DNA from: Stomorhina lunata
Lineage: Eukaryota; Arthropoda; Insecta; Diptera; Rhiniidae
NCBI GenBank assembly: GCA_933228675.1
Contig: OW121740.1
Location: 161,644,806-161,708,805 of the forward strand
Length of the DNA stretch: 64,000 nucleotides
Reading direction: 5' to 3'
This document shows positions 1 through 64,000 of the stretch, one piece after another (the stretch's first letter is position 1; each line of letters begins with the position of its first letter). Made by a program: the position numbers and the translations under genes. Under the pieces are notes generated by a model. The model was given only the letters and a program-made list of their open reading frames with translations. It did no database searches and was not told the DNA's origin.

Positions 1-303
1 GTTAATATAACTTCAAAATGAATGGCTATATTGATCTAATAAGTAAAACCGAAATTTGAGAACAATTTCATCTTTCAATCGTCTTCACATTCTTTTTAAT
101 CCACATAGTCATTTTAGAGGTATGATAGAATTTCGAGATATTTTTTTCCGAAAAGTAGGTATTTTGAAAATAGTGTTAATATAATTTCAAAATGAATGGC
201 TATATTGATCTAATAAGAAAAACCGAAATTCGAGAACAATTTCATCTTTAAATCGTCTTAACATTTTTCTTAATCCGCATAGTCGTTTTAGAGATATGAT
301 AGA
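1..303. repeat. 173-bp tandem duplication, two copies
   Basis: The block starting gttaatataact at position 1 recurs at 174 with a few substitutions (about 130 bp of the second copy is recognisable). No coding potential is seen. It is probably the end of an old repeat family running in from the left. Confidence 0.75.
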
Positions 304-539
304 ATTTATACCGAAAAAATTATTCTTTCAATATATTTTCGTTTTTAAAAATATCATAAAAAATATAAGAAACACCAAAACTTCAATTTGTCTTCTTTTA
401 TCATGTAAGTGGATATATTTTAAGCAAACTAAGCTATATCATACTAAAATCCATCAAGAACTTTTCGTTATATTAAAAGTTAAGTATCATCTATTAAAAT
501 TTATAATAAAAGCTACTACCGATAAAATAAATATTGTTA
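304..539. other. A+T-rich non-coding stretch
   Basis: A 96-codon open frame starts at 296, but it has A+T-driven composition, no recognisable domain, and runs into the dispersed repeat that follows. I see no gene here. Confidence 0.5.
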
Positions 540-1338
540 TACCCTTCACCACCATAGGTGGAAAGGGTATTATAAGTTTGTGCTGATGTTTGTAACGCAT
601 AGAAATATTTGTCTTAGACCCACCTTTTAGTATACCAATAGACTTAGAATCACTTTCTGAGTCGATTTAGCGATGTCCGTCCGTCCGTCCGTCTGGCTGG
701 CTGGCGCGACCCCCATGTAAACCTTGTAATCAAACTACAGGTCGCAATTCTAAAGATAATTTGATGAAATTTGGCACAAATCATTTTTTTGATAATGGGA
801 CCATGGCTATTGAAATTGGTCAAAATCGGTCCATTATTTATGGTACCTCCCATAGGTCCCACTTCCCGGAATTGCTATATTGGCCACGAATATCAATATT
901 TTTTCATGAATTTTAAAACAAATACTGCTTATGTCAACTAAAATCACTATACCAAATTTTGTTGAAATCGGTCCACATTTGACCATAGCTCCCATACAAA
1001 CTCTTCTTTAAAAACGCCCTAAATGAGACAAAAAATCACTAAAACGCTCGTAAATCTAAAGATAATGGAAATTTTGAGTCTATTTTTTGCATACATAATT
1101 TTTGTAACAACTGTAATCAATCTGCCAAATTTCGAGATAATCGGTCCACATTTGACCTTAGCTCTCATATAAGTCCAAATGACGGAAACAGGTTGAATAT
1201 ATAAGCTTTGAGAAAATGTTTGTATGATGACAAAATTTAGCAAATATTTGTCTTTACACAGGAAAAATAACACCTTTGACCTTAGTGGTGAAGGGTATCG
1301 TATGGTCGGCTTGACCGACTATAGCGCTTTCTTACTTG
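540..1338 (+). repeat. Dispersed repeat family A, copy 1 (~800 bp, complete)
   Basis: One end is acccttcaccaccatagg; the other is the palindromic stretch ggtcggcttgaccgact followed by ctttcttacttg. Internal landmarks are gagtcgatttagcgatg, a gtcc/ggct-rich microsatellite-like patch (672-705), and repeated 'aaatttggca...atcggtcca' modules. Further copies lie at 15838, 18297, 45163, 47635 and 49218. No transposase or RT is encoded. The family name is mine; the superfamily is unknown. Confidence 0.85.
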
Positions 1339-1749
1339 TTTTTTCTTTAATTTATATGTGACCTTCTCCGTGAAAAGGGACCTAGTGTGTCAAAAAACGG
1401 CTTTATGCTTCAAAGTGGGTTCTGGTACCTAAAAGGGTGCAGAATATGACGAAATGAGTCAGATTTCTGGTAAAAATTTATTTACCCCATAAAAACGTAC
1501 AATAAAACCTATATTTCTTGATCGATTATAACAAGATGTAGCTCGTTTTGCTTAGAACATAATTATACATACCTATAACATATCTATAAAAAAGGAATAT
1601 TTCTTGTCATTTATATTTTTTATGATTTTTTGAAAAACAAAAAATGTTTCAATAAACAAAAATATTAGTTTCAATGTAGAATATCTCTGTAACTGATGAG
1701 TGAATTAAAAAATATTGTTAGCACAACTTAAAGGTTTTTATTGCTTATT
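1339..1749. other. A+T-rich stretch, possibly outer part of the foldback element
   Basis: No ORF of note. Weak inverted similarity to 4880-5000 (for example gtaactga at 1690) suggests the foldback element described next may extend outward into this region. Confidence 0.35.
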
Positions 1750-2486
1750 ACACTGTGTGCCAAATTAGGGGTCATCGTTTTTTTCCCGAATGAGACCAAA
1801 TGGAGATGATAGTAGGCAATTAGTAGACCAAAACCCTAAATGGGTTTTGAAAAGTTAGCTCGTATTTTGAAGTAACAGCTACTTGAAGTTTGGTTATTTG
1901 GGTATAAAATTTCCCATACAAGTTTCATGTTGAATAAATCCGTGAATAAATTTAACAGTTGAAACTGCATATTTTAGTCTTAATACAATTTTATAAATTA
2001 CATTTCGTTACTTTAATATAGAAAAGCCCTAACTAATATTTTTCTTACATTACAGGAGAGGGGAAAAAAAACTAAATAAAATCTGAAGTTTTGATGATAT
2101 AGAAATTTTCTAAATGCAGTTTTTTACTAAATTCTCTAAAGAACTTAATGCTACAACAATGTTTTTTAAAATTAAATAATTTTTATAAAATTTTACTAGA
2201 TAAAGTTTTTAGAAGCGATTTGAATGAAAAACGACTTAGGGCCTTTCTATATTAAAGTAACGATTTATTTCCTATTTTTTCATATTTATACTAAAATTAG
2301 GTGAAATTTACAATATCGAGTATTTAACTTTTTGCTAAGTTTAGTAACATTTCCTATTTGAATTTGTTTAGTGTGTGTTAAATTAATTGCGGAGGGGTCT
2401 TATGTAGTTCTTTACTATTTAAAAATAATGTACTCCAAATTTGCTAACCAGAATCGATTCAGAAGACAAAAGTAGGGTGAACTATA

Positions 2487-3786
2487 ATGGGTGTTTTTTT
2501 TAGAGGTATAGAACTTCGAATTGAAATAAAACACAAGAAAATCGTTTTAATGTCCATCAATTTGGCTTTATTGGAAGGATCATTTTATGCCATTAATGTT
2601 TAAATATGATTTCGGGCATGTGGCCGCCGCGGCTGGCTCGAATAAAGTCAATTCTACAGGTCCAATTTTCAACTACTTTTTCGAGCATATGGGGCCGTAT
2701 GTTGGCAATAACGCCACGAATGTTGGCTTCCAAGTCCCCTAACGTTTCTGGTTTGTTGGCGTAGACGAGCGACTTCACATATCCCCAAAGAAAATAATCC
2801 AGTGGTGTCAAATCGCACGATCTTGGTGGCCAATTGACAGGTCCATTCCGCGAAATTATGCGCTCATCGAATGTTTCCTTCAATAAATCAATTGTGACGT
2901 GCGCTGTGTGGCATGTAGCGCCGTCTTGTTGGAACCACAACTCATCCACATTCATGCCATCCAATTGGGGAACAAGTCGGTTATCATGGCTCTATACCGG
3001 TCTTCATTTATGGTAACTGACTCTCCAGCATTATTTCGGAAGAAGTATGGCCCAATGACTCCACCAGCCCATAGAGCACACCAAACAGTCAGTTTTTGTG
3101 GATGTAATGGCGTCTCAAGGGTCTCATGTGGATTCTCTTCACTCCAAATGCGGCAATTTTGCTTGTTGACGTAGCCATTCAACCAAAAATGAGCCTCACC
3201 ACTGAACAAAATTTTGCGATGAAAATCAGCATCGAGATCAATCTCATTTTCGGCCCATACACCAAAATCACGACGCATTGTATGGTCTCGCGGCTTTAAT
3301 TCTTGCACAAGCTGGATCTTGTAAGGTCGCAAGCCAAGATCTTTGCGCAAAATCTTCCATAAAGTTGATGGACAATGCTCCAATTGCTGTGCACGGTGGC
3401 GAATCGATTCATTCGGGTGCTCTTCAACACTTTGCTCTACAGCGGCAATTGTTTCTTCGGTGCGCACTGTTCGACGTCGCTGCGGATGCGTATTATCACA
3501 TAGAGTAAACGTAGTGCGAAAACGATCCATGGTTAACCGAATTAATTGCTCTGATGGACGATTATGTCGACCATAAAATGGACGGAGCTTGCGGTAAACT
3601 TCGCGAACTGAACCATTATTTTCGAAATAAATTTGCACGATTTGCAAGCGTTGTTCTTTTGTCAACCTGTTCATGATGAAATGGCAAACCAAACTAAATA
3701 TTAATCACTTGACAGCTGAGAAAATGGCCGCCAGTTAAAAAAGTGATGCCAACTTAAAGTTCTATACCTCAATAAAAAACACCCGA
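2487..3786 (-). mobile_element. DD41D (rosa-type) mariner element, complete with TIRs and TA duplication
   Basis: A 1300-bp element bounded by TIRs sharing gggtgtttttt then gaggtatagaactt (left 2487-2514, right 3757-3786 inverted). TA dinucleotides flank it at 2485-2486 and 3787-3788, as expected for the IS630-Tc1-mariner superfamily. It encodes one transposase on the minus strand. It sits inside an older foldback element. It is non-autonomous because the transposase is broken. Confidence 0.88.
2593..3692 (-). pseudogene. Mariner (DD41D) transposase, inactivated
   Basis: DDD transposase of the IS630-Tc1-mariner superfamily; the intact family excises and inserts the element at TA sites. The N-terminal part (3692 down to about 2960) has a helix-turn-helix start (LTKEQRLQIVQIYFENNGSV) and the block EAHFWLNGYVNKQNCRIWSE. 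The C-terminal part (2964-2593) has WFQQDGATCHTA and SCDLTPLDYFLWGYVKS. From the QQD aspartate to the PLDYF aspartate there are 41 intervening residues, the DD41D spacing of the rosa group. Two lesions are visible. The first catalytic Asp, expected as FSDEAHF, reads FSGEAHF (GGT for GAT near 3205). A one-base deletion in the C-run near 2966-2970 shifts the frame, ending the first part at 2952. The two parts join naturally around PQLDGMNVDE. Length and block order otherwise match the family, so this is a recently dead copy. Confidence 0.9.
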
Positions 3787-3788
3787 TA

Positions 3789-4190
3789 TAAGTTTTTATG
3801 TATTTTTCACTTAGGAAACATTTTTTCATTTTAAGAATAAAGTCTAATCCCCCAAATTTATAAACGAATAATAAAATTATGGAAGCTTTATAGTAGAAAA
3901 TTTCTATGCAAAATTTGATTAGTATATCATTAGGAGGTTACACTAATTTTATGTAACTTTCTTAACAAAAACAAAAAAAAAAAAAAAAAAAAAATAGAAG
4001 CATTAAGTCAATTTGTATGATTCAAAACTGGAAATTACTGCTATACAATGTATTCATAAGATTTTAACGTTTTATTTTTAATTGAAAGATATATTTTATC
4101 AGTAATATAAAACTTCTTTCCTAATTCAATAAAATATTTCTTAATAAAGAAATTTTTAAAAATTTAAAAAAAGTCCTATACCTAATGCTT
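3789..4190. other. A+T-rich interior of the foldback element
   Basis: Contains a poly(A) run at about 3971-3993. No coding signal or recognisable repeat. Confidence 0.5.
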
Positions 4191-4730
4191 GAAATTTATT
4201 TCAATGTTCTGGTTCTGGTTTCGACAAATCGGTTTACATAAAGTTTCGGTTCTATTTGATTTAGAAACTAATTTACAAAATATTTTCCCTCTAAGGCCAA
4301 TTCAACTTTTTGTTGAGTTTTGCGAGAAAATGAGATAAAACCTAAAATTAAATTCATGAAAATTATAAAAATTAATAAATATGATTAAAATACTCAAATA
4401 TAACATTTAAATTTGTTTACAGATTTACACCACATAGAAAATATATTGAAAACATTTTTTAAATTTATTTAAATGTTCAGTTCTGGTTTCGACAAATCGA
4501 TTTACATAAAATTTCGGGTCTATTTGATTTAGAAACTAATTTACAAAAGATTTTCCCTCTAAGGCCAATTCAACTTTTTGTTGAGTTTTGCGAGAAAATG
4601 AGATAAAACCTAAAATTAAATTCACGAAAATTATAAAAATTAATAAATATGACTAAAATACTCAAATATAACATTTAAATTTGTTTACAGATTTACACCA
4701 CATAGAAAATATATTGAAAACATTTTTTAA
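4191..4730. repeat. 269-bp tandem duplication (two copies)
   Basis: The segment beginning aaatttatttcaatgttc at 4191 repeats at about 4460 with only a few changes. Shared landmarks are ggtttcgacaaatcg, ccctctaaggccaattc and gatttacaccacatag. It lies just inside the right arm of the foldback element. Confidence 0.85.
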
Positions 4731-4880
4731 AATAACCCAACTTCAAAGAGCTACAACTTAAAAATTCGAGCTAACTTTTCAAAATCCCTTAGGGGTTTTG
4801 CTCTACTAATAGCCTACTTTCACTAACAATTAATTGGTCTCATTAGGGAAAAAATTCCTTGGGGCACAATGTTATATATG

Positions 4881-5184
4881 ACAAGTCTATTTTTCAGTTA
4901 CATCAATATAAGACGTGCAAAACCTCCTTTTATACCTCGAAAACTAGAGCCAACTAAAAAAAACTAAAATCATTTTCGAATTCAGCAGACAATATTTAAC
5001 TTAGAATTATCCCAAAAGTTCGGGTCGCATGAAAAAAGATAAATTTTTGTATAGTTGTTTAATATGACAGTTATGAGCTGAGTGTAACAAACAAAATCTA
5101 CTCATACTAATTTTGTAATTATAACTTTGTCATTTTATTTTATATTGATTTAACTTATGTATACAAGTTAAGTAATTATTATTG
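4881..5184. other. A+T-rich non-coding stretch
   Basis: No ORF or clear repeat. It has weak inverted similarity to the region before 1750 and some similarity to 11580-11700. Confidence 0.4.
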
Positions 5185-5420
5185 TGACGGCCTGATAACA
5201 CGCCGTCGCGACGTTGCGTCGATGCATAAATCGAACAAAAAGCTTAAATAAAGTGTCTTCCTAACAACAGATGGCGTAACCACAGTTTTGAAATATACAT
5301 GACGTGTAATTGCTGTGTTGAATAATATAAAGCTTTATATCTTCTTTTCACCACCTAGCACGTCTCTACTATATTCTTTTCAATTGGTATAGACAATTAT
5401 ATAGGCAGTTTTTCCCTATA
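5185..5420 (+). mobile_element. tRNA-derived SINE, body fragment (headless)
   Basis: Shares the body of the SINE seen complete at 11131: acacgccgtcg, aacaaaaagctta, taacaacagatggcg, atatacatgacgtg, gtctctactat. The tRNA-like head is missing, consistent with 5' truncation. Confidence 0.7.
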
Positions 5421-6139
5421 TAATTGTAAGAACCCGCCATAGCAAATTCAATAATTAAAACTGAAAGTCTGTTAATTAATTAAACGCAAAAAACTGATCC
5501 TTTTCAATTATGACAATGCGAGCTCGCACACCCTCTCTCTAATCTCAAAACATAAAAATCTAGTTTTAACAAAAATTGATATAACAAAAATGACTAAAAT
5601 TTTTGATATCGACCGATGTTGTATCTTGTTCGGTAGCTCATCTACATTTTTTTTTGTCAAATAATTGCACAGTTCTGGTTGATTTAAATATTTGTATGTT
5701 GATTTGCAAAATAAGTTTAACTCTGTTAAAATTAATGAGCTGTTGTTAATCTTAAAATGATAATAGATTTTAAATTCGTTAAGATAAAGATTGAAGTTTA
5801 ACAAAAAAATAAATAAAAATATAGGTTGTGATAGCACAGAAAACGATTTTTATAGATTTTTTTTTGGAAAAAAAGGGACCAACGATAATTGAAGACTTCC
5901 ACGCCAAAACGCACTAGTTATATTATAAATAATTTTGAGCAAATTTAGAAAGTATTAAGACTTGCTAATTTTAGATGCGGACGTTTACAAGTAATTTTTG
6001 TTACAACTTGTAAACAAATGAAATTTCGATAACTTTTTTATTATAAATTCGAATAAACGATTTATTCCCTCAACAAATATTAATCGAATCAGAAAAATAC
6101 TAATAGAACTAGAAAAATATTTACAGCTACAATACAATA
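5421..6139. other. A+T-rich non-coding stretch
   Basis: A 109-codon minus-strand frame (5837-5508) starts with hydrophobic FLFIFLLNF residues. This is what A+T-rich noncoding DNA gives by chance, and it matches no family I know. I see no gene. Confidence 0.45.
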
Positions 6140-6784
6140 TCTAACGTATGCGAAATAAAAAATTCACTAATATTCCACAATAAATCACTATTTCCGCTGA
6201 CAAACCTCTAAGAAAGCATCGATTTGTTTTGTCGTGTTTAATATTTATATGTACCTTTAGGATGTTGTTGTTGATATTTGTCAAGATTTTCAAATAGATC
6301 GGAAAATGCCAACATTCAATGCCACATTTTGTAGATACCGAACAAGGTCGTATTATCGAGAGGTACCTACACATCCAATAACTTCGTTATCCACATTGAT
6401 GTGTATTAAAGGCTTTGCGCCAAAGCCTCCACGCATTATAATATTGATTTCGAGTCCAGCTGTCCGAGCTTTAACTGTATAGCGTCAATATTTTCTTAAA
6501 GGTTGCCTGAAATTTGGCATAAAAGACATGTATAATCTACTTATTCCAAGTCCTCAAGTCCTATCTGACGAGAATGAAAACTGTGTAGGGCTTAACATTC
6601 AAAATTCATGTACATGGCCTGAATTAAGATCAAAATTTTGGTTGGCATCTTACGATTCTTAAATAATGTCATTTCTCTCTGAACCCAAACCGATTTCGAG
6701 GTGCAGAGGAAAATTAATCGACTAAGTATCTTGCTCGATATTGGAAGAAGTGTTATTCCCCTGCAGTTGTGACATAGAGCAGGG
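6140..6784 (-). pseudogene. RTE-like non-LTR retrotransposon, reverse transcriptase 3' fragment
   Basis: Read on the minus strand across several frame breaks, the region gives patches such as TKSM and VDNEVIGCV. These resemble the segment after the catalytic YADD block in RTE-type reverse transcriptases. The patch at 6600-6740 is also similar to the RTE remnant at 12060-12350 (catgtacatg...ggcatcttacg). Many stops and frameshifts show it is ancient. Its right end is cut by the hAT-like element at 6793. Family assignment is from the pattern only. Confidence 0.5.
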
Positions 6785-6792
6785 GTGGACAG

Positions 6793-7652
6793 TAGAGCGT
6801 CTCGACTTATATGGGGAAAAAATAAAGTTCGCCGTACACCATCGAATATAAAGCATTGCTATGAGGTGGTTTCGAAAAAAATTTTTTTAATTTTTTTCGT
6901 TGCACATTGGGGTCGCCAAAATACATTTTTCGTTATATCTTCGGCATTTACAGTCGGATCTCGAAGTGGCCACATTTTTTCAGAGGCCTTATTTTTTCAG
7001 AACTTGAGAACCCTCAAAAATACAGCAAACTTGAGTCTTTTCAAAACATAATTGATTAAAAGATTTTAAATTTTTAAAATTCTTGTTGTATGAGTTAAGA
7101 TATCTTGGGTAGGTACTATGTAGAAGAATGATTAATATCGCAAAACATTGGCCTTCGTTAGACAAAAACATCGATATATTACACTTTAAGATCCGACAGT
7201 AAATGGCGAAGATATAACGAAAAATGTATTTTGGCGATCCCTATGTGCGGCAAAATAAGAAATTCCTTGTTTGTAATAGATCGGTTTGAAAAATCGAAAA
7301 ACTTCCTTAGTAAAAGTTTAACGATTTTTTAAGAGCTTTAATTTTCTGATATTAGGGTGGTACATTAGGGTGGTAGAACCAGGGGTCTTTTAGATAAATA
7401 CTAGAACCGGATACCTTAGAATAATGACTATTAAAGAAAAATATTGACCTCCTCGAGACAAAAACATCGATATATCACACTTCGAGATCCGACTGTAAAT
7501 GCCAAAGATATAACGAAAAATGTATTTTGGCGACCCAATGTGCAACGAAAAAAATTAAATTTTTTTTTTCGAAACTACCTCAAAGCTATGCTTTATATTC
7601 GATGGTGTACGGCGAACTTTATTTTTTCCCCCATATAAGTCGAGACGCTCTA
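6793..7652. mobile_element. hAT-like foldback element/MITE with ~180-bp inverted arms
   Basis: The arms at 6793-6975 and 7475-7652 are close reverse complements, with ends tagagcgtctcgac and gtcgagacgctcta. Flanking 8-mers gtggacag (6785-6792) and gtggacac (7653-7660) match at 7 of 8 bases. An 8-bp target duplication with a TIR starting TAGAG (consensus YARNG) fits the hAT superfamily. A third, shorter copy of the inner arm sequence lies at about 7180-7260. No transposase is present. The element abuts an older RTE remnant. Confidence 0.75.
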
Positions 7653-7660
7653 GTGGACAC

Positions 7661-8160
7661 GTATGTGGTAAATAGGAGTAATTTCTCTATAGCTTATTAT
7701 TAAAGAGCTAAATACATGTGAAAAAGAATTAAACGTGGAAAAGCTCTGTAAAAGCAATTTCTTTATTCTGAAGTTATTGATGATTCTTGGGGAATTAATA
7801 ACTTCTGTTATTAGTTTAACAACATGGATCTGCAGTTTATTATTTTTTAAATAAATGACAAACATTTACAGACCTATTTCAGAAGCTTTAGCTCAAATGA
7901 TCGGTACACTAAAACGTGTATACTTTCAGAAACTGGAATTTCATTTTAGTATTAAAATGACAAAAATTATATTTGATTGCATGTGCAAAAAATTAAGAAA
8001 GATCTGTGGCAAAATCAGAAAATTAAATGTCTTAAAAGCAGCAGTTAAAGCATAGAAGAGCCGCATGTGGCTCATTTGCTCACCGTAGCTATAGAGTCAC
8101 CATTTTTTTTTGTAGTTTGAAGAGTATATCATCGTTTCAGGAGATTGGCGCTCTGCCAAT
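7661..8160. other. A+T-rich non-coding stretch
   Basis: Only short random frames. No recognisable repeat. Confidence 0.45.
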
Positions 8161-8350
8161 TCTTCTTATATTTTAAGCACAAATGGACGCAAGAGTCTAT
8201 GAGATTTTTCATCATCACATAAAAGCATCTCTGCTGAAATATTACTATTGCCCGGGGACTTGTTGCGTTAAAGGCTTTTAATGGCGTTCTTCACCACTTA
8301 TACTGGAGGTGGATTGTCCCGGTTTGACGTCTTAAAATTTCAAGTTTTTA
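8161..8350 (-). pseudogene. RTE-like reverse transcriptase, fingers-domain fragment
   Basis: The minus strand reads VKNAIKSL, then (after a small lesion) KSPG, then NISAEML. This is the 'alpha-helix, KSPG-D-NISAEML' block just before the catalytic palm in RTE/BovB-type reverse transcriptases. The frame is broken and only about 60 codons remain. It is probably part of the same old insertion as the other RTE shards between 6 and 12.4 kb. Confidence 0.6.
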
Positions 8351-9490
8351 TTACCTAAATCAAATGTTTTATTGCTACTTAAATGTTAGTCTATTTTTTC
8401 TGCACACGTTAATTTGATCACATAAAAAATTCAATATTTTGTGGTACTGTCCAGTCTTCTAAAATATTTCCGGTATATGTCAAGATATTTAAAAATATAA
8501 TCCAAAGTGTAAATCGTTAATGTAACTAGACACATTTGTTATAAAAATACAAATAATTTTAATAGAAATTGTAGGAAAATGTGAAAAATGATAGTTTAAA
8601 CTTCACAAAAACTGACGTGTAAAAAAGTCAAGTTTTACTTTCTTAACACGATATTAATGAAAGTAGTCAAAGTAAAAGCCCAGGGCTCTTAAAAATTATA
8701 CAATTTATGACAGATTACAACAGTTCAAAAAGCTTGTTAAAATTATAATTTAGTTTATTTAGTTTTTGTTTTTTAGAAAAAAATTTCAGAATTTTGTTTA
8801 AATTAAATTTATGTTACATTTCAACTTCCTAATATTTCTGTTACTTATTAATTGTTTTAATGTGTGTCTATTATAAAAAAATACAAAACAAAAATTAATT
8901 AATTAATTAAATAAATAAAAAACTCTATATACTATTTTTCTATTTTCTTCTAAATTCTTTAAATTACCTTGTGACTGTGTTGTAGATATTGGTATTTGAT
9001 ATTATCGATTATTATTAAATTTTTAACCCAAAACACATAAAAAACATGATTTTTTTTCAACAAATTAAAATTACTTAGTTTGTGTAAACATGTGATTATA
9101 TGATCGTACAAAAACAAACAAACAAATAAAGTTTAATATTTTTTGTTAATTTTTATTAATTAAAAATTTAGTTTTTTTATGGAAAATTTTAGTTTTTTAA
9201 ATATTTTGAGTTAAAACAACAAAAAAAATCCATACGATTTCCAATGTAAAGTTTTTAAAAAATGAAAAACAAGTAAAGTTTTAAAAATAATTTTAAAACA
9301 ACAAAAAGAAAAAAAAAACAAACACACAGAAAAAGTTTTAACAACAACGCGGTACAGTTTTAAACAATTTAGTAACAATTTTCTATTAATAAATAAAAAC
9401 AAAATACTGTGATTTTAGTGGTTTTATAAATGTAATAAGTTTAGTTATAAAGTACTACTATATAATTTATATTATATTTTTCTGTTTTTT
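8351..9490. other. A+T-rich non-coding stretch
   Basis: Long A/T runs, a short (taat)n patch near 8890-8915 and an (acaaa)n patch near 9110-9127. I see no gene or mobile element. Confidence 0.5.
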
Positions 9491-9836
9491 ACAATTTTAT
9501 ACAGAATTCTTAATTTGTTAAGAGAAAATTATTTAAATAATTTATTATATAATTTATTATTATAACCTTCCGGTACCTTTACATTACTCTGCTATTTGTT
9601 GTAAACGACAGCAAAAAATTTTGTAAAATAAAGAAAAAAAGTTGTGTGTGTAATTCTGTTCAGACAATTTTATACAGAATTCTTAATTTGTTAAGAGAAA
9701 ATTATTTAAATAATTTATTATATAATTTATTATTATAACCTTCCGGTACCTTTACATTACTCTGCTATTTGTTGTAAACGACAGCAAAAAATTTTGTAAA
9801 ATAAAGAAAAAAAGTTGTGTGTGTAATTCTGTTCAG
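9491..9836. repeat. Perfect 173-bp tandem duplication
   Basis: The block 9491-9663, starting acaattttatacagaattc, is repeated without a visible difference at 9664-9836. It ends gtgtaattctgttcag in both copies. Identity implies a very recent event. Confidence 0.9.
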
Positions 9837-10332
9837 ACAATAATCTACGCCTATCTATTTTGGTTTGGCATTATAATTCGTATTTATTTTGTTTTGAAAC
9901 TTGGGTACAATGCGTAAATGTTATTAAGTCCAAAGCAGCAAAGATATACCAACCCTAAACTTCTAAATAAAATGTCTCTATTAAGAAATCGGCAGAAGCT
10001 GGAGATATAAAGTAGATTTTAATCTTTTTTTTTTGTTTTAATACGTAATAATAGTAACTTTCTGAATTCTTTAAAATGTTGTCAAAATTTAGTCCTTTGT
10101 TAACTGGAGTATACCCAAAAGAAAGAGTATTCAATCCATTAAGATATTGGCCTAACAATAATTAGGAAATTAAAAATGAGTAGAATCTATGATTTAAGTT
10201 ATAAAAAACTTAACAAATTTTATTTCGTGGAAAACTAATTTATCACGAAATGTTCGAAAAATTATACCAAATTGTGATGATGCATTAGATAAACAATTTA
10301 GAAACATTACAAAAAAACAAATATCCTTTTAT
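9837..10332. other. A+T-rich non-coding stretch
   Basis: No feature recognised. Frames are short and random. Confidence 0.4.
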
Positions 10333-10828
10333 CTATTCTTTTTCAAGATATGCAAAATATGAAAGTAAATCATTCAATATGAGTAATGCCTGTTTGCAGA
10401 AACTTCTTCTTCTGTTATCCTTGACTCCCAGTATATAGGGCCTTAACCATCCTTTTATATCGAACTCTTTGCAAGATGTAAGGCATACGTCATTCCATGA
10501 ATAGTTTGCTGATTGCAACTCAGCATCAATTGATCTTCTCCACATTGTAGCAGGTGCACCAACTCGACGGCCGATTCACTGTGGATTTCAACGGAGCGCT
10601 TGTCAAGCAATGTTGGCGTGTGGCCCTCGAAGTGTGTGGCCTATCCACCGCCATCGCGTTTAGTATATCTTCATTTCTTATGAGATTTGGCCACCATATA
10701 TTAAGGATTTGCCGCAAGCATTTGTTTATAAAGGATTGAAGGCGCTTATCGATGGCATTTTTTCGTTTCCGAGTTTCGCAGCCGTAATACAAGATAGACT
10801 TGATATTCGAGTTGTATATTCGTAACAT
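10333..10828 (-). pseudogene. RTE-like non-LTR retrotransposon, C-terminal fragment
   Basis: Two overlapping minus-strand frames. One (10828-10526) reads SNIKSILYYGCET then DKRLQSFINKCLRQILNI and WWPN, the typical post-palm block of RTE-type elements (LYGCETW..., LQ.F.NKCLR.IL.I.WP). The other (10545-10333) reads MWRRSIDAELQ, the RPR..WRRS.DAE block near the C terminus. The intervening segment (K.RGRPR) is lost or shifted. No intact domain survives, so this is a dead fragment. Confidence 0.75.
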
Positions 10829-10899
10829 ATTTAGTTGTTGTTGATATTTGCTTGCAGAAACTAACTGAAAGTTATTCTATTAAAAATAATTTAAATTTA

Positions 10900-11127
10900 T
10901 ATCGGTTTCTTTTTTTTCAGTCTTCCGAGTTGTTTGTTATACTCATATACTCGCATGTCATTTCATAGTCAGTTGATGCTTGCAACTTCATAGCAATTGA
11001 ACTCCTCCACGTTCTGTTGAATCAACACGTAAGCTTCTTTCCGGTTGATTTCATCGAAGTGCTTGTGTACAAGTGTTGAGATTTGACCTTCGAAATGTAT
11101 GGCCTACTCACCATCATTTGGGGGTCC
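10900..11127 (-). pseudogene. Second, more decayed RTE C-terminal fragment
   Basis: Nucleotide similarity to 10470-10655 in the same order (attgaactcctccacg against attgatcttctccaca, atttcatcgaagtgcttg against atttcaacggagcgcttg, tgtatggcctactcaccatca against tgtgtggcctatccaccgcca). This makes it a tandem second copy of the WRRS-region fragment, ending where the SINE at 11131 begins. Confidence 0.6.
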
Positions 11128-11130
11128 TTG

Positions 11131-11520
11131 GGGGGCTTAGTTAGTTAGCACGCCGACTGCTAAGCATAACAAATCAAATTCAGGTTGGGTTCGAGTTCCG
11201 GTCACGGCAACATTAATTTCTGTCATTATTAAATTCTATTAAAATTATTAATAACCACAGCATCCTCCATGGGCGGTGAGCCAACAGTAATTGCACGTCG
11301 TCGATGTAAAATAAATAGAATTGGATGTATAACAAAAACAAAAAGCTTAAACAATACATCTAAATAACAACAGATGGTGCAACTTCACAGTTCTCAAAAT
11401 ATACATGACGTACAAGTGTTGAATAATACAAAAGTTGTATCTCTCTTATTTAAAATCTCTCTACTATCGCCATTTCAAAGAAGGTAACCCAATTCGTATA
11501 TACGCTATATACAATTGAAT
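11131..11520 (+). mobile_element. tRNA-derived SINE, near-complete copy
   Basis: The head is tRNA-like: an A-box-like ggcttagttagttagcacg (11135-11152) followed by a B-box ggttcgagttcc at 11188-11199, spaced as in a tRNA gene. The body (cagcatcctcc, cgtcgatgtaaaataaat, taacaacagatgg, tacatgacgt, ctctctactatc) is shared with copies at 5185, 17612, 28076 and 59657 (the last inverted). RNA polymerase III promoter boxes inside a tRNA-unrelated body define a tRNA-derived SINE. The LINE that would mobilise it is not identified. Confidence 0.8.
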
Positions 11521-11789
11521 GCTTTATTTTTAAAACGTGTTAAACAACAAGAAAATAAAAATCGAGTTTTTGGTACATTAATGTCCATTCCTCAGCGATG
11601 GCAAAACAATGCTATATCTCGAAAATTAGACCCAACCTTAAAACCGCTTGTCGATTTTTTAAACTGACAGAGTATATTCAATCAGAAAATCAATTTTGAA
11701 TTTTAAGTTGTAACGTCCTTTTGCATTTTAAGTGACAAAATATATTTGACAACAATATCATTCTCTTTAAAAGTTAATTTTTCATAACA
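11521..11789. other. A+T-rich non-coding stretch
   Basis: No gene seen. Short similarity to about 4920-5000. Confidence 0.4.
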
Positions 11790-12350
11790 CTTTTGCTCAG
11801 CTGCCCGAGATTTAGCAGTAATAGCGTCAATATTTTATTGAAGGTGGCCTGAACCTTGGCTTAGAAAAAAAAATACCTCATCGGCATATTCCAAGTCCTT
11901 GACTTGTTTAACTGCCACTGGATACCGCGTCTACTATTCAGAGCCGAGGGTATTTAGTAGTCGACGATGATGATTAAAGGTATAGGTTTCAATATACATT
12001 ATTGGACCAGTAATAACTCGAATGAATTTGACAATTTAGCTTGTAGGTGTAGGACTCGACATTTAAAATCAACGTACATGGCCCAAATTAAAAAAATTTT
12101 CGTTGGCATCTTACGATACATATGCATAGCTCCTATTGACACTGTCGGGGCGTGCAACTCATTATACTGGTCTAGTACTATTCTTACTGTATTCATTAGG
12201 TCAACAAAGGAGCGATTACCTCAGAACTTATGATTAGGAGCGATTCTCTCTAAACCCAAATTAATTTTTAAGGAGTTTATAGGAAACTTCGTCGGGTTTT
12301 CCGTTCAAAATTACTTCACTTAGTATAATGCTCGGTTTTGGAAGAAGTGG
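11790..12350 (-). pseudogene. RTE-like reverse transcriptase, palm-domain fragment
   Basis: Read on the minus strand through stops and frame breaks: patches near CRVLHLQAKLSNSFE, then a degenerate stretch ending IIIVDY, then RRGIQWQLNKS. In RTE-type elements this order is 'C.V....KLS..F.V..GVRQGC.LSP..F...ID' followed by 'R.GIQW'. Its 5' edge (12330-12350, gaagaagtgg) resembles the end of the fragment at 6740. It is dead. Confidence 0.6.
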
Positions 12351-12700
12351 GTGTAATTGTACCAAATACGTGTTCAACATCTATTGATAGCAGTACAAAC
12401 TTCCTTTCTATATTCATTGTTTCAAAAGATAAGAGTGGGTTAAAAAAGTACCAAAAAACTATTTTAATCATTTTTTACCCTCAATGTGGCATAGTTTTAA
12501 AAAAGTACCAAACACCTGTCCGCTTATTTTAGCAGCTGTTCAAAACATAATTTAAACTTTATTTCTATGCCTATTACTTTAGGAGTTAAACCCTTTTTAC
12601 CCGTTTTTACCCCCTTAGAGGCAAAATGTCGACCTATTCATGAAAAAAGTTACTCACCGACCAAATTTCGTTTTCAGAATTTAAAACTTATTGACAATGC
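12350..12700. repeat. Dispersed modular repeat ('agtaccaaacacgtg' family), short copy
   Basis: Shares phrases with 45945-47580: ttaaaaaagtaccaaa, tttcaaaagata.g.gtgggtt, gtttttacccccttagaggc. No coding potential. Confidence 0.65.
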
Positions 12701-12719
12701 TGCTTATGTAACTACAGCT

Positions 12720-12925
12720 CCTATTGCCCTTCTCAACTCAACTCAGTTTCGTCGTCTGCCAATCGAGCCAACTTTCATTCAATCAAATTATTTTTTTGAT
12801 ATTGCTTAACTAAAAAACGTTAAGTTCCACAATATCAATACATTTTTTTTGTTTGAGTGAAAGTTGGGTCTGCTGGCAGACGACCAAACTGAGTTGAGTT
12901 GAGAACGGCAATAGGGGCAACATTT
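12720..12925. repeat. Inverted repeat (about 70-bp arms)
   Basis: 12722-12790 (ctcaactcaactcagttt, gtcgtctgcca) and 12856-12925 (tggcagacgac, aaactgagttgagttgag) are near-perfect inverted arms around a ~65-bp loop. It is MITE- or hairpin-like. No target duplication identified. Confidence 0.75.
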
Positions 12926-13039
12926 TCTTCAGTCGCTAATGTGCTTTAATTGAGGTAGGGTCATTTCACGTCAGAAACCAAAAAACAAGATTATCACTTT
13001 AGAATTCTCTCCCATTGATGAGCCTTGGTTTATACAACC

Positions 13040-13277
13040 TATTATATCTGTGGCTTGGTGCTAAAAGGGCCAATGTCAAAAACAGTAGTTTTGAGAAAAT
13101 TTGATTTAAAGTTTTTATATTCCATGTAAATTCATAGTAATATTGCCCAGAAAAGTTAAATTAGAGATTAGCTGTTGAAGTCAAATAAAAGAGGGTAAAG
13201 AAGAGAATCTAATGCAACGATTAACTCAAAACGGCAAAAAGGTGATATTGGCGCTTTTAGCACCAAGCCACAGATAT
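13040..13277. repeat. Inverted repeat with ~40-bp arms
   Basis: atatctgtggcttggtgcta (13046) with ggccaatgtca is mirrored by ggtgatattggcg and tagcaccaagccacagatat (13258-13277). This is probably a small degenerate MITE. Confidence 0.65.
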
Positions 13278-13679
13278 ATTGTTATAATATTTAATTTTTT
13301 AAGAAATTTTGTGATAATTATTTTTTCCTTGAACTCTACCGAAAATAGATCAATTTACTCTAGATTTCTTAATATAGTCATTTTACTAAGACGTTTTGGG
13401 TGGGTGTATTTAAGCGAATCGGACTTTAAACTGGTTTTAAAAGAAAAATGAATTTTTGTGTAAAAAGTTTGAATAAAAAAAAAATAATTTTCTCTTATCA
13501 AAAAATGGAATTATGTTTTATATTATTTTAGTTTAATTATTTTAATAAAATTATAGTTTTTTTCCTTCAATTTTTAGGATAATTCTAGGTAAATAATTGA
13601 AAAAAACCACCACCATTTCGTTGAAAGAATAACCTAAGTGCACTTTAGTTTTTAATATTTTGTTAATGTTCTCTATTTA
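13278..13679. other. A+T-rich non-coding stretch
   Basis: No supported feature. Confidence 0.4.
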
Positions 13680-13738
13680 AACTCCTCTCTTTCACTCTCT
13701 CTACTCTATCTCTCTCTCTCTCTTATTCTTTCTCTTAA
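13680..13738. repeat. Pyrimidine (CT)n microsatellite
   Basis: An impure ctctct-rich run with a pure core near 13710-13722. Confidence 0.85.
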
Positions 13739-15038
13739 TCTGTTTTTAACTAACTCTTGTTTGAAAGAATTTGAGTAAAAACTTTGGATAACTGTAAAAC
13801 AGGATTGAGTTATAAGGACTTTTTTTACAATAGATTTCACTTCTTAGTTTGAATTTGCAAAAAACATCTAATAATATTATTAAATAATTAACAAAGATTT
13901 GAAAAATAGTAACGAAAATTAAGTTTTGAATTTTAATTGAGTAATTGATAATAACAATTATGAAAATATTTAAAAAATAAAAACAACAAAGAATAAAATG
14001 CGTGGCCAGGCATATTGTACAATTTGTTTGTATTGAAAATACGTTACAATCTGCTTTTGAATTTGAATTCAATATTTATACTTTTTTTTTACTTCCTCAA
14101 AATATATTATTATCGTGTAATTAAGCAACATTTATTTAAGCAACAACCATTTTTTTTTTCAACTGCAAAAATAGTTTGTTTCTAGTAGAATTTTGTTCAT
14201 AAAAGATCATCCCCCAAAAGACATCCAGCTAAAAATATAATTAAACCATAAACTTTTAATGAAAATACCTTAAAAAAACAGCAAGTAAGTTTTCATTGAT
14301 GAAAATACAAACAAAACACCAATTTTTACATTGCAAAAAACACTTTACACACTTGTGTAAAAATGTCAAAAAAAAAACACTTTTACACTCTTTTTGTTTA
14401 AGACAAATCGAATTCAAAAAAATGCTAAAATTCCAACATATTCATTTTCCATCAAATTACATTTGCATTTACATCTTTCAATATTTTAAATCAGTCTGAC
14501 CGTCACTTTTTCATTCACTGTAAATTTCCATAATTTGAGTAAACAAAAAAATACTTTTATTTTTATTTTATTTTTCTTTTAATATTCAACACATAAGTAT
14601 TTAATTAGATTAATAAATCAATTTCTAAGCCAAATGCATGAATGATTAGGAATGCTTTGATATCTTAGATATTGTGGTTTTAGAATTGTAGTTGTTTGAT
14701 CCTTTTGTAGACAAAAAAAAAATGTATTTGCATGCCGCTTCAGTAGAGTTTGACAAAATAAAACATTTAGTAAAAAATAGAAAATAGTAGAAAATAATAA
14801 AATATAACTAAATTTTAAAAATAATAAAATATAACAAAATTTGGAACTAAATTTTAAACTAAACACAATTGTAGCGACAGACAGCGAAGCTGACCTGGTT
14901 ACATAAAAATAACAATTTTTAATAAATTTTTTATTATATGTTTTTTTTTTAGGGATATTCTTATAACAGATTATTTGAGAATTACAAATTTTTTTAGAAA
15001 ACAACTTTTGCGAAAATTTTTTTATAAAAAAAATTTAT
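13739..15038. other. A+T-rich non-coding stretch
   Basis: Minus-strand frames of 108 and 128 codons (14072-13746 and 15004-14618) are low-complexity F/I/K/N/L-rich translations of A+T DNA with no recognisable domain. I do not call them genes. Confidence 0.45.
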
Positions 15039-15268
15039 CAGGTATGTGATGGAAAACGATCGTTTTCAAATCGATCGATTTCAGATATATTTTTGAGATA
15101 ATTTTCGGTTATTTCCCCCAAAAAAATAAAAATTTTGACTTTAATCCTTTTAAATGATATTTTATCTTTCATTTGGTTTGAATTTTTTGGGAAAATAACC
15201 GAAAATTATCTCAAAAATATATCTGAAATCGATCGATTTGAAAACGATCGTTTTCCATCACATACCTG
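15039..15268. mobile_element. 230-bp palindromic MITE, arms starting caggtatgtgatgg
   Basis: The left arm (15039-15115) and right arm (15192-15268) are perfect reverse complements over about 76 bp. They include aaacgatcgtttt and aatcgatcgatttc, then a ~75-bp loop. Flanks read ...ttat and tata..., compatible with a TA or TAT duplication. As transcript it would fold into a long hairpin. Confidence 0.8.
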
Positions 15269-15837
15269 TATATATAAAATTTTTCATGAAAAAGTTTTTG
15301 TAATACAATTTACTATTAAAATTTTTTATAAACATTTTTAATGCCAAAATTGCATAACCAACACTTTTCCTAAACATGATTATCGCGTTACCTCTAATTG
15401 TTCTATCATGTTTCCATTATAGGTGATGAACGATTTGATAGATAAATAGTTATCGAAATAATATATCTTTCCATATAACACAGTACGACAGTGGTTGGTA
15501 CACATGAGAAATGTTAACAGAATATGAAAATAGGTTTAAAATAAAGAAATACGTGTCCCGGCGTTTTGCTGTAGCACGTCAGAATTTTAAGAAAATAGAT
15601 TTTAAAGATTCGAAGGACCTTGGAGGTTCACTTGTAATGTAATACTATTATAAAAAGTTCTATAAAAATAGAATGGATAAACCGATTTAAGTGCTTGAAC
15701 CAGTTTTGAAAGGGAATAAAATTTGGAATCAGTTCCCTTTTTTCCGCAAGAGGACGCTTTAATTTTAATGTAAAATTAAAAAATATCAAAAAAAATGTAA
15801 AATGCAATTTGTTTAATAAAAACGATGGACGGAGGGA
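15269..15837. other. A+T-rich non-coding stretch
   Basis: No gene or clear repeat seen. Confidence 0.4.
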
Positions 15838-15967
15838 ATCTACTCCGAAAGAGATTCTAAGCCTATTGGTATACTAAAAGGTGCATCTAAGACAAATATT
15901 TCTATGCGTTACATACATCAGCACAAACTTATAATACCCTTTCCACCTATGGTGGTGAAGGGTATAA
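15838..15967 (-). repeat. Dispersed repeat family A, terminal fragment
   Basis: Reverse-oriented end of the family seen at 540: agattctaagcctattgg, tactaaaaggtg, gcacaaacttataatacc, cctatggtggtgaagggt. Truncated to about 130 bp. Confidence 0.85.
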
Positions 15968-16149
15968 ATATCGATGATAAAGTTGTCGATGCACTTTTTT
16001 CTATAAAAAATTTTCAGTTAAAATTTTTTGAGAAAAACTTTTATAAATACTTTGTTTTTTAATAAATAATTCTGATTTCGAAAAAAACTATTGATAACAC
16101 TATGACACATTTTGAGGGTCATGATGCTGGGTCAAAAATGTCAAATGAA

Positions 16150-16490
16150 AGCACTAGACTAGTACATTTAAGCCCCAAAAGCGTTTGGCTCTTTCGAACT
16201 TTGGAGTTATCGCCTTTTGAAAGTTGCAATTTTCTATGTAGAGTATGAAAAAAATAATAATTATTAAAAATGCAAATTCTTCATTGGTCACTTCACGTGC
16301 GTATTAATGTATCGAACAGGGTGCAAAATATTTTCTATAAATGGATATTATATACTGATAAACATAAATAAGAATTTGAAACATACAAGAAAAAAATTAA
16401 ACTTTCAAATGGCGATAACTCTAAAATTGCAACTGCTAGTTCCAAACGCTTTGGGGTTTAAATACACTAGTCTAGTACTTTATATTAGCG
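16150..16490. repeat. Inverted repeat with ~90-bp arms (MITE-like)
   Basis: Left arm 16150-16240 (gcactagactagtacattta, agccccaaaagcgtttgg, gagttatcgcc) is mirrored at 16395-16485 (ggcgataactc, ccaaacgctttggggt, aaatacactagtctagtac). No ORF. Confidence 0.75.
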
Positions 16491-16533
16491 CGAGAATTTC
16501 GCTAGCCCCAAAATAGTGTTTCACAGTATAAAA

Positions 16534-17553
16534 ATTATTTTGTGATGAAAAATTTTTAAGAAACAAATTTTTTCTTAAAAATTTTTGGTTAAAAAATTTA
16601 ATGTAAAAAATTTTCGATAACAAAATTTCGATTAAAAAATTTTTAATAACAAAATTTAAATGAAAAATTTTCAATAAACAAATTAAAATAAAAAATTTTG
16701 TATAAAATAAAAATTTTTTATAAAAAAATTTTATTGAAAAATTTTCGATAACAATTTTTAATGACAAAATTTCTATTGAAAAATTTTTAATAAAAAAATT
16801 TAAATGAAAAATTTTGTATTTAAAAAATTTTGTATAAATTTTAAGAAAAAAAAAATCGTTGAAAAATTGTTTATAAAAATTTATCAATGACTAATTTTCT
16901 CCATAAAACCTCAATCAAAACTTTTTATGTACAATTTTTTCATGTGAAAAATTTTCAATAGCAAAATTTTAATTGAAAATTTTTAGTAGCAAAATTTAAA
17001 TGAAAAATTTTGTATAAAAAGATTTCAATGAAAAGTTTTGTATAAAAAAATGTCAATGAAAAATTTTATATAGCAAAATTTTAATTGAAAACCTTTTAAT
17101 AACAAAATTTAAATGAAAATTTTCAACAAAAAAATATAAATGAAAAATTTTGTACAAAAAATTTCAATAAAAAATTTTCGATAACAAAATTTCGATTGAA
17201 AAATTTCTAATAAAAAAATTTAAATGAAAAATTTTTTATAAAAACTTTTTTGTGAAAAATTTTCGATAGCAAAATTTTAATTGAAAATTTTTAATTACAA
17301 AATTTAAATGAAAAACTTTTAATAAAACAAATTTAAATGCAAAGTTTTTAATTAAAAAGAATTTCAATTGAAAAATTTTATATAAAAAAATTTAAATGAA
17401 AAATTTTCTATTTAAAAAATTTTGTATAAATTTTAATGAAAAAAAAAATCGTTGAAAAATTGTTTATAAAAATTTATCAATGACTAATTTTCTCCATAAA
17501 ACTTCAATCAAAACTTTTTATGCACAATTTTTAATAACCAATTTCAATGAAAT
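16534..17553. repeat. A+T tandem array 1 (24-29-bp units, ~1.0 kb)
   Basis: Repeating 'gaaaaattttcgataacaaaattt'-like units with a4/t4 tracts, degenerate. A landmark (atcgttgaaaaattg...gactaattttctccat) occurs at 16855 and again at 17448, so a ~593-bp higher-order duplication is superimposed. The right edge runs into the SINE at 17612. Confidence 0.85.
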
Positions 17554-17611
17554 TTGAGTTTTGACAACGAACCGCGTCTTATAGTTTTCATCAGATTTTA
17601 GAATTGGTTGT

Positions 17612-17965
17612 TGGGGCTTAGTTGGTTATTACGTCGACTACAAAGCATAACACAGCACATTGAGCCACGGCTCGATCCCAGGTCACGGCGACATAAATTT
17701 TTATAACTATTGAAATTATTAATTACTATAGCATTCTCCGTCGGCTGTAAGCCTACAGCAATAACACGCCGTCGATGTAAAAGAAATAAAATAGACTGTA
17801 ATACAAAAAACTTAAATAATGAGTCTAAACAAAAACTTAACTGTTCTAAAAATAGACATGACGTTCACGTCTCTACTATCCCCTTTCCAAAGAAAGTATC
17901 AGAATTCGTATATCGCACTTGTTTAACAAGAGGGTATTTATTAACTTAAAATTTTTATATTTTCT
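17612..17965 (+). mobile_element. tRNA-derived SINE copy
   Basis: The head has an A-box-like ggcttagttggttattacg (17615) and B-box ggctcgatccc (17669-17679). The body matches the 11131 copy: cattctccgtcgg, acacgccgtcgatgtaaa, gacatgacgt, ctctactatcccctttcc. It starts about 60 bp past the end of array 1. Confidence 0.8.
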
Positions 17966-18060
17966 CTCTACTATCCCCTTTCCAAAGAAAGTATCAGAAT
18001 TCGTATATCGCACTTGTTCAACAAGAGGGTATTTATTAACTTAAAATTTTTAAATTTTCA
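17871..18060. repeat. 95-bp tandem duplication at the SINE tail
   Basis: ctctactatcccctttcc...acaagagggtatttatt occurs at 17871 and 17966 with only one or two differences. Confidence 0.85.
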
Positions 18061-18263
18061 CTTTTTAGAAGAAAGTGATGTGTAGTGGTCTTATCTAACC
18101 ATTGTAAAAATCTGACATAATTTTCACTATAATTTAGCCAAAAAACTACAGTTTTACCCCTCTTCTTTAAATGAAAGTAGTAGTAAAATAAAATAGTTTT
18201 TGACTCCACTGAAAATTTTTAAATTTTGAGTTAATACCCTCTTGTTGATCAAGTGCGATATAC
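18002..18263. mobile_element. Small MITE-like inverted repeat
   Basis: 18002-18061 (gtatatcgcacttgttcaac, aagagggtatt, aaaatttttaaatttt) is mirrored by 18205-18263 (aaaatttttaaatttt, aataccctcttgttgatcaa, gtgcgatatac), with a ~145-bp centre. One arm overlaps the duplicated SINE-tail sequence. Confidence 0.65.
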
Positions 18264-18296
18264 AAGCTTATATCGTGCAAAACGAATTTTGATTTC

Positions 18297-19140
18297 TCTG
18301 AGTTGAGACCCACTTTTTAGTATACCGATCGGAATCAGAATCTGGCTGGCTGGATAACTTAACGTCACTTTAAAGATAATTTAATGAAATTTATATAATT
18401 TTTTGAGCAAAATCGGATCATTACAGTGATGCCTTTCCCAAATTTTTGGCCCACACACATTTACAAATTTACTTTAATGTTAATAAAATTCAGCATAAAT
18501 ATTGCTTACGGTAACCGAAATTGGTCAACCAAATTTTATTGGAATCGGTCCATATACCTCCTTTACAAGATATACTCTTAAAAGTCTTTTAAATACCCAG
18601 AAAATCTCAAAAATGTTGGTTCATATTTAATGTTAGTACTGAAGAGTGTCAAAATACCCAACAAACCATTTCACAATCAGATTTTAAATAAGTTTTAGAA
18701 TTAACATATTATGAGAGATTTCCTACAACTTTAACCAGAGAACTTATTTGAAGCTTATTTTTGTGAAAAAAATTAACAGTTTTTAACAACTGTTTAATGA
18801 AGGCTTAGAATGACAATACCTTTCAAAATAATACTTGCTATACTCTTGTTGAGATAACCATTTTATTATTAAGTTATATTTTTAAGTTAACAAAAATATT
18901 ATAAATGTAAGTTTATTATAAACATGATTAGGACACTATTATTCTGTAAGCTTATTCTATAATTAGTTTTCAAAGCTTACTGTATATTATGTACAAGTAA
19001 TGTTATCGTAACGGTTTAGGTTTCAAAATTAAACAGTTTTTAGAATGCCTTTTATAATAGTAAACTTATGTTAGTAAGCCTGATACAAGTTATTTCTCGT
19101 TTTGGTTTGTTGGGTAATCGGGCTTGACCTATAGTCTTTT
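18297..19140 (+). repeat. Dispersed repeat family A, diverged copy
   Basis: Keeps the order of family A landmarks: gacccactttttagtatacc, ctggctggctgg, ttaatgaaattt, gaatcggtccatat, and the end cgggcttgacctatagtc. It is much more diverged than other copies. Confidence 0.6.
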
Positions 19141-20094
19141 AATACTTGTTATTATTTGATAAAATTTAATAGGATTTATAGAAAATTTGCAATTTAAAAA
19201 AAAAAAAAAAAAGAAGAAAAAAATTATTTTTTTTAATGTCTGTCGTTTCAATTGTGTAAGTAATAAAAAATAATTGTACAAAAAAATGTATCCACACAGC
19301 AAAATTTTGCTAAAAGCCAATCAATATTTTTACTGAAATGTTTTATTGTAAATTAATGTGGTCAAATAAAAAATCTAATATAAAAAAAAGAAATATACAA
19401 ACACTTAAATAATTATATTTACTAACAAATGTATATGTTTTATTAACAAATTAAAAAAAAAAATAATATTATTAAAACCATGAATGTATTTTTTATGGGG
19501 TAGCAGACTAAAATATAAAAAAAAGAATTTTTGAAATAAAAAAAAGAAAAACCAAAAACAAAATTTTGTTGCATCTTGTAAGCTTTTAATATTATTTTAG
19601 CTTTTTTAAATTTAGTTTTTCTTTATCTAAACTCCGCTATTTTATTATAATACAAAAAAAAACAGATAATTCGCTTCTCTTTATTAAAGATTTATTTTTT
19701 TACGATGATTTTTTCTTAAATTTTAAAGCTTTTTTTGTTTAATTATTTTTAAAATAAAAATACAAAGTAAATGTGCCAATGCTTTAAGTTTTTACCACTT
19801 TAAAATTTTTTTTTAAGAATTTCAATTTATTTATATTTTTTTGTCTTATTTTTGATTTATTTTGCCAATTAAAAATTTCAATTAAAATAAATTACACAAG
19901 AGATACTCGTACATCAATACAAACACATTTTTTTAACACTCAACTGCGAAATACATACACACACACAAACACATTATTTGCACATTTTTTATTAAAAATT
20001 ATTTAAATTTTTTGTATTTTATGATGAAATCATTGAATAGTTTTAAAAGGTTTGACACAATTAAATTCGAGGAAAAATAGTTTTATTAACGATA
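19141..20094. other. A+T-rich non-coding stretch
   Basis: Poly(A)/poly(T) tracts and a short (ac)n patch at about 19958-19975. No gene seen. Confidence 0.45.
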
Positions 20095-22330
20095 TCGCCA
20101 AGAAAAATTTTGGTGAAATTTTTCGTATAAAAAAATTTTGATGAAATTTTTCGTATAGAAAAATTTTGATGAAATTTTTCGTATACAAAAATTTTGATGA
20201 AATTTTTCGTACAGAAAAATTTTTAAGAAATTTTTCGTACTGAAAAATTTTTAAGAAATGTTGATGTTGATGTTGAAAAAATTTTGATGAAATTTTTCGT
20301 ATAGAAAAATTTAATGAAATTTTTCATATAGAAACATTTTTATAAAATTTTTCCTATAAAAAAATGTTGATGAAATTTTTCGTATAAACAAATTTTGATG
20401 AATTTTTTCGTATAACAATTTTTTATGAAATTTTTCGTATAGAAAACTTTTAGTATAGAAAAATTATTAGAAAAATTTGATGAAATTTTTCGTATAAAAA
20501 AATTTTGGTGAAATATTTCGTATAAAAAAATTTTGATGAAATATTTCGCATAGAAAAATTTTGATGAAATTTTTCATATAGAAAATTTTGATGAAATTTT
20601 TTATATAGAAAAATTTTCATGAAATTTTTCATATAGAAAAATTTTCATGAAATTTTTCATATAGAAAAATTTTCATGAAATTTTTCATATAGAAATATTT
20701 TGATGAAATTTCTCATATAGAAAAATTTTGATAAAATTTCTCATATAGAAAAATTTTCATGAAATTTTTCATATAGAAACATTTTGATGAATGATAAAAT
20801 TTTTTTTATAAAAAATTTTGATAAAATTTTTCATATAGAAAATTTTGATGAAATTTTTTATATAGAAAAACTTCATGAAAGTTTTTCTATAGAAAAAATT
20901 TCATGAAATTTTTCATATAGAAAAAATTTCATGAAATTTTTCATATAGAAAAACTTTCATCAAATTTTTCATATACAAAAATTTTCAAAATTTTTCATAT
21001 ACAAAAATATTCATGAAATTTTTCATATAGAAAAATTTTCATGAAATTTTTCATATAGAAATATTTTGATGAAATTTCTCATATAGAAAAATTTTGATAA
21101 AATTTCTCATATAGAAAAATGTTCATGAAATTTTTCATATAGAAACATTTTGATGAATTTTTCATATAGAAAAATTTTGATGAAATTTTTTTATAAAAAA
21201 ATTTGATAAAATTTTTCATATAGAAAATTTTGATAAAATTTTTTATATAGAAAAATTTTCATGAATTTTTTCATATAGAAAAACTTTCATGAAATTTTTC
21301 ATATACAAAAATTTTCAATATTTTTCATATACAAAAATTTTAATGAAATTTTTCATATACAAAAATTTTGATGAAATTTTTCATATACAAAAATTTTGAT
21401 GAAATTTCTCATATAGAAAAATTTTGATGAAATTTTTTATATAGAAAAATTTTAATGAAATTTTTCTTGTAGCAAAATTTTAATGAAATTTTTCTTGTAG
21501 CAAAATTTTGATAGAATTTTTCATATAGAAAAATTTTGATGAATTTTTTAGTATAGAAAATTTTTTGTATAGAAAAATTTTGATAGAATTGTTTATATAG
21601 AAACATTTTTCGTATATAAACATTTTGATAACATTTTGCTTACGCAAAAAGTTTTAATGAATTTTTTCGTATAGAAAAATTTTGATGAAATTTCTTTTAA
21701 AGAAAAATATTGATGAAATTTTTTTTATAGAAAAATGTTGATGAAATTTTTCATATGTATAGAAAAATTTTGATCAATTTTTCCGTTTAAGAATAATTTT
21801 TATGAAATTTTGGTATAGAAAAATTTTTGATGAAATTTTTTTGAATAGAAAACTTTTGATAAATTTTTTCGTTAAAAAAAATGTATTAAATTTTTTGTAT
21901 TAAAAAAATTGTATGAGAAAATTAATCAATTTTTTTGTACGAGAATATAAATAAAATTTTTTGTATAAAAAAAATTTCATATAGAAATTTTTTATACAAT
22001 TATTATATAGAAAATTTTCAATGAAACATTTCATATAGAGATATTTGATGAAATTTTTTAAATAAAAATTTTTTTATGATTTTTGTAAAAAAAGATTTAA
22101 GAAATTTTTTATATTAAAAAATTAAAAAAAAATTTTGCATGAAAAGATTTTGATAACATTTTTTATAAAGAAAAATTTATATAAAATTTTTGTTATAGAA
22201 AATATTGATAGATTTTTCATATACAAAAATTTTGAGGAAAATTTTCATATAGAAAAATTTTAATAAAATTTTTGGTATAGAAAAATTTTAATGACTTTTT
22301 TAAAAAATATTTCACTTAATTGTTCTTAGA
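20095..22330. repeat. A+T tandem array 2 (28-bp unit, ~2.2 kb)
   Basis: About 80 units of a 28-bp motif, core gatgaaatttttc followed by atatagaaaaatttt, regular from about 20100 and decaying after 21900. Open frames inside it are translations of the repeat, not genes. Confidence 0.9.
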
Positions 22331-23011
22331 AAAAATATTGATTATATTTCATATAAAGAAAAATGTTTATAATTTTTTCAAACATAAAATATTTAAAAAA
22401 ATAGAAAATTTTATTAACAAGGCAAAAACGTTAATTTATCTAAAAATTTGTTATTAAAAATTTACTTAAAAAATTGTGTCAAATTTTAAAAAACAAACAT
22501 ATTCAATGATTATCATCAAATAATTTGTACATTCCTTTTAAAAAATTCATCAGAACAAAAAAATTAAAATCTACACCCTACAACTAACCCTATTCAAACC
22601 AAAGAACAACAGATAAAATGCTTTATCTTAAAACATCCATAATAAATGCTCATCTTTTGCTTTTAATAAAAACAAATAAAAAAAAGAAAAATTAAAATGC
22701 ATTCTAAAAATACACTCATTTATTAATAAATTTTTTCTCCTTACAATAAATATTACAAAAAAAAAAAAAACATTTTCTTATTTAAATAAACTAATTGATT
22801 TTCTTTCTTTCCACTTTATTACATTCATTTTTGCTATAAAATGATTTTACTCTGTAAAAATCAAATGCAAAATGAAATTAAAAATGAAATTACAACAAAT
22901 GGAAACCCATTAATCATAAAATGGACCTTATGTTTAATATCAACAATAATTCTGATGACGTTAACGTTGGCCCGCCTTCAATTATGATCCATAATAACCA
23001 TAACCATACAG
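22331..23011 (+). other. slo intron just upstream of the first RCK1 exon
   Basis: Unique sequence after the array. The last ~90 bp (22925-23011) is more mixed in base composition than its surroundings (ttaacgttggcccgccttca) and ends ccatacag, the splice acceptor. The polypyrimidine tract is weak. Confidence 0.5.
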
Positions 23012-23122
23012 ACATATTGTGGTCTGTGGTCATATAACCTATGAATCAGTGTCACATTTTCTCAAGGATTTCTTGCATGAAGATCGTGAGGATGTCGATG
23101 TTGAAGTGGTCTTTTTGCATCG
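23012..23122 (+). CDS. slo: slowpoke BK channel, RCK1 exon 1 of window
   Basis: Internal exon of the calcium-activated potassium channel slowpoke, a plasma-membrane channel whose cytoplasmic RCK domains form the Ca2+/Mg2+ gating ring. The acceptor is ccatacag at 23004-23011 and the donor is gtaagt at 23123. The exon is 111 nt: one base completing a codon, 36 codons, and two bases (CG) starting an Arg codon. It reads [14 protein letters not shown] then [21 protein letters not shown], the first beta-alpha-beta of RCK1. By alignment with mammalian Slo1 (known family numbering), D362, H365 and D367 of the RCK1 Ca2+ site and E374 of the Mg2+ site are conserved. No stops or frame breaks. The upstream exons, including the pore, are not in the window as far as I can see, so the preceding intron exceeds 23 kb. 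Confidence 0.97.
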
Positions 23123-23531
23123 GTAAGTTTTAAATTTATATACAAAATCGTTTATAGTTCTTTTTAAAATATTATATATGGCTTAATATTAAAATAGAAA
23201 TACAACAAATATTTAACAATTATGGAAGAGTATGATTATGATAAAAAAAATTATATATATACATATATAAAATACAAATAAATAATAAATGTGTAGGTAT
23301 AGACATGGAACTAATTATTGGTTTCCTTTGATGTCCTTTGACATCAAAGAAAAATGTAAACACTTTTAAATAAATTGTGGTGAAATGAGACTAAACGAAT
23401 TCATTGTTAACAGAGCAGAAACGAGGAAATTATTTAATAATGTAATGGATTTATAAATCTTTAGAGAATCATTTAATTTAATTAGTTTTTTTTTTATTTA
23501 GAATTGAGTTCAATTTCAAAATTAAGAAAAT
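23123..23531 (+). other. slo intron, unique part
   Basis: A+T-rich intron start with gtaagt donor and a short (ta)n patch near 23255. No other feature. Confidence 0.6.
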
Positions 23532-26294
23532 TAGCTACTAGAAAGGAGCTACTAGAACAGAATTACTAGAGAAGAGCCACTAGCGCAGAGGTACTAGAAT
23601 AGAGCTACTATAACAGACCTACTAGAATAGGTTAATTTTAACAGAGCTACTAGAAAAGAGCTACTAGAGCAGAGCTACTAGAACAGAGCTTCTATAACAG
23701 AGCTGCTATAACAAAACTACTTTAATAGAGCGACTAGAACCTAACTACTATAACAGAGCTACTACAACAGAGATACTATAACAGAGCTACTAGAACAGAG
23801 CTACTAGAACAGAGCTACTATAATAGAGTAACTAGAACAGGGCTACTATAACAGATATACTAGAAAAGAGCTAATAAAACAGAGCTACTAGATCAAAGCT
23901 GCTATAACAGAGCTACTAAAACAGAGTTACTAGAAAAAAGCTACTATAACAGATCTACAAGAGCAGAGCTACTAGAACAGAGCTACTATAATAGAGCTAC
24001 TATAAAAGAGCTTCTAGAACAGAGCTACTATAACAGAGCTACTATAACAGAGCTACTATAACAGAGCTACTAGAACAAAGCTACTAGAAAAGAGCTACTA
24101 TAACAGAACTACTATAACAGAGCTACTATAACAGAGCTACTATAACAGAGCTACTAGAACAAAGCTACTAGAAAAGAGCTACTATAACAGAACTACTATA
24201 ACAGAGCTGCTATAATAGAGCTACTATAACAGAGCTACTAGAATAGAGCTACTAGAACAGAGGTACTAGAACAGAGCTACTAGAACAGAGCTACTAGAAC
24301 AGAGCTACTAGAACAGAGCTTCTAGAACAGAGCTACTAGAACAGAGCTACTGTAACAGAGCTGCTATAACAGAGCTACTATAACAGAGCTACTAAAATCG
24401 AGCTATTAGAACAGAGCTACTGCAAATGAGCTATTATAACAGAGCTACTAGAGCAGAGCTACTATAACTGAGCTACTAAAACAGAGTTACTATAACAGAG
24501 CTATTAGAACAAAGATACTAGAAAAGAGCTACTATAACAGATTTACAAGAGCAGAGCTACTAGAATAGAGCTACTATAACAGAGCTAATAGAACAGAGCT
24601 ACTATAACAGAGTTACTAGAGCAGAGCTACTATAACAAAGCTACTAGAACAGAGCTACTACAACAGAGTAACTTGAACAGAGCTACTATAACAGAGCTAC
24701 TAGAGCAGAGCTACTATCACAGAGCTACTAAAACAGAGTTACTAGAACAGAGCTACTAGAACAAAACTACTAGAACAGAGCTACTAGAACAGAGCTACTA
24801 CAACAGAGTAACTAGAACAAAGCTACTAGAGCAGAGCTTCTATAACAGAGCTACTAAAACATAGTTACTAGAACAGAGCTACTAGAACAGAGCTACTAGA
24901 AAAGAGCTACTATAACAGATTTGCAAGAGCAGAGCTACTAGAACAGAGCTACTAGAATAGAGCTACTATAACATAGCTAATAGAACAGAGCTACTATAAC
25001 AGAATTACTAGAGCGGAGCTACTAGAACAAAGCTACTAGAACAGAGCTACTATAACAGAGCTACTACAACAGAGTAACTAGAACAGAGCTTCTATAACAG
25101 AGCTACTAAAACAGAGCTACTATAATAGAGCTACTGTAACAGAGTAACTAGAACAGAGCTACTAGAATAAAGCTACTAGAACAGAGCTACTACAACAGAG
25201 TAACTAGAACAGAGCTACTATAACAAAACTACTAGAGCAGAGCTACTATAACAGAGCTACTAAAACAGAGTTACTAGAACAGAGCTTCTAGAACAGAGCT
25301 ACTAGAAAAGAGCTACTATAACAGATTTACAAGAGCAGAGCTACTAGAACAGACCTACTATAACAGAGCTAATAGAACAGAGCTACTATAACAGAGCTAC
25401 TACAGCAGAGTAACTGGAAGAGAGCTTCTAGAACAGAGCTACTAGAAAAGAGCTACTATAACAGATTTACAAGAGCAGAGCTACTAGAACAGACCTACTA
25501 TAACAGAGCTAATAGAACAGAGCTACTATAACAGAGCTACTACAACAGAGTAACTAGAACAGAGCTACTATAACAGAGCTACTATAATAGAGCTACTATA
25601 ACAGAGCTACAAGAGCAGAGCTACTAGAACAGATCTACTATAACAGAGCTAATAGAACAGAACTACTATAACAGAGTTACTAGAGCAGAGCTACTAGAAC
25701 AAAGCTACTAGAACAGAGCTACTATAACAGAGCTACTACAACAGAGTAACTAGAACAGAGCTACTATAACAGAGCTACTATAACAGAGCTACAAGAGCAG
25801 AGCTACTATCACAGAGCTACTAAAACATAGTTACTAGAACAGAGCTACTAAAACAGAGCAACTAGAACAGCAGAGTAACTGGAAGAGAGCTTCTATAACA
25901 GAGCTACTAAAACAGAGCTACTATAATAGAGCTACTGTAACAGAGTAACTAGAACAGAGCTACTAGAATAAAGCTACTAGAACAGAGCTACTAGAACAGA
26001 GCTACTACAACAGAGTAACTAGAACAGAGCTACTGTAACAAAACTACTAGAGCAGAGCTACTAGAATAGAGCTACTAGAACAGAGCTTTTAGAACAGAGC
26101 TACTAGAACAGAGCTACTAGATCAGAGCTACTATAACATAACTACTAAAACAGAGCTATTAGAACAGAGTTTTTAGAACAGAGCTACTAGAAATGAGCTA
26201 CTAGAACAGAGCTTCTAAAACAGAGCTACTATTATAGAGCTACTAAAAAATAGTTACTAGAACAGATCTACTAAAGCAATGCTACTTTTACTAG
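23532..26294. repeat. 14-bp minisatellite array (~2.76 kb, ~197 units) in slo intron
   Basis: Tandem units of agagctactagaac with variants tactataac, tactaaaac, tactacaac. The period is held almost without indels; one visible slip is near 25870. A 140-bp (10-unit) higher-order repeat is visible: the segment at 25301 recurs at 25441. Composition differs from every other array in the window: it is not A/T-run based and contains AGCT in most units. It lies on the sense strand of slo between the 23012 exon and alternative exon C1. Confidence 0.95.
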
Positions 26295-26679
26295 TATGCA
26301 AAAAGTTGCATAAACGGAATGAAAAGTAATCACTCCGGGTAGAGAATATAAAAAGTAGTCGGATTATTAAGAAAATAAAATTTGGGAACTTAATTTTAAC
26401 ATTTCATACCAAAATATTCCATGTTTATACTGAAACAAATTATATAAATAAATTTGTATTATTCTATTACTTAAAATAAGCATTAAATATTACTATAATA
26501 TTACTATCATTAAAGTAGACTTTAAGTTATTAATTTAAAAATATTATATCTAAAATTATTTTAAACAATTATTTATTTTCGTGAATATATTTAACAATAT
26601 ATTATTATTAAAAATTCTTAATATAAACAAATAACAAACAAATATTGTATATATAAAACAAACAAACAAAAACCTATAG
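26295..26679 (+). other. slo intron before exon C1
   Basis: A+T-rich unique sequence ending at acceptor aacctatag (26671-26679). Confidence 0.6.
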
Positions 26680-26785
26680 CAAGGAGCCAGATCTGGAACT
26701 AGAAGGATTATTAAAACGTCATTATACAACAGTGGCGTTTTTTCAGGGAACCATGATGAACGCCGTCGATTTGGAACGAGTCAAG
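26680..26785 (+). CDS. slo: slowpoke alternative exon C1 (RCK1, Ala at the Mg2+ position)
   Basis: Alternative version of the second RCK1 segment. Acceptor tatag ends at 26679; donor gtacac starts at 26786. It is 106 nt: one base finishing the Arg codon begun in the 23012 exon, then 35 codons reading [26 protein letters not shown] and NAVDLERVK. It is colinear with the exon at 31952 and has the same phases, so it can replace it exactly. Aligned to mammalian Slo1, H394 is kept, but the residue equivalent to the Mg2+ ligand E399 is alanine (TTVAFF against TTVEFF). The two versions of this segment are known as mutually exclusive exons at the slo 'C' site in Drosophila. The labels C1 and C2 here are mine, in genomic order. 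Next intron: a CA microsatellite follows at once. Confidence 0.95.
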
Positions 26786-26800
26786 GTACACACCTTTTAA

Positions 26801-26823
26801 ACACACACACACACACACACACA
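26801..26823. repeat. (AC)n microsatellite
   Basis: About 11 perfect ac dinucleotides, 15 bp downstream of the C1 donor site. Confidence 0.95.
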
Positions 26824-28075
26824 AATACAAAACAAAAGTACATAACAAACCTAAATTTTTTAAACAATTACGAAACGAATTTGACACTTAAAAACAAAAC
26901 GTTACAAAATTCGAAATTCGGGAAATCAGAATTTAAATTTTCAATTGAACATTAATATACAAAGATTTCTTTAAATCCTCAAAAAGTTTTGTATAAAAAA
27001 AACTCATTATAAATACAACAAAAGTCCAAAGCCTGTGCAACACTAGAATTTCAAATGAATCCTCGAACATACCTCAAGATACTCTATTTTAATCGAATGT
27101 TTTCATTTATCAAATATTCCGACAATCGCCTTCAATTGTAATGAATTATCATAAACTTTTAAAAAAATTTTAAATTCTTATGTTTTGTTTGGAACAAATT
27201 GCACTTGATATCCTGATACCCTGTTGAAATTTTTATATAATATTTAAAAATCCCTATAAAAAAAATTCACTGCAACTGATAACAAATTTTCGTTTCCTTA
27301 TTCTTTTTTTGAAAGTCTTAAGATCTTGGCTTTTTTCAGCAAAATTTGCATTATGGCTCCTAAGAGCAATAGGCTTCTTTTTTAAAAGTTTTCTTTTAGT
27401 TTTTTTTTAAGAATTGAATTTTATTAAAAATATTAAATTTTTTACTTGTAAAATCCTTTTTTGATAAAGTTATTTTTTTTATCTGCAGTTTTGCTTTGAT
27501 ACCTAGAATTTTATAATTATTACCAAATATTTAAAATTAGTTAATTTTCCCCTTTTTTTATTTAGTTTTAAATTTACTTCTTTTTTTGAAAATATGTGCT
27601 TTGGAAACTTTTCAATGCTTTAATGGCATGAATTTTATTAGTGAATTAACTTGAATTTTTCAACTTTTTTCTTAGATTTTTAGATTTTTTTTATAAACAC
27701 GTATTTATTACTCTATTTGAACTTATAGGACGTTTGATCTTTGATTTTATTTGAATATTTACTTTTATTATTATCTTATTTAAGTAGAAATTGTGAACAA
27801 ATATTTATATTTTATATCTAATAACAAAAATTTAAGTATTTTCTTATATGGTTTAAGTTTATATTTATGTAGCAAATAATTACTTAAAAATCTTGTGGTT
27901 TAACTAAAACTATTTATTATGTATTTTGAAGATTTTTTAGAGATTATGTCAATTTTAATTACGAAGGCAGGACAATAAGTTCGTATCTTTTTAAATTTCC
28001 CACCGTCATCTTGAAATGGCAACACTGTCGCTGTCAATAAGCATTTAGTTTTTATAGCCGTCTTGGAATTTCTAT
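26824..28075 (+). other. slo intron between C1 and C2, unique part
   Basis: A+T-rich with scattered poly(T). A 68-codon minus-strand frame at 28106-27900 is not supported as a gene. Nothing else recognised. Confidence 0.5.
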
Positions 28076-28250
28076 TAAAAATACAAATTACAACAGCATC
28101 CTCCAATGTCGGCGAGTTCTACAGCATTAACATGCCGTCGATGTAAAATAAATAAAATTGGCTGTAAAACAAAAAGCTTCAATAATGTGTCAAGCTAACA
28201 ACAGATGTGCCGTTCTAAAGTTAGACATATACAATTGTATAGGTAGTATT
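28076..28250 (+). mobile_element. tRNA-derived SINE, body fragment
   Basis: Matches the SINE body: caacagcatcctcc, aacatgccgtcgatgtaaaa, ggctgtaaaacaaaaagctt, taacaacagatg, agttagacat. No tRNA head precedes it. Confidence 0.75.
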
Positions 28251-28261
28251 TGCCTGATTCG

Positions 28262-28385
28262 AACGAAACGTGAATCCACTGGAATGCACTGGTAAACGGT
28301 GAGTGTGTTGGGTCGACTCGGCGGCAAAGAAGGCGGCTGTGGGTTTTTAACTACCGTTTTTCGGGACGCACAGGTACAAATTATA
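28262..28385. repeat. Flanking repeat X, left copy
   Basis: Landmarks cgtgaatccactgg, gtaaacggtga, cggcaaagaagg, accgtttttcgggacgcaca. Related, rearranged sequence stands at 31113-31235 on the other side of the tandem array, and a shorter piece at 40288-40390. Confidence 0.55.
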
Positions 28386-28465
28386 TTTTTCGGAAGGGAT
28401 AAAAATATGGAGAATCGTTTAAATTATCAAAGTATTACAAACCAGCGTTTTTCATAAAATATCAT

Positions 28466-28500
28466 ATTCTGCCTGGGTTCGAGCCACGGCAACATGTAAA
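28466..28500 (+). mobile_element. SINE head fragment (B-box) at the array edge
   Basis: tgcctgggttcgagccacgg (28469) resembles the B-box region of the SINE heads at 11188 and 17669. The following gcaacatgtaaaat runs straight into 29-bp-array sequence. Confidence 0.5.
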
Positions 28501-28533
28501 ATCTTTTTATAGAAAATTTTTGATGTAAAACTT

Positions 28534-29004
28534 TTCAAAAAGAAGAGTATTTGCATTTGATCCCAAACCTGTTACATTTATTTATTAATGTAACAGATCA
28601 ATTTATTGGTAAAAAGCCAAAAAATGTTTGCGGAGAAACCAAATTCCTCGACGCGTTTCGATGGTTGGTTAAGCCATCTCTTCAGGAGGATTATCCCCAA
28701 TTTAGACAGATCGAAAACCTCGCATTATTACTAAATTTACAAACATAACTATTAAGAATTATGCTCATAAACAAAATGTAAAAGCGTAGATTATCGACTG
28801 AACAAAAACAAACATTTTTCAGTTTTCATCTACCTTCACTTCCCATTTTCTCCTGAAGAGATGGCTTAACCAACCATCGAAACGCGTCGAGGAATTTGGT
28901 TTCTCAGCAAACATTTTTTGGCTTTTTATCAATAAATTGATCTGTTACATTAATAAATAAATGTAACAGGTTTGGGATCAAATGCAAATACTCTTCTTTT
29001 TGAA
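28534..29004. mobile_element. Foldback element/MITE with 155-bp nearly perfect inverted arms
   Basis: Arms 28534-28688 and 28850-29004 are reverse complements with two visible mismatches; the spacer is about 160 bp. Landmarks in both arms are gaagagtatttgcatttgat, cctcgacgcgtttcgatgg and ggttaagccatctcttcagg. It is inserted in the left margin of the 29-bp array: array units are seen on both sides. It encodes nothing. As part of the slo intron transcript it would form a long hairpin. Confidence 0.88.
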
Positions 29005-29029
29005 TAATATTTACATCCCGACTATTTTG

Positions 29030-31108
29030 TTATTTTTTGGTAAAATTTTTCTATAGAAAATTTTTGATGTAAAATTTTTCTATTGAAAATTTTTGATGTA
29101 AAATTTTTCTATAGAAAATTTGTGATACAAAATTTATCTATAGAAAACTATCGATGTAAAATTATTCTATAAAAAATTTTCGATGTAAAATTTTTCTATA
29201 GAAAATTTTGAATGTAATACTTTTCTATAGAAAATTTTCGATGTAAAATTTTTCTATAGAAAATTTTCGATGTAAAAGTTTTCTATGGAAAATTTTCGAT
29301 GTAAAATTTTTCTATAGAAAATATTCGATGTAAAATATTTCTATAGAAAATTTTCGAAATAAAATTTTTCTATAGAAAATTTTCGAAATAAAATTTTTCT
29401 ATAGAAAATTTTCGAAATAAAATTTTTCTATAGAAAATTTTCGATGTAAAATTTCTCTATAGAAAATTCTTCTGTAAAAAATTTTTCTACAGAAAATTTT
29501 TCTACAAAAAATTTTCGATGTAAAACAATTTTATTTAAAATTTTCCTATAGAAAATTTTCGAAATAAAATTTTTCTATAGAAAATTTTCGATGTAAAATT
29601 TTTCTATAGAAAATTTTCGATGTAAAATTTTTCTATAGAAAATTTTCGATGTAAAATTTTTCTATAGAAAATTTTGCAATAAAATTCTTTTATCGAAAAT
29701 TTTTAATATAAAATTTTTCTATAGAAAATTTTTAATATAAAATTTTTCTATAAAAGATTTTAGTAAACATTTTTCTATAGAAAGTTTTCAATATAAAATT
29801 TTTCTATAGCAAATTTTTTATATAAAATTTTTCTATAGAAAATCTTCAATATAATATTTTTCTATAGGAAATTTTTTATATAAAATTTTTCTATAGAAGA
29901 TTTTAATATAAATTTTTTAATCTAAATTTTTCTATAGAAATATAAAATTTTTCTATGGAAAATTTCCAATATAAAATTTTGCTATAGAAAATATTTTATA
30001 TAAAATTTTTTTATAGAAAATTTTCAATATAAAATTTTTCCATAGAAAATTTTTTATATAAAATTTTTCTATAGAAAATTTTTTATATAAAATTTTTCTA
30101 TAGAAAATTTTTTATATAAAATTTTTCTATCGAAAATTTTCATACAAAATTTTTCCATAGACATTTTTTTATATAAAATTTTTTTATAGAAAATTTTCAA
30201 TATAAAATTTTTCTATAGAAAATTTTCAATATAAAATTTTTCTTTATAAAATTTTCAACATAAAATTTTTCTATAGAAAATCTTTAATATAAAATTTTTC
30301 AATATAATATTTTTTCCATAGAAAATTTTTAATATAAAATTTTTATTGTAAAATTTTTATTGTAAATTTTTTCTATAGAGAATTTTCGATGAAAAACTTT
30401 TCTATAGAAAATTTTCAATATAAAATTTTTATGTAGAAAATTTTCAATACAAAATTTTTCTATAGAAAATTTCTAATATGTTTTTATACATGTTTCTATA
30501 AAAATTTTTCAATATAAAATTTTTCTATAGAAAATTTTTATTATAAAATTTTTCCTTAGAAAATTTTCAATATAAATTTTTTCTGTAAAAAATTATCGAT
30601 GCATAATTTTTTTAATAGAAAACTTTTGATGTAAAACTTTTTCAATACAAAATTTTAATATAAAATTTTTATATAGAAAATTTTCAATATAAAATTTTTC
30701 TATAGAAAATTTCCAATATAAAATGTTTCTATAAAAAATTTTCAATATAAAATTTTTCTATAGAAAATTTTTATTAAAAAATTTTTCCTTAGAAAATTTT
30801 CAATATAAATTTTTTCTGTAAAAAATTATCGATGCATAATTTTTTTAATAGAAAACTTTTGATGTAAAAATTTTTAATACAAAATTTTAATATAAAATAT
30901 TTCTATAGAAAATTTTCGATATAAAATATTTCTACAGAAAATTTTCGATGCAAAATTTATTTATAGAAAATTTTCAATATAAATTTTTTTTATTAGAAAA
31001 TTTTCAACATAAAATTTTTCTATAGAAAATATTTAATAGAAAATTTTTGTATAGAAAATTTTTAATATAAAATTTTTGCATAGAAAATTTTTAATATAAA
31101 TTTGTTTT
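29030..31108. repeat. A+T tandem array 3 (29-bp unit, ~2.1 kb) between exons C1 and C2
   Basis: About 70 units built on tctatagaaaatttt plus a variable segment (cgatgtaaaatttt, caatataaaatttt, ttatataaaatttt), regular to about 29460 and more variable later. The core aaaattttctatag / ctatagaaaatttt is self-complementary. A short internal duplication is seen near 30590 and 30830 (attatcgatgcataattt). The same unit forms the array at 34540. Confidence 0.93.
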
Positions 31109-31112
31109 TGTA

Positions 31113-31235
31113 AAGCAGTTTCGTTACCGTTTACCTGGATCAACCGCAATCCACCGGAAAATAGGCGCCAAAGAACGTTTTGTTAGCCTATAGTCATGGC
31201 GACCATTTTTCGGGATTCACGGGGTATAATCCACA
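31113..31235. repeat. Flanking repeat X, right copy
   Basis: gttaccgtttacctgg, caatccaccggaa, ggcgccaaagaacg, gcgaccatttttcggga. Related to 28262-28385, so the array at 29030 is bracketed by the same unusual, less A+T-rich sequence. Confidence 0.55.
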
Positions 31236-31951
31236 TTGACTACCATTAAAAAAACATTAAATGAGAGACAATCCCTTTAATGAGGGACAACTGCATTGGA
31301 CCAAGAATAAATTTATTATTTTTATAAAAACCAGGGTTTTATTCTAATAGAGTTGGACTTATTAACCTGCCCTCGTATATTAAAATCAACAGCAAACAAT
31401 TTTGAAATTGATTTAAATTTAAAATTATAACAAATTTTAAATCAATTTTAAAATTTAATTTCCTTTTTGTAAGAAATTAAGAAACAAAATTACTTATGTA
31501 TAAAATAATTTAAAATAAAATTATTAAACACAGACAAGTCTCGTAGGCCTCAAATTGTAAATACAATAAAATTAAGGTAAATTTATTTTGCATTAATTTT
31601 AAGCAAAGATTTTCTTTAAAAATTGCATTGAATCAATATTTATTTTGTAAATTTTTTTGTTTTAAAACCAAAACCTACTTTTCAAAACTTCAAAATTCTT
31701 GCGCCATCCACAACCTGATTTTGTAAAAATAACCAAAAAATAATATAATTCAAACCAAACTATCAATCAATCAACTCCCACTCAATATGGATTAAAAAAA
31801 ATATAAATCATTCAAATTTCACCACAAAAATCAAACCAAAATTGCAATTGTATACTCGTACTCAATTGATTTTGATATTTTGATGAACAAAAAAATACCA
31901 AAAAAAAAAAAACAAATTTAAAATAAAAATTCACACTTAAAATCCAAAAAG
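31236..31951 (+). other. slo intron before exon C2
   Basis: A+T-rich unique sequence. The acceptor at 31950-31951 follows an A-rich, pyrimidine-poor stretch (aaatccaaaaag), so the 3' splice site of C2 looks weak by composition. Confidence 0.55.
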
Positions 31952-32057
31952 AAAACCACCCGATTTGGAACTAGAAGGTTTATTTAAACGACATTTTACA
32001 ACAGTGGAATTTTTCCAAGGCACTATTATGAATCCCATCGATCTGCAAAGGGTTAAG
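31952..32057 (+). CDS. slo: slowpoke alternative exon C2 (RCK1, Glu at the Mg2+ position)
   Basis: The second version of the segment encoded at 26680. It is 106 nt: one base completing Arg, then 35 codons reading [26 protein letters not shown] and NPIDLQRVK. The donor is gtaata at 32058. It keeps both H394 and E399 of mammalian Slo1, so it retains the Mg2+ ligand that C1 lacks. The frame is open past the donor to 32186, but that extension is intron. Its product joins directly to VHEADACL of the 51222 exon, leaving a 19-kb intron. The acceptor is pyrimidine-poor. The call rests on exact phase and near-identity to known fly slo sequence. Confidence 0.96.
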
Positions 32058-32917
32058 GTAATAGTCATTATTTATGTTGTTCTCACTTTCTCTTACTATA
32101 CTTCTTCCTATCTATTCTACAACTTAATACATTTAACTATCAAACGAACTATTATTATTCTTTTGTGTTTTGTTATTGAACATTAATTTGTACTACCTCT
32201 TTTTTTTTGTCTATAATTAAACATGTGTAATTCTAACTCATTTAAACAAAGAAATGTTATATATTTAATTGTTTTCACCAATCAAAAAAAAAAAAAAAAT
32301 TAAAAAATTAAAAAATTATAAGAATTAAAAATTGTTAATTGTATCTAAATATGAAAAGGCTCAAAATTTGTTCTAATTTGTGTTGTCTAAATGTTTCAAA
32401 TCTAAATAATTTATACGTATTTAAGTTATCTAAACACTACCATTTACTACTATTTTATGTACAAGCCAACACACACTCATTTTAACATTAGACACTTAAC
32501 ATTAATGCTATATATTTAACTCATATTTATTACATAGCTAATAACTGCTACTACTACTATTATTTTATAAACAACTACTACCCTTACTATAAAACTTATT
32601 TAATAATACTATTTACTATTATTATATTTAACTATGTTTATTTATCTGTTGTACTATATATAAATATATAGATTGTTTTTTTTTTGGAAAACTATTTTGT
32701 CGATTGCAGTCAATAGAAAAGTTCTTACAATTTTCTAAGTTTTCTTTTATATGCTATTATTAAGTATTACTACAATTCTCTGGAGAACTTTTAAAAATGT
32801 TTCCTTATTATTGATTTCTTTAACAACTATCAACTATTTATTACTACATACAATGCATACGATATATGTACTAGAGGTCTGCATCAAGTGATTCCAATTC
32901 ACAGTATAGCATACAAA
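32058..32917 (+). other. slo intron, unique A+T-rich part
   Basis: No repeat element recognised. It ends where a dispersed repeat begins (acaagtaagagtgctatatt). Confidence 0.5.
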
Positions 32918-33043
32918 ACAAGTAAGAGTGCTATATTCGGCTTTGCCGAATCTTGGATACCCTTTACCAATGGTGTTCCAAAAGTAAAGTACAAAATCGT
33001 AAGAATATATTGATAATTATATAGTTTCTGATTACTGACTTAG

Positions 33044-33799
33044 CCCAGTAAGAAAAAAGGTTTATTCTCAAATTGAGGATGATTTGAAAATAAATCTTTT
33101 TCAAAGTTCAAACGTTTAATACTGATTTGAGAATAATAGCGTTCTCAACAAAAAGGGGACTTTATTTTCAATTGATGCCTTAATTCTCAAATTATTATCA
33201 AACCTCATTCTCAAAGGTTTTTCAAATGTGGATATCATCTACATGTGGAACATAAATAAAATGGCGTGCATTTTTGAGTTTGTTTATTTTGTTTTTGAAA
33301 ACGGTGAATCATATTTGAATTCTTTTGCTTAAAATATAATTTTTTATTGTTATTATGAATATTATTGAATTTTTAATCTTGACATTTTTTAAGCAAGGTT
33401 TTATGGTCAAATATGGATCAATTTTAAAAAATCCAAAAGAAATAACGAATTTCTTTGAAATGCAATGACATTCCATTAAAATATCTTAAAAATTAATTTT
33501 ATTTAACATTTATAACAATTATTTTTTTTAATGTTTGAAAAAAAATTATAATAAGGTTTGATATCAAATTTATATAACACCATTTTTCAAATTATTCTCA
33601 AATCGTCTTAGGGTTTGATAATGATTTGAGAATAACATTTATTCTCAATTTGAAAAACGTTTATTCTCAAATGAACCCTCATTTGAAAATGAATGTGAAT
33701 CTCAAACATCTGTTCAGGTTTGAAAAAAATTTAAAAAAACGTTTGATATCAAATGTAAAAGTCATCATATTTCAAACGTTTGACACTGTTCTTACTGGG
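33044..33799 (+). mobile_element. MITE with CCCAGTAAGAA termini, copy 1 (756 bp)
   Basis: Begins cccagtaagaa and ends ttcttactggg. The 4-bp flank ttag is present on both sides (33040-33043 and 33800-33803), a perfect target duplication. The interior is made of 'tttgagaataa' and 'tcaaacgttt' motifs. A CCC terminus with a TTAG/TTAA-like target suggests a piggyBac relationship, but that is inference. No transposase. An inverted copy lies at 39415. Confidence 0.8.
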
Positions 33800-34406
33800 T
33801 TAGTTGAGCTCCACACAAAAGCTTGATATCTATAATAATTTTCTTTTGTTCATACTCAATGTAATTCCTAGCAATACTTGGTTATACTAGTACTATATGC
33901 AAAGAGTCTTTAAAATTAAGAGTCGGAAAACGAAAAGCATTTCGGTGGCGTCATCATCTAGAATAGTTATGGACCCAAAGGTTCATCAATAATATTTGGG
34001 ATGTGTTGTTCTTTCGATCTATCCGATGGATGTGTGGAAAGTTGTGCTCTAGTTCTTTGTGCAACTATAATGTGATTTAATTTATCAGCATTAAAGTAAT
34101 TCCCGGTCGGGGTTATATGGGAGATTCCAATAAATGTGAACCTCGCCCATTTTTAATACAGAACTTTTCAAGAGATCTGAAATACTTTTGTGAAATGTTG
34201 TTCCTCTAGAAAGTTTATTTTAGGCGCTATCGCCCTAAATAACGATATTGTACAACGTCTTTATACTAAATGTCATCATTGTATCCATTATAATTTGTCA
34301 TTTATTAGCTACTAAGAGATGGCCTTAGGCGAAGTTATACGGGAGCAATTGTCAAACGTGAGCGGATTTCTCCCAATTGCAATTAAAAAACTTACATTTT
34401 CGTTGA

Positions 34407-34477
34407 TATGTGAGATACATACATACATATGTAGGTTTTGAACGGATATCCTGTACTTAGCTGCATTTTTGTACTTC
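34407..34477. repeat. Direct repeat flanking array 4, left copy
   Basis: tatgtgagatacatacatac ... gtacttc. Nearly identical to 36099-36173; the only visible difference is one extra tetranucleotide (atac) there. Confidence 0.92.
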
Positions 34478-34539
34478 TTAGGAAGATTACCTATAATTGG
34501 ATATATAATACATTCTCAAATGTTATCATAATATTCAAA

Positions 34540-36085
34540 TTTATCTATAGAAAATTTTCAATGTAAAACTTTTCTATAGAAAATTTTCGATGCAAAATTT
34601 TTCTATAGAAAATTTTCGATGCAAAATTTTTCTATAGAAAATTTTCGATGCAAAATTTTTCTATAGAAAATTTTCAATGTAAAATTTTTCTATAGAAAAT
34701 TTTCAATGTAAAATTTTTCTATAGAAAATTTTCAATGTAAAATTTTTCTATAGAAAATTTTCGATGCAAAATTTTTCTATAGAAAATTTTCGATGTAAAA
34801 TTTTTCTCTAGAAAATTTTTGAGGTAAAATTTATCTATAGAAAATTTTCGATGTAAAATTTTTCTATAGAAAATTTTCGATGTAAAATTTTTCTATAGAA
34901 AATTTTCGATGTAAAATTTTTCTATAGAAAATTTTCAATGTAAAATTTTTCTCTAGAAAATTTTTGATGTAAAATTTATCTATAGAAAATTTTCGATGTA
35001 AAATTTTTCTATAGAAAATTTTCGATGTAAAATTTTTTTAGAAAATTTTCAACGTAAAATTTTTCTCTAGAAAATTTTTGATGTAAAATTTATCTATAGA
35101 AAATTTTCGATGTAAAATTTTTCTATAGAAAATTTTCGATGTAAAATTTTTCTCTAGAAAATTTTTGATGTAAAATTTATCTATAGAAAATTGTCGATGT
35201 AAAATTTTTCTATAAAAAATTTTCGAGGTAAAACAATTTTATTTAAAATTTTCGACAAAAAATTTTTCTTTGAAAAATTTCTATGTAAAATTTTTCTATA
35301 GAAAATTTTCCAATAAAACTCTTCTATCAAAAATTTTTAACATAAAATTTTTCTATAGAAAATTTTTAATATAAAATTTTTTTATAGAAGATTCCAATAT
35401 AAAATTTTTAATATAAATGTTTCTATAGGAAATTTTCAATATAAAATTTTTCTTTAGAAAATTTTCAGTATAAATCTTTAATATAAAATTTTTCAATATA
35501 ATATTTTTCCATAGAAAATTTTTAATAACAAATTTTTCTACAGAAAATGTTTCTATATAAAATTTTCATTATAAAATTTTTCAATGTAATATTTTTTTTA
35601 ACAAATTTTTAATGTAAAATTTTTCTATAGAAAATTTTCTATATAAATTTTAACTATAGAAAAAATTTTTCTGTAGGAAATTTTCAATATAAAATTTTTC
35701 TATAGAAAATTTTCAATGTAAAATTTTTATACAGAACATTTTCAATATAAAATCTTTCCATAGAAAATTTTCTATATTAAATTTTTCTGTAAAAAATTTT
35801 TGATGTAAAATTTTTTTATAGAAAATTTTCGATGTAAAATTTTTCTATAGAAAATTTTCAATAAAAAATTTTTCGATAGAACATTTCATTATAAAATTTT
35901 TCTACAAAAAATTTTTAATATAAAAGTTTTTTGTAGAAAATTTTCAATGCAAAATTTTGTCTATAATTTAAAATGTTTCTATAGAAAATGTAAAATGTTT
36001 CTATAGAAATTTTTCAGTATAGAACTTTTAAATAGAAAATTTTCAATAGAAAATCTTTCTACAGAAAATTTTCAATATAAGATTT
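34540..36085. repeat. A+T tandem array 4 (29-bp unit, ~1.5 kb)
   Basis: Same 29-bp unit as array 3 (tctatagaaaatttt with cgatgtaaaatttt or cgatgcaaaatttt). About the first 650 bp is almost uniform, then it decays. Bracketed by a 71/75-bp direct repeat of unique sequence. Confidence 0.93.
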
Positions 36086-36098
36086 TATTAAAAATGTA

Positions 36099-36173
36099 TA
36101 TGTGAGATACATACATACATACATATGTAGGTTTTGAACGGATATCCTGTACTTAGCTGCATTTTTGTACTTC
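36099..36173. repeat. Direct repeat flanking array 4, right copy
   Basis: Second copy of the 34407-34477 sequence, including ttttgaacggatatcctgta and cttagctgcatttttgtac. Confidence 0.92.
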
Positions 36174-37208
36174 CTATTTTACACACAATTTTTTTTTACA
36201 CAAAATTTTAGGATATTTCATCATTGTCGATCAAAACACCTGAAATATCGCTTAAACACTAAATTATATCTACCACAAATTACCGACTGCATCAGAATTT
36301 AGGTTATCCCCTGCGAAGTACGCTATTAAATTTCATCAAAAAAAAAACACCTGAGATATCAACAAAACAGGAGCTCCAAAAACTTGACTACAACAGAAAA
36401 AAGGACAGGCAGGTAGACGGACGGACGTCTCGAAAACGATTCTCCTGCCGATTATGAGTCGATCGGTACAATTTGAATGGTATTCATAATCAGATTTGTG
36501 GAGTTTATATATCAGATTTTACGAAATCCTCCCACAAAGAACGCTGTCAAATTTCATCACAATCGGCCGATAAACACCTGAGATATCGCTGAAACAATAC
36601 TTACAAAATGGAAAAAAAATCTTAGACACGTACTTTGGGCAATTTGCTGTACATCACAAGTAGTGTTTTGGCGATATCTCAGTTGTTTATGGACCGATTT
36701 TGATAAAATTTTACAGAGTGCTTTGGAGAACTATTTCCTACAATCTGATATATATTATCACATGTACACCAGGACTATTTATTTTATCTTGTTATTTAAA
36801 AGTGTGTTTCAATAAAAAATTTTATTTTATTTTCGGTGTTTATAAACCGATTTTAATGAAATTTAATATAATTTATGTAGGTTCATCCTCCAGGGGCTTC
36901 AGAAACTTGATTTCAACAGACAGACAGACAGGGGTCTACGATCACTAATAAAAAAATTACAAACGGAATCAAAATCTTATAATACCCCTTCACAATTGAA
37001 ACTACTTTGAAATAACTCAAATACAGCTTCTAAGCCAAAACTTAAGAAAAATCAAAAAAAAAGTTCATAAAAATTAATAGATTTTAAGTCTAGTCATTAT
37101 ATAATATATATATGGTTTCAATGTTGTTTGCACTGTGTGCATCAAAACATGTAATCTGAATAAAAAACGTGTGTCAGGTTGCCCAACTCTTTCAAATTTA
37201 AATTCCTA

Positions 37209-37799
37209 AAGGTACGGTCAGACTCATTAAACATTTAAATCAAATATTTTGAGTAAAATTTGACAATATTATAAAAAATTTGTGGTCACACTTGCACATT
37301 TATTTGACGATTTTTATTTGATAAAATACAGAAAAAATACGTTCAAAGTATAAACAAAAAAACAAGTTATGGTCACACTGAAGAATAAATATTTTCCCGA
37401 AAAATATTTGATCAAATTTTTTCAAAACAAAATTGTGTATCTAGCAATTTGTTTCTCATATTTGATGTTGTTGTTTCTCAAATTTGATGTTGTTGTTTCT
37501 CAAATTTGATGTTGTTGTTTCTGTTTGAATAGTAAACAATACACATGCTCAGCTGTTATTTGCCCCTGGTTGATGTTACAAAAATTTTGTAAGATTAAAT
37601 TATTATTTGATCAAAATTTAATAAAATATTTGCTCTTGCGTGGTCACATTAGGAAAATTTTTATTTGCTGGCAAATGATTTTGTTTTCTTCAAATCAACA
37701 TGTTTCTTGTTTAAACCTCAAAAATATTTTGTGGTCAGACTACGAGGATCAAATATTTGATAATTTCGATTAAATGTTTAATCTATGTGACCGTACCTT
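37209..37799. mobile_element. MITE with AAGGTACGGTCA termini (~590 bp)
   Basis: Left end aaggtacggtcagactcatt then aaacattta; right end is the reverse complement (taaatgttta then ctatgtgaccgtacctt). The interior has three tandem copies of a ~22-bp motif, tttctcaaatttgatgttg, at 37456-37520. A 'gtggtcacac' motif recurs in both halves. No clear target duplication. Confidence 0.75.
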
Positions 37800-39414
37800 A
37801 AGAAGAACAAAAAGGTAACAACTCGAATTCAAAATAGGGAATTTCTTAATGCAGACCTTTAGTATGATCCGTGTAAACTGTTCTACACACTATGTCACTT
37901 TAACATTTCCAGCATTTAAGTACTCTGCAGTAAATTGCAAATATAATAAGAAATTTACTTACTTAAAGCTTTTTTCCTCAATTTTCCCTTTTAAACACTT
38001 GAAATGAAATTAATGTAACTACTTTGATAACTACTTTAAGTAAAAATGTTATAAATGACAGTGCCAAATCTTGTTGGCATAAGTGATATAGAAACTAACA
38101 TTATGTAATCGCTGTTTTTAATCGAAGTAACTGTATAATCAATTAAAAATTTGAAGGCCGATTTTTCTGCCACTTAATTCCTTTTGCATTTCAGGTAACG
38201 ATATATACTTATATCTAGGAACGGGGTTATAATGGATCTATAGCTAAATAGCTATATGTATGGGTCCAAAAAATGTAAAAGTGCTCATAGCAATATTTGT
38301 TCTATGGGTCATTCTAAGGAACTTTTCCAAAGAAATCATAGGTCTAAAACGATTTTTTTTTTTTTTTTGAAAAAATTCACCAACATTTTCAACGGCACTT
38401 TTTACATTTTTCAAAATATCAACTCCACAATCACTTTAATGAAAAAGCTTAAATGTTCTAAAATTCTACAGACTTCACGCAATTGGAGGAGTACACAACC
38501 TTTCCAATAAATCCTAACTTTAGATTTATATTTGGGATTAGATTATCTCCTTTGGCTTTCGAGATATTAGTAATGTTAAAAAATACATTAAAATGTAACA
38601 ATAAGAGATAAGGTAGTGCAGCGAGCATGTTTTTTAGTTTTGTTAAGAAGTTTTCAAAAATGTAGAAATTTTTCGGATCAGACCAAATTGGCGAAAGTTA
38701 TACGGACCCAAAGGTTATACATACCCGAGGTGGGCAGCTTTGGCCCAATGTAGAGCCCACTGTGCTACCGACAGATACGTTCTTAAGCATTGCTCTAAAA
38801 GCCTAACATCTCTTCTATTGACGTTGAAAAAAATTCGTCTAGTAGTTCCGAAATTGCTGAGTTAATACCACTGTGTACTATTAACATTATATCCATACAT
38901 TACTCTCCAATACTCCAATATTCAGCGTCAAAATGCTATGGGAGGCAAAGTTTTCAGAGCTAGTATTATTGGATCGGGTAAGACCAGGCGATTAACACCA
39001 AGTAAAAATCTGTTTTAAGTTTTTTTTACACTTTGCATCGTAAAACAAAAAAAATATTATTTTTTTACTTTTGATATTCTGTAGAAATGACATGGATAAA
39101 TATATCACAATGGAATTTTGTAGTTATGTAGACCAGTAAGATCTAAAAACAATATACTAAAGAAAATTACCAATTCCCAAATGAAAAAATTTCCCAATTC
39201 CCAACTCGGGAAAAAAAGGTTTCAAAAAATTAGTTTTTTTTTACAAAAATGGCAACACTGACTCTATTTGCAGCGCGTTTCAGAAAAAAACTTTTCTAAT
39301 CAATAACAGATATGTCAGAAAATATAAACATTATATTTTTTTCAAATCGGTGCTTTGTTTAAACAAACATCTTTTTCCCAAATTTTCATTTTCTGGAGAG
39401 GGCATGTGCTTTAA
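37800..39414. other. slo intron, non-coding stretch
   Basis: Mixed A+T-rich sequence with an 84-codon frame (38256-38510) that matches nothing I know. No splice-flanked slo exon found. Confidence 0.45.
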
Positions 39415-40287
39415 CCCAGTAAGAACAGTGTCAAACGTTTGAAATATGATGACTTACTTTTACATTTAATATCAAACGTTTTTTTCAAACATTTTTCAAA
39501 CCTGAACAGATGTTTGAGATTCACATTCATTTTCAAATGAGGGTTCATTTGAGAATCAACGTTTGAAAAATTATAGTTTCTCAAATGGAGAAAAAAGGTT
39601 ATTCTCAAATCATTATCAAACCCTAAGATGATTTGAGAATAATTTGAAAAATGGTGTTTTATAAATTTGATATCAAACCATATTTTAATATTTTTTCAAA
39701 CTTTAAAAAAATTTGTATGTTAAAAAAAATTAATGTTTAAGATATCTTAATGGAATTGCATTGCATTTCAAAGAAATTTGTTATTTCTTTCGGATTTTTT
39801 GAAACTGATCCATATTTGACCATAAAACCTTGCTTAAAAAAAGTCACCCGAAATTATGGAAATTCGCTAATTTTGTGATCGTCCTTCTACTAAAGCAAAT
39901 GTCTGTACTAAATTTCATCTAATTATTTGATTAAAGATTAAAAATTCAATAATATTCATATACATAAGTAAATATTTTTTTACCTAACAATAAAAAAATT
40001 ATATTTTAAGCAAAAGGATTCAAATATGATGCACCGTTTTCAAAAACAAAATAAACAAACTCAAAAATATCAAAAATACAACGCCATTTTATTTATGTTC
40101 CACATGTAGATGATATCCACATTTGAAAAACCTTTGAGAATGAGGTTTGATAATGATTCGAGAATAAAGGCATTTCTCAATTTGAGAACGCTATTATTCT
40201 CAAATCAGTATCAAACGTTTGACCTTTGAAAATAGATTTATTTTCAAATCATCCTCAATTTGAGAATAAACCTTTTTTCTTACTGGG
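39415..40287 (-). mobile_element. MITE with CCCAGTAAGAA termini, copy 2 (873 bp, inverted)
   Basis: Begins cccagtaagaacagtgtc and ends ccttttttcttactggg: the reverse orientation of 33044-33799, closely similar throughout plus extra internal sequence. Left flank is ttaa; the right flank (aagt) does not match, so the duplication is lost or the end slightly altered. Confidence 0.78.
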
Positions 40288-40390
40288 AAGTTGCGAAGTC
40301 GGGTTAAATCTGCTCCAAAAAGGCAATGGTGGGTTTGTAAGCCAATAGAGCCAAGGCGACCATTTTTTTTTGGGATGCACAGGGAAAACA
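40288..40390. repeat. Fragment related to flanking repeat X
   Basis: agccaaggcgaccatttttt then gggatgcacaggg resembles 31185-31230 and 28350-28375. Confidence 0.45.
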
Positions 40391-40906
40391 ATCAACTGTA
40401 TTTCTTGCTTTCGTTGAAAAAGGCACGATACATAGCTCTAGTTATCACAAGGATATTTTAAGAACAATAATCTGGTACAAAATATGTAGTTTAATTAAAA
40501 CAATTACATTCACACAATTTTCTGTTATATTATATTCCTTTTACTGTAATGCAATATTTTTTTTTAATAATTGCAAACAACAAACATTTACTTATTAGGG
40601 CTAGGTTTGAATGTAAATGTAAAAAAAATTTAGCAAAATAGATTCTTTTAAAGTGTTAAATATTTATATATTTATGTATTGATTAATGTATTTATGTATG
40701 TATGTTCGTTATTATATGTATTTTAAAAAACAAAAATGACTTTGATTTTAGGGAATCAAATAAAAATCATCACTCTATTCCGCAATATTGAAAGAAAATC
40801 AAAATATTTTTTCGTCAAAATTTCATGCATTTGTTTTGATATTGTGGAACAGGTGAAATTATTATTAAACTCGACTTTTTTATATCATATTAAGGTATAA
40901 ATGCAG
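40391..40906. other. slo intron, A+T-rich
   Basis: No feature recognised. Confidence 0.4.
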
Positions 40907-41138
40907 TTGGGACGAACGAAAAATTTCGTCTAACACGACGAATTCGACTTTCAAAATTTGTTATGTATATTCGTCAATAGGACGTTGTTGGCGCTATTTT
41001 CATTGATTTTTGATTTGCATTAATTAATTGCACGACGAATTTCGCCGAACTCAACTATTAAGAGCATTTTCATATAAAACCATATGTTATATTTCTAATA
41101 ACGAATTTTCGTTGCGAAAAATAAGTCGTTCGTCCCAA
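40907..41138. mobile_element. Small MITE with TTGGGACGAACG termini (232 bp)
   Basis: ttgggacgaacgaaaaattt at the left is mirrored by cgttcgtcccaa at the right. Internal gacgaattcgac and acgacgaatttcgcc extend the imperfect palindrome. Confidence 0.75.
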
Positions 41139-41519
41139 TAAACCTATAAACCTCAAAAGTAGAAAATAAGAACATTTAAGTTTAAAATTTTAACTTATTG
41201 TGTAATGTCAAGCTTAAATACTCGTATATTGTATAAAAAATGCAAAATTAGTAATCTTTATATGTAATGCATGAATCTTTAAAAATACTAGATTTAAAGG
41301 GTATCCTTTTTTGCATTCAAAAGGAATTATAGAAAAGTTATAGGAAAGGGGGATTGAGTTATGGCATTCGAGAGATTTGACTCCAACATCGAAATGATCT
41401 CACAAAAGGATGTCTATTTTGATGAACTCATGAAATCATATTGGAAGAGATAAAAAAATGAAAAAATGTTGGTCTAAGTGTATAGATATAAAACGAGATT
41501 CTGTGGAGAAGTAAATAGT
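41139..41519. other. slo intron, A+T-rich
   Basis: No feature recognised up to the presumed start of the retrotransposon. Confidence 0.4.
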
Positions 41520-44500
41520 GTAGTAGTGTTTTGACGTCCGTCCTGTCTACACGCGTTTTTACATGTTGCTTGTCCGTCCATGTGTATTTTGTCCGCGTCC
41601 AGTGTTTAAAACAAAATTAATATATAATTAATAAATTAAACGCGTGCAATAAAATAAATAAATAAAAAAAAAAAAACATATTAACATTAAAACCAAAATA
41701 ACAAAAAATTGAAATAATTAAAAATCAAACAATAAACTCAAACAGTGGAAATAACACAAAATTAATAACATCCAACAATAAACAAACTCTCCAAACCAGT
41801 TTTTCTCTTATTTTATTTTTAATACAACAAACACAATAACTCTATTACAACAACAAACAAATCTACAGAACATCACTCATCATTACAAACATTAATATCA
41901 TTACATCAACAACCTAACTTCAACAAAAATATATCAGTGTTGGCACCTAGCCATAACAATGACCAGATCAGGGCTTTTATGGCCCTTTTAGCAATTGTCA
42001 TTGTGTTTTCTTTCCTTTTCCTTTTTATAGTAAAAGTATCACTGATTTAATTGTTGTCAAACTATTTAATGGTGAAGGCATAACACTGACCATTAATTAG
42101 TATCGCAGACAACAATTAACATCTTTGAGACTTTTACTATAAATAGACAATTGATTAGTTTTTTTCAATATATTGCAATGGCAGATCGTTTTAGCATAAA
42201 CTTCTGCAACATACGTGGGCTAAGAGCGAATTTCTTCTCTGTTTATGCACACATTTGTCTCCATCGGCCGGATGTTTTCGCCTTATCTGAAACCCAGGTA
42301 TCTGAAAATGCTGATCCACAGGATTTTCACATACCTGGGTATCAATTCCTATCCCTTTTTAACCTTCATAGGGGCATTGCAATGTACATTCGCGATGAAG
42401 TTGCGTACCAGTGCCAGCAATCATTAGGCACGCATGATAACGAATTTAGCTGTCTCTGGGTTAAATTCAGAATCAGGGCGCATCTTTTGTACATCGGGTT
42501 TCTTTATAGAAGTCCAAACGCGGAAAGGGGCACAACTTTATCTGGCTTCGATGCCCTTTCCGATTCAATTTCGAAGATCCTCGAGAGTTGTCCGAGCAGT
42601 GAAATCGTTATTGCTGGTGATTTCAATGTTCACAACTCGTCCTGGCTTCGCCATTCGAGCCACACAACTCCTGAAGGCCAATATGTTGAGTTATTTGCAG
42701 CGCACAATCACCTTGCGCAACTGGTGAATGAGCCAACACATATTCCATGTGTTGATGGGCACCAACAAAACATCCTTGACCTTTTCCTTACTTCACACCC
42801 TGATAAGTATGAAGTAAAGGTTCTTGCACCTCTCGGAAATTCCGATCATTGTACCATTTCCGCCTCTTTTTCGCTCTCCTCACTTCGCAGCATTTCGCAA
42901 ACAGCTACGAAACGTTCAATTTTTCTATACGAAAAAGGTCGTTGGGCAGAGCTCAACGAATTCTATAGGCATTTTAACTGGAAACTGTGTTTCCTCGACA
43001 GTAATGTCAATGCCTCGGCGGAAATGGTTTCTAATGTTATTAAGCTGGGAATGAAAATGTTTATCCCAGTGAAAAACATTTCGATTAAACCAAAGGTAAA
43101 AACTTGGTTTAATCAGACGTGCAAACAAGCAGTCAGATCCCGAGAGGAAGCTTTCAGAAACTGGCGCAATAACCAAAATCCAGTTACTGATTTGCAACGC
43201 AAACGTGCAAGGCGTACATGTGCCAAAGTATTAAGACGTGAAAAAGCTCTGTACGAGCAGCGTCTTCGTACTAAAATTCTTGCTGCTCCTCGGGGCAGCA
43301 AGAGTTTCTGGTCATTCGTTAAAAGAGTTAAGAATAATGCTAGTTCTTCAATTTCTTCTCTTTTAAAGAATGGTCAAACATTCACTGACCCGGTTGACAA
43401 AGCTAACCTTTTAGCTGAATTATTTGCAAGCAATTCCCGCTTGCCGGAAAGCACTCAACCTCCGCCCGAGCTCGAAAGAGTATCTGTAACTATGCCAAAG
43501 ATATTCTTTCGCGCCCGTGCTGTAAAAAGGGTTTTAGCAGATCTCAACATAAACAAGTCTTCAGGGCCGGATGGCATTCCAGCACTGGTCTTGAAGCAGT
43601 GCTGTTCGACGCTTTCGCGTCCATTAGCCAACCTTTTCAGCACCTTGTACCAAGCTGGTACATTTCCTCGGTGTTGGAAGGTTGCTAATGTAACGCCAAT
43701 CCCTAAAAAGGGTGAGGCTACCAACCCTGAAAATTACCGCCCAATAGCAATTTGTTCTGCACTCTCCAAAGTTTTGGAGAGTATGGTAAACCACCATCTT
43801 GTGAAATATCTGGAATCTAACAACCTACTAAGCGACCGCCAGTATGGATTTCGTAGGGGACGCTCTACGGGAGACCTGCTAGCCTTCCTTTCGGAAAAAT
43901 GGTGTCATTCAATACACCGTTTTGGCGAAAGTAAAGTTGTGGCTCTGGATATTTCCAAGGCGTTTGATAGAGTGTGGCACGGAGCACTTCTATCAAAACT
44001 TATTGCTTTTGGTGTCGGTAATATCTTCTCTCGATTTATATCGAGCTTCCTCAGAGATCGCACTATAAGAGTTGTTGTAGATGGGATCTCATCAAACGAG
44101 TTCAAGCTAAATTCAGGGGTACCGCAAGGCTCCGTTCTTTCTCCTACTCTATTTCTTATCTTTATAAACGACCTTCTACGTCAAACTTCCAATCCTATCT
44201 ACTCTTTTGCAGATGATAGTAACATTTGCCATTCGTATTCATTCAATCATAGACCAAACCCTTTAGAGATTGGTACTATGAGGCAAAACATGAATGAATC
44301 ATTAAACCGCGATTTAGAAGCAATCTCAGAATGGGGTCGTGCGAATAGAGTCGATTTTAATGCGCGGAAAACTCAATGTTGTATGCTAACGCATAAACGC
44401 ACGGCGGATCATGTTACTTCATCTGTATTAATGGGTGGTGAAAATATCGAGGAATCAGATACTCTTGATGTTCTGGGCATGAGAATTCAATGTGATGTCC

Positions 44501-45131
44501 GGTGGACTGAACACATTTTTCAAGTGTCGAAAGAAGCATTCAAGTGTCTCGGTTTTCTAAAACGGTGCAAGACATACTTCACTTCATCTGATCTCCTTAC
44601 TATTTATACCACCTATATCCGACCGAAAATGGAATACAACTCTCATGTATGGGCCGGTGCTTCAAAGTCTATTTTGGAGCTTCTTGACCGAGTACAGGAG
44701 AGGGCGAAGGTGCTTATTGGTGACAGTAGGGTATCCAACTCTATTGATTCACTGGAGCACCGTCGCAATGTGGGTTGTGTCACACTGTTCTATCGTTACT
44801 ACTTTGGAATGTGCTCTAATGAAATCAGGGAACTCGTTCCCGAAACTAGAATTTTTTTACGCAATACACGTCTATCTGTTAGAGCTCATCCCTTCGTAGT
44901 CGATTGGCCAGTAGACAGAACAACACACTACAGAGAAAATTCATTCTTTAGCCGTACAGTTCGTATGTGGAATTTACTTCCCGCAGAAATTTTTCCTGCC
45001 AGTTGCAATATAGGAAAGTTCAAATCAAATGTCCATAAACACTACTCCATCTATCCACCCTCCCATAACCTATTTTCCTAGTTCCAACACAATGCATTGC
45101 ATAAGTAGGGGTCATCCCCTGAGTGCTGGTC

Positions 45132-45162
<31 letters not shown>
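41520..45162 (+). mobile_element. Non-LTR retrotransposon with single intact EN/RT ORF and poly(A) tail
   Basis: A probable 5' region starts near 41520 (less A+T-rich gtccgtcctgtctacacgcg), followed by an A-rich leader, the ORF at 42178-45081, a short 3' UTR and a ~28-base poly(A) ending at 45162. No ORF1 (gag) is present, so the 5' boundary is uncertain: either a one-ORF family or a copy missing ORF1. The tail runs directly into a family A repeat (gtaagaaagtgct). I could not find a matching target duplication at the 5' side. Orientation is the same as slo. Confidence 0.8.
42178..45081 (+). CDS. Endonuclease/reverse transcriptase of a jockey/CR1-type non-LTR retrotransposon
   Basis: The frame is open from 42151 (976 codons), but the Met at 42178 (MADRF) is the likelier start because the endonuclease begins just after it. 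Counting from 42151, the APE-type endonuclease covers about residues 15-240, with N20 (NFCNIRG), E47 (LSETQ), GDFNVH at 156-161 and SDH at 231-233. The reverse transcriptase covers about 440-760: SSGPDGIPALVLK, PIPKKG, NYRPIAICSALSK, QYGFRRGRSTGDLL, VVALDISKAFDRVWH, NSGVPQGSVLSPTLFLIFIN, and catalytic YSFADDSN near 685. The C-terminal region has RPKMEYNSHVW and RRNVGCVTLFYRYYFG. No stops or frameshifts over 2.9 kb, so it is recent and may be active as an enzyme. It nicks target DNA and copies its RNA there. The exact clade (jockey, CR1 or relative) is not resolved. Confidence 0.93.
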   Translation: MADRFSINFCNIRGLRANFFSVYAHICLHRPDVFALSETQVSENADPQDFHIPGYQFLSLFNLHRGIAMYIRDEVAYQCQQSLGTHDNEFSCLWVKFRIRAHLLYIGFLYRSPNAERGTTLSGFDALSDSISKILESCPSSEIVIAGDFNVHNSSWLRHSSHTTPEGQYVELFAAHNHLAQLVNEPTHIPCVDGHQQNILDLFLTSHPDKYEVKVLAPLGNSDHCTISASFSLSSLRSISQTATKRSIFLYEKGRWAELNEFYRHFNWKLCFLDSNVNASAEMVSNVIKLGMKMFIPVKNISIKPKVKTWFNQTCKQAVRSREEAFRNWRNNQNPVTDLQRKRARRTCAKVLRREKALYEQRLRTKILAAPRGSKSFWSFVKRVKNNASSSISSLLKNGQTFTDPVDKANLLAELFASNSRLPESTQPPPELERVSVTMPKIFFRARAVKRVLADLNINKSSGPDGIPALVLKQCCSTLSRPLANLFSTLYQAGTFPRCWKVANVTPIPKKGEATNPENYRPIAICSALSKVLESMVNHHLVKYLESNNLLSDRQYGFRRGRSTGDLLAFLSEKWCHSIHRFGESKVVALDISKAFDRVWHGALLSKLIAFGVGNIFSRFISSFLRDRTIRVVVDGISSNEFKLNSGVPQGSVLSPTLFLIFINDLLRQTSNPIYSFADDSNICHSYSFNHRPNPLEIGTMRQNMNESLNRDLEAISEWGRANRVDFNARKTQCCMLTHKRTADHVTSSVLMGGENIEESDTLDVLGMRIQCDVRWTEHIFQVSKEAFKCLGFLKRCKTYFTSSDLLTIYTTYIRPKMEYNSHVWAGASKSILELLDRVQERAKVLIGDSRVSNSIDSLEHRRNVGCVTLFYRYYFGMCSNEIRELVPETRIFLRNTRLSVRAHPFVVDWPVDRTTHYRENSFFSRTVRMWNLLPAEIFPASCNIGKFKSNVHKHYSIYPPSHNLFS

Positions 45163-45166
<4 letters not shown>

Positions 45167-45812
45167 GAAAGTGCTGTAGTCGGTCAAGCCAGACCATACA
45201 ATACCCTTCACCACTAAGGCCAAAGGTGTTATTTTTCCCGCATAAAGACAAATATTTGCTGAATTTTTCCATTATAGAAACATTTTCCCAAAACTTATAT
45301 ATATAAGCTGTTTCCGTAATTTAGACTTATTTGAGAGCTAGGGTTGATTACAGTTTTTACAGAAATGATGTATGCAAAAAATAAACTCAAAATTCTTATT
45401 ATCTTCAGATTAACGAGTGTTTTAGTGATGTTTGTCTCATTTAGTGCGTTTTGACAGAAGAATTTGTATGGGAGCTATGGTCAAATGAGAACCAATTTCA
45501 GTGAAATTTGGTACAGTGATTTTGGTTTACATAAAAATATTGATATTTGTGGCCGAAATATCAATTCCGGGAAGTGGGACCTATGGGAGGTACCATAAAT
45601 AATGGACCGAGTTTACGAATTTCAATAGCATGGCTATTAAAATAAATGATCTATGCCAAATTTCATTAAACTATCTTTAGAATTGCGACCTGTACATTGA
45701 TTACATGGTTTACATGGAGGTCCAGCCAGCCAGATGGACGGACGGGCGGACTGACATCGCTAAATCGACTCAGAAAGTGGTTCTTAGTCATTGGTATACT
45801 AAAAGGTGTAGT
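45163..45812 (-). repeat. Dispersed repeat family A copy, right end missing
   Basis: Starts gtaagaaagtgctgtagtcg directly after the retrotransposon poly(A); contains gggaagtgggacctatggga, gatttcaatag-type modules and gactcagaaagtgg, and stops at ggtatactaaaaggtg. Confidence 0.85.
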
Positions 45813-45904
45813 GAAATAAATAACAACGTTTTACTTAGATGCAAGTACCAGATACGTGTCTTACACTTCTTCAATGTAAATCGACCCGTCTGTAAATTAT
45901 ACTT

Positions 45905-46444
45905 CTGACTTCATTAGCTTAAATGATATTCATAGTTAAAGAACCAAAAATCCACCCTTGAATATTTTCCTGTTTTTACCCTTTTGTACCTCATGTATCG
46001 AAAAAGTACCAAACACGTATTTAATGATTTCTAGTACTTATCAATTGTGATGTAAGTTGAGTCTCTATGTTTATTATTTCAAAAGATACGTATGGGTTAA
46101 AAAAAGTACCAAAATATAGTCTTTACCCTTTTTCACCCCTATTAGAGCCATTTCGAAAAACATACTAAACACGTGCCTCTTATTTTTCTAGGCGATCCAA
46201 ATCCAATTTCAATTTTGTTTCTATCGTTGTAGTTTTCGGAGAAATGATGTTACGGCCGAATTTGTTAAAAGTACCGAACACGTGTTCCCTAATTTTTCGT
46301 GCGAATCTCAAACCAATTTAATTTTCGCATCTATCGCTTTTGGTTTGGGAGATATAATGTTACCGACTTTTCCCTTTTTACCTTCTAAATTCAAAAAAAG
46401 TACAAAATACGTATTGGATATTTTGTACTTGGCAATTTTTATTT
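45905..46444. repeat. Modular 'agtaccaaacacgtg' repeat, left part
   Basis: Irregular modules each containing a run like tttttaccc...cct, then aaaaagtaccaaacacgtat or gtaccgaacacgtgttcc, then a 'tctat.gttttggtttgggagata' segment. At least four modules are seen, several with the palindrome cacgtg. A related piece is at 12350. Confidence 0.7.
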
Positions 46445-47179
46445 CTACACTCAGGAAATTATTACAGTAACTGATTGTATATTGTTTAGGAAATTTTCGG
46501 TAATGTTGTTTTCAAATGAATATTCATTTAAATTTACATGAAAATTGATTTTTAACATATTTATACATTTGTTTAAAAAACAACCTACAAAAAAATACTG
46601 AAAATCAGTAACATTTGAAAATATCAGTTGTTTAGTTTTTATATATTTTTCCAATTATTGTATCAAATATAATTCGTATTTGTTTAATTATTGTTTTTCC
46701 TTAAGTATCTTAGGTTTGCTTACTGAAGAAACTTTTTATAATACTGGCCGCCTATCACGGGGTATGGCCAAAGCAAACTACAAACTTTGTTTTGTCTGTT
46801 TGGTTTTTTGATGCCTTAAAGGATATAACCTTTTTATGGTTTCGTCTTTTATATTACGTTAATTACAAGAACAAATGAAAACTGTCCGTTTTACGGAAAT
46901 TTTACGTAGTTTTTTACCATTCAATTTTTTAAAAATAAATGAAAATTTCCGTTTTTTATACTAAAAATGTAGTTTAAATTTTTGTCAGTAATTTTTTGAA
47001 AACAACTGAATATTCCGTTTTTAAAACTGAAAATGTAGTTTAAATATTTGTCAGTTAAATTTTAATAAAATATTTATTGAATTTGAATGAAAAATCAGTT
47101 GACCGGTTTTTAAATGAATATTCATTCATTTCAAATTACATTTTAAGTTAATTTTACTTACATAATATTCTGAGTGTAG
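46445..47179. mobile_element. MITE with CTACACTCAG termini (735 bp) inside the modular repeat
   Basis: Ends ctacactcaggaaattat and ataatattctgagtgtag are inverted copies. The interior has repeated 'actgaaaatgtagtttaaat' modules (46965, 47030) and a mirrored ttcaaatgaatattcattt (46509, 47114). It splits the surrounding modular repeat. Confidence 0.75.
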
Positions 47180-47634
47180 CTTTATTGAAGTGATATAAAA
47201 AGATAAAGAAAAACGGACCTACCCTAAATTTTTTTCCCGTTTTTACCCCTTTTCGCCCCTAAATCAAAAAAGTACCAACCGAGTGTCTAATATTTTTTTC
47301 TTGTTTACCGCCTTCGTCTTAAATTTTGTTACTGTATTGATTGGTTCAAAAGAAACATATGGGCTAAAAAAAATACCAACATTTTGTTTTTATACTTTCT
47401 ACCCCCTATTTGTCATTTCTGCGAAAAAATACTAAACACCGATCTACTTATTTTTGTAGCTGATCAATATGCAATTTCAAGTTTGGTCCTATGATGTTTA
47501 CTGCCATAGATAGAGCATTACTAATTTGTCCCTTTTTTACCCCCTTAGCGGCCGAATTTCCAAAAATCTCTTCTTAGTGGATCTATACTTTGAAAAAGGT
47601 ATCCGCTGTCAGCTATAGCCAAACGGCTATAGAT
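47180..47634. repeat. Modular 'agtaccaaacacgtg' repeat, right part
   Basis: Continues the modules after the MITE: cgtttttaccccttttcgcc, aaaaaagtaccaaccgagtg, ttcaaaagaaacatatgggc, ttacccccttagcggcc. Confidence 0.65.
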
Positions 47635-48412
47635 TGTGTCTTAGACCCACCTTTTAGTATACCAATAGGCTTAGAATCACTTTCTGAGTCGATTTAGCGA
47701 TGTCCGTCCGTCCATAGAAATATTTGTCTTAGACCCACCATTTAGTATACCAATATTCTTAGAATCACTATCTGAGTCGATTTAGCGATGCCCGTCCGTC
47801 TGGCTGGCTGGCTGGACCCCATGTAAACCTTGTGCCAAATTGTAAATTTGGCACAGGTCATTTATTGATAATGGGACCATGGCTATTGAAATTCGTCAAA
47901 ATCGGTCCATTATAATCGGTACCCCCCATAGGTCCCACTTCCCGGAATTGATATATTGGCCACAAATATCAATATTTTTTCATGAAATTTAAAAAAATAT
48001 TGCTTATGTAAACTAAAATTACTGTACCAAATTTCGTTGAAATCGGTCCACATTTGACAAATACAAATTCTTCTTTAAAAATGCACTAAATGAGACAAAA
48101 ATCACTAAAACGCTCGCAAATCTGAAGATAATAAAGATTTTGAGTTCATGTTTTGCATACATAATTCTTGCAAAAACCATAATCAACTTGCCAAATTTCG
48201 AGAAAATCGGTCCACATTTGACCCTAGCTCTCATATAAGTCAAAATGACGGAAACAGCTTAAATATATAAGTTTTGACAAAATGTTTGTATGATGGCCAA
48301 ATTTAGCAAATATTTGTCATTATACACGAATAACAACACCTTTCACCTAAGTGGTGAAGGGTATCGTACGGTCGGTCTTGACAGATTATAGCACTTTCTT
48401 ACTTGTTTTTTC
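47635..48412 (+). repeat. Dispersed repeat family A copy with internal duplication
   Basis: Same orientation as the 540 copy; ends ggtcttgacagattatagca then ctttcttacttg. The initial segment cttagacccacc...gatttagcgatg occurs twice (about 47640-47703 and 47727-47790). Confidence 0.85.
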
Positions 48413-49217
48413 TGTTTTTATTTTTTTTTTATGATAAAATTATTTTCTATGAAATATTTGAAACACATTAAAAATGCTATTATGGTAACCCCATCTCGTA
48501 TGTTTAACAGACAATTTAAGAGCCAAAATTGTTGCTTAAAACTTTAATAGACTCGTATAAAAATATTCTATACAATTTTTGACACATATTTTAATACGTC
48601 TTAAATATTTACGGTCTTATGTTATAAAAAATCTTAAATATTGCTTAAAGAACACGTTAGTTACCAAATACTTTAAGGCTAACAAACGATTGTTAAAAAA
48701 TAGTATCCAAAAACAGTTCTTTAACTAATGAATACGTCAAGTCAATTTTACATGTTAATGCTGGCAACATCGTAATTCCTCTTGTCTCTTTATAGTTAAA
48801 TATACAAAACAACGAATTAATTATTCATTGTTTCCTCCGGATAGTCGAATTTCTAAATAATGTTTTGTATGTTTTTAATATAAAATAACATTTTTCTTCT
48901 TTTCTTAATGTAAAATTATGTTTATGTTACATAAAAGCATAAACTAAACACATTTATAATACAGTAAAATAATAAATAGACAAATTTTTATAAAGGGTTT
49001 AAACCGATTATTTAAAAATCGAGTACTTTTAACTCATGTTGAGTATATATACATCACTATAATGTTTTTTGTAAATATCATTGACCGATGTCTGTTTTTT
49101 TGTTGAAAACACGAATTTTTTGTTTGAAAAGTTTGATTTTAGTATGAAATACATATATAAAATAGAGTATGAAATATAATGGAAATTAATTACCCCCTGA
49201 AACCTTTTATATGATAA
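48413..49217. other. ~800-bp spacer between two inverted family A copies
   Basis: A+T-rich. The motif aaggctaacaaacgattgtt (48676) has a diverged inverted counterpart at 50205-50240 (taagctaacaatcgttttgg), so a weak outer inverted repeat may span 48500-50330. No ORF of note. Confidence 0.4.
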
Positions 49218-50017
49218 AAACAAGTAAGAAAGCGCTATAGTCGGTCAAGCCGACCATACGATACCCTTCACCACTAAGGTCAAAGGTGTTATTTTTCCTG
49301 TGTAAAGACAAATATTTGCTAAATTTTGCCATCATCAAACATTTTCTCAAAACTTATATATTCAACCTGTTTCCGTCATTTGGACTTATATGAGAGCTAG
49401 GGTCAAATGTGGACCGATTATCTCGAAATTTGGCAGATTGATTACAGTTGTTACAAAAATTATGTATGCAAAAAATAGACTCAAAATTTCCATTATCTTT
49501 AGATTTACGAGCGTTTTAGTGATCTTTTGTCTCATTTAGTGCGTTTTTAAAGAAGAATTTGTATGGGAGCTATGGTCAAATGTGGACCGATTTCAAGGAA
49601 ATTTGGTACAATGATTTTATTTGACAGAAGCACTATTTTTTTTAAATTTCAAGAAAAAATATTGATATTTGTGGCCAATATAGCAATTCCGGGAAGTGGG
49701 ACCTATGGGAGGTACCATAAATAATGGACCGATTTTGACCGATTTCAATAGCCATGGTCCCATTATCAAAAAAATGGTCTGTGCCAAATTTCATCAAATT
49801 ATCTTTAGAATTGCGACCTGTAGTTTGATTACAAGGTTTACATGGGGGTCCAGCCAGCCAGACGGACAAACGGACGAACATCGCTAAATCGACTCAGAAA
49901 GTGATTCTAAGCCTATTGGTATACTAAAAGGTGGGTCTAAGACAAATATTTCTATGCGTTACAAACATCAGCACAAACTTATAATACCCTTTCCACCTAT
50001 GGTGGTGAAGGGTATAA
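49218..50017 (-). repeat. Dispersed repeat family A, complete copy (inverted relative to 47635)
   Basis: Starts acaagtaagaaagcgctata, ends cctatggtggtgaagggtat; close to the reverse complement of the 540 copy over its full ~800 bp. Confidence 0.88.
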
Positions 50018-51221
50018 AAATAGCAAATTACAAAAAATATGATAACGAAATTTAGCAAAAACATTATTTTTATTAGATAAGTCTGAAAACTTAAATATTT
50101 TCTTTAAAAGTTTTCACAAAATATTATTTGTCAAAACAGTAAAATATTTAACGCAGCTTTAAATTATGTAGACAGCTACTTTAAATTATTTGATGTTAAC
50201 AAAAGATTAACATCGGTTTGTTAAGCTAACAATCGTTTTGGGATAATGCTTTAAGGAATTTTGCTTAACTTTAGTTTAGCAATCGTTGTTAAATTTTTTT
50301 GCATAAGACCGTTAAGCTTTAAGAGGTATAAGAGGCATATAGTAGTTTAAACGAGTACCCCTAATGTATATTCATGTATCCTCTGAACTGTTAAAAGTTA
50401 AGTATTAAGAACCTATATCAGCAGAATCGGCGTAAAGTCAGAGAGAATTAGGGCTGTTGCGTATAAACTAAAGTCGTTAGAAAACATGGGTAAATTCTAG
50501 AAGTAAACTAAAAATAATTTACTCATAAGATTAAATTCTAAGAAAAATGTATATTGACATTGAAAAACCTTTAAGTATTATAACAATTTAATGTAAATAT
50601 GTAGTAGTTTGTGTAAATGTTGTAAATATTGCAAATGCATGCTTTTTGGATTTAATAAATAATTTTTGTTTGTTTTCTTTTTTAATTTCGAACCTAAAGC
50701 ACATACATGTCCTTTTAATTTCGGTTGTTTTAAATTTTAGTTTTGCCTATAAATAAAATGCTTTACAAAAATTATAATAATACTATAATAACAACTGGGC
50801 TTTAAATATATTTTTGACTTTGTGTCACCTTATAAAACAGTAAAAAAATACAACTCTGTTGCATATTAAAAACATGTCCCCTCACAAAAAACAATTTATA
50901 AAAAATTATTAAAAAATACTAAAGTTCGTAACAAAAAGCAATGTAACAAATACTCGCATAAATAATTCATTTAACAATTTTGTTGTTTTTTTTCAGTTGA
51001 TTACGTTTGTTAATATCAAATCACCTCAAATCACTAAATGTCATGAAAAATAAAAATAATCAATAATTAAAAATTTTCTAAAAAGAGAATTTTTAATTTT
51101 AATTATTTCTATTTGAAAACCATAAATTAATTGTGTTAAATTGACTTTTGGAACGTTTGTTAAAAATTAAAAAAAAACATTTGTTTTCTTTACTTTTTTG
51201 TTCTTTTGTGAAAATCTTAAG
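50018..51221 (+). other. slo intron before the 51222 exon
   Basis: A+T-rich. A pyrimidine-rich stretch (ttttctttacttttttgttctttt, 51184-51207) precedes acceptor tcttaag at 51215-51221, a better splice acceptor than that of C2. Confidence 0.55.
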
Positions 51222-51374
51222 GTTCATGAAGCTGATGCCTGTTTAGTGCTTGCCAATAAATATTGTCAGGATCCAGATGCTGAAGATGCTGCCAATATTA
51301 TGCGTGTCATTTCAATTAAGAATTACAGTGATGATATCAGAGTTATTATTCAATTAATGCAATATCATAATAAG
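51222..51374 (+). CDS. slo: slowpoke RCK1 exon (VHEADACL...)
   Basis: A 153-nt exon, exactly 51 codons, phase 0 at both ends. Acceptor cttaag; donor gtaata at 51375. It reads [36 protein letters not shown] and [15 protein letters not shown], the central Rossmann part of RCK1, near-identical to other animals' BK channels. It follows either C exon in frame (both end ...RVK). No lesions. An upstream in-frame ATG at 51198 is intronic and is not a start. Confidence 0.97.
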
Positions 51375-52380
51375 GTAATAAAAGAACATGATTTACTTAC
51401 GCACTAAATGGCCCACATGTAATTAGGACCCAGCTAAAAAGAAATAAAAAAACAGAGCAAAAGTAACAAATTAACAGAAAATGGAAAAGAAATAGCTATA
51501 ACTAAAACAAAAATTAAACAATTAGGCTAGAAATTGTATAATTTGTTTTTATTATTGTATTAATATTTTAATTTTCTTTTTAAATAATGGCTAAAATATT
51601 TGCGGTTTTTAATTTTGTAGTGCTAATTTTATTTTAATTTTAGTTTCTTAAAAAAAAAATGCTGCCTACTTTTAGGCTTTTTCTAAAGCCTTAGAGTTAT
51701 ACTTTTTATTTTTTTAATTTTCTTTCTAAAATTTGTTTAATTTATAATTTTCTTTATATTTCTTTCAAAAATTTTTGAATTAAAAATTTAAAAAAAAATT
51801 TTAAATTTTAGTTTCAATAATCTCAATAAAATTGAACAAAAGAAAAAATTTCACCATTTGTATTGCAAAAATTAAAAAAGAAAAAAAAAGTAAAATTACT
51901 ATATTTTATAGATGTGTGTCTAAGTGTATCGGTGTGAGCCAGAAGTAGTAAATAATGTTTTTGATAAATTACTAAATGTTTTTTAATGAAAGAATTGCAC
52001 AAATTTTGAAAACTATAATCGATGCTAAACTAAACAATTCAACCATTAATTCGCTACTAATAACCTTTTTTTAAAGGCTTAAACAAAATTTATACTAAAA
52101 ATTTATTTAAACAAAAATTTATAAATTCGTTAAGCACCTTCCCATCAACCTTTATGGTTTCTTTTATTCAAATTGGGGTCCATACTCACAGTAAAATCGG
52201 TCATTGTCGATTTTTAGTTACCCTACACCAAGTAAAAGCTAAATATCTATTTTTAGTATACCATATGTACATATTATAGACGATAATGCCGCTAGATGTC
52301 TCTAACCCTACATTGTCTGTTTCACTTATACCAAAATCTTAATAGAAAACTTTATAGATAACTGCAATAACATAATTCTT
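51375..52380 (+). other. slo intron, unique part
   Basis: A+T-rich, no gene or repeat recognised until the duplicated block at 52381. Confidence 0.5.
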
Positions 52381-54214
52381 AGAGATTCTTGTTGTGGTGA
52401 TTGAAGTAAATATTCAAAAATTCCCGCAATGAACGTTTTCGGTGTTTTCCACATAGAAAAGTCTCGATGTTTTCGGAACAGCAAATATTAAATCGATGTT
52501 TTCCTGCCATGAATATATATTTCTTTTCTATCTTTCCTAAACCGAAAATAATAGATATTTTCAATTTTCTATATAAAAAATACCGATATTTTTTTGTTAT
52601 AGACTATTTTTTGTAGAAAATATTCCATTTATTAAAAATATTGGAAATTTTCTCTAAAGAAAATATTCGACATTTCCTCTAACAAATATATTCGATGTTT
52701 CCATACAAAAATACTTTATATTTTAAAAACAGATATAAAATCAATTTTTTTTTTGTATAGAAAATATTCGATGTTTTCTATATTGAAAATACTCGATGTT
52801 TTCTACATAGAAAATATTCGATGTTTTCTACATAAAAAATATTCAATGTTTTCTACATAAAAAATATTCAATGTTTTCTACATAATAAATATTCGATGGT
52901 TTCTATACAGAAAACATTCAATGTTTTCTAAAAAGAAAATATTCGATGTTTTGTATAAACAAAATATTCGATGTTTTTTATATAGAAAATATTCGATGTT
53001 TTCTGTTTAGAAAATATTCGACGTTTTCTACACAGAAAATATTCGATGTTTTCTATAAAGAAAATATTAGATGTTTTTATATGCAAAATATTCGAAGTTT
53101 TTCTATATACAAAATATTCAATGTTTTCTATATAGAAAATATTCAATGTTTTCCTTACAGAAAATATTAAATGTTTTCCTTACAGAAAATATTAAATGTT
53201 TTCTGTATAGGAAATATTTCATATTTTCTATATAGAAAATATTCGATGTTTTCTATATAGAAAATATTCGATGTTTTCCATATAGAAAATATTCGATAGA
53301 GATTCTTGTTGTGGTGATTGAAGTAAATATTCAAAAATTCCCGCAATGAACGTTTTCGGTGTTTTCCACATAGAAAAGTCTCGATGTTTTCGGAACAGCA
53401 AATATTAAATCGATGTTTTCCTGCCATGAATATATATTTCTTTTCTATCTTTCCTAAACCGAAAATAATAGATATTTTCAATTTTCTATATAAAAAATAC
53501 CGATATTTTTTTGTTATAGACTATTTTTTGTAGAAAATATTCCATTTATTAAAAATATTGGAAATTTTCTCTAAAGAAAATATTCGACATTTCCTCTAAC
53601 AAATATATTCGATGTTTCCATACAAAAATACTTTATATTTTAAAAACAGATATAAAATCAATTTTTTTTTTGTATAGAAAATATTCGATGTTTTCTATAT
53701 TGAAAATACTCGATGTTTTCTACATAGAAAATATTCGATGTTTTCTACATAAAAAATATTCAATGTTTTCTACATAAAAAATATTCAATGTTTTCTACAT
53801 AATAAATATTCGATGGTTTCTATACAGAAAACATTCAATGTTTTCTAAAAAGAAAATATTCGATGTTTTGTATAAACAAAATATTCGATGTTTTTTATAT
53901 AGAAAATATTCGATGTTTTCTGTTTAGAAAATATTCGACATTTTCTACACAGAAAATATTCGATGTTTTCTATAAAGAAAATATTAGATGTTTTTATATG
54001 CAAAATATTCGAAGTTTTTCTATATACAAAATATTCAATGTTTTCTATATAGAAAATATTCAATGTTTTCCTTACAGAAAATATTAAATGTTTTCCTTAC
54101 AGAAAATATTAAATGTTTTCTGTATAGGAAATATTTCATATTTTCTATATAGAAAATATTCGATGTTTTCTATATAGAAAATATTCGATGTTTTCCATAT
54201 AGAAAATATTCGAT
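52381..54214. repeat. Nearly perfect 917-bp tandem duplication inside array 5
   Basis: The block 52381-53297, starting agagattcttgttgtggtga, is repeated at 53298-54214. Each copy holds a ~200-bp unique leader (gttgtggtgattgaag, cccgcaatgaacg) and then array units. I noticed only one substitution (gacgttttc at 53010 against gacattttc at 53937). Confidence 0.92.
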
Positions 54215-55270
54215 GTTTTCTACATAAAAAATATTCAATGTTTTCTACATAAAAAATATTCTATGGTTTCTGTATAGAAAATATTCAAAGTTTTCTATAA
54301 AGAAAATATTCGATGTTTTTTATAAACAAAATATTCGATGTTTTTTTATATAGAAAATATTCGATGTTTTCTGTATAGAAAATATTCGACGTTTTCTACA
54401 CAAAAAATATTCGATGTTTTCTATAAAGAAAATATTCGATGTTTTTATATACAAAATATAGAAAATATTCTATATTTTCTATATAGAAAATATTCGATGT
54501 TTTTTGTATAGAAAATATGTTTTTTATATAGAAAATATGTTTTTTATATAGAAAATATTCGATGTTTTCTGTATAGAAAATATTCGACGTTTTCTACACA
54601 GAAAATATTCGATGTTTTCTATAAAGAAAATATTCGATGTTTTTATATGCAAAATATTCGAAGTTTTTCTATATACAAAATATTCGATGTTTTCTATATA
54701 GAAAATATTCAATGTTTTCCTTACAGAAAATATTCAATGTTTTCTGCATAGGAAATATTACATATTTTCTATATAAAAAATAATCGATGTTTTCTATGTA
54801 GCAAACATTCTATATTTTCTATATATAAAATATTCAATGTTTACTATACAAAAAATATTCGATGTTTTCTATATAAAAATATTCAATGTTTTCTGTATAG
54901 AAAATTTTTTGTTTTCTATGTAGAAAATATTCGATGTTTTCCATATAGAAAAAACTCGATGTTTCCTATGTAGAAAACTTTCAATGTTTTCTGTATAGAA
55001 AATATTCAATGTTTTCTATATAGAAAATATTCGATGTTTTTTATATAGAATATATTCGATGTTTTCTATATTAAAAGTATTCGATGTTTTCTATGAAAAA
55101 ACTATTAGATGTTTTTATAAAAAATATCTATGTTTTCTATGTAGAAAATTTTCGATGTTTTATATACAAAAAATATTCGATGCTTTCTATGAAAAATGTT
55201 TTAATATAGATAATATTCGATGTTTTCTGTATAAAAAAAATATTCAATATTTTCTATTTTGAAAATATTT
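52580..55270. repeat. A+T tandem array 5 (25-bp unit, ~2.7 kb)
   Basis: Units of ttttctatatagaaaatatt plus cgatg, 25 bp, ~100 copies, overlapping the 917-bp duplication. Open frames such as 60-100-codon 'ENIEYF...' translations arise from the unit being open in several frames. Confidence 0.92.
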
Positions 55271-56154
55271 GAGTTTTCCTTAAAATGTTTTATGTTATTT
55301 TTTTTTTTTTTTTTGATGGAAAAATTCTGTATATTTTCTGGAAAAATTTAGTTTAAATGATAGACTTTTACTATCAGGGAACTTTTGACAAATAAGTTAC
55401 AAAGTAGTAAACTTTATTTGTTATATGTATGTCATTAGATCATCCTAAAAGTAGGCTACACAAATGTTTATAAAATATCTTACATTTTGATCGATATCGA
55501 ATAAGGCAATTTGGCCCCAGTTCTTATATTATGTATGTATGTATTCCTGGTGTGGGGTAATAATCACAAACCTCCTTGAAACCACCTCTAACAATTTGTA
55601 TCCCATCCTTAACTAACTTCCTCCTTAAAATTGGCCGATCTTTAAGAAAAAAATTTCCCTCAAATTTTTAACAAGAATTTCCAATTAATTACATTGAAAC
55701 CCAAAAAAATCTATTTTAATTTCAAAATTCCAGAACAATATCCGTTGCTGGCTTTAAAAACTAGCAACGGACACGTTCACCATTTTGAATATCTTAATTC
55801 TGACATCAACTTAGTAATCAAAGACACGATCAATGTCAAGTCAAAAGTAAACTTCTGACCGAAGTTTATGAGAGACTTTACACGATGTTTGGTATTAAAA
55901 ATGCAACCAAAATAGACTCATTCACTTTGGCCAAGTAAGGAATGGACGATGCACCTGTTTTGTAGATGTTTATGACATTTGCTATGGAATTCTAGAAAAT
56001 AGAATAATATACTTCTTCTATAGCCAAAAATTTGCTTAACTATTTCAGCAATTCGATGTATATCATAAGAAAAAAAAATTAACTATCACTTGCTTTTAAA
56101 TTTGAGTAGAAAAATTGTTGTAACAAAGTTGAAATCATAAGAATTTTTGCTATA
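55271..56154 (+). other. slo intron between arrays 5 and 6
   Basis: Unique A+T-rich sequence with a poly(T) run at about 55299-55314; a short inverted pair gttgctggcttt/aaaactagcaac at 55743-55768. No gene. Confidence 0.5.
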
Positions 56155-58645
56155 GAATTAAGTTTTCTATATAGAAAATATTCAAAAGTATTTTCTGTAT
56201 AGAAAAAATATTTTCTTTATAGAATTTATTTCCTATATTTTCTATATATTTGCAATATTTTCTATATAGAAAATATTTGCTATATTTTCTATTTAGAAAA
56301 TATTTGCTATATTTTCTATATAGAAAATATTTTCTATATTTCCTATATAGGAAATATTTGATATATTTCCTGTATAGAAAATATTTGCTATATTTTTTAT
56401 ATAAGAAATATTTTCTATATAGAAAATTTGCTGTATTTTCTATATAAGAAATATTTTCCATATTTTCTATATAGAAAATATTTTCCATATTTTCTATAAA
56501 GAAAATATTTTCCATATTTTCTATATAGAAAATATTTTCTTTATTTTCTATATAGAAAATATTTGCCATATTTTCTATATAGAAAATTTGCTTCATTTTC
56601 CATAAAAAAATATTTGACATATTTGATATATAGAAAATATTTGCCATATTTTCTATATAAAAAATATTTTATATATTTTCTATGTAGAAAATATTTTATA
56701 TATTTTCTATGTAGAAAATATTTTATATATTTTCTATTTAGAAAATATTTGCTATATTTTCTATATAGAAAATTTGTTTCATTTTCTATATAGAAATTTT
56801 GGTAGATTTTCTATAGAAAAATTTGCTAAATTTTCTATATAGAAAAATTGCAAAATTTTGTATATAGAAAATTTAACAGATTTTCTATATAGAAAATTTA
56901 ATTGATTTTCTATATAGAAAATTTAATTGATTTTCTATATAGAAAATTTAATTGATTTTCTATATAGAAAATTTCATTGATTTTTTATACAGAAAATTTG
57001 CTAGATTTTCTATACAGAAAATTTGCTAAATTTTCTATATAGAAAATTTGCGAAATTTTCTATATAGAAAATTTGTTATATTTTCTATTTAGAAAATATT
57101 TACTAGATTTTCTATATAGAAGATTTCTAGATTTTCTATATAGAAAATTTAAAAGATTTTCTATGTAGAAAATTTGCTAGATTTTCTATATAGAAAATTT
57201 GCTACATTTTCTATATAGAAAATTTATTAGATTTTCTATATAGAAAATTTAATAGATTTTCTTTATAGAAAATTTCCTAAATTTTCTATACAGAAAATTT
57301 GCTAAATTTTCTGTATAGAAAATTTGCTAAATTTTCTGTATAGAAAATTTGCTAAATTTTCTATATAGAAAATTTGCTAAATTTTCTATATAGAAAATTT
57401 GCTAAATTTTCTATATAGAAAAGTTGCTAAATTTTCTATATAGAAAATTTGCTAAATTTTCTATATAGAAAATTTGCTAAATTTTATAGAAAATTTAGGA
57501 AATTTTCTATATAAAAAATTTAGAAAATTTTCTATATAGAAAATTTAGGAAATTTTCTATATAGAAAATTTAGAAAATTTTCTATATAGAAAATTTAGAA
57601 AATTTTCTATATAGAAAATTTATGAAATTTTCTATATAGAAAATTTAGGAAATTTTCTATATAGAAAAATTAGGAAATTTTCTATATAGAAAATTTCCTA
57701 TATTTTCTACATAGAAAATTCGCTTAATTTTCTATATAGAAAATTTCCTAAATTTTCTATATAGGAAATTTGCCAAATTTTCTATATAGAAAATTTGCTT
57801 TATATAGAAAATTTGCTTTATATAGAAAATTTGCTAAATTTTCTATATAGAAAATTTGCTAAATTTTCTATATAGAAAATTTCCTAAATTTTCTATATAG
57901 AAAATTTCCTAAATTTTCTATATAGAAAATTTCCTAAATTTTCTATATAGAAAATTTTCGAAATTTTCTATATAGAAAATTGGCTAAATTTTCTATATAG
58001 AAAATTGGCTAAATTTTCTATATAGAAAATTTGCTAAATTTTCTATATAAAAATTTTTATAAATTTTCTATATAAAAAATTTCCTAAATTTTCTATATAG
58101 AAAATTTGCTAAATTTTCTATATAGAAAATTTGCTAAATTTTCTATATAGAAAATTTGCTAAATTTGCTAAATTTTCTATATAGAAAATTTGCTAAATTT
58201 TCTATATAGAAAATTTGCAAAATTTTCTATATAGAAAATTTGCTAGATTTTCTATATAGAAAATTTGCTAGATTTTCTATATAGAAAATTTGCTAAATTT
58301 TCTATATAGGAAATTTGCTAAATTTTCTATATAGAAAATTTGCTAAATTTTCTATATAGAAAATTTGCTAAATTTTCTATATAGAAAATTTGCTAAATTT
58401 TCTATATAGAAAATTTGTTAAATTTTCTATATAGAAAATTTGCTAAATTTTCTATACAGAAAATTTCCTAAATTTTCTATATAGAAAATTTCCTAAATTT
58501 TCTATATAGAAAATTTCCTAAATTTTCTATATAGAAAATTTCTTAGATTTTCTATGTAGAAAATTTCTTAGATTTTCTATATAGAAAATTTTATGGATTT
58601 TCTATATAGAAAATTTGCTAGCTTTTCTATATAGAAAATTTTCTG
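56155..58645. repeat. A+T tandem array 6 (25-bp unit, ~2.5 kb)
   Basis: Core palindrome ttttctatatagaaaa with a variable spacer: atttgctat in the first third, then tttgctaaa, tttaggaaa or tttcctaaa later. Very homogeneous from 57280 to 58560. The minus-strand frame 56647-56150 (165 codons of ENMENIFYIEN-type repeats) is an artefact of the array. Confidence 0.94.
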
Positions 58646-59146
58646 TACCATAATTTTCTATAAAGAAAAAGTTTGTAGAAGATTAAATCAATTAAAAAAT
58701 TGCACAATTTATATTTAAAAAATTGCATAATATTTGTAGAGTTTTGAAAAAATCACAGATAATTTCAGAAAATTTTAGCATGCCCTTTATTAAAGATATT
58801 AAGTAATTTGAGACTTTTTTTCAGTAGAAAATTTTTAATAAAATTTCAAAATAAAATTTTACTACATCAAAGTAAGTACTTTAAAGTAAATCCTTTTCTT
58901 TCTTATAATTAATAACTTAACAAAAATGATATAGTTTAAAAAAATTAATCATCAAGTACTTTTTGCCTTGAAAAATTTTAACTTTTATAGAATAACCTTT
59001 AAAATAATAATAATAATAAAAAAAACGTAGCTGAGTCCTGACTTATGTAGACCAGTGTAAATTTTTGACAAATCCTTTTTTTAACTTTTTTTAAATTTAG
59101 AAAATCATTATAGTCATAAATTTACTAATTCATTAATTTTGTTTAG
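58646..59146 (+). other. slo intron before the 59147 exon
   Basis: A+T-rich; acceptor ttttgtttag at 59137-59146. Confidence 0.6.
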
Positions 59147-59302
59147 GCTTATCTCTTAAATATTCCATCATGGGACTGGAAACAGGGTGATGATGTCATT
59201 TGTTTGGCTGAACTAAAATTGGGTTTTATCGCACAAAGTTGCCTGGCACCTGGATTTTCGACAATGATGGCGAATCTGTTTGCTATGCGTTCATTTAAAA
59301 CC
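59147..59302 (+). CDS. slo: slowpoke RCK1 exon (AYLLNIPSW...)
   Basis: A 156-nt exon, 52 codons, phase 0 at both ends; donor gtaagt at 59303. It reads [39 protein letters not shown] and [13 protein letters not shown]. The segment ends with the Met-Arg pair equivalent to M513 and R514 of mammalian Slo1, residues linked to the RCK1 Ca2+ response. It joins HNK of the 51222 exon without a frame change. No lesions. Confidence 0.97.
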
Positions 59303-59656
59303 GTAAGTTGATGAGTATTTTTCTTAAATTTATTTCAAAAAACATTTAAAAGATTTAACATAATAAAAATCAAATGACTAATGGATCGATCGATTATAAA
59401 GAAGAGCGAAACAAACAAACAAACAAACGATTTGACTAATGGAAAAGAGAAACAAGTTTCAACCGAAAAATAAAATTTAGATATGAAAAATGGCTTTTTT
59501 TGTTATATTTATCTAAATTTTAAATATATTATAATATTTTTTTTGTTAATACAGTCCTATTCACTTAAATATATCCACCCAAAACGACTTAGTTTAAATA
59601 CTATGTATATTAAGAAATCGACTGGAGTAAATTTGTATATTTTTCCAGGGAGTGTA
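59303..59656 (+). other. slo intron start
   Basis: Short (acaa)n patch at about 59413-59428. A 64-codon frame at 59483-59677 is not supported. Confidence 0.5.
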
Positions 59657-59925
59657 ACGAAGATAGTTTTTTCTTAGGAAAGGGGATAGTACAGAGGTGA
59701 AAGGTGCTAAAAAGAAGAAATAAAGCTTTATGTTATTTAACGCTGTTATTACACGTCATGTTAATTTTTTTAGAATAGCGCCATCTGTTGTTAGACAGAT
59801 GTATTATTAAAGCTTCATGTTTTACAGCAAATTTTATTAAATTTACATCGGTGGCGTGTTAATGCTATATATATAGAAAAATATGTGTGATTGAGAACCG
59901 AACCAAGGCAGAATATTTTTTGCAT
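59657..59925 (-). mobile_element. tRNA-derived SINE, inverted copy
   Basis: Read on the minus strand: B-box-like ggttcggttctc (59904-59893), then gcattaacacgcc, gatgtaaatttaat, gctgtaaaacatgaagcttt, taacaacagatggcgct, acatgacgtgtaa, tactatcccctttcc. Same order as the 11131 copy. It lies about 75 bp from the edge of array 7. Confidence 0.75.
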
Positions 59926-59999
59926 GATATTCAACGAAGCTACAGTTCTGATGTTAAAAAACGTTTTCTATTCCTTTTTTGTAATGTTTTTATCAAAAA

Positions 60000-62150
60000 T
60001 TTATCTATAGAAAATTTTTTATCAAACATTTTTCTATAGAAAATTTTTTATCAAACATTTTTCTATAGAAAATTTTTTATCAAAAATTTTTCTACAAAAA
60101 ATTTTTTATCAAAAATTTTTCTTTAGAAAATTTTTTATCAAAAATTTTTCTATCGAAAATTTTTTATCAAAACTTTTTCTATAGAAAATTTTTTATCAAA
60201 AATTTTTCTTTAGAAAATTTTTTATCAAAAATTTTTCTATAGAAAATTTTTTATCAAAAATTTTTCTATCGAAAATTTTTTATCAAAACTTTTTCTATAG
60301 AAAATTTTTTATCAAAAATTTTTCTTTAGAAAATTTTTTATCAAAAATTTTTCTATAGAAAATTTTTTATCAAAAATTTTTCTATAGAAAATTTTTTATC
60401 AAAAATTTTTCTATCGAAAATTTTTTATCAAAAATTTTTCTATAGAAAATTTTTTATCAAAAATTTTTCTATAGAAAATTTTTTATCGAAAATTTTTCTA
60501 TAGAAAATTTTTTATCAAAAATTTTTCTATAGAAAATTTTTTATCAAAAATTTTTCTATAGAAAATTTTTTATCAAAAATTTTTCTATAGATAATTTTTT
60601 ATCAAAAATTTTTCTATAGAAAATTTTTTATGAAAAATTTTTCTATAGAAAATTTTTTATCAAAAATTTTTCTACAGAAAATTTTTTATCAAAAATTTTT
60701 CTATAGAAAATTTTTTATCAAAAATTTTTCTATAGAAAATTTTTTATCAAAAATTTTTCTATAGAAAATTTTTTATCAAAAATTTTTCTATAGAAAATTT
60801 TTTATCAAAAATTTTTCTATCGAAAATTTTTTATCAAAAATTTTTCTCTCGAAAATTTTTCTATAGAAAATTTATTATCAAAAATTTTTCTATAGAAAAT
60901 TTTTTATCAAAAATTGTTCTATAAAAAATTTTTTATCAAAAATTTTTGATAAAAAAAATTTTCTATATAGAAATTTTTGGGCAAAAAAATTTCTATAGAA
61001 AATTATTTTATCAATAATTTTTCTATAGAAAATTTTCTTATCAAAAATGTTTCTATAGACAATATTTTTTCTAAAAATATTCCCATAGAGAATTTTTTTA
61101 TCAAAAATTTTTCTATAGGAAATTTTTTTATCAACAAAAATTTTTTTTGTTTGTATAGAAATTTTTTTTATCAAAAAATTTTCCATAGAAATTTTTGTTA
61201 TCAAAAATTTTTCGATAAAAATTTTTGTTATCAAAAATTTTTGATTAAAAATTTTTCTAAAGAAAATTTTTTTATAACGTTTTTTATAAAAGATTTTTCT
61301 AAGAAAATTTCTTTATCAAAATTTTTTTCTTCTATAGAAAAAATTCAAAATTTTTTTTAGAGAAAACTTTTATTAGAAATTTTTTTATCAACTAATTTTT
61401 TATAGAAAATTTTTTTAAAGAATTTTTATCAAAAATTTTTCTATAGAAAATTTTTTTATCAAAATTTTTTCTATAAAACTTGTTCTTGTCAAAAATTTTT
61501 CTTATCAAAAATTTTTCTATAAAAATTGTTCTTATCAGAAATTTTTCAATAGAATTTTTTTTTTTAATTCTTATTTCTATTATTCTTTTCTATAGAAAAA
61601 ATTTTAAAAATTTTCTATACAAAATTTTTTTATTGAAATCTTGAATCAAAAATTTTCTATAGAAAAATTTTTTATGAAAAATTTTTTTTAAAAAAATGTT
61701 CTAAAAAAAGTTTTTGATAAAAAAATTTCTGATAAAAGATTTCTATAAAAAAAATTTTGAATAGAAAAATTTTGAATAAAAAAAAATTTTTTTTTTTTTT
61801 AATTTTTTTATAGAAATTTTTTTATCAAAAATTTTTCAATAGAAAAGTTTTTTATCAAAAATTTTTTTATAACAGTTTTTATCAAAAATTTTTCTCTAGA
61901 AAATGTTTCTATACAAAATCTTTTATCAAAAATGTTTCTTTTCTACAAAAAAAATTCAAAAATTGTTTTATCAAAAATTTTTTTATAGAAATCTTTTATC
62001 AAAAATTTTTTTATAGAAATCTTTTTATCAAAAATTTTTGTATGAAAAATTTTTTTAAGGAAAATTTTTATAGAAATTTTTTTTATCGAAAATTTCTCTA
62101 TAGAAATTTTTTTTATCGAAAATTTCTCTATAGAAATTTTTTTTATCTAA
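60000..62150. repeat. A+T tandem array 7 (29-bp unit, ~2.1 kb)
   Basis: Units of tctatagaaaattttttatc plus aaaaatttt, 29 bp, very regular to about 60950, then strongly degenerate. It shares the tctatagaaaatttt half with arrays 3 and 4 but has ttatcaaaaa as the other half. Frames inside (61234-60890 minus, 60977-61360 plus) are repeat translations. Confidence 0.93.
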
Positions 62151-62242
62151 AATTTGTTTTTTGTATGATTTTGTTTTTGGCTTTTCTTTAACAAAGCGGC
62201 TCCAGCCGACTTAGTTAACATCCAATTCTCAACTGAATGATT

Positions 62243-62460
62243 TTAAAATTCATTTTCATTAATAATCGTGATATTTACGAAAAATACAAAAAGTCTTCGG
62301 CTCCTGGTGGTATGATTTAGAATATCAATAATGTTTTGTCTGTTGGCCCCAGACAAAATGAATGAAAACGAATGGCAAATATTTCTATCATCTGCAAAAG
62401 AGTAGATAGGATTAAATCTTTGACATAGAATTTCATTTAAAACTAAAGGGTGGGCAAATT
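62243..62460 (-). pseudogene. Reverse transcriptase fragment (FADD block), related to the 42178 element
   Basis: The minus strand reads RFNPIYSFADD then RNICHSFSF, matching NPIYSFADDSNICHSYSF around the catalytic site of the ORF at 42178, with high nucleotide similarity over ~70 bp (cctatctactcttttgcaga). The following sequence is diverged. It is a short dead remnant in antisense orientation to slo. Confidence 0.8.
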
Positions 62461-62749
62461 TGAGGTTACGATGTAAATTTTTATAATAATAATTATAATT
62501 TTTTGACAAATTTAGTTCTCTTTACTTTGGGCAAATGTCAACATTTATTAACGAATTTAATCCATCCGATTTCTTAATATAGTAATTTTACAACGTCATT
62601 TTGGTTTTTGGGTATATTAAAGTGAATCGGACTTTATTAAAATAATATATATTTTTTTGTTTTTGTTAATATCTAAAATATTAAAAAAAAAAAACATTCT
62701 ATATTAAAACCATGATGTAATTACTCGTATTGTGATTGATTTCAAATAG
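62461..62749 (+). other. slo intron before the 62750 exon
   Basis: A+T-rich; acceptor ttcaaatag ends at 62749. Confidence 0.6.
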
Positions 62750-62862
62750 TCGCCAGACATGCAGTCTTGGACAAATGATTATCTGCGTGGTACAGGCATG
62801 GAAATGTACACTGAAACCTTGAGTCCGACATTTATTGGAATACCATTTGCTCAGGCCACTGA
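62750..62862 (+). CDS. slo: slowpoke RCK1 exon (SPDMQSW...), possibly an alternative 'E' site exon
   Basis: A 113-nt exon: 37 codons plus two bases (GA); donor gtaagt at 62863. It reads SPDMQSWTNDYLRGTGMEMY then TETLSPTFIGIPFAQAT, and the split codon should complete Glu. The Glu in GMEMY aligns with E535, a ligand of the RCK1 Ca2+ site in mammalian Slo1; the position equivalent to S533 is Gly. In Drosophila this position is, as I recall, encoded by alternative exons; no second version is visible before the window ends, so it would lie beyond 64000 or be absent. Confidence 0.96.
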
Positions 62863-64000
62863 GTAAGTTTAATAATTCAGGGTGTTTTTTTGTTTTCGTT
62901 TTTTCTACTCCATAGAGAAAAATGTTCAAACAAAATTTACACGTTTCAATTTTTTTATATTAAAAAACTTAAATTGTTTCTGTGGAAATATTAAATTTGT
63001 TAAAAAAAAAAAAAATGAAAGTATAATTATAAAGTATTTGAATATTTGTACACATAGTTTGAACACTCCATAAACACACTGTTATTTTAGTTTTGGTTCT
63101 TTAAACATTTTTAGTTTTTCTTTTATTAATTTGGTATAATTTTTGTGTATGTATTGTTTCAATTCATTTCATTCATTTTATTTTCAATTAAGTCTTGTGT
63201 TAATTTAGTCCAAATTATTGCTAATGTCTTATAATTTTAAAAATTTTATATATTAAGTTTCACTGGAATATCGTTAACAGAAATGCAGAAGAGCCTAAAT
63301 GGCATACAAATTTATAATTTCTATGTTGTTGATCGTAGTATGGATGTATTCCTGTTAAGCTCTTTACTATTTCGTCTTACGATATTTAATTTTATATTTT
63401 TATGTCTGTTATATTTTTTTTTTCAAAGTTTTAGAACACAAAGTTAATTTTTCTAATTTTCATTTAATTTTTCTTTTTTTCAACATTCAATACAATTTGT
63501 ATTTTTGTTTTGCCAACAAAAAAATAAGAAATTATTGTTAAAAAAAACGTGAAAGGAGATCTATTTTTGTCTGTATTTGTTTTATTTATTTATATTTATA
63601 TGATAAGTGTTAAACCAAAATTGATTGCCTTCGATGTTGTAATATCAGCTTTTTGTTATATTGCTCCAAAATTCTATTAATGTGTTTGGTTATCATTTTA
63701 TGTTTAGTTTTATTTTTAAATTTTTATACAAACAACAACAATCATACAAAAATAACATAATTTACTACATTTATTAATAATTTTTTTATGTACTCATGAC
63801 ATATACATATACATTTTTTTTTTCAATTGTACATATGGTTGTTGTAATAATGAAATTTGAAGTTTTATCCAAAATCACTTTTTTGTTCCTTTATACAAAA
63901 ATAGATTCTATGTTTTATTATATTAAGGAAAATTTCGATGTTATTTTACTTTAACAAACATTTTGACCCTATTCTATCATAACACGGTGGTAAAATGTGA
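62863..64000 (+). other. slo intron running off the right edge
   Basis: A+T-rich, poly(A) run at about 63002-63014. No further slo exon (next expected segment like LCFSKLKLLLLAIE) is seen. Confidence 0.6.

Follow-up and report, generated by a model that had tools for sequence, protein, structure and literature searches.

Alternative slo exons of flies exchange glutamate and alanine at the Slo1 E399 position

The closest described counterpart of the locus analysed here is the RCK1 exon pair of Drosophila slowpoke, in which one form carries Ala (UniProt isoform 5) and the other Glu (isoform J, structure 7pxe). It is the same gene, and its 35-residue peptides are identical to those encoded in the 64,000-nucleotide stretch of Stomorhina lunata DNA studied here (the window); the exon pair itself is already known in Drosophila. 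No account of an exchange at E399 (Slo1 numbering) in the fly pair was found in the literature searched. We refer to the exons by their order as first and second; the labels C1 (the first exon) and C2 (the second) of an earlier note on this DNA are ambiguous because "exon C1" in PMC3781064 denotes a neuronal promoter exon of slo. An "exon 2a/2b" choice described as cycling in DN1 clock neurons (eLife 2018, PMC6025963) may or may not be the same pair.

E399 belongs to the low-affinity Mg2+ site of mammalian Slo1, together with D99, N172 and E374. Mouse Slo1 E399C is reported to abolish Mg2+ sensitivity (PMC4319557) and E399N to remove the effect of Mg2+ on gating currents (PMC12733198), while N172A weakens Mg2+ sensing and does not abolish it (PMC12733198).

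Two interchangeable exons of the slo RCK1 domain

A tblastn search with a Lucilia Slo protein matched six stretches of the window, in order and on the + strand, five of them at 94.9–100% and the sixth, the alternative exon absent from the query protein, at 78.4%. A shared exon at 23012–23122 (+; ...CATACAG before, donor GTAAGT) starts RCK1, carries the equivalents of D362/H365/D367 and E374, and ends in phase 2 (CG|). Downstream of the pair lie a shared exon at 51222–51374 (+; AAG before, GTAATA after) that starts in phase 0, the next exon at 59147–59302 (+; tblastn 100%; AG before, GTAAGT after) and a further exon at 62750–62862 (+; TAG before, GTAAGT after) in the form SPDMQSWTNDYLRGTGMEMYTETLSPTFIGIPFAQAT; the stretch from 62741 is 97.6% identical to a Lucilia isoform versus 70.7% to D. 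melanogaster isoform 5. The window exons belong to slo, the BK (Slo1) channel gene, and encode its RCK1 domain in order and in frame.

The first alternative exon occupies 26680–26785 (+; acceptor ...CCTATAG, donor GTACAC) and the second 31952–32057 (+; acceptor ...CCAAAAAG, donor GTAATA), with outer bounds that agree with the earlier note. They are 75.5% identical in DNA and differ in amino acid at 8 of 35 codons, with 14 further codons changed only synonymously. A degenerate pattern of the core had these two exons as its matches in the window and none in 100 dinucleotide-preserving shuffles. The first-exon peptide equals that of D. melanogaster isoform 5 (P0087) at 35/35 residues, as it does those of the other non-mosquito flies among the matches listed, and the second-exon peptide equals Drosophila Slo isoform J (7pxe, residues 395–429), also at 35/35.

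Both exons run from phase 2 to phase 0. The joined window exons stay open in frame with either member of the pair and run into a stop with neither or both; an open frame therefore requires exactly one. The earlier note had called them mutually replaceable, which their equal length of 106 nt, equal phases and frame bear out: as homologous neighbours, equal in phase and open singly, they have the sequence properties of mutually exclusive tandem exons, and each encodes its own version of the RCK1 segment facing the voltage sensor. All 105 fly proteins P0016–P0120, database models retrieved with the first-exon query, contain the first exon once and the second not at all. Another 16 predicted proteins contain both, in identical order in 16/16. 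A steric basis for exclusivity was set aside, since 5166 bases separate the exons and the choice is already forced by the reading frame.

Positions 3–35 of the second exon align with human residues 383–415 at equal length and without gaps, which puts position 19 on residue 399. The alignment with Slo1 and Drosophila slo thus places the Ala/Glu column on E399 and not elsewhere, in agreement with the earlier note, which was also right that the E374 equivalent, a Glu, comes from the common exon at 23012. Glu at 399 is supplied by the second exon only (GAA, 32007–32009, +); the first has Ala (GCG, 26735–26737, +). The neighbouring changes named in that note (F to L, F to Y and PID to AVD in the first exon) are likewise present, the first two at F391 and F395, and besides the E399 and F395 positions the exons differ by P/E, F/L, M/I, A/P, V/I and Q/E. 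For a single pair, the chance of differing at a named position is 23% (8 of 35); the pair alone therefore proves little, and the weight rests on comparison among species.

Residue 399 across arthropods

Relatives were drawn from the best 120 of 7948 for the first-exon (Ala) query and the best 120 of 572 for the second-exon (Glu) query, near-perfect matches dominating both. Among the matches listed, position 19 of the first exon is Ala in 47 fly names, Culicoides among them, Glu in 70 names, nine of them mosquitoes, and Lys in the mayfly Cloeon and in Daphnia; with an Ala query and best-ranked matches, a non-mosquito fly with Glu or an otherwise changed species may be missed. Insects listed outside flies mostly have Glu, and the Cherax and Petrolisthes proteins P0237, P0238 and P0239, read by eye after the pattern failed to match, have Glu as well. 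In the second exon position 19 is Glu in 16/16 arthropod species read, a count that excludes a Globodera exon matching the pattern and in which Diptera are represented by the window, 7pxe and, partially, Anopheles stephensi. Departure from Glu was seen in the first exon only, among the matches listed.

As judged from its presence in insects, Daphnia, a decapod and an ostracod, the exon pair is old. Outside flies the first exon usually has Glu, a point the earlier note did not consider, so Ala is a later change. Since the non-fly insects listed mostly keep the acid in the first exon, as well as in the second where that was read, the pair was retained for reasons other than this residue.

Position 19 is also the sole variable site of the first exon among 24 insect species, the other 34 of 35 positions being fixed from mayfly to fly; apart from this site, the Glu- and Ala-bearing first exons of insects are the same. 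This sample of 33 proteins was not selected by identity rank. It comprises all 23 matches (of 30 candidates) from one search, with three flies (Lucilia, Glossina and D. simulans), plus proteins P0001–P0015 of the Ala-query set, which except for P0008 rank high because both exons are present. Four Timema species are counted separately, an Operophtera exon that was truncated and fused was omitted, and Daphnia, the ostracod and the decapods lie outside the sample. Drift at a single tolerant site in a rarely used first-exon copy is a very improbable explanation: different residues (Ala, Lys) do occur at site 19, but decay would alter other sites too, and the exon is present in all 105 of the fly models retrieved with it.

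Magnesium and the voltage-sensor interface

We favour, at a probability of roughly 60%, the reading that the first exon retunes the coupling between voltage sensor and gating ring through positions E399 and F395, and that whatever Mg2+ response remains changes with it. By analogy with mammals and Aplysia, both would be residues of the interface between these two parts. F395 and E399 are described as lying on, or within 6 Å of, computed allosteric paths there (PMC9646747). In Aplysia BK, N161 and E388 (human N172 and E399) are reported 4.3 and 4.7 Å apart in two apo gating-charge mutants and 4.3 Å apart in the Mg2+-bound wild type (PMC12218146), and charges at N172 and E399 are reported to change voltage- and Ca2+-dependent activation (PMC4319557). 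First-exon choice takes away the acidic side chain of E399 and puts Tyr in place of F395; this would alter the strength of coupling between gating ring and voltage sensor and with it the voltage and calcium dependence of opening. If the Glu form responds weakly to Mg2+, that response would also be lost. Loss of the acid from this old exon pair would have been late and would have taken place in two or more lineages. By this analogy the swap probably tunes communication between the voltage sensor and the calcium-sensing part of the channel, although the effect could instead come from the P/E, F/L, M/I, A/P, V/I and Q/E differences.

A wider version of the retuning is tentative: the arthropod first exon may act as a repeatedly reset dial at E399, with Glu (Mg2+-capable or negative), neutral Ala in flies or Lys in the mayfly and Daphnia, against a partner exon with Glu wherever read, so that splicing would set the coupling of voltage sensor and gating ring in each cell. 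In mouse Slo1, the positive charge of Q397K or Q397R stands in for bound Mg2+, and Lys at position 399, a built-in positive charge, could replace the ion in the same manner.

The earlier note had proposed that splicing makes channels with or without the Mg2+ site. The residue swap at E399 is real; the division into channels with and without the site is not supported in the form proposed, and the Mg2+ reading only in part. In a cryo-EM structure of Drosophila Slo with the Glu exon, determined on a single construct bearing 13 point changes, the authors reportedly saw no classical Mg2+ site despite 10 mM MgCl2, which they ascribe probably to Ser187 in place of human Asn237, the equivalent of mouse N172 (PMC8660915). 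Across 123 species names, the N172 position (S2–S3 loop; exon outside the window) is Ser in 114, with no other residue and 9 unreadable. With Ser as the voltage-sensor partner, it is unlikely that flies use Mg2+ as the main ligand, and exon choice is probably not a simple magnesium switch.

A full switch, in which millimolar intracellular Mg2+ activates Glu-exon and not Ala-exon channels, is consistent with the mouse E399 mutants and with the other ligands. Of the 123 names, 121 have Glu at the E374 position and 2 are unreadable there. The D99 position (exon outside the window) is Asp in 95, the stretch being unreadable in 28; the D99 pattern did not presuppose Asp, and one match in one name (RNQEDSYAGLHLS) was judged to be another stretch and excluded from the 95. 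As N172A merely weakens the response, and Ser retains an oxygen, a weak residual Mg2+ switch may remain in flies. The structure and the Ser in all 114 readable names nevertheless make a full on/off switch unlikely, and we rank it low. A separate density close to the calcium site of RCK1 is assigned to Mg2+ in the fly structure (PMC8660915), so Mg2+ could act elsewhere in fly Slo. The part of PMC5068790 available to us, on fly Slo recordings, yielded no statement on Mg2+ and fly Slo.

It is rather improbable that F391L, P/E, PID/AVD and Q/E tune fold or expression, by way of stability, assembly or the response to calcium, with Ala a passenger. Those differences do predate Ala, as the otherwise identical Glu and Ala first exons of insects indicate; however, flies and the mayfly have altered position 19 while the other 34 positions stayed fixed in 24 insects, unlike a freely drifting passenger.

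Comparison with known alternative exons and the mammalian site

Exon 9/e9alt of mammalian Slo1 is likewise mutually exclusive and is reported to alter the calcium response (PMC11758846). Homology to that pair was rejected, as the same source assigns it to the S6 segment, another site of the protein. In C. elegans, the orthologue slo-1 also has a tandem alternative exon pair. Its exons are called unrelated to the fly's in PMC9741552, whereas PMC4270693 places nematode, arthropod and vertebrate alternative exons "at the same position"; the portions of these two sources available to us do not specify which fly pair is meant.

The mammalian Mg2+ site has its D99, E374 and, through the second exon, E399 equivalents in the relatives of this locus, whereas its N172 is Ser in all 114 readable relatives and the fly structure showed no such site (PMC8660915). 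The comparison suggests that flies abandoned in one splice form a residue regarded as an Mg2+ ligand in mammals, that two other lineages replaced it by Lys, and that the partner form kept it. The exon pair is a natural test, already made by fly splicing, of an Mg2+-independent role of the E399 side chain in tuning BK gating, and both points are open to direct testing by Drosophila genetics.

Exon layout and reading frame

The forward strand of the window carries a shared slo (BK channel) exon at 23012-23122, two alternative exons of 106 nt with AG/GT flanks, the first at 26680-26785 and the second at 31952-32057, and after the pair the exons 51222-51374, 59147-59302 and 62750-62862. Five of the slo stretches match a Lucilia Slo protein at 94.9-100% identity; the alternative exon absent from that protein matches it at 78.4%. 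Both alternative exons run from phase 2 to phase 0, and computed splicing gave an open message with either one and a stop with neither or both, so the reading frame enforces exactly one alternative exon, a rule that adds to the earlier note. The two peptides differ at 8 of 35 residues, and 14 other codons show synonymous differences only.

The intron between the alternative exons contains a fold-back element at 28527-29011 (162-nt arms, 97% complementary, 161 nt apart) and, at 29041-31100, an AT-rich tandem array built from 71 units of 29 bp (TAAAATTTTTCTATAGAAAATTTTCAATA); a 14-bp tandem repeat (AGCTACTAGAACAG; 19.6 copies in the scanned stretch) lies upstream of the first exon at 26000-26273. 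A long open reading frame at 42175-45078 (+), in the intron between 32057 and 51222, encodes both an endonuclease and a reverse transcriptase domain and is probably a non-LTR retrotransposon. The intron 3′ of the 51222 exon holds a direct repeat at 52369-54100, whose copies, 98% alike over 300 nt, are 917 bases apart, adjoined by arrays of a 25-bp unit. Two frames overlap at 2596-3704 (-); the upper encodes a DUF4817 helix-turn-helix domain, the lower has no Pfam match, and together they perhaps represent an old DNA transposon.

The residue at E399 and the Mg2+ site

Alignment places exon positions 3-35 on human Slo1 residues 383-415, and thus position 19 on E399, where the second exon encodes Glu (GAA, 32007-32009, +) and the first encodes Ala (GCG, 26735-26737, +). 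The F395 equivalent, position 15, alternates between Phe and Tyr, the first exon altering both F395 and E399. The earlier note's alignment was correct in assigning the Glu/Ala difference to E399, and the E374 equivalent lies, as it proposed, in the shared exon 23012-23122.

Its further reading, that splicing yields channels with or without the low-affinity Mg2+ site of Slo1, is partly supported: the Ala/Glu swap is confirmed, but a clean on/off switch is unlikely. In mouse Slo1 the Mg2+ ligands are D99, N172, E374 and E399; single substitutions, E399C among them, eliminate Mg2+ sensitivity (passages of PMC4319557 and PMC12733198). Of the 123 species names among the relatives listed, 114 carry Ser at the N172 position, the nematode Globodera included, with nine unreadable and none bearing another residue; Aplysia has Asn. 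Glu occupies the E374 position in 121 names (2 unreadable) and Asp the D99 position in 95 (28 unreadable). A channel with the second exon thus has three of the four ligands and one with the first exon has two, so all-or-none switching is improbable; a weak residual Mg2+ switch is possible. The Drosophila structure was solved from isoform J bearing 13 point changes and containing the Glu exon. According to passages of PMC8660915, this channel was purified in 10 mM CaCl2 and 10 mM MgCl2, and its authors report the classical site as absent, probably because the S2-S3 linker asparagine is serine in Drosophila, and model as Mg2+ a separate density near the RCK1 calcium site.

The surface between voltage sensor and gating ring also matters without Mg2+. 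The N161-E388 distance in Aplysia BK, 4.3 Å when the wild type has Mg2+ bound, measures 4.3 and 4.7 Å in two apo mutants of gating charges (passages of PMC12218146). F395 and E399 lie on or near computed paths from calcium binding to the pore (passages of PMC9646747), charges introduced at N172 and E399 alter activation (PMC4319557), and substituting Lys or Arg for Q397 mimics Mg2+ binding (PMC12733198). Since these residues would act at the interface without Mg2+ and the first exon alters both F395 and E399, the best explanation is that exon choice would retune voltage-sensor/gating-ring coupling.

History of the exon pair

Among the matches listed, both exons occur together in 16 predicted proteins, the first before the second in 16/16, from a thrips, a wasp, beetles, butterflies and a moth, stick insects, mayflies, Daphnia, an ostracod, the decapod Petrolisthes and a mosquito. 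The six first exons group together (91/98) in a small tree of 13 exon sequences, where no branch attains 95 and 80 together. Glu is the position-19 residue of the second exon in each of the 16 arthropod species read, few of them flies.

Position 19 of the first exon varies. Among the matches listed (the best 120 of 7948 for the Ala query and of 572 for the Glu query, each query residue favouring like rows), it is Ala under 47 fly names (Culicoides among them), Glu under 70 (nine of them mosquitoes) and Lys, a charge reversal, in Cloeon dipterum and Daphnia magna; three decapod proteins outside the search pattern have Glu. Ala-bearing and Glu-bearing first exons show no other difference in the flies and insects listed. 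In a sample to which that cut-off does not apply (one match list in full plus the first 15 rows of the best 120 of 7948), the first exon is identical at 34 of 35 positions across 24 insect species, position 19 alone varying (20 Glu, 3 Ala, 1 Lys). Culicomorpha (NCBI taxonomy) includes both Culicoides (Ala) and Aedes (Glu), so Glu was either lost twice or lost once and later regained. Supposing that Ala and Lys have independent origins in insects, a uniform model gives a chance of ~1 in 35 that both fell on one of 35 positions, and ~1 in 1200 with one further Diptera event, figures that serve as a guide only, rates being non-uniform.

Relation to known slo splicing

In the literature searched (titles, abstract openings and passages of papers, with subscription journals mostly outside its scope), we found no account of an E399 difference between these two slo exons, nor of a swap at a Mg2+-ligand position with late, repeated origin in one exon. 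The exon pair itself is known already. For fly clock neurons, one study reports two mutually exclusive exons of the "second alternatively spliced" slo region whose choice cycles in DN1 neurons, the passages of PMC6025963 not saying whether they are the pair described here, and slo variants reportedly differ functionally (Lagrutta 1994, as cited in passages of PMC9741552).
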